A DNA stretch of 25,727 bases, from positions 1 through 25,727 of IMG/VR virus record IMGVR_UViG_3300049489_000152; one strand, 5' to 3'. Under the pieces are notes generated by a model that was given only the letters and a program-made list of their open reading frames with translations, did no database searches and had not been told where the DNA came from. Shown in pieces: positions 1-25,727 of this stretch. The stretch comes from a virus. The stretch's first letter is position 1. The number at the start of each line of letters is the position of its first letter. Made by a program: the position numbers and the translations under genes.

Positions 1-21
1 CTTAAAAAGTGAATTTTTAAC

Positions 22-27
22 TATAAT
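22..27 (+). promoter_or_regulatory. Possible -10 promoter element ahead of the head operon
   Basis: A perfect TATAAT lies in an A+T-rich patch (1-27) that stands out from the GC-rich window. Any -35 box would sit at or beyond the left edge, so it cannot be judged. If this is used, transcription would begin near base 34. The TTG at 27 would then be outside the transcript, and the terminase start would be GTG 63 or TTG 72. Confidence 0.3.
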
Positions 28-830
28 TGACCGCCCCGGCCCCCTGTGCTAAAGTTAACGCCGTGGAGTTATTGGTTAAACGCGGGGACTTTGCGGCCCG
101 TGCGGGGGTATCGCCCGCCGCTGTGACGCGGGTCTGTAAGACATTGCTCGCGCCCGCTTGCGTGGGGAACCGAATCGACATGGCGCACCCGGTCGCGGTC
201 GCGTATCTGTCCCGGGAGCTACCGCACCAACGCAACAAACCCCCGGCCCCTGTGGCCTCACAGGTGCCCGCCACGCCTCCCGGCGTAGAGATCCAGACCG
301 TCCCCCCGGTCGAGGCCCCGGCGGCCCGTAAGCGCGACCCACGGGTTCGCCCTGCTAGGGATCCGAACGAGCGCCCCCCGAAACGTGGGAGGGCGGCGGC
401 GCACGAAACGAAAAAAGCGGCGGGGGCTGGTACGGAACCGGCGGCCCATGAGACGAGCGACATGCAGCGGTACGGGGATATGAGCCTGCGGGACCTTGTC
501 GCACAATTCGGGACGGACACGCGGTTTTTAGATTGGCTCCGCGCGTATCAGACCCTAGAGGGCATACAAGAAAAACGAATCAAGAATGCCGCGGCGACGG
601 GGGACCTCGTTAGTCGTGAGTTAGTTCGGCGCGGCATCATGGAACCTGTGACCGAAACGGCCACGAAGTTATTAACCGACGCGGCCCGGACGATCTCAGT
701 CCGCGCGTCCGCCATGGCCATGGCGGGTCAGACTGTGCCCGAGGTCGAGGCGCTCGTCGTGGAAATCATTCAGAGTTATATCCGCCCGCTCAAGGCGCGC
801 ATGGTGCGGTCACTTGTTACAGAACCTTGA
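27..830 (+). CDS. terS: Phage terminase small subunit
   Basis: This is the DNA-recognition subunit of the packaging motor, which binds the phage packaging site and loads the large subunit. Residues 13-62 look like a helix-turn-helix of the Nu1 or small-terminase type (KRGDFAARAGVSPAAVTRV). Residues 71-145 are a Pro/Ala/Arg-rich, probably disordered linker. Residues 150-267 are a mostly helical C-terminal part, expected to oligomerise and contact the large subunit. At 267 aa it is longer than many small terminases because of the linker. The start is uncertain. TTG 27 follows an in-frame TAA directly and lacks a clear ribosome-binding site, and GTG 63 and TTG 72 are alternatives. It overlaps the large terminase by 17 bases. 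The role rests on the HTH plus position immediately before the large terminase. Confidence 0.72.
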   Translation: MTAPAPCAKVNAVELLVKRGDFAARAGVSPAAVTRVCKTLLAPACVGNRIDMAHPVAVAYLSRELPHQRNKPPAPVASQVPATPPGVEIQTVPPVEAPAARKRDPRVRPARDPNERPPKRGRAAAHETKKAAGAGTEPAAHETSDMQRYGDMSLRDLVAQFGTDTRFLDWLRAYQTLEGIQEKRIKNAAATGDLVSRELVRRGIMEPVTETATKLLTDAARTISVRASAMAMAGQTVPEVEALVVEIIQSYIRPLKARMVRSLVTEP

Positions 831-2799
831 AACGATCGGGGCGGACTGGCTCGCGGAACGGATCGCGGAGATCCCGGAAACGATCGCGCGCGTCCGTCCG
901 TCGACCTATAACGAGGGCGCGCGCTACCTCCCGGAAAGTGTAACGAATTTACCGGGGTTCATACGCTACGACGTCGCGCCGTATATGCGGGAGATTGTGG
1001 ATTGTCTCGACGTTGACAGTCCGGTGCGCGAGGTCGTGCTCAAGAAAGGCGCCCAGATCGCATACACGACGAGCGTGCTCGAGGCTGGTATGTTTTATTA
1101 CATCGGCCACGTTCGGACGCTCCCGCTCATGTACATAACAGCAGATTCGGAGCTGGCGGCGTCGCGCGTAGAAAATAATATTTTGCCTATGCTCCACCAG
1201 TCCGGGCTCTCGGGCGTGATCCGTTCGGCGGACGAGGGGAACATTAGGAAAACGGGAAAAAATAAGAGCCAGATCCAGTTCGCGGGCGGTGGCTACCTGA
1301 TCCCACAGGGCGCCCAGAACGCTAATAAAATGCGGGCCGTATCTGTGGCCGTGATACTACAGGACGAGATCGACGCATGGCCGCTGATCGTGGGGAAACA
1401 GGGCGACCCGCTCGCGCTCACGGACGCTCGCGCCTCGGGGTACTATGACCGGCGAAAAATTTTCCGGGGGTCGACGCCGCTACTCAAGGGGTCGAGTAAA
1501 ATCGAGACGGCGTTCATGCGTGGAGACCAACGCGTGTATCGAGTGTTATGCCGCGCGTGTAATTTTCCGCAGGCGTTACGGTGGGAAACGATCGACAAGG
1601 CGACGGGGATCGTCGGTGGATTTACATGGGATACAGACGGCGGCATGCTTGTCGAGGGTTCCGTGCGGTGGCGCTGTGCATCGTGCGGGCACGCCCACGC
1701 GGAGCATGACAAGGCGCGGCTATTTTCGGCGGCGGAGGGGGCGCACTGGCACCCGACAGCGCGCCCGGCGGCGGACTGGCTGAGATCGTATCACCTCCCC
1801 GGATTATATTCGCCTGTGGGCATGGCGCCGTGGAGTTCATGCGTCGACAAGTATCTGCAATCATACGACCCGATAGAACGGCGCGTGATTGATATAGGAA
1901 AATATCAAGCGTTTTATAATAATATTTTGGGAGAAACGTTTGAGACGCGCGGCGCTCGTATTAGCTTCATGTCCGTATCGTCCCACAGACGGACGGCGTA
2001 CAACATGGGACAGATCCCGAACGCCTACGCGATTAAATACGCGGGGTCGCCTGTTCTGTTTTTAACGTGTCAGGTCGACGTACATAAAACTTTTTTAAGG
2101 GTCGCTATCATGGGGTGGTCCCGCGATACGCGGTGCTTTCTTGTGGATTATACCCGAATCGAGGGCGCGGATTTTACGGAAACGACGGAACCGGGGTGGG
2201 GCGAATTGCGGCGCGTGATCGAAGAAAAAAAATACACGGCGGACAATGGCACGCAGTACGGAATTAACCTGACGTTGATCGACGCGGGGTATACGAACGC
2301 GACCGTCTCCGCGTTCTGTGGGGAGTATTCGCAAGGCGTGTATCCGATCCTCGGGCGGGATCGTCCTAGCAAAAATCAACGGATTACAGAATTTGCAGAA
2401 TTTAAAACGCAGGCGGGGACGCTCGGGTATAGGATTCTCGTCGACCACTACAAAGATCGGATCGCGCCGGTACTCCGTCGCGAATGGCACGAGGATTCGG
2501 GGCCGCAGGCGATATATCATTTTAACGCGCCGGTCGATACCTCCGATGAGGATCTTAAAGAATTGACACGCGAGACACGCCGCGAGATAACAGACGAGGC
2601 GGGCGGCGTGACGTACAAATGGCACAGGCCGGGGAACGCCCGGAACGAGTTGTGGGATCTGCTAGGCTACGGCCATGCCGCTGTGGAGATATTGGCATGG
2701 CAGATTTGTATCCGTCACTTTGAGCTCGACATGGTAGAGTGGCCGAGGTTCTGGGATTTTGTGGAGGCGACGCCGTCCGCGTTCGGTCGTAGTGTATAA
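814..2799 (+). CDS. terL: Phage terminase large subunit, GpA (lambda gpA) family
   Basis: This ATP-driven motor and nuclease cuts concatemeric DNA and pumps it into the prohead through the portal. The lambda GpA pattern is visible. A Walker A-like stretch lies at residues 77-86 (KKGAQIAYTT), and a Walker B lies at 180-186 with D184-E185. A zinc ribbon is formed by C246/C249 and C288/C291. Nuclease-type acidic residues are D422 (CQVDV), D490 (LIDAG) and D615 (LWDLLGYG). The 661 aa length matches the family. The start is TTG 814, inside the end of the small subunit, and suggests translational coupling. No earlier ATG is available in frame near it, and the N-terminus runs well into the expected GpA fold. 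Walker A lacks the canonical GxGKT form, as in lambda gpA. The assignment is secure. Confidence 0.95.
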   Translation: MLQNLETIGADWLAERIAEIPETIARVRPSTYNEGARYLPESVTNLPGFIRYDVAPYMREIVDCLDVDSPVREVVLKKGAQIAYTTSVLEAGMFYYIGHVRTLPLMYITADSELAASRVENNILPMLHQSGLSGVIRSADEGNIRKTGKNKSQIQFAGGGYLIPQGAQNANKMRAVSVAVILQDEIDAWPLIVGKQGDPLALTDARASGYYDRRKIFRGSTPLLKGSSKIETAFMRGDQRVYRVLCRACNFPQALRWETIDKATGIVGGFTWDTDGGMLVEGSVRWRCASCGHAHAEHDKARLFSAAEGAHWHPTARPAADWLRSYHLPGLYSPVGMAPWSSCVDKYLQSYDPIERRVIDIGKYQAFYNNILGETFETRGARISFMSVSSHRRTAYNMGQIPNAYAIKYAGSPVLFLTCQVDVHKTFLRVAIMGWSRDTRCFLVDYTRIEGADFTETTEPGWGELRRVIEEKKYTADNGTQYGINLTLIDAGYTNATVSAFCGEYSQGVYPILGRDRPSKNQRITEFAEFKTQAGTLGYRILVDHYKDRIAPVLRREWHEDSGPQAIYHFNAPVDTSDEDLKELTRETRREITDEAGGVTYKWHRPGNARNELWDLLGYGHAAVEILAWQICIRHFELDMVEWPRFWDFVEATPSAFGRSV

Positions 2800-2807
2800 T
2801 AGATCCC

Positions 2808-3065
2808 ATGGCAGACCCATGGCTCGTCGAGCGGATTACTAAAACCAAGGCGATCATTGTCGCAATTGAGGACGCCGTGCTGGCGCTCTCAGGCGCGAAC
2901 GGGGTACAGTCATACACACTCGATACAGGTCAAGGGCGGCAAACTGTGACGCGCGAAAGTGTGAGCGCGCTACAAGGCCAGCTCGATTCGTTATATAATC
3001 GGGTGGCAACGCTAGAGGCGCGGGCTACCGGTTGCGGCGTCGTGACAGTCCGCCCGGATTTTTAG
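2808..3065 (+). CDS. Small gpW-position head-tail joining protein (putative)
   Basis: This is an 85 aa protein between large terminase and portal, the position of lambda gpW, which plugs the portal and joins head to tail. The visible pattern is an N-terminal helix (residues 5-28), a beta-turn segment with TGQGRQTVTRES (about 40-52), and a second helix (SALQGQLDSLYNRVATLEA, 52-70). This resembles small W-like joining proteins, in which a hydrophobic helix, a hairpin and a second helix are typical. The start ATG 2808 has no strong ribosome-binding site and lies 8 bases after the terminase stop. The C-terminus ends TVRPDF. The function is inferred from size, predicted shape and position, and homology was not tested. 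Confidence 0.6.
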   Translation: MADPWLVERITKTKAIIVAIEDAVLALSGANGVQSYTLDTGQGRQTVTRESVSALQGQLDSLYNRVATLEARATGCGVVTVRPDF

Positions 3066-3066
3066 C

Positions 3067-4728
3067 ATGAAATTTTTTGGCCGCGAATTTTTCCGGGAGA
3101 CTACACGCCCGGCGCTCCCGACCGTGACGCTCGACCAGCTCCCGTCCGCCTCGTTTTTTGGGGACTACGCGCGGACGATTTACGACGGCGAAAAATTCCC
3201 CGGCGGGTTTGGACTGACTGAGATCCAGACCCCGGACTATTGGCTGCTCCGAACACGGTCCGCTCAATTGTTCACCTCGAATCTATACGCGGCGGGCTTG
3301 ATTCGGCGCCTGATAACGAACGAGATTAATACAGGCTTGACGCCCGAGGCGTCGCCCGACGAGGCGATTCTGGGGCTCGCGCCTGATTCGCTAAACGATT
3401 GGACCGAGAACGTCGAGAACCGGTTCGGATTGTGGGCAAAAAATAAGACGCGGTGCGACGTTCGCGGGCTCTCCACGTTCGGGGAGCTACAACGGGACGC
3501 CCGTCGCGAGGCATTGATCGAGGGCGACGTGCTCGCGGTCATACGCTCAAGCCCGGCGGACGGCATGCCCATGCTGCAATTTATACGCGGGAATCGGGTC
3601 CGCACACCCTACGATCCGAACGGCTCACAGATCGCGCCCGGCGCGCGGGTATATGAGGGCGTGGAGGTTGACGCGGACGGGCGGCATGTCGCGTTCTGGG
3701 TACTACAGGACGATGGATCGTATAAGCGCCTCCCGGCGTTCGGGCCTATCACGGGCCGCCCTACTGCGTGGCTATGCTATGGCGTGGGGAAACGGTACGG
3801 GGACCACAGGGGCATGCCATTGCTCGCGCTTGTTCTGCAATCGCTTCGCGAGGTTGACCGCTATCGTGATAGCGCACAGCGTAAGGCTGTGATTAATTCC
3901 ATGCTCGCAATGTTTATTAAAAAATCACAGGATAAAATGGGGACGCTACCCGTAACGGGCGGCGCTACTCGACGCGACAAGATCGAAGCCGTGGGCGCGG
4001 ACGGCGCGGCGCGTAAGTATGACCTCGCGGGACAGATCCCCGGCGTCGTGTTTCAGGAATTGCAAGTGGGCGAGGAGCCGGTCGGGTTCTCAAGTCAGGG
4101 GACCGACGTCAATTTTGGTACTTTTGAGGCGGCTATAATTCAAGCGGTGGCGTGGGCGAATGAGATCCCGCCCGAGATTTTAACGCTCGCGTTCTCGAAT
4201 AACTATAGCGCGTCGCAAGCGGCCATTAATGAATTTAAAATTTATCTCAATCTAGTATGGAGCTCGTTCGGTGAGAACGTATGCCAGCCGGTGTACACCG
4301 ATTGGCTATTATCCGCCACGCTTGCGGGTACGATCGCGGCGCCCGGATTGCTCGAGGCGTACCGCGACCCCGCACAGGGCGACAAGTTCGGCGCGTGGAT
4401 CTCTGCGGATTGGTACGGCTCGATTAAACCCAGCACGGATACATTGAAACAGGCGCGCGGATCGCAGCTCCTAGTCTCTGAGGGGTGGAGCACGAACGCG
4501 CGCGAGGCACGGATTACCACGGGCACGAAGTTCTCGAAAAATATCAAGCGCCTTAAACGCGAGAACGAGCTCAAGGCGGAGGCGCTCCGTCCGCTCGCGG
4601 AGTTTAATCGCGAGTTCGGAATTACTCCCGCGCCCGGCGCGACGGAGCCCGCCATGACCGCGGAACCCATGGACGAGTTAGACGAGAGGGGCGCGCCTGT
4701 GGTACAATTGCACCCGAGGACCGCATGA
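3067..4728 (+). CDS. Portal protein, lambda gpB family
   Basis: This forms the dodecameric ring at one vertex of the head, through which DNA enters and to which the tail docks. The 553 aa protein has the lambda-type portal layout. An N-terminal segment is followed by LRTRSAQLFTSNLYAAGLIRRLITNE (52-80), then a central region with GDVLAVIRS and a clip/stem-like part. Next comes the family's conserved SQGTDVNFGTFEAAIIQAVAWANEIPPEIL (about 345-375), with the NNYSASQAAINEF motif just after it. The acidic Ala/Pro-rich tail after residue 520 is probably flexible. ATG 3067 has GGA 8 bases upstream and lies 1 base after the previous stop. The stop overlaps the next start (ATGA at 4725). Confidence 0.95.
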   Translation: MKFFGREFFRETTRPALPTVTLDQLPSASFFGDYARTIYDGEKFPGGFGLTEIQTPDYWLLRTRSAQLFTSNLYAAGLIRRLITNEINTGLTPEASPDEAILGLAPDSLNDWTENVENRFGLWAKNKTRCDVRGLSTFGELQRDARREALIEGDVLAVIRSSPADGMPMLQFIRGNRVRTPYDPNGSQIAPGARVYEGVEVDADGRHVAFWVLQDDGSYKRLPAFGPITGRPTAWLCYGVGKRYGDHRGMPLLALVLQSLREVDRYRDSAQRKAVINSMLAMFIKKSQDKMGTLPVTGGATRRDKIEAVGADGAARKYDLAGQIPGVVFQELQVGEEPVGFSSQGTDVNFGTFEAAIIQAVAWANEIPPEILTLAFSNNYSASQAAINEFKIYLNLVWSSFGENVCQPVYTDWLLSATLAGTIAAPGLLEAYRDPAQGDKFGAWISADWYGSIKPSTDTLKQARGSQLLVSEGWSTNAREARITTGTKFSKNIKRLKRENELKAEALRPLAEFNREFGITPAPGATEPAMTAEPMDELDERGAPVVQLHPRTA

Positions 4729-5870
4729 CCTATTGGCTATTACACGAACCGAAACTGGCCGAGATTCAAGCCCTACGCGAGCACGGGGTTAACCCGTCCG
4801 CGTCGGACCTGAAAGCGTTCGCGGATTCGGCACGGGTAACAGCGGCGGCGGTAGTTGATCCCGTGGGCGGGGACGCCCGGATCGACGTCAGGGGGGTTCT
4901 CACGAACGCGCCTGATTTTTGGCTATGGTTCATGGACATACCTAATACAACGTATCCCGATATTTTGACGGCCCTCGGTTCGGCTATGATTGACCCGCGT
5001 GTCTCGCGGATCGTGCTCTCGATTGATAGCCCGGGCGGTGAGGTATCGGGATTGTGGCCGGTTCTCGACGTGATCCATGCGAGCGCGAAACCGATCCGCG
5101 CGGAGGTATCGGGCATGGCCGCGTCCGCGGCGTATGCTATCGCCTCACAGGCGGACGAGATCGTGGCGGATAATCGCGGCGACATGTTCGGGTCGATCGG
5201 GGTCGCTTCACAGTTCCGGGTTAACCCGACGGTGGTCGACATAACGAGCACGGACGCCCCGGAAAAACGCCCGAACGTGAGCACGCCCGACGGTATCGCC
5301 GTCGTTCGGAAACAGCTCGACGCGATCCATGCGCTATTTGTGGATTCGATCGCGCGCGGTCGTAACGTTACAGCCCAGAAAATTAACGCGGATTATGGCC
5401 GCGGGTCAGTCGTTCTCGCAGAGGACGCACGGGCGCGTGGCATGATCGACGGAATCAAGGGGGCCGCTATGGCTCCCGCAACAAATATTAAACCCGCGGC
5501 GATAGCCGTACAAAAACAGGAGACGATCCCCATGGATCAAGCCACACTACAGGCGCAGCACCCCGCGGTATATTCTGCCGTTCTGGATGCAGGCGTCAAA
5601 CAAGAACGCGACCGAGTATGCGCCCACATGATCATGGGCGAACAATCGGGCGACATGAAAACCGCGAGCGCCGCAATCCGTGACGGGTCAGCCATGACCC
5701 TCACATTGCAAGCGACATACATGACCGCAGCCCAGAACCGCGCCGCTATTGTGGCGCGTGTGACTGAGGGCGGCGCGGTCGCCGCAGCGGCCACCCCGGG
5801 CGCTCCCGAGTCTACGGACGCGGGGGCTCTCAAGGTTCTAAAAATTGTTTCCGACGCTGTGGGGGTATAA
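4725..5870 (+). CDS. S49-family prohead protease with C-terminal scaffold region (lambda gpC-type)
   Basis: This is the capsid maturation protease, related to signal-peptide peptidase SppA and lambda gpC. It acts inside the prohead on scaffold and itself. Residues 93-160 carry the S49 core: IVLSIDSPGGEVSG, then GMAASAAYAIA with the probable nucleophile Ser134, then FGSIGV. Lys181 (DAPEKRPN) is the likely general base, 47 residues downstream, close to the Ser-Lys spacing of lambda gpC. After about residue 250 the protein changes to a helical, Ala/Gln-rich region that looks like scaffold. An internal in-frame ATG with a strong ribosome-binding site (see 5532-5870) could make this region separately, as Nu3 is made inside lambda C. 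ATG 4725 has GAGGA 5 bases upstream and overlaps the portal stop. Confidence 0.93.
   Translation: MTYWLLHEPKLAEIQALREHGVNPSASDLKAFADSARVTAAAVVDPVGGDARIDVRGVLTNAPDFWLWFMDIPNTTYPDILTALGSAMIDPRVSRIVLSIDSPGGEVSGLWPVLDVIHASAKPIRAEVSGMAASAAYAIASQADEIVADNRGDMFGSIGVASQFRVNPTVVDITSTDAPEKRPNVSTPDGIAVVRKQLDAIHALFVDSIARGRNVTAQKINADYGRGSVVLAEDARARGMIDGIKGAAMAPATNIKPAAIAVQKQETIPMDQATLQAQHPAVYSAVLDAGVKQERDRVCAHMIMGEQSGDMKTASAAIRDGSAMTLTLQATYMTAAQNRAAIVARVTEGGAVAAAATPGAPESTDAGALKVLKIVSDAVGV
5518..5522 (+). promoter_or_regulatory. Internal ribosome-binding site for a nested scaffold protein
   Basis: AGGAG lies 9 bases before an ATG at 5532 that is in frame with the protease gene (codon 270). This is one of the better Shine-Dalgarno sites in the window, yet it lies within a coding region. 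That placement supports a nested internal start. Confidence 0.65.
5532..5870 (+). CDS. Nested in-frame capsid scaffold protein (Nu3-like), putative
   Basis: Starting at the internal ATG 5532 gives a 112 aa protein identical to the C-terminal third of the protease (residues 270-381). It is predicted helical (MDQATLQAQHPAVYSAVLDA, KQERDRVCAHMI, AAQNRAAIVARV) with an Ala/Gly-rich end. This is the composition expected of a scaffold that fills the prohead and is later degraded. In lambda and relatives, the scaffold Nu3 is made from an internal start in the protease gene. Here the same arrangement is suggested by an AGGAG site at ideal spacing and the domain switch just before it. Expression itself has not been shown. 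Confidence 0.65.
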   Translation: MDQATLQAQHPAVYSAVLDAGVKQERDRVCAHMIMGEQSGDMKTASAAIRDGSAMTLTLQATYMTAAQNRAAIVARVTEGGAVAAAATPGAPESTDAGALKVLKIVSDAVGV

Positions 5871-5873
5871 GCC

Positions 5874-6275
5874 ATGAGCAATATCACAATCACCAACGTT
5901 AACGACGGCTCCCCGATCCTGTGCGGCGGTGAGTTTCGCGACGAGCTGCTGACGTTCGCGGGCGCGGCCACGATCAAGGCGGGAACGATTCTGGCGCGCG
6001 ATAGCGTTAGCCTGAAGCTAGTCCCGTTCGTAGTGGGCGGCGTAGCGAACGAGAACGGAATCCCGAAGGCTATCGTCACTTATGAAGTGGTAGCAGCGGG
6101 CGCGGGCGACGTAGCTATTCGCGCCGGGATCTCAGGCAGCTATCGCAAGCCCTTGCTTGTGATTGATGCGGACGGCGACGATAGCAACATCACGGGCGCG
6201 GTCGTAGACAAGCTCCGCGATTATGCCCTGATCCCCGTCGCAGTCACAGAATTAAACACCCTCGACAACCAATAA
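5874..6275 (+). CDS. Head decoration protein, lambda gpD family
   Basis: This small protein binds the outside of the expanded capsid shell and stabilises it against packaged-DNA pressure. At 133 aa it has the gpD-family layout: a flexible N-terminus, then FAGAATIKAGTILARDS (29-45), a central beta-rich part, and a C-terminal DKLRDYALIPVAVTEL. It sits directly between scaffold/protease and major capsid, as in lambda (C-Nu3-D-E). ATG 5874 is 3 bases after the protease stop and has a G-rich run (GTGGGGG) upstream as its ribosome-binding site. Confidence 0.9.
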   Translation: MSNITITNVNDGSPILCGGEFRDELLTFAGAATIKAGTILARDSVSLKLVPFVVGGVANENGIPKAIVTYEVVAAGAGDVAIRAGISGSYRKPLLVIDADGDDSNITGAVVDKLRDYALIPVAVTELNTLDNQ

Positions 6276-6285
6276 GGCGGGCACC

Positions 6286-7377
6286 ATGTCGAATGAAGTC
6301 ACCAAGAAGTTAATCGGCGTCTATGAGCAAATGAGCGCGCCGCTCATGTTTTTGTCGGGCATGTTTAAATCCCCGGCGTCTAACTTTCACGAATCGGAAA
6401 CCGTCGAGATAGACGTGGTCCGCTCGGGCGAGGACGTCTCCGTGGTAATTCAGGACCTGTCTACCGGGTACCGAATTAACAGCACGGACCAATACACGAA
6501 CAAGGAATTTAAACCGCCGGTGCATAAGGAGGCAATCGCGCTTAATAGCTCCGATATGCTCAAGCGTTCAGCCGGTGAGAATCCGTTCGCGTCCGCTGAC
6601 TTGCGCGGTCGTGTGATCTCGCGCTTGTTCTCGGGTATGGTCAAGGTGGAGGCTAAAATCCGCCGGGCTATGGAGTTGCAAGCGTCGCAGATTTTGACCA
6701 CGGGCAAATTAACCCTTGTCGATTCTAACGGTAACGCCGTGTATGATCTGGACTTTGTTCCGAAAGTGACACACTTTCCGAATAGCGCCCTAGCGTGGAG
6801 CAATCCCGCGAGCGATAAAATCGCGGATCTTAAGGCGCTTGGTTCCGTGATTCGTGCGGACGGCCTCGTCAATCCCGACCAGATTATTTTTGGTGAGGGA
6901 TCGTGGGAGCTATTCATTAAAGACGCAGCGGTTCAGAAGCGTTTCGACATACGCCGCATGGAGATCGGAACGATCGCACCCATGGCTATGGTAGACGGCG
7001 GGGAGTATCGCGGGACCGTAGAAATCGGCGTGTATAAGTACGACGTTTGGACCTACGGCGGGCGCTTTAAGCACCCACAATCGGGCGTTTCCACCGCGTA
7101 CATACCCGACGATAAGGTGATCATGCGCGCCTCTACGGGCCGCCTCGATGCCACGTTCGGCGCTGTGCCTAATATTGGCCGCCTGCTAGGCGCCCAGTCG
7201 GTAGTCACATTGCCCGAGCTGCCCACCCGGATCTCGCTACCCGGTCGCTCGATCGACCTCAATACGAATGTGTGGGTAAGCCCCGACGGTGAGACGCTAT
7301 TCGGCGGAATCGCGGCGCGTCCGCTGATGATCCCGACGGCGATTGATACCTTCGGTTGCGTGGATACCCAGATTTAA
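6286..7377 (+). CDS. Major capsid protein, lambda gpE family
   Basis: This is the shell-building protein of the icosahedral head (HK97 fold). The 363 aa length is close to lambda gpE. Family-like segments are the N-terminal FLSGMFKSPASNFHESETVEIDV (23-45) and the long-helix region RAMELQASQIL. The C-terminal domain includes YRGTVEIGVYKYDVWTYGG (about 240-258), followed by PDDKVIMRA. ATG 6286 follows the decoration gene by 10 bases, with AAGGCGGG upstream. It is the last head gene, and a strong terminator follows within 30 bases of its stop. That placement fits a need for many copies of capsid relative to tail proteins. Confidence 0.95.
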   Translation: MSNEVTKKLIGVYEQMSAPLMFLSGMFKSPASNFHESETVEIDVVRSGEDVSVVIQDLSTGYRINSTDQYTNKEFKPPVHKEAIALNSSDMLKRSAGENPFASADLRGRVISRLFSGMVKVEAKIRRAMELQASQILTTGKLTLVDSNGNAVYDLDFVPKVTHFPNSALAWSNPASDKIADLKALGSVIRADGLVNPDQIIFGEGSWELFIKDAAVQKRFDIRRMEIGTIAPMAMVDGGEYRGTVEIGVYKYDVWTYGGRFKHPQSGVSTAYIPDDKVIMRASTGRLDATFGAVPNIGRLLGAQSVVTLPELPTRISLPGRSIDLNTNVWVSPDGETLFGGIAARPLMIPTAIDTFGCVDTQI

Positions 7378-7403
7378 ACGGGTCCGATCTGAAACAGTAA
7401 CGC

Positions 7404-7435
7404 AAGGCCCCCGGATCATGGGGGCTTTTTTTTTT
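7404..7435 (+). terminator. Rho-independent terminator after the capsid gene
   Basis: A 6-bp all-GC stem (GCCCCC 7407-7412 with GGGGGC 7420-7425) with a 7-base loop is followed by ten consecutive T. A/G bases before the stem can extend the pairing into the T run. Its position between head and neck/tail genes suggests partial termination rather than a full stop, because the next gene has no obvious promoter. Confidence 0.9.
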
Positions 7436-7449
7436 GATGGAGTAACACC

Positions 7450-7728
7450 ATGGCGAAACAAGATAAAAAAACGCGCGACCGTGTGGCCGCAGACGTGACC
7501 TCGGCGGACGTAGCGACCGAAACACCCGACGCCCCGACGGATACCCTCCCCGGCGTCTCTGTGGCGCCACAGGGGCCCGAGCTTGCGGCGGTCTACATCG
7601 TGGCAGGGCGTAAGAACATAACGAGCGCTCGGGGGATTCTAGGCCCCGGCGATCGTGTAACGCCAGCGGCGTTCGCGCCCGGTGTATTTGAGGCAATGAT
7701 CCAAGCCGGGGCTATCGTCCGGGCATGA
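7450..7728 (+). CDS. Hypothetical neck-region protein
   Basis: This 92 aa protein is unrecognised by clear motif. The N-terminal 45 residues are charged, then Thr/Pro/Asp-rich, and probably disordered. The C-terminal half (AAVYIVAGRKNITSARGILG, GDRVTPAAFAPGVFEAMIQAGAIV) looks like a compact beta-rich fold. It recalls small proteins that follow the capsid gene in Mu-like phages (the gp35 position). ATG 7450 has GGAG about 8 bases upstream. Its stop overlaps the next start, so it is translationally coupled to the neck genes. A structural or assembly role at the head-tail interface is inferred from position only. Confidence 0.6.
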   Translation: MAKQDKKTRDRVAADVTSADVATETPDAPTDTLPGVSVAPQGPELAAVYIVAGRKNITSARGILGPGDRVTPAAFAPGVFEAMIQAGAIVRA

Positions 7729-8108
7729 ACCTCCGCACGTTAGCGGAGGCCGATCTAGCGGAGACGTTGGAGGACGCCGTGGGCGGGTTCGGGTGGCCGA
7801 TCAAGCTCACGAACCCGGCGGGCGTTTCGGCGGATCTCGTCGGGCAATCGAATGATATAGCTATGGTCATTGACCCGGACACGGGTACCGCTATCAGTGG
7901 GCGCGCGGCGTCGTGCGCTCTCAGGATCGCGTCAATCGTGGCCGCGGGTCTCGCGCTCCCGCAAGGTATCGCGGCGCCCACGTCTAAGCCGTGGGTCGTA
8001 GAGTTCGCGGACATACAGGGCGGGGCGTATAAGTTTAAGGTCGCTAAATCTAACCCGGATCGCGGCATGGGCGTCGTGACGCTACAGCTCGAGGCGTACA
8101 CTTCATGA
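7725..8108 (+). CDS. Putative head-tail connector (stopper-like)
   Basis: This 127 aa protein lies in the neck-gene cluster between capsid and sheath. It begins with a helix (LAEADLAETLEDAVGGFGWP) and continues as a beta-rich body with PAGVSADLVGQSND, IDPDTGTAISGRAASCALR and a C-terminal GMGVVTLQLEAYTS. Short N-terminal helix plus beta-barrel is the common shape of head-tail stopper/joining proteins (gpFII-like and SPP1 gp16-like). Those proteins bind under the portal and seal the head after packaging. It overlaps its neighbours on both sides by ATGA, indicating coupled translation. Family assignment is an inference from shape, size and position. Confidence 0.55.
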   Translation: MNLRTLAEADLAETLEDAVGGFGWPIKLTNPAGVSADLVGQSNDIAMVIDPDTGTAISGRAASCALRIASIVAAGLALPQGIAAPTSKPWVVEFADIQGGAYKFKVAKSNPDRGMGVVTLQLEAYTS

Positions 8109-8773
8109 TTGATACGCTGATAGACAAGGTCGATTCGTCCGAATTGATCCGCGATAAAATCGCGGACATTCTCGTTACCGAGTCAGCGAGTCAGGTCGCG
8201 CTCGCAGTGACCGCCGGGAAACCAGACCCGAGCCTGTGGGCGCTCCGCGTATACCTTGAGCGGGCGAATCCATTCGAGGAATTTTTAAACGATCCCGCGA
8301 ACGTGACGCCCGTCGTTAATGTTTGGTTTGATTCGGCGTCGTTTGATATGGCACGCGGGAACGTGGTCGAGCGCCAGATGGCGGACGGCGTTTTTAATGT
8401 GGATTGTTACGGGTACGCCGCGAGCGTGGAGACTATGACGGGGCACGCGCCGGGCGATCAAGGCGCGGCGATCGAAGCGCAACGCGCCGCGCGTTTAGTG
8501 CGGAACATTCTCATGGCCGCGACGTATACCTATCTCGGATTAAGGGGCATCGTCGGGCGGCGGTGGACCGCGTCGATCAAGGCGTTTCAGCCCGCATTCG
8601 ATTCGCCCCACGTCTCCCATGTGGTAGGCGTGCGGCTATCGCTCGCGGTAGTGTATAATGAGCTATCCCCACAGGTCACAGGGGAAACGATCGAAGCTAT
8701 CGAGATAACAACAAAACGAGCCGATGACGGGGCCGTGATTCTCGTCGCGGAGTTCCCACATACAGGAGATTAA
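8105..8773 (+). CDS. Putative tail completion/terminator protein
   Basis: This 222 aa protein sits immediately upstream of the tail sheath. In Mu-like phages that place is held by the gp37-like (DUF1834) tail completion protein, which caps the tail tube and docks it to the head. The visible pattern is an N-terminal helical stretch (IDKVDSSELIRDKIADIL). Next come TPVVNVWFDSASFD and DGVFNVDCYGYAAS, a helix of Ala/Arg composition (AIEAQRAARLVRNILMA), then the beta segment SHVVGVRLSLAVVYNELSPQ. The strand-helix-strand order with a C-terminal extended tail fits tail terminator folds. The start is ATG 8105, overlapping the previous stop. The assignment is mainly positional. Confidence 0.55.
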   Translation: MIDTLIDKVDSSELIRDKIADILVTESASQVALAVTAGKPDPSLWALRVYLERANPFEEFLNDPANVTPVVNVWFDSASFDMARGNVVERQMADGVFNVDCYGYAASVETMTGHAPGDQGAAIEAQRAARLVRNILMAATYTYLGLRGIVGRRWTASIKAFQPAFDSPHVSHVVGVRLSLAVVYNELSPQVTGETIEAIEITTKRADDGAVILVAEFPHTGD

Positions 8774-8775
8774 CC

Positions 8776-10272
8776 ATGCCTATTAGTACAGCCGTCGACG
8801 TTTCAGCGGTCGCCCGTGTAGTCGGGATTAAGACTGATTTTAAAAACCTCCGACGCGGCGCGGTTCAATACCTCCCGCAACGGATAGCCCTATTCGGGCA
8901 GGGTGCCACGGCGGCCACGTTTAGCGCCTTGAAAGCTCAAGTCACTAGCGCGCTACAGGTCGCCCAGACTTACGGGTTCGGATCGCCCCTGCATCTCGCG
9001 GCCCTGCAATTGTTCCCCACGAACGGCGACGGCGTGGGGACTCTACCGGTCACAGTGTACCCGCTTGACGATGAGGTCGGGAGCGTGGCCGCGACGGGTA
9101 ACATCGTCCCGGCGGGCGCCGTTACCAAGGCGGGCGCGTTCATTGTTTACATGAATAATATACCGAGCGCGGCGTTCTCCGTGGCGATCGGGGACACGGT
9201 CGCCATGATAACTGCAAAAATGACTACGGCGATCGCGTCCGCTCTCGACCTGCCCATGACGGCGGTCGACGGTGTGACAGACGTCGACCTGACGTCAAAG
9301 TGGAAAGGCGCGAGCGCGAACGGTATCACGGTGGAGGTCGTAGGCCCTACCGATACCGGCGTGACTTACGTCGTAACGCAACCCTCGGGCGGCCTTGTCA
9401 ATCCTAACATTGACGCCGCTCTCGCACAGATCGGGAACGTGTGGGAAACGATGGTTCTTAATTGTCTGAACGTGACGGACACCGCCACGCTTGACAAGTT
9501 CGCGACCGCCGGGGAGGGCCGGTGGGGCGCTCTCGTTCGGAAGCCGTTCATGGCGTTCTCAGGCTCTACCGTGACAAGCGTCGCGACCGCGATCGCTATC
9601 CCAGACGCCCGCAAAACAGACCGGGTTAACGTGCAGCTCGTCGCGCCGGGATCGAAAGACCTACCGTTCGTAGTGGCCGCGCGTCAATTGGCGCGCATCG
9701 CCGTTCTGGCGAATAACAATCCACCCCATGACTATGGCAGCCAGCAGGCGACCGGGTTAACCCCGGGCCTCGATTCTGTGCAATGGGATTATGCGGCGCG
9801 CGATCAAGCGGTCAAGGGCGGGAGCTCTACGGTCGAAGTTCGCGACGGCGTGGTCAACGTCTCCGACGTGGTCACGTTCTATCACCCGACCGGGGACACG
9901 ACGCCCGCCTATCGTTTCGCGGTCGACGTGGTCAAGGTCATGAACATTCTTTTTAATACTGATCTGATTTTTGCCTCCGCAGATTGGGACGGCGCGCCCC
10001 TGATCCCAGACGATCAACCCACGGTTAACCGCTCCGCCAAAAAGCCCAAGACAGCCGTCGCCGCTGTGGCCGCCATGATTGATTCGCTAGGGCTTGAGGC
10101 GATCATTAGCGACCCCGCTACCGCGAAGGGCACGATCGCGGCGGAGATCAATAGCATGAACCCGAAACGCCTCGACGTGGTTTACACTGTGGCGCTAGCG
10201 GGTAACACGAACATTAAATCCATTGACTTTAATTTCGGGTTCTATTTCGGAACCCCTAGCATCGTAGCGTAA
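8776..10272 (+). CDS. Contractile tail sheath protein, Mu gpL-type
   Basis: This subunit of the contractile sheath surrounds the tail tube and shortens to drive the tube through the host envelope. The 498 aa length matches Mu-type sheaths. Recognisable parts are the N-terminal AVQYLPQRIALFGQGATAAT (29-48), a central Ala/Gly/Thr-rich beta domain, GLTPGLDSVQWDYAARDQAV, and the C-terminal PKRLDVVYTVALAGNTNIKSIDFNFGF (about 465-491). That last strand-turn-strand provides inter-subunit linkage in sheath proteins. ATG 8776 has a near-consensus AGGAGA site. It is followed 10 bases later by the tube gene, the standard order. The presence of a sheath makes this a myovirus. Confidence 0.93.
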   Translation: MPISTAVDVSAVARVVGIKTDFKNLRRGAVQYLPQRIALFGQGATAATFSALKAQVTSALQVAQTYGFGSPLHLAALQLFPTNGDGVGTLPVTVYPLDDEVGSVAATGNIVPAGAVTKAGAFIVYMNNIPSAAFSVAIGDTVAMITAKMTTAIASALDLPMTAVDGVTDVDLTSKWKGASANGITVEVVGPTDTGVTYVVTQPSGGLVNPNIDAALAQIGNVWETMVLNCLNVTDTATLDKFATAGEGRWGALVRKPFMAFSGSTVTSVATAIAIPDARKTDRVNVQLVAPGSKDLPFVVAARQLARIAVLANNNPPHDYGSQQATGLTPGLDSVQWDYAARDQAVKGGSSTVEVRDGVVNVSDVVTFYHPTGDTTPAYRFAVDVVKVMNILFNTDLIFASADWDGAPLIPDDQPTVNRSAKKPKTAVAAVAAMIDSLGLEAIISDPATAKGTIAAEINSMNPKRLDVVYTVALAGNTNIKSIDFNFGFYFGTPSIVA

Positions 10273-10282
10273 CGGAGGCACC

Positions 10283-10666
10283 ATGACTGCAATCGGCGGA
10301 TCCCTAGAATCAATCACCCTCGACGGTCGCGAGTTCGCGGTCGCGGCGGACGCAGAGGCACAGCGCAAAATTGGCGGATTTGAGAACGAAGTCCAAGCGA
10401 ACGGGAACGGAACCGCGCGCTTAATTAAGACTCGCGTCCCGCTCTCGATTGAGGGCGTTAACGTGGAAGTCGACGATACGCGCGGCGACCATGAATTTTT
10501 GCAAGCCCTCGCGGATCGGAACGATTTTTTTCCGATCGCGCTCACCTACGCCTCGGGCGTAACGTGGCAGGGCGTCGCACAATTAACGGCGGATCTGCAA
10601 GCGTCAAGCCAGAACGCGACGGCCCCGATCTCGCTCATGGGTCCCGGTAGTTTGACACGCCAATAA
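10283..10666 (+). CDS. Tail tube protein, Mu gpM-type
   Basis: This polymerises into the inner tail tube through which DNA passes. The 127 aa protein sits directly after the sheath. Its core is beta-rich: GSLESITLDGREFAVAADAE, then FENEVQANGNGTARLIKTRVP, then LSIEGVNVEVDDTRGDHEFL, ending with a TADLQASSQNATAPISLMGPG strand pair. A small beta protein with the SITLDG...TARLI layout at this place is typical of Mu/P2-like tube proteins. ATG 10283 has GGAGG 5 bases upstream, consistent with high expression. Confidence 0.85.
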   Translation: MTAIGGSLESITLDGREFAVAADAEAQRKIGGFENEVQANGNGTARLIKTRVPLSIEGVNVEVDDTRGDHEFLQALADRNDFFPIALTYASGVTWQGVAQLTADLQASSQNATAPISLMGPGSLTRQ

Positions 10667-10688
10667 TTTATCACCTGTGGAGGGTGGC

Positions 10689-11108
10689 ATGGAAACAGTT
10701 TTTAAAGTAGTGCCCGAGGTAGCCGAGGCGGAGTTCGTAAGATTCGCGGAGGCCATGGACATTGATCTGGCCGATCGTGGCCTTACTGAAGAGGACCGCG
10801 CGAGCCTAGCTACACAGCGGGCCGTTATTGTCCGGGCGATCTGTAAGGGGTCGCTCGTTATCAATGATGCGGGCGAGCCTGTGTTCACACCCACGCGGGG
10901 CGACGCTACGGCGCGGCAGCCCTTGACGTTTCCCGAGCCGGGCGGTAGCGTCATGCTATCGGTTGACAAGTTCGGGAAAAATGCCGGTGTAGCTAAGACC
11001 TACGCCATGCTCGGGGAGCTAACGAAAACGACCCCGGCGCATTTTTCGCGTATGGTCGAGCGGGATCTTAAAGTGTGCCGGGCAATTTTTGCGCTTTTTT
11101 TTGGATAG
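10689..11108 (+). CDS. Tail assembly chaperone, short (unshifted) product
   Basis: This is the upstream product of the frameshifting chaperone pair (lambda G / Mu gp41 position), which helps fold the tape measure and recruits tube subunits before tail assembly. The short form is 139 aa. It has helical segments, including VPEVAEAEFVRFAEAMDIDL, TEEDRASLATQRAVIVRAIC and SVDKFGKNAGVAKTYAMLGEL. ATG 10689 is chosen because GGAGG lies 5 bases upstream. GTG 10677, 12 bases earlier, has no equal site. It lies between tube and tape measure, the conserved place for this gene, and ends at TAG 11106-11108 just after the T8 slippery run. Confidence 0.85.
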   Translation: METVFKVVPEVAEAEFVRFAEAMDIDLADRGLTEEDRASLATQRAVIVRAICKGSLVINDAGEPVFTPTRGDATARQPLTFPEPGGSVMLSVDKFGKNAGVAKTYAMLGELTKTTPAHFSRMVERDLKVCRAIFALFFG

Positions 11109-11320
11109 TACGGACGCCGCTCGTCCGTCATGGGGTCGATGAACAATTAACGAAGGGCGCCCACACGCGGGATAATGTGTATAAAGAAATGATACTTCAA
11201 ATATGCACAGACTATCCCGGGCTCCCAGATCCCCGAACGCTCGCGGCGCATGAAATTCGTTTCTTTTATGAGGGCGCGCGCGAATCCCTGAAACGTCACA
11301 GCCGCCCCGGTCGTAAGTAA
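10689..11320 (+). CDS. Tail assembly chaperone, long -1 frameshift fusion product
   Basis: This is the long form of the chaperone, made when ribosomes slip back one base at T8 (11095-11102). It joins 138 residues of the short form to 72 residues read in the -1 frame (TGG at 11102 onward, WIVRTPLVRHGVDEQ...), giving 210 aa. The extension has no credible start of its own and ends in TAA at 11318-11320, overlapping the ATG of the tape measure. In lambda and most tailed phages, the short:long ratio set by slippage is needed for tail assembly. Family function is established, and slippage efficiency here is not known. Confidence 0.88.
11095..11128 (+). promoter_or_regulatory. Programmed -1 ribosomal frameshift element (slippery run plus hairpin)
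   Basis: Eight T (11095-11102) contain the in-frame heptamer T TTT TTT. Seven bases after it starts a perfect 7-bp stem (ACGGACG 11110-11116 with CGTCCGT 11122-11128) with a 5-base loop. That is the usual distance for a stimulatory structure. The zero-frame stop TAG (11106-11108) lies in the spacer. Confidence 0.85.
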
Positions 11321-13122
11321 TGGCCGGGCGGTTCTCAGTCGAGGCGATTTTTAAGGCCGTGGATAAAATCACGGGGCCGGTCAATCGCATGCAGGCCGGT
11401 ATCGCGCGCATGACGGGAACGGCGTCGAAAAATCTCGCGGCGCTTGACGGCTCCATGTCTAAAATCACAGGCGGTCTAGCGCGCGGCGCGGTGGGCGTCG
11501 CTAAGTTCGGCGCGGCGGTTCTCGCGGGCGCGGGCGCGGCTACGGTCGCGGCGATTAATAACCTTGAGGAATCCGCGAGCGCGCTCGTCGATCGGGCGGA
11601 TCGTTTAAATTTTCCGATTGAGGCGCTACAGGAATGGCAATTCGCGGCGGAACAAAGCGGCATGGGCGTTGACGAGTTTGACAAGTCCATCGAAAAATTT
11701 AACAAAAATTTAGGCGACCTTAAAATGGGCGCCGGGGCGCTACAATCGACGCTATCAAAAAAAGGCCCGACCCAACTCGCGGGTATTCTGGAAAAATTAA
11801 AGAACGCGAAAGGGGTCTCGGAGGCGCTCGAGATTTATACGACGGCCCTCGCAGGAATTAAAGACCCCGCGATTAAAGCCTCGCTAGCTGTGGCAGCGTT
11901 CGGAAAATCAGGCGCTAAAATGGTCAACGTTGTCAACCTCGGGGCGGACGGTATCGCGGCGCTCCGTGCGGAGCAACGCGAGAACGGCGTGCTCACAGAC
12001 GAGAACGCCCGTGCCATTGAGGCATACGGCGACGCCATGAATAGTTTCAAGCGTAGCATAGGCGGGTTAATCGCGGGCGTTCTGGGGCCATTGTTCCCGA
12101 TGCTCGGGGATATTGTGAGCGGGTGGCGCGCGTGGATCGTCGCGAATAAAGACATGATTCGCTCGGGCGTGCTCTCGTTTTTTCAGGGCGTGCGGAAAGC
12201 CGTCGCGAATCTGATCGACGCCGTCGCGGCGTTCTCTGCTAAGTACGACCTCCCCGGATTGATAGGCGCCACGATTGACAAGCTCATGGCGCTCGGGGGT
12301 TTTATCGCGGATAATTCGGAATTTTTAATTAACCTCGCGATTGCGTTCGGCGCGGTATCGCTTGCGGTAAAGGCCATGAACATCGTCATGGGTATCGCGA
12401 ACGCTATCGCCTCCACTAATCCATGGATGTTGCTCGCGATCGGTTTAATTACCTTGATAGTGTGGGTATATAGCGCCCGCGATTCGATCGCACAATTCGG
12501 GCGCGACGTCATGGCGTGGTTCTCGCAGCTCTCCCCGGTCGTGCATATTTTAACGCTCGTGGTCGGGGGATTGGCCGCAGCGTTCGGCGTGGTCATGGGC
12601 GTTATGTGGGCGGTCAACGCGGCGACGGCGGCTTATGCCGCAGTTGTAGCGGCGCTTAACGGCGCGCTATTGGTGGCACGCGTGGGCGTCATGCTCTTTA
12701 ATTTTGCGCTCGCGGCTAATCCGATCGGGGCGATCATTCTAGCGGTAACGGTTTTAATAGGGCTCGCGGCGCTATTGGTTGCCAATTGGGACAGCGTCGC
12801 TAAATTCTTTACGGATCTATGGTCGAAAATTGGCGGGATCGTCGACAAGATCGCAGCGGCCATGGGGTTCGGGGATACAATCACGGTCAAGGGGGAGGCA
12901 CCCAAGCCGGGCGCCGGGGAGACGGGCGGGCCTACAGCCACAGGCGCGGCCCCGGCGGCTCAAGTCGTGACGCCAGCGGATCGTATCGCGGGAGCTATCA
13001 CAGAGACGCGCGATACCTCGACGTCCGAGGTCACGATTAAAGACGCAACGGGTCGGGCGGAGGTTACGGGCGGGAAGCTCGGGCCGGGCCTCAAGCTGCA
13101 AAAATCGGGGGGCTTTGAATAA
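11320..13122 (+). CDS. Tail tape measure protein
   Basis: This sets tail length and is ejected ahead of the DNA, helping it cross the inner membrane. The 600 aa protein has the usual composition. Helical repeats at the N-terminus include FKAVDKITGPVNRMQAGIAR. A coiled-coil-like charged part covers about 75-260, and several strongly hydrophobic stretches lie between about 335 and 500 (for example WMLLAIGLITLIVWVY and NPIGAIILAVTVLIGLAALLVA). A disordered Gly/Ala/Thr tail follows. At about 0.15 nm per residue a 600 aa ruler would predict a tail near 90 nm, if the whole protein spans the tube. ATG 11320 overlaps the chaperone TAA (TAATG), so it is coupled. The gene order makes the call firm. Confidence 0.93.
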   Translation: MAGRFSVEAIFKAVDKITGPVNRMQAGIARMTGTASKNLAALDGSMSKITGGLARGAVGVAKFGAAVLAGAGAATVAAINNLEESASALVDRADRLNFPIEALQEWQFAAEQSGMGVDEFDKSIEKFNKNLGDLKMGAGALQSTLSKKGPTQLAGILEKLKNAKGVSEALEIYTTALAGIKDPAIKASLAVAAFGKSGAKMVNVVNLGADGIAALRAEQRENGVLTDENARAIEAYGDAMNSFKRSIGGLIAGVLGPLFPMLGDIVSGWRAWIVANKDMIRSGVLSFFQGVRKAVANLIDAVAAFSAKYDLPGLIGATIDKLMALGGFIADNSEFLINLAIAFGAVSLAVKAMNIVMGIANAIASTNPWMLLAIGLITLIVWVYSARDSIAQFGRDVMAWFSQLSPVVHILTLVVGGLAAAFGVVMGVMWAVNAATAAYAAVVAALNGALLVARVGVMLFNFALAANPIGAIILAVTVLIGLAALLVANWDSVAKFFTDLWSKIGGIVDKIAAAMGFGDTITVKGEAPKPGAGETGGPTATGAAPAAQVVTPADRIAGAITETRDTSTSEVTIKDATGRAEVTGGKLGPGLKLQKSGGFE

Positions 13123-14351
13123 TGGCATGGTCCGATCGCATTAAAGAAGCGGCCTACACGTCGCCGTCCGGGTTCCGTCTCGCGTTCATGTTCGCGGACG
13201 TCTCCCGCTCCATTGATAAAAACGGGACCGCCTACAGTTTCCCCGACGCTAACGGGACCTACATACAAGACATGGGAACGTCCGGGCGGCGGTTCCCCAT
13301 GCGCCTGTATTTTAACGGCGCTAATTGTGACCTCGAGGCGGAGGCGTTCGAGGCCGCTCTCTTAGAAGTCGGGACGGGACGGCTCGAGCACCCGGTGTAT
13401 GGATCGCGGGACGTAGTACCCATGGGGGAGATAACGCGTCGGGACGATCTGGTGACGGGCGCGAATCAAGTCATTATCGAGGCGACCCTATGGGAGACGA
13501 TCGGGGTCGTATATCCTAGCAATCAGGGCAACCTCCCGGGCGATACCGCGGCGGCGGTCGCGGCGTTCAATGCAGCACAGGCGGCGGAGTTCGCGGCTAA
13601 TGCGAACCTCGGTGGCGCTCTCGCGCGCGCGCAGTTCGGGGCTAAATATTCGGCGTTTGTTAATAAGGCCGCGGACACGCTCCGCACGGTGGCCGATACT
13701 CAGGCGAACGTCGCGAAACAATTCGACGGCGCCGTTAAATCCATTAACCGGGGCGTCGATGTTCTGGTATCGCAGCCCTTGACGCTAGCGTTTCAGACCT
13801 CCATCATGCTACAGGCCCCGGCCCGCGCGCTCTCAGCGCTCGGGGATCGGTTCGCGGCGTATGCGAATCTAGCCCGGTCAATTTTTACACCGAACGCCGG
13901 GCCACCTGTAGAAAATAACGAGCTACGCGGGCGCGATCTATTCGCGAGCGGATCCGTCGCGGGGTCCGTCGTGTCCGTTCTCAATAATGAATACCGCACA
14001 CGGCCCGAGGCGTTCGCGGCGGCGGAGACGGTTCTCAATATTTTCGCGGAGGTCGTAGCGTGGCGTGATGCCACGTTCCAAGCCTCCGACGTGATCGACA
14101 CAGGCGACGCCCACCAAGCCCTCGAGAACGCGGTAGCCCTCGCGGCGGGCTACCTCGTCGCGCTATCGTTCGGGTTACGGTTTGAGCGGCGGATCGTTCT
14201 CGATCGTGCGCGCTCCGTGGTCGATCTGTGCGCGGAGCTTTACGGGACAACGTGGGAAACGATTCTTGACGAGTTCATAAATACGAACGAGCTCACAGGT
14301 GACGAGATTCTGGAGCTACCGCGCGGGCGTTCCATTGTCTACTACGTTTAA
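13122..14351 (+). CDS. Mu gpN-like baseplate/DNA circularisation domain protein
   Basis: This baseplate hub-proximal protein follows the tape measure, as N does in Mu. The first 130 residues match the so-called DNA circularisation N-terminal domain. They contain WSDRIKEAAYTSPSGFRLAFMF, YSFPDANGTYIQDMGTSGRRFP, and the family's LEHPVYGSRDVVPMGEITRRDD. The middle is helical and Ala-rich. The last ~50 residues (SVVDLCAELYGTTWETILDE to LPRGRSIVYYV) read like a LysM-like module, which other baseplate proteins use to bind peptidoglycan or to join parts. TAATG overlap with the tape measure gives ATG 13122. The 409 aa length is normal for the family. The product is structural, despite the historic name. 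Confidence 0.88.
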   Translation: MAWSDRIKEAAYTSPSGFRLAFMFADVSRSIDKNGTAYSFPDANGTYIQDMGTSGRRFPMRLYFNGANCDLEAEAFEAALLEVGTGRLEHPVYGSRDVVPMGEITRRDDLVTGANQVIIEATLWETIGVVYPSNQGNLPGDTAAAVAAFNAAQAAEFAANANLGGALARAQFGAKYSAFVNKAADTLRTVADTQANVAKQFDGAVKSINRGVDVLVSQPLTLAFQTSIMLQAPARALSALGDRFAAYANLARSIFTPNAGPPVENNELRGRDLFASGSVAGSVVSVLNNEYRTRPEAFAAAETVLNIFAEVVAWRDATFQASDVIDTGDAHQALENAVALAAGYLVALSFGLRFERRIVLDRARSVVDLCAELYGTTWETILDEFINTNELTGDEILELPRGRSIVYYV

Positions 14352-15561
14352 AACCGCGCCGGGCGATTCGTTCGCCACGGTAGCGCGTCAAGTATACGGC
14401 GACGATACTCAAGGCCCACGGATCGCGGCGGCTAATCCCGGCGTCGTGGAGCCCCTAGCGCCGGGGACTGTGATCGTAGTCCCGGACAATCCAGACGCGG
14501 CCACGGACGCGCCGGGCGGATCCACAGCGGACGGCCCGGACGAGGTCGCGGTTAGTGTGGCCGGGGCACGGTTCCGATTCTGGGAGACGATAACGATCGA
14601 GCGCAGCCTCGACGCTGTGGATACTTTCAAGCTATCCGCGCCCATGGGCGCCCCTGTGGCCGGAGCGTTCGTTCCGCTATCGTTCGCGCCCGCCTCGATC
14701 GCGGTCGGGGGCGTTCCGCTTTTTACGGGGACGGTGGTCACAGTGGACCCCGATCTGGGAAACGATGCGAAACGGATCGCCGTCGGGGGCTACAGTGTGC
14801 CCGGCGTCATGGGGGATTGTACGCCCCCCGCGAGCGCGTTCCCGCTTGAGTTCCGGGGGCAGTCCCTATCGCGGATCGCTAAGACGATCGCGACGCCGTT
14901 CGGCGTTAAGGTCGTGTTTGATTCGGACGCGGGGGGCGCATTTGACCTCGTCGCCTGTGATAAAGAAACGACGGCTCTCGCGTTCCTGATCGACCTCGCA
15001 AAAAAGCGGGGGCTCTTAGTCTCGAGCACCCCGGCGGGCGCCCTACGATTCTACGCGCCCACAGGCACAGGCGCGCCCGTGGCGCGGTTCCGTCAAGGCG
15101 TGCCACCCTTGCAAGGGGTCGGGGTAACGATCGCGCCACAGGGATTTTATAGCAGTGTGACGGGGGTTCGCGCGTCGCTGATCGGACGCCGTGGCGGACA
15201 GTATACCGCCCGGAACCCCATGCTCCCCGGCGTCGTGCGCCCGTATACGTTCGCCCTCGACGATACGGACACGGGCACGGTTCGCGCCGCTGTGCTCGCG
15301 AAAATCGGGCGCATGTTCGGGGCGGTCGTGAGCTATAGCATGACCCTCCCGACGTGGCGGACGCCCGCCGGGAACCTGTGGGCGCCCGGCGATCTCGTCA
15401 CAATGTACGCCCCGGACGCCATGATTAATCATGAATATACTCTGATGGTGCGGGCCGTTACGTTCTCGCGTAGCAAGGCGGCGGCGACGTGCGCCCTCGA
15501 GCTTGTTCTGCCCGGATCGTTCTCAGGCCAGATCCCGGAGCGTATGCCATGGGCGGTATGA
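14299..15561 (+). CDS. Mu gpP-like baseplate hub protein with N-terminal LysM-like module
   Basis: This 420 aa hub protein is of the Mu gp44/P and T4 gp27 type and forms the base of the tail tube above the spike. Residues 19-64 form a LysM-like module (APGDSFATVARQVYGDD ... NPGVVEPLAPGTVIVVPDN). The remainder has the hub features of a beta-rich body, a central helical part with FPLEFRGQSLSRIAKTIA, and a C-terminal PAGNLWAPGDLVTMYAPDAM and MVRAVTFSRSKAA. The start is uncertain. GTG 14299 lies within the preceding gene (53-base overlap), and TTG 14335 (codon 13) is an alternative. Neither has a strong ribosome-binding site. Gene order N-P-45-46-47-48 strongly supports the call. Confidence 0.85.
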   Translation: MTRFWSYRAGVPLSTTFKTAPGDSFATVARQVYGDDTQGPRIAAANPGVVEPLAPGTVIVVPDNPDAATDAPGGSTADGPDEVAVSVAGARFRFWETITIERSLDAVDTFKLSAPMGAPVAGAFVPLSFAPASIAVGGVPLFTGTVVTVDPDLGNDAKRIAVGGYSVPGVMGDCTPPASAFPLEFRGQSLSRIAKTIATPFGVKVVFDSDAGGAFDLVACDKETTALAFLIDLAKKRGLLVSSTPAGALRFYAPTGTGAPVARFRQGVPPLQGVGVTIAPQGFYSSVTGVRASLIGRRGGQYTARNPMLPGVVRPYTFALDDTDTGTVRAAVLAKIGRMFGAVVSYSMTLPTWRTPAGNLWAPGDLVTMYAPDAMINHEYTLMVRAVTFSRSKAAATCALELVLPGSFSGQIPERMPWAV

Positions 15562-16076
15562 TCGGGCGCGTGCTATCGTTCGCGCGCGGGCTACGCGACG
15601 GCGCGAACATATCCGAGGCCGTAACGGACCCCGGCGGCGGCGACAATACCACGGCGGACTACGCGCCGGGCGTAGGGGTCGACGCGCCCCCGCTCGCGGG
15701 GGATTATATCGCCCTGCTACCGATGCCACGCGCCGGGGGTTATGTGGCCGTGGGCGGCGTCGATACGGTCAACGCAGGGGAGGCCGCGCCGGGGGAGTTC
15801 CGCGCGTATGGCCGGGACGCGAGCGGCGCGGTCGTGGCCGTCGTGTGGCTCAAGGGCGACGGCTCGATCCACCTCACGAACGCCGGGGGCGGCTCGATAA
15901 TTCTCGAGGCGTCCGGGGTTATCAATCTAAACGGCGCGACGGTATCCCTCGCGGGTATAATAGAAGCGCCGAACGTGATCGCGGGCGTCGGGCCCGCTAC
16001 CGTTTCACTACTAACGCATGTGCATACGAGCGCGGCGCCGGGTTCGCCCACGTCGCCTCCGACCCCGGGGACGTAG
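15549..16076 (+). CDS. Baseplate spike protein, Mu gp45/P2 gpV-like
   Basis: This is the membrane-piercing spike at the tail tip. From ATG 15549 (GGAG 8 bases upstream) it is 175 aa. An OB-fold-like N-terminal part is followed by repeated beta segments that would form a trimeric helix (SGVINLNGATVSLAG, residues 122-136). The C-terminal LTHVHTSAAPGSP tip has H157-x-H159. In P2 gpV and phi92 gp138, an HxH motif at the apex binds an iron ion that stiffens the point, and the same residues are present here. GTG 15489 would add 20 residues inside the hub gene and was not chosen. The Pro/Ser/Thr-rich last 12 residues extend past the HxH. Confidence 0.88.
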   Translation: MGGMIGRVLSFARGLRDGANISEAVTDPGGGDNTTADYAPGVGVDAPPLAGDYIALLPMPRAGGYVAVGGVDTVNAGEAAPGEFRAYGRDASGAVVAVVWLKGDGSIHLTNAGGGSIILEASGVINLNGATVSLAGIIEAPNVIAGVGPATVSLLTHVHTSAAPGSPTSPPTPGT

Positions 16077-16077
16077 C

Positions 16078-16518
16078 ATGAATCAGTCGGGCGTAGTCCG
16101 AATATTTGACACCGCGAACGGCGGACAGATCGCCGTCGAGGGCGGGCTTATGGCTATGGATTCGGGCCTTGAGGGCGCGGCGTATCTGTCCCTATTCGGG
16201 GGCAATGCGGACGATAACGGACAGCCCGGAAACGCGGCGCAATGGTGGGGAAACTATTCGGAGACGGACCCCGCGCGACAGTACCGCAGCTACACACAGA
16301 ACATTATCGACAGTCTACCGGCGACCTCGGGGAACCTCCGACGCCTTGAGGACGCTATCACGACCGATCTCGCATGGATGATCCCGGCGGTCGCGTCTGA
16401 GGTCACAGCGTCCGCACAATTGACCGCGCCGAAACGGGTCGAGATCGCGGTCGCGATTGTGGCGGAGGGCGTTCGGGAAAATTTCAAGTTCGCGGTTAAC
16501 TGGGAGGCACAGGCATGA
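16078..16518 (+). CDS. Baseplate protein, Mu gp46-like (GP46 family)
   Basis: This small baseplate wedge protein corresponds to T4 gp25/Mu gp46. The 146 aa protein has the family's MDSGLEGAAYLSLFGG (27-42), followed by the acidic ADDNGQPGNAAQWWGNY. The C-terminal beta-strand pair QLTAPKRVEIAVAIVAEGVRENFKFAVNWE (about 113-142) is also typical. ATG 16078 lies 1 base after the spike stop. A longer reading from ATG 16018 adds 20 Arg-rich residues overlapping the spike gene in another frame and was rejected. The stop overlaps the next ATG (16515-16518). Confidence 0.9.
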   Translation: MNQSGVVRIFDTANGGQIAVEGGLMAMDSGLEGAAYLSLFGGNADDNGQPGNAAQWWGNYSETDPARQYRSYTQNIIDSLPATSGNLRRLEDAITTDLAWMIPAVASEVTASAQLTAPKRVEIAVAIVAEGVRENFKFAVNWEAQA

Positions 16519-17693
16519 CCACGCAATACACGACAAAACAGATCGCGGACAATATCGTGGCACAGCTTGAGGCCGCGTTCTCCCAGACGATCCCGCTACT
16601 CCCCAAAAATTTTAACGCCGTGCTCGCGAAAGTTCTCGCGGCGCTATTCGTTACGCTGTACAAATATGGCGGGTTTATTTTCTTGCAATTATTCGTGCGC
16701 TACGCGAGCGCATCGGAGACCACGGTCAACGGTCGGACGTTCTCGCCCCTGATCGAGTGGGGCCGATTGACTGGGGCGGGCGATCCTGTGGCCGCGATCC
16801 CGGCGGAATTAACGGCGGACGTTACGGTTACGCTACAGGTCGGGAGCCTCCCGAGCGGGTCGCAATTAGTGGGCGCGCGAAACGGCGTGACGTATATCAC
16901 GACGGGCGCGGTCCTATTGAATGCGGCGGTCGTACCTGTGACGGTTCTCGCTGTTAGCGATCAAGCGGGCGGCGACGGATCGGGAACAATCGGGAACCTC
17001 GACCCGGGCGACGTGCTCACGTTCGCGAACCCTCTCGAGAATGTCGCGCGCGACGCAGCCGTTACAGCTCAGACCGTGACGGGCGCGGACGGGGAGGGCA
17101 TGGACGAGTACCGGCAGCGGATCGTCGACCGGTTCCAACGTCGCCCACAGGGCGGAGCATACGCTGATTATTCGGCATGGGGCGAACCCGTTCCGGGCGT
17201 GTTAAACGTGTACCCGTATACCTCCACATGTCCGGGGCAGGTTGATGTCTATGTGGAATCGAGCACAGACCCAGACGGGATCGCAACGCCCGCACAGCTC
17301 GCGGCGGTTCTCGCGGCGATTGAGCTAGATTCGGGCGGGCTTGCTACACGACGCCCGGCGACGGCGCTCATTAACGCGTTCTCGATTGTCCGCGTCGTTT
17401 TTTCCGTGGAGGTCTCGGGCCTAGTCGTAGGGGACGCGCCCACAGTGCAGGGGCAGATCGCGGCGGCTGTGGCGGAATACTTCACGCAGCGCGCGCCGTA
17501 TATCGTCGGGCTATCCGTGCCACCCCGCGCGGACCGCGTCGTGCAGAGTTCTATCGCGGCGCTTGTCGATTCAGTCGTTAGCGCGGCGGGCGGTACGTTC
17601 GGCGGCGTAGTGCTCAAGCTCGCGGGGTCCCCGATCGCTATATATACGCTAGGCGTCGGGGAAAAAGCCAAAGGCGCGGCGGTTTTCCTGTAA
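16515..17693 (+). CDS. Baseplate J-like protein, Mu gp47 family
   Basis: This is the main baseplate wedge protein (P2 gpJ, Mu gp47, T4 gp6 family), linking the hub to the tail fibres and changing shape on contraction. At 392 aa it has family landmarks: LQLFVRYASASETTVNG and EWGRLTGAGDPVAAIPAELT (81-100). The diagnostic GADGEGMDEYRQRIVDRFQR then runs into PQGGAYADYSAWGEPVPGV (190-229). ATG 16515 has GGAGG 8 bases upstream and overlaps the gp46-like stop. Confidence 0.94.
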   Translation: MTTQYTTKQIADNIVAQLEAAFSQTIPLLPKNFNAVLAKVLAALFVTLYKYGGFIFLQLFVRYASASETTVNGRTFSPLIEWGRLTGAGDPVAAIPAELTADVTVTLQVGSLPSGSQLVGARNGVTYITTGAVLLNAAVVPVTVLAVSDQAGGDGSGTIGNLDPGDVLTFANPLENVARDAAVTAQTVTGADGEGMDEYRQRIVDRFQRRPQGGAYADYSAWGEPVPGVLNVYPYTSTCPGQVDVYVESSTDPDGIATPAQLAAVLAAIELDSGGLATRRPATALINAFSIVRVVFSVEVSGLVVGDAPTVQGQIAAAVAEYFTQRAPYIVGLSVPPRADRVVQSSIAALVDSVVSAAGGTFGGVVLKLAGSPIAIYTLGVGEKAKGAAVFL

Positions 17694-18511
17694 TGTTTTT
17701 ACGCCTATTCATGCACCTGCTACCGCGCGCCCGCGCGTGGAGTATCACGATAGCGGGACAGCTCCGCCAATTTTTCGAGGGCCTCGCGGCGTCGCTCGGT
17801 ACGCCCATTCGTCTATATCTGGATTTGATCCTGCTCGATCTGTTTCCAGATACTACGCGCGAGCTCGGGGAATGGGAGCGTCAATTCGATTTGAGATACA
17901 CCTCGGGATTGACTGAGGCGGAACGGCGCGCGCGGCTCTCCGCAGCATGGCAGGCGCTAGGCGGTCAATCGCCACGGTATATTCAGGACACACTCAGGGG
18001 CGCTGGATTTGATGTGTACGTTTATGACTGGTGGGTTCCCGGAACGGAGCCCGCGCCCGGCGTGCATGCGTGCGCGATACCCCGGAACCCTTTCACATAT
18101 CTATACCCCACGAACGCAGGGGGCGGCGGGGGTATGCAAGCGGGCGAACCGCTCGCACAGGCCGGGGAGCCGTTCGCACAGGCGGGGAATATCGCCGTCG
18201 CGCTAGGGTACCCGCTCGTTAATAAAATACTAGTGAGCACGTTTGAGTACCTCGCGGTGGCGGGGGAATTACTAGCACAGGCGGGGGAACCCGTCATGCA
18301 GGCCGGGGAGCGTACCGCGTTCTATGATTCAACGATACTCTACACGATCCCGAGCGACCCGCTTAAGTGGTCGTACTTTTTATATATTGGCGCGGCCACG
18401 TTCGGACCCCTCGCGACGGTCCCGGCCACACGTCGGGACGAGTTCGAGGAGCTACTCTTAAAAATCGCACCCGCCCATGTATGGTGCGGCGTGATGGTAC
18501 AATACACATGA
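17693..18511 (+). CDS. Baseplate/tail protein, Mu gp48-like (YmfQ/DUF2313), with QAGEP repeats
   Basis: This protein follows the J-like protein in Mu-type tails and is thought to connect the baseplate to the fibre. Family features are an N-terminal MFLRLFMHLLPRARAWS (1-17), LDLFPDTTRELGEWERQFDL (48-67), and LTEAERRARLSAAWQALGGQSP followed by an I-Q-D-T-L-R helix. The odd part is residues 141-206. It is a Gly-rich loop, then QAGEP at 149-153, 156-160 and 196-200, with partial copies QAGN (163-166) and QAGE (203-206). The C-terminal ALH-like block PAHVWCGVMVQ is typical. The start TAATG overlaps the previous stop. The 272 aa length is longer than usual for the family, apparently owing to the repeat. 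Confidence 0.85.
   Translation: MFLRLFMHLLPRARAWSITIAGQLRQFFEGLAASLGTPIRLYLDLILLDLFPDTTRELGEWERQFDLRYTSGLTEAERRARLSAAWQALGGQSPRYIQDTLRGAGFDVYVYDWWVPGTEPAPGVHACAIPRNPFTYLYPTNAGGGGGMQAGEPLAQAGEPFAQAGNIAVALGYPLVNKILVSTFEYLAVAGELLAQAGEPVMQAGERTAFYDSTILYTIPSDPLKWSYFLYIGAATFGPLATVPATRRDEFEELLLKIAPAHVWCGVMVQYT
18137..18310 (+). repeat. QAGEP-encoding tandem repeat region
   Basis: Seven-codon-spaced copies of a CARGCSGGSGARCC-like unit encode QAGEP three times and QAG(N/E) twice in two clusters. They lie within the gp48-like gene. Codon choice varies between copies, so selection appears to act on the peptide rather than the DNA. Confidence 0.7.
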
Positions 18512-18529
18512 GCACAGGAGCGAACCCCC

Positions 18530-19717
18530 ATGGCTATTAATCCCGGCACAGCGTACCCCGGCGGAACGGCAGCGCCGTCTCCCGCGTACCCATACGGACA
18601 AGGTAGGAATATCACAGTCCCCGGCGACGGAACGGGTACGCCGTGGGAGGCAGGGGTCGTTAACGATCTGTTTGGCTTTCAGCAGGCGCTACTCTCCGCG
18701 ATAGGCGTAACCCCCTCCACGTTCCCGGAGGCCGTGGGCGCGTCTCAATACTTGCAGGCGGTTGTCGCTCTCGCGTCCGGGCTTGGTAGTATCGGCACAG
18801 ATAGCGGCGCGGTTAACACCGTCGTTCTAACTTTGCCTTTAAATGTGCAGGCGCCCCCCGCATACTTTAACGGGTACCGTGTGACGTTCCGACCGATCGC
18901 GGCCAATACCGGCGCGACCACGATCAACGTTAACGGGCTAGGCTTGCGGGATCTCCGCAGCTACCGGGACGAGGTTCTCACGGGCTCGGAATTAAGCACG
19001 ACCGTCGACGCGGTGGCGGTATTCTCGGCAGCTTTAAACCGCTTTTTATTGGTTGAAAATTCCGGGCGCACTCGAAAGGTCGTATTCACGACCTCGGGCA
19101 ATTACACCCCGAGTCCCGGCGTCCGTCATGTCATTGTGGAGGCGGTTGGAGCGGGCGGCGGTGGCGGTGGTGCCCAAGGCCCCGGCGTGGGTAACGGTGG
19201 GAACGCCGGGACGGGTGGTTGTGGCGGAGCGTATGGGGTTAAAGTCTACACGCGCGCGGCGCTACCTGTGGCACCTATCGCGGTAACAATTGGCGCGGGC
19301 GGCGTCGGTGGATCAACCGCCGGCGGTGGCGGGACGAACGGCGGGAATACGATATTCGATACAATGACCGCGAACGGTGGTCAAGGCGGCGCGGGCGACG
19401 CTAACCCCGGTACAACGGGGGGCGGACGCGGCGCGGATAGTTCAGCGCTAGTTAGCTCGGTAGCAGTGGGCGCAGATTATTCGGTCGATGGTGGAATCGG
19501 TGGGACGGGCATCGTATTTAACACAAACGGAATGGGCGCGGGTGGCGGTCTATCTAATTTGAGCGCACAGGCCCACAACACGCGCGAGAACGTGGCGGCT
19601 GTAAACGGTACGAAGTACGGAAATGGTGGTGGTGGCGGTATCTCATGCAATTCAGCCACGGGCCGCGCGGGTGGTACAGGGGCGAACGGGGTCTGCATTA
19701 TCACGGAGATATTTTAA
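18530..19717 (+). CDS. Tail fibre with C-terminal glycine-rich domain
   Basis: This is a probable receptor-binding fibre. The N-terminal 60 residues (MAINPGTAYPGGTAAPSPAY, then PYGQGRNITVPGDGTGTPWE) form an attachment segment found in other phage fibres. Residues 90-180 are a beta-rich shaft-like part (PIAANTGATTINVNGLGLRD). From 186 (FTTSGNYTPSPGVRHVIVEA) to 384 the protein becomes glycine-rich (GAGGGGGGAQG, GGVGGSTAGGGGTNGGN and others), closing with GVCIITEIF. Similar domains in phage tip adhesins such as S16 gp38 pack as sheets of polyglycine II helices, with loops for receptor contact. That parallel is inferred, not shown here. Three cysteines (231, 373, 389) lie in the Gly-rich domain. 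ATG 18530 has AGGAG 9-10 bases upstream. Confidence 0.88.
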   Translation: MAINPGTAYPGGTAAPSPAYPYGQGRNITVPGDGTGTPWEAGVVNDLFGFQQALLSAIGVTPSTFPEAVGASQYLQAVVALASGLGSIGTDSGAVNTVVLTLPLNVQAPPAYFNGYRVTFRPIAANTGATTINVNGLGLRDLRSYRDEVLTGSELSTTVDAVAVFSAALNRFLLVENSGRTRKVVFTTSGNYTPSPGVRHVIVEAVGAGGGGGGAQGPGVGNGGNAGTGGCGGAYGVKVYTRAALPVAPIAVTIGAGGVGGSTAGGGGTNGGNTIFDTMTANGGQGGAGDANPGTTGGGRGADSSALVSSVAVGADYSVDGGIGGTGIVFNTNGMGAGGGLSNLSAQAHNTRENVAAVNGTKYGNGGGGGISCNSATGRAGGTGANGVCIITEIF

Positions 19718-19718
19718 T

Positions 19719-20150
19719 ATGAAGTACGCGAAAATTGTAGACGGCGTAGTCGTAGATCTGATCCTATCAGACGGACCCATGGGCGGTTACACGACGCAAG
19801 CGCCCGACGAGGTCGGGATCGGATTCACATATAGCGGCGCGGGATTCGCGCCCCCCGCGCCTCCCACACCGCCCGCCCCTACAGTGGCGGATTATATCGA
19901 CGCGGTACAGCTCCACATGGATACAGCGGCGCGGAGCCTCGGGTATGACTCTATTTTTTCCGCTGTGACATACGCTGACGAGCCCTCCGTCCCGCAGTTT
20001 CAGACCGAGGGCAGCGCGCTTCGTGCGTGGCGCTCGATTATGTGGGCTCAGTGTTACACGATCATGGCAGGCGTCGAGGCACAGACCCGAACGGCCCCGA
20101 CGATCTCGGAATTAATCGCGGAATTGCCCGCGTTCTCATTAGGAGCGTAA
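19719..20150 (+). CDS. Putative tail fibre assembly protein
   Basis: This 143 aa protein directly follows the fibre. ATG 19719 starts MKYAKIVDGVVVDLI. After that come PDEVGIGFTYSGAGFAPPAPPTPPAPT, the pattern of a short beta unit with a Pro/Ala hinge often seen in tail fibre chaperones. A helical C-terminal half follows (ADYIDAVQLHMDTAARSLGY, RAWRSIMWAQCYTIMAGV). A role in folding or attaching the neighbouring fibre is inferred from this layout and position. It may instead be a small structural component of the fibre. The start is 2 bases after the fibre stop with only a weak GGAG-like site (ACGGAGATATTTTAAT). Confidence 0.7.
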   Translation: MKYAKIVDGVVVDLILSDGPMGGYTTQAPDEVGIGFTYSGAGFAPPAPPTPPAPTVADYIDAVQLHMDTAARSLGYDSIFSAVTYADEPSVPQFQTEGSALRAWRSIMWAQCYTIMAGVEAQTRTAPTISELIAELPAFSLGA

Positions 20151-20153
20151 CCC

Positions 20154-20423
20154 ATGATTCTCGAAACAGTCTATAAAACATACGCGGCACAAATGCAGGA
20201 AACAGGCGGCGAGACGCTGCCCGGTTCGCTTGAGATTTCAGGCGGTGAGATTAATATATATTTTAGCAACGCGGAGGCAGAACCCGCTGCTATTGACATG
20301 ACCCTCGACCCGCTCGGGCCGTACACTGGAATTGTAGAGATCGCCCCGGCGGCCCGGTGGATCGGAGCCGTCGCCTCGTCGGGTACGCCTGTGGTCACAC
20401 AGTACCGCGTCGCGGTAGAGTAA
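20154..20423 (+). CDS. Hypothetical protein, fibre region
   Basis: This 89 aa protein is not recognised. After a short helix (MILETVYKTYAAQMQETGG), the sequence is predominantly beta (SLEISGGEINIYFSNAEA, GIVEIAPAARWIGAVASSG, VVTQYRVAVE). It carries a bias to Ala/Gly/Glu and no cysteine. It has AGGAG upstream of ATG 20154 and follows the fibre-assembly gene by 3 bases. An accessory fibre or tip component is plausible because only fibre genes are nearby, but there is no motif evidence. Confidence 0.6.
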   Translation: MILETVYKTYAAQMQETGGETLPGSLEISGGEINIYFSNAEAEPAAIDMTLDPLGPYTGIVEIAPAARWIGAVASSGTPVVTQYRVAVE

Positions 20424-20426
20424 CCC

Positions 20427-21143
20427 GTGGCCGCTGTGCGCCCGATCGTCCGGGGCGGTATTGTGCGCCCGATCGTTCGGCTCCCGTCCGGGCCGGTCGT
20501 GCCTGTAGTCATGCCGTATACGCTTGACTTTTTGACGGGGGCATGGCGTACCGAGGGCGGCGCGAATTGGTCCGCGAGTTCGCTCGGTATGTTTGTAGCG
20601 TCGGGGCATGTGACTTACGACGCTGAGACACCGAACGCTCCCACGTGGTCGGCCCGCTTGCTAAACGCGACGCCCACGATCGCCGGGGACGTGCGCGTTA
20701 CGGGGTACGTCTCCCCGTTCGCAGCGGCTCCGCAACAGTGCCAGATCCAAGCATTGAAACTTAGCGCGCCGCTAGGTTCGGGCGCGTCCGGGTACGCAGT
20801 TTTTTCTAGCAACATCGGGGGCGCGGTGGGCTCTCTGTTACTGTTACGAATTATTAACGACGTCGTGGGCGTTGTGGCGACACCCTCGATCGTGGGCGTC
20901 GCGAGTCTCGGGGGCGTGTGGCTTAAGATTCAAGATCTAGGAGGCGGATCTGTACGGGTTCGCACCTACGCGAAAGAGTCCGGGATTTGGGTCGTAAAAT
21001 CGGACGTTACCGAGGCCACAGCGGCGGCGGTAGCTAGTACCCCCCTGTGGCTATTTAACACAGATAACAGCACGCCCGCGTTAACCCCGCAAGTCTATCA
21101 CGCGAACCGGGTCGAGCTCACAGCGGACGGCGCGCTGGTATGA
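20427..21143 (+). CDS. Hypothetical beta-rich protein, possible adhesin tip
   Basis: This 238 aa protein is not recognised. It starts at GTG 20427, three bases after the previous stop, with a weak ribosome-binding site. Residues 4-28 are a basic Val/Pro-rich repeat (RPIVRGGIVRPIVRLPSGP) reflecting a 15-bp DNA duplication. Residues 32 onward are almost all beta strands with aromatic, Ser/Thr and Gly residues (TLDFLTGAWRTEGGANWSA, TIAGDVRVTGYVSPFAA, LGGVWLKIQDLGGGSVRV). This resembles jelly-roll or LamG-like carbohydrate-binding folds. It could be a receptor-binding or fibre-capping protein, given its place at the end of the fibre cluster. The stop overlaps the next ATG. Confidence 0.6.
   Translation: MAAVRPIVRGGIVRPIVRLPSGPVVPVVMPYTLDFLTGAWRTEGGANWSASSLGMFVASGHVTYDAETPNAPTWSARLLNATPTIAGDVRVTGYVSPFAAAPQQCQIQALKLSAPLGSGASGYAVFSSNIGGAVGSLLLLRIINDVVGVVATPSIVGVASLGGVWLKIQDLGGGSVRVRTYAKESGIWVVKSDVTEATAAAVASTPLWLFNTDNSTPALTPQVYHANRVELTADGALV
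20435..20476 (+). repeat. 15-bp direct repeat at the start of the 238 aa gene
   Basis: TGTGCGCCCGATCGT occurs at 20435-20449 and again, perfectly, at 20462-20476. The spacing of 27 bases (9 codons) keeps frame and duplicates the peptide VRPIVR. Confidence 0.8.
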
Positions 21144-21556
21144 TGCCACCCACACCCACAGAGACGCAGCGGAACGAACGGATTAAAGCCGTCTCCCGGT
21201 GGATTCTACCGGCCATGATTGTGGCGGGTTTATTGTGGGATTTGGTGCCCTTCGTGACGCGCCAAAAACAGGATACAATCTCCTATTTTATCGCACAGTG
21301 GACCGTCGACGGGTGGGTTATTTTCCCGGCGTTATGTGGCGCCTTGTGCGGGCATTGGTTCGCCCCGACGTACTGGGGTACGGGGTGGGTCCGCATGGTA
21401 CTCATGGCCGCTGCGTTACTGATCGCCGTCGCGTTCTCAGTGTGGGGACACTATCGCCCGCATGAGTTACCAAGCTACGCGCCTACGGGCGTCTGTTTTA
21501 TATATGCTGTGCTCGGTTCGGCGCTATGGCCGAACGAGATTTTAAACCGGGGTTAA
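21140..21556 (+). CDS. Four-segment membrane protein, possible holin
   Basis: This 138 aa integral membrane protein stands first in the lysis cluster. Likely transmembrane segments are at about 21-38 (WILPAMIVAGLLWDLVPF), 55-72 (TVDGWVIFPALCGALCGH), 84-102 (VRMVLMAAALLIAVAFSVW) and 114-130 (APTGVCFIYAVLGSALW). A hydrophilic N-terminus with several Arg/Lys precedes them. Phage membrane proteins beside an endolysin are often holins or their regulators, but four segments is more than the common one to three. Function is therefore open. The start is ATG 21140 or ATG 21143, overlapping the previous stop. Confidence 0.65.
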   Translation: MMPPTPTETQRNERIKAVSRWILPAMIVAGLLWDLVPFVTRQKQDTISYFIAQWTVDGWVIFPALCGALCGHWFAPTYWGTGWVRMVLMAAALLIAVAFSVWGHYRPHELPSYAPTGVCFIYAVLGSALWPNEILNRG

Positions 21557-21572
21557 TGTGGAGGCTACGAAC

Positions 21573-21773
21573 ATGGAATGGTTGACAGTGCTCCGCGAGC
21601 TTGGAAGCGCGGGGGCCGTGGCGGGCCTTGCGATATATGTGATCGTGTACCAAGGGAATATTATCCGCGAAAATACAGGCGTTCTCCGTGAGCTCGTCGT
21701 GCTGATTAAACAGATCCATGGCGATCTATCCGATCAACGCGGACGGCGGCGCGACGATCGCGAGAACGCATGA
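21573..21773 (+). CDS. Small single-segment membrane protein, BhlA-like holin candidate
   Basis: This 66 aa protein starts at ATG 21573 with GGAGG 8 bases upstream. GTG 21558 includes that site and was rejected. Layout is a short N-terminus, one hydrophobic segment at about 13-27 (AGAVAGLAIYVIVYQ), then an amphipathic helix (NIIRENTGVLRELVVLIKQI) and a charged C-terminus (GRRRDDREN). That matches small BhlA/UviB-type and other single-segment phage holins. The endolysin lies two genes downstream. The stop overlaps the next ATG (21770). The alternative is an endolysin-accessory protein. Confidence 0.65.
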   Translation: MEWLTVLRELGSAGAVAGLAIYVIVYQGNIIRENTGVLRELVVLIKQIHGDLSDQRGRRRDDRENA

Positions 21774-22114
21774 CCACGACCCGGAAAAAAAGCGCGCTAC
21801 AGATCGGAGCAATCGTGGCCGGGGCGTCCGTACTATTGACCGGCGCGGGCTCTATGATCTCGGAGGCGGACAAGGTACAGGCCGCGATCTGTGCGGACGA
21901 GATCGGGACGGCGCGCGCGGCGGGATTCTCTGAGCAATTCGGGGCGACGCTACAGCAGACGGCGCTCCTATCCGCAGCCCACATGGCGCTACAATGTTAC
22001 CGCCTCGCGGGCACTACGCGCGGGACCGTCAAAAAGTGCGACGGGATTCTTAAAATAGAAGAGGCCCGCGCGCTTGCGATAATCGAAACAATCACGAAGG
22101 GTAAAAAGCCATGA
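21770..22114 (+). CDS. Membrane-anchored hypothetical protein in lysis cluster
   Basis: This 114 aa protein is not recognised. A basic N-terminus (MTTTRKKS) precedes a hydrophobic stretch at about 10-29 (LQIGAIVAGASVLLTGAGSM), which fits an uncleaved anchor with the rest outside the cytoplasm. Cys41, Cys76 and Cys90 lie in the helical body and could form a disulfide in the periplasm. The C-terminus is basic (TKGKKP). It overlaps both the preceding putative holin and the amidase by ATGA, implying a coordinated role in lysis. Inner-membrane spanin or holin-regulator roles are possible, but no family motif was seen. Confidence 0.6.
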   Translation: MTTTRKKSALQIGAIVAGASVLLTGAGSMISEADKVQAAICADEIGTARAAGFSEQFGATLQQTALLSAAHMALQCYRLAGTTRGTVKKCDGILKIEEARALAIIETITKGKKP

Positions 22115-22743
22115 AGTATTTAATAACAATCGGCCACCTCGGGAAAGACGCCGGGGCGGTTAGCCCTTACGATGCCACAGGCCCGGACGTGGTCGCGCTA
22201 CAGCATGAGCGGTGGATCAATGCACAGCAAGTTAACGGAGCTCTCGCGGCGTCAATGTTAACGGACCTTGACATTATTTTCGCGGGCCCGCGCGGGCACT
22301 TTAAAACCGTAGCGCCCGAACGTATCCATGAAGTCGGGGAATCGTTTAGCCTGAATGACCGCGTCAAGCTCGCGAACGATCTCGGGCGCGTGCTGATCGA
22401 GTTCCACAACAACAGCGGCGCGCGCGACGCTGCGCGGGGCGCGGAGATCATCGTGTGGCGTAAGCCTAGCGAATCGGCCACAATCGCGGAGACGATCATG
22501 GCGCGTCTCGTTTCAGGGGGCATAAAGAACCGGGGCGTTAAAGACTGCGTGGAGCTCGCGCGCGACCTTGCGATTCTCAAGGGGACGCGGCTCCCGGCCC
22601 TGATACTTGAGGGCGGGTTCATGTCCGATCGTTCAGACATGACCGGGCTTGATGTGGATCTGGACGGATTTAACGAAACATACGGGGCGCGAATTATTCA
22701 GGGCCTCGTCGACTATCAACGCCGGGGAGGCAATCATGTTTAA
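22111..22743 (+). CDS. Endolysin, N-acetylmuramoyl-L-alanine amidase (Amidase_3 type)
   Basis: This cell-wall hydrolase cleaves the bond between N-acetylmuramic acid and L-alanine of peptidoglycan at the end of infection. Amidase_3 landmarks at 210 aa are IGHLGKDAGAV (7-17), with zinc ligand His9 in the GH motif. LIEFHNNSGA (95-104) gives the second His, H99. The catalytic-type Glu167 is in LILEGGFMSDRSD (164-176). Glu33 is a candidate for the third zinc ligand. No signal peptide is visible, so it should depend on a holin for export. It overlaps its upstream neighbour (ATGA) and the next gene by 8 bases. Confidence 0.88.
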   Translation: MKYLITIGHLGKDAGAVSPYDATGPDVVALQHERWINAQQVNGALAASMLTDLDIIFAGPRGHFKTVAPERIHEVGESFSLNDRVKLANDLGRVLIEFHNNSGARDAARGAEIIVWRKPSESATIAETIMARLVSGGIKNRGVKDCVELARDLAILKGTRLPALILEGGFMSDRSDMTGLDVDLDGFNETYGARIIQGLVDYQRRGGNHV

Positions 22744-23152
22744 AAATACCTTGATTTTTTTGGCCGTTTTTTTCGCAGGCTGTGACGCCTCCACCATGGA
22801 CGGGCAGGGCCTACTCGATGCGATCGTATGGGCGGGCAATCACCCGGCGCTCATGGTCGTGGCCGTCACACTATTAACGCCCCTGATCGCCATGATCCCG
22901 GTCGTGGGCGCACCCGTCGCCGCTGTGTGGGCTAAGATCGGGACGTCAATTATACCCGCCCTTAAAGCCGTAGCGGAGGCGGTGGAGGCGGACACCAAAA
23001 AGCGAACCATAGCGGAGGCGGCGGCGGTCGTGGTCGGACGCCTTGCGGACGATCCCAAAAATCCAGTCGGACAGATACCCGGCGTTAAAGCTGTAGCGGA
23101 AGCCGGGGCTCGCGGATTGATCGCACGAATCCGGGCACGCCGCGCCAAATAG
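22736..23152 (+). CDS. Putative lipoprotein with a second hydrophobic segment
   Basis: This 138 aa protein has a lipoprotein signal (MFKNTLIFLAVFFAGC, lipidation Cys16). A second hydrophobic segment lies at about 37-65 (HPALMVVAVTLLTPLIAMIP). The Ala/Lys/Glu-rich helix (LKAVAEAVEADTKKRTIAEA) and Arg-rich C-terminus (ARGLIARIRARRAK) follow. ATG 22736 has GGGGAGG at ideal distance inside the amidase gene. Its place after the endolysin suggests an outer-membrane spanin, but a typical one lacks a second membrane segment and is Pro-rich. The assignment stays open. Confidence 0.65.
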   Translation: MFKNTLIFLAVFFAGCDASTMDGQGLLDAIVWAGNHPALMVVAVTLLTPLIAMIPVVGAPVAAVWAKIGTSIIPALKAVAEAVEADTKKRTIAEAAAVVVGRLADDPKNPVGQIPGVKAVAEAGARGLIARIRARRAK

Positions 23153-23193
23153 CGAACCCTCCACACCGTCCGAGCAATCGGGCGGGGGTACTA
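23153..23193 (+). other. Short intergenic segment before the late terminator
   Basis: Between the lipoprotein stop and the terminator stem there are 41 bases of G/C-rich sequence. No gene, promoter or hairpin of its own is seen. Confidence 0.4.
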
Positions 23194-23240
23194 GGGCGAC
23201 GCCGGGTGGGGGTTCCCGCCTTGCGTCGCCCTTTTTTTTT
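23194..23240 (+). terminator. Rho-independent terminator ending the late operon
   Basis: A 9-bp perfect stem (GGGCGACGC 23194-23202 with GCGTCGCCC 23223-23231) and a 20-base G/C-rich loop are followed by nine T (23232-23240). It terminates rightward transcription at the junction with the convergent polymerase gene, whose stop codon lies in the T run. It lacks a T run for the opposite direction. Confidence 0.92.
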
Positions 23241-25383
23241 ATCCCTTGCGGTACCGGCGACCGCGCCAGCCACCCGTCGCGCGGAGCGGCCACCCCGTAG
23301 CCCACGCCGGGAGCGCGGCCATGATCGTCTCAAATTCGGCCACAGAACCGAACCCGGCGGGAACCTCCGCGACGATCTCGTCATGAACGTGTAGCACGAT
23401 CGGGTACCCGGCGGCCTCGACGCCGTGCATGGCGTGAGCCAGTATGTCGCGTGATACAGCCTGCACGACGTTCTCGGTTAGTTTCCCGCCGTAAGTATCC
23501 GCCGGGCTCCATTGATTCGTGAGCGGGTCGACGCGATTGTATATTATTTTCTTGACGGATTTCCCCCACGGCGTCACGTCCGGGACGAGGCGCGGGCTAT
23601 TGTACGCGATCAAGCGCCCGGACGGTAGGCGACAATACAGAACGCCAGCCCCGACCTGATACGCGATCGAGCGGAACCCGAACGCCTGCCCGGGGTTCTC
23701 AATCGCTAGGCGCGCGGCGTCCTCAAGGCCATACCACATGGCAACAATCGCGGGGGATTCTTTGCGCCATGCCTCGATAGCGGCCCGGATCTCGGGAACC
23801 GTCATGAACGTATCGGCCCCGAAATTTTGCCACGCGCCCAGACCTCCACCGTACCCGCTCGCAAGTTCCGCGACCTTGCCTTTCTTGCGGTCCGGGTGGT
23901 GCTCCCCGTTCTGTTTCCTGTGGGCGATATAATCCGCGACGGTTCGCCCTGTGATTTTCGCGGCGCTCGTTTCATAGATCATGCCATGCGTCGCGAATAC
24001 CTCAAGGCGCCACGTTTCCCCCGCGAGGGCAGCCAGAACGACCGCCTCGATCGCGCTATAATCTGAGCTAATCAGATCGCACCCCGGCGCGGCCACGAAT
24101 AGCCCACGCAGGCACCCGGAAACAGCCCACAGGGCGTCCCCGAATACCCGCGCGCCCTCACGGTAGCCCCCGCGCGCGAACGTCGCCAGCGCGCTCTCCG
24201 CTGCGTCCGGGCCCCATTCTACGTTCCGGGATACTGTAGCGCCACAGGCGGGGCACGCCGCAAGCGTCGGGGCGTGGTATTGTCCGCACTGGCACACGGC
24301 CACGGGCGGCCCCCCGGCGGGCATGTTCTGGGGCTGTGCGCCACGTCCCGCCCACCGCCCGGTCCCCGCGCCGTGGTACATGAACAAGTCCCGAACCCGA
24401 TCGTCCCGTCCCATGGTGGCAGAGATCGCGGACAGTTTCGCAACGCTCGAGGCGCTCAATACGTCCCGGATCTCCACGACCCGGCGCGCGTCGGGCGGGA
24501 GGTCCGTCCGTTTCAGATAATGTTTAACGGCGTCCGCGTCGAGCGACGGGGTCGGAACGTTCCGGGCGTCGAGCCATGCCCGCATTTTCGCAAGCTCCGA
24601 GGCGCTCGATACCGCGCCCCCGGTTAGCCACTGTAGTTCGTTAGTGAGCGCGGCGGTAGCGTCCCAGACCACGCTCATGCATAGCTCGAGCGCCGGGCGG
24701 TCAATCGCTACGCCCCGGACGTTGATCCGCTGATCGAGCAGCCACGTCTCTACCTCGTCGGGCGGTAGTTCGGGGAGCATATCAGACACGGACGCCTCCG
24801 CGAGTACGTCCGTCATGTTGTAGTGGTATAGTGCGGCGGCGTCCGCTGCGTGCTCGTTCGGGTGGATCCGCGTCCGCGAATCGCGCGCCGTCGGGTTCCG
24901 TGGCATGCTAAATTTTGAGAGTAACCTCGCGCCGTCCGTCAATTTTTGTACGGGCGCGGAGAGTACCCGGCCCGCGTTCTCGAGTTTCCCCGGGAGGCCC
25001 CGGGTGCGGGCTTGAGCCATGGCGTCGCGGAGCTGATCGAGCGGGAGCGACGGCCACCCCATGCGGGCGTGGCATACGTTCGCCCAGATGTAATATTCAA
25101 ACAGTGAGTTCCATGCGTATACCGGCGCGCCAGTTGCGATATATTGATACAGCTCCACAGGCGCGGGCATGCCGGGGATCCACAGGCGCGGCGCGCTATC
25201 GTTCGGGAACGTATACGCGAGGCTGATAACCTCTGTCGATGCGTGCTCAGAATACACCGCGGCCCCGACGAGCCCGATCCCGGTTTTATTACTCTCGGGA
25301 ACACTCCCGCGCCAGCGGCCCGTCGTGACGTCGAAAGTATAGCCCGCCTCGGAGTACGTCTCAAAGTCTATATGACAAGGCAT
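23239..25383 (-). CDS. DNA polymerase, family A, with 3'-5' exonuclease and zinc ribbon insertion
   Basis: This 714 aa phage replicative polymerase is related to DNA polymerase I. An N-terminal proofreading domain has Exo I D6-x-E8 (HIDFETYS), an Exo II-like WNSLFEYY (E96), and Exo III Y188-xxx-D192. The polymerase part has GAGTGRWAGRGAQPQNMP (338-355), motif A at SSDYSAIE with D441, motif B at R499-KKGK-K503 to Y511, and motif C at H667-D668-E669. Between the primer-grip-like segment and motif A lies an unusual insertion with C364-x-C366 and C377-xx-C380, likely a zinc ribbon. No 5'-3' exonuclease domain precedes it. ATG at 25383 has a weak GGGA site. It is convergent with the late operon. 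Confidence 0.95.
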   Translation of the reverse strand: MPCHIDFETYSEAGYTFDVTTGRWRGSVPESNKTGIGLVGAAVYSEHASTEVISLAYTFPNDSAPRLWIPGMPAPVELYQYIATGAPVYAWNSLFEYYIWANVCHARMGWPSLPLDQLRDAMAQARTRGLPGKLENAGRVLSAPVQKLTDGARLLSKFSMPRNPTARDSRTRIHPNEHAADAAALYHYNMTDVLAEASVSDMLPELPPDEVETWLLDQRINVRGVAIDRPALELCMSVVWDATAALTNELQWLTGGAVSSASELAKMRAWLDARNVPTPSLDADAVKHYLKRTDLPPDARRVVEIRDVLSASSVAKLSAISATMGRDDRVRDLFMYHGAGTGRWAGRGAQPQNMPAGGPPVAVCQCGQYHAPTLAACPACGATVSRNVEWGPDAAESALATFARGGYREGARVFGDALWAVSGCLRGLFVAAPGCDLISSDYSAIEAVVLAALAGETWRLEVFATHGMIYETSAAKITGRTVADYIAHRKQNGEHHPDRKKGKVAELASGYGGGLGAWQNFGADTFMTVPEIRAAIEAWRKESPAIVAMWYGLEDAARLAIENPGQAFGFRSIAYQVGAGVLYCRLPSGRLIAYNSPRLVPDVTPWGKSVKKIIYNRVDPLTNQWSPADTYGGKLTENVVQAVSRDILAHAMHGVEAAGYPIVLHVHDEIVAEVPAGFGSVAEFETIMAALPAWATGWPLRATGGWRGRRYRKG

Positions 25384-25405
25384 GATTGTTCCCGGGTTCG
25401 TGTAT

Positions 25406-25436
25406 AAAAAAAAAGCGGCCCCGAGGGCGGGCCGCT
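25406..25436 (-). terminator. Rho-independent terminator between SSB-like gene and polymerase
   Basis: On the minus strand, AGCGGCCC (25436-25429) pairs with GGGCCGCT (25421-25414) around a 7-base loop. It is followed by a nine-base T run (25414-25406). It lies 15 bases past the stop of the upstream minus-strand gene and about 22 bases before the polymerase ATG. Confidence 0.88.
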
Positions 25437-25450
25437 GTGATCCGTTTCGG

Positions 25451-25727
25451 TTAGAACGGGATATCGTCCGCGAGCGGTAAGCGCGCGATCATGTCGGGCG
25501 TATACCCGGCGGCGGTCAATTGCTCACGGGTCCATGGGTTCCCGGCGCTATCGAGATAGCGAACGACAGCCGCGGGCGCCGGGGCGACCGGGGCGGACGC
25601 TACAGGCGCGGGCGCGGGCGCGGGCGCGGGCGCGCGGTGTAAAAAGTCATGCGCAGGTTGCACGCCCACAGCGGGGGCGGCGGGCGGGGAGTATCCGCGC
25701 GGTCCACCTGTGGGCGCGGGGGCCGGG
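25451..25727 (-). CDS. C-terminal part of an SSB-like or DNA-metabolism protein (partial)
   Basis: This minus-strand reading frame is open to the right edge, so its beginning is outside the window. At least 91 codons are visible. They comprise a Pro/Ala-rich region with a (AP)n run from the hexanucleotide repeat, then VVRYLDSAGNPWTREQLTAA, YTPDMIARLPLADDIPF and the stop. Bacterial SSB proteins end in an acidic tip of the form DDDIPF that recruits replication and repair partners, and this tail (ADDIPF) looks the same. Its position just upstream of a DNA polymerase strengthens the idea of a single-strand-binding or recombination protein. The DNA-binding fold itself is not in the window, so this is a tail-based call. 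Confidence 0.6.
   Translation of the reverse strand, partial: PAPAPTGGPRGYSPPAAPAVGVQPAHDFLHRAPAPAPAPAPVASAPVAPAPAAVVRYLDSAGNPWTREQLTAAGYTPDMIARLPLADDIPF
25605..25637. repeat. Short hexanucleotide tandem repeat (Pro-Ala linker)
   Basis: Four to five near-perfect copies of GGCGCG/GCGGGC encode alternating Ala-Pro in the linker of the SSB-like protein. Slippage would change linker length in six-base steps and keep the frame. Confidence 0.75.

Follow-up and report, generated by a model that had tools for sequence, protein, structure and literature searches.

The tail assembly chaperone (TAC) gene of the window, by which we mean the whole 25,727-base virus record analysed here, appears to be decoded in two frames. 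We consider it highly probable (about 0.93), on the strength of the sequence and its relatives, that this gene ends in a programmed −1 translational frameshift of the lambda G/G-T type. The window encodes a Mu-type hub and baseplate along with terminase, capsid, sheath, tube and tape measure genes, and the TAC gene is flanked by the tube (phrog_4699) and tape measure (phrog_8125) genes, the gene position of the G/G-T type. A GGAGG Shine-Dalgarno (SD) sequence lies ahead of its ATG, and its 3′ end reads GCG CTT TTT TTT GGA TAG. A first-pass annotation had described a T TTT TTT heptamer in the correct reading frame, a perfect 7-bp hairpin starting 7 bases 3′ of it, a zero-frame stop inside the spacer and a −1 frame open for 72 codons up to the tape measure start; all of these are exact in the sequence (Table 1). 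Open from 11072 onward, the −1 frame places its 72 post-slip codons at 11102-11317. The TAA that ends it (11318-11320) overlaps the tape measure ATG (11320) in a TAATG at 11318-11322.

Table 1. Features of the tail gene region and the predicted frameshift site (window coordinates).
Feature	Position	Strand	Evidence
Tail sheath protein	8776..10272	+	phrog_165, E 1.8e-88
Tail tube protein	10283..10666	+	phrog_4699, E 2.4e-40
Tail assembly chaperone (TAC), G-like zero-frame product, 139 aa	10689..11108	+	phrog_4648, E 2.6e-17
Putative slippery heptamer T_TTT_TTT, zero frame, within 8-T run 11095-11102	11096..11102	+	sequence, relatives' codon constraint
7-nt spacer GGATAGT with zero-frame stop TAG 11106-11108	11103..11109	+	sequence
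Perfect 7-bp hairpin ACGGACG-CCGCT-CGTCCGT, candidate stimulator	11110..11128	+	sequence, folding
−1 frame extension (T-like), 72 codons WIVRTPLVR...RPGRK then TAA	11102..11320	+	relatives' alignment
Tape measure protein	11320..13122	+	phrog_8125, E 1e-29, plus other tape measure families

Based on this layout, we predict that most ribosomes would read CTT TTT TTT GGA and stop at the TAG, yielding the 139-residue chaperone. On T_TTT_TTT, where tRNA-Phe would occupy both TTT codons, a minority would move back by one base and continue with TGG ATA GTA and onward, producing a fusion of 210 residues, 138 from the zero frame and 72 from the extension. On the lambda model, coating of the tape measure would fall to the short form and recruitment of tail tube subunits to the extension. 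We infer the slippage itself and its rate, together with a putative stimulating role for the hairpin; the roles of the two protein forms are those suggested by lambda. An SD match is absent within 14 nt of the tape measure ATG in the window and present in 66 of 82 relatives, and the window phage might couple tape measure translation to synthesis of the rare frameshift product.

Relatives were gathered from phage records, IMG/VR contigs and genome contigs using the sheath as bait, with the genome collection contributing three MAG contigs, and the chaperone and extension were located in them by profile HMMs. The set with both parts comprised 108 loci representing 90 distinct sites, and eight more loci, which carried a chaperone but whose sequence was truncated ahead of the extension, were kept outside the 108. 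A homologous extension was found in the −1 frame in 108/108 loci (90 distinct), which bears out the proposal of a −1 frameshift at the 3′ end of the TAC gene, before the tape measure, adding 72 codons. In the alignment of relatives, the extension motif, (V)RTPLVRxG...RDYxGLPDxRTLxxxEIRFFYxGLRxEL, was conserved no less than the chaperone body. It is this conservation that gives the open −1 frame its significance, since one of 72 codons would arise by chance in the window with a P of about 0.03-0.1 and is not rare alone. In-frame heptamers are likewise frequent, numbering 19 across 16 window genes, and of these the one in TAC alone lies near a zero-frame stop, and it alone is followed at a spacing of 5-9 by a stem of 7 bp or longer. 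A second in-phase T_TTT_TTT, at 10525-10531 inside the tail tube gene, is far from a stop, has no stem nearby and is probably due to chance. In Vibrio phages L014-L017, an insert of about 1.1-1.5 kb, with mostly reverse-strand genes including one for an HTH/homeodomain-like protein, lies between the tail tube and chaperone genes. GenBank annotation at L006 (6378-6572) and L007 (6446-6637) gives the extension as a separate gene overlapping the chaperone stop, and in most other records it is missing.

Evidence on the position of the shift came from codon constraint, measured codon by codon as the relatives' departure from their own codon usage. Among heptamer-bearing relatives, TTG at −2 (z 16) and CTT at −4 (z 12.9) were the extremes, the median over 62 positions being 1.4, and TTT at −3 (z 5.2) was among the five most constrained codons. 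CTT was used in 27/27 cases (4.6 expected), TTT in 29/29 (14.1 expected) and TTG in 26/27 (2.5 expected). Synonymous constraint of this kind indicates selection on nucleotides and not on amino acids alone, and its extreme strength at CTT TTT TTN pins the shift to those codons. They sit in the closing codons of the zero frame, exactly at the handover to the −1 extension. T_TTT_TTG was the commonest site (33 of 90 distinct), accompanied by T_TTT_TTC (8), T_TTT_TTA (7) and T_TTT_TTT (2, in L119 and the window); five had ATT, ATG or CTG after T_TTT, 28 had T_TTA_ATG and seven had other sequences. The earlier description of the signal as textbook somewhat overstates the case, because most heptamer relatives carry T_TTT_TTG, and a heptamer is missing from about 40% of the distinct ones, namely the T_TTA_ATG lineage and a few more. 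Poly-U motifs do shift in E. coli, where U_UUC ranks second and U_UUU third among tetramers and where UUN codons within heptamers favour shifting (PMC4066793). Several loci (L055, L100, L101, L124 and L014-L016) conserve the −1 extension and lack a clear slippery site; the site reads CTG TTG ATG GAC TGA in L100 and CTC ATG CTG GGG TAG in L124. At codon −5, just ahead of CTT, NCG (GCG or ACG) is in excess in both site classes, for which the slip model gives no explanation.

Three other accounts of the two frames were considered. A run of eight T is long enough to allow polymerase slippage, and the eight consecutive T of the window could lead the polymerase to add a T, so that part of the mRNA would encode the fusion. 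However, most heptamer relatives have seven T ending in TTG, members of the T_TTA_ATG lineage have four T at the site and keep the −1 extension, and the constraint on the site follows codon phase; we regard transcriptional slippage as unlikely. The run also lies in a metagenome-derived contig, and the frame break within it could be taken for a homopolymer length error in a gene that is truly one continuous frame. Yet the two-frame layout occurs in all 108 relatives, isolate genomes included, and the codon count of the window matches theirs (CTT TTT TTN GGN TAG), so the T8 of the window looks like a G-to-T change and not an indel. This comparison with relatives, cultured isolates among them, rules out the sequencing error, to which we assign the lowest probability of the three.

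Alternatively, the extension could be translated independently, as a small gene of its own, or be reached by reinitiation after the TAG, and the GenBank records of PD0307 and AeroV_348 do annotate it as a small gene starting at the chaperone stop. Against this, the −1 frame around the stop contained no ATG, GTG or TTG in the window, nor in 53/90 distinct sites; ATG was found there in 0/90, and a weak SD match was seen in just eight. The absence of a start codon rules out an independent start for the window and most relatives. A separate gene would also leave the frozen codons upstream of the stop unexplained, and we consider it very improbable, though slightly less so than the sequencing error. 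Translational −1 frameshifting is the reading that we retain.

The role of the hairpin is less certain than the frameshift. Its arms, ACGGACG (11110-11116) and CGTCCGT (11122-11128), pair perfectly around a 5-nt loop (−9.7 kcal/mol), and when codons were randomised synonymously, 1.2% of draws yielded a stem of 7 bp or longer at a spacing of 5-9; across the genes of the window, 0.33% of codon positions have such a stem. The arms encode the R-T and V-R of the conserved RTPLVR, and four of the seven pairs follow from the protein motif, because it places CGN-ACN opposite GTN-CGN. All seven pairs were present in only one of 65 alignable sequences, that of the window itself, and the wobble pairs (1,19), (4,16) and (7,13) showed no covariation in these sequences (p 0.16, 0.57 and 0.99). 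The hairpin as a conserved element of the signal was therefore rejected. It may be that the frameshift is real and that the hairpin has no role, being a by-product of the R-T-P-L-V-R codons. The dictated pairs, the restriction of full pairing to the window and the lack of covariation favour this possibility, which is compatible with the main reading, whereas the rarity of such a stem among synonymous versions and the family-wide excess of unrelated downstream structures speak against it; we place it a little below even odds.

That excess was observed when the 56 bases from the stop onward were folded and compared with synonymous versions, with random coding stretches from the same loci as controls. 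The family had a mean z of −0.85 versus −0.18 for controls, with 31-32% versus 8% at p<0.05, figures that are descriptive, the relatives being non-independent. Downstream structure of changing form thus seems to be under selection across the family. For the window, downstream folding showed no excess over synonymous randomisation (z about −0.1 to −0.2), which rules out a window-specific folding-energy excess, and no Rfam element was found at the site above chance. The hairpin could nevertheless work as a stimulator in the window phage.

Compared by layout, the window resembles lambda gpG-T in the −1 direction, in a slip site near the zero-frame stop and in an extension in the overlapping frame. 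T_TTT_TTT stands in place of lambda's own slip site, and the window phage, in contrast to lambda, has a contractile tail. Like the lambda gene for gpG and gpG-T, the window gene lies immediately ahead of the tape measure and is predicted to give two products (Levin 1993; Xu, Hendrix and Duda 2004; review PMC5009743). At the level of protein families, neither the chaperone nor the extension matched a lambda-type family in Pfam. Phage_TAC_7 (PF10109), described as the E / 41 / 14 type (Mu gp41 / P2 E), matched 7/14 and 23/51 relatives of the window TAC (best E 3.2e-6 among the 51), and the window TAC itself had no match to this family above its cut-off in the Pfam profile search. AlphaFold predicted a confident, mainly helical chaperone (pLDDT 94) and, with moderate confidence (pLDDT 82), an extension in which two helices accompany a small beta hairpin. 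Among solved structures, the chaperone had no match by sequence, and neither domain had a PDB match by predicted fold.

In Mu, gp41 likewise lies between the tube and tape measure genes, but Mu shifts by −2, and the shift predicted for the window is −1. The −2 shift cited for Mu by the first-pass annotation agrees with the literature (PMC5009743; PMC2628397), and in the Mu sequence both the frame and CGG GGG CGA agree with it. In the window, the −2/+1 frame, where a Mu-type −2 extension would be sought, ends after 13 codons (LDSTDAARPSWGR*). Direct profile comparison with Mu gp41 gave a marginal match (E 0.16), and no similarity was found between the Mu and window extensions. The value of the −1 direction as a data point on Mu-type tails was overstated: it is little news, because Mu's −2 has already been described as the exception, and Mu-like Pseudomonas phages use a −1 site, T TTT TTC (PMC4378225). 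Mu-like phages of P. aeruginosa (the PaMx73 / D3112 group) share with the window the −1 direction and a poly-T heptamer located in the gene pair ahead of the tape measure; they differ in having a flexible siphovirus tail and a site 43 codons before the stop, whereas that of the window is two codons before it. The closest cultured relatives, the group of Shewanella phage SppYZU01 and Oceanospirillum phage vB_OsaM_PD0307 (sheath 65-67% identical, TAC 30-41%), have the same frame layout with T_TTT_TTG or T_TTT_TTC. The hairpin is not kept in this group, and the frameshift is unmarked in its GenBank records.

In 28 of the 90 distinct sites, plus three variants, the heptamer is replaced by T_TTA_ATG_GAY_TAG, usually with an SD-like GAGG 13 nt upstream; members include L019, L025, L033, L040, L045, L070, L107 and L123. 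On a tree of sheath and tube these sites are scattered, requiring 16 changes. On the chaperone tree, nearly all fall in one 35-row clade of moderate support (28 T_TTA_ATG, 4 heptamer, 3 odd), which indicates that the linkage to GAGG is by descent. Repeated independent origin of T_TTA_ATG with GAGG, for which the sheath/tube tree had offered eight independent pairs, was ruled out by the chaperone tree, and these sites are most simply explained as one chaperone lineage exchanged between phages. In L120, compared with L103 and L114, the sheath and tube are nearly identical and the chaperone lineage and shift site differ, a mismatch that points to module exchange at the chaperone gene.

Within this lineage, the most constrained of 108 codons were CTT at −4 (28/31, 5.7 expected), TTA at −3 (31/34, 8.9 expected) and GAG at −9 (25/29, 10.4 expected), and it is GAG that creates GAGG 13 nt before T_TTA. 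SD-like sequences stimulate −1 shifting at a spacing of 9-14 nt (review PMC5009743), and U_UUA is a weak tetramer in E. coli, 1.8 to 3.6 times above background (PMC4066793). The pattern of codon constraint suggests that tandem slippage was replaced here by slippage of tRNA-Leu in the P site, aided by a stimulator upstream. The full scenario would have one lineage dropping X_XXY_YYZ for P-site slippage of a single tRNA on U_UUA, with AUG GAY UAG directly after it and usually with GAGG 13 nt upstream and with the −1 outcome kept, and modules with different sites being swapped between close phages; we hold this to be an even bet. Neither the T run nor the hairpin is conserved in this lineage, a combination that had been named in advance as telling against the frameshift. 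The frameshift still stands, since these relatives retain the −1 extension, and another constrained site takes the place of the heptamer.

Taken together, these analyses give good support to the view that the signal in the window is an ordinary, already-known kind of tail-chaperone frameshift. With the window, an unannotated contractile-tailed group joins the many phages predicted to make two chaperone forms by frameshifting, and gene callers still miss the extension, which is unmarked in most of the cultured relatives examined. The alternative shift site of the sister chaperone lineage is a more interesting by-product than the window site itself; if functional, it must depend on other stimulators, U_UUA being weak in E. 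coli. With 90 distinct sites and one conserved outcome, the family would provide a natural series for studying the trade-offs between slip motif, SD-like pairing and downstream structure, because the motif changes while the needed product stays.
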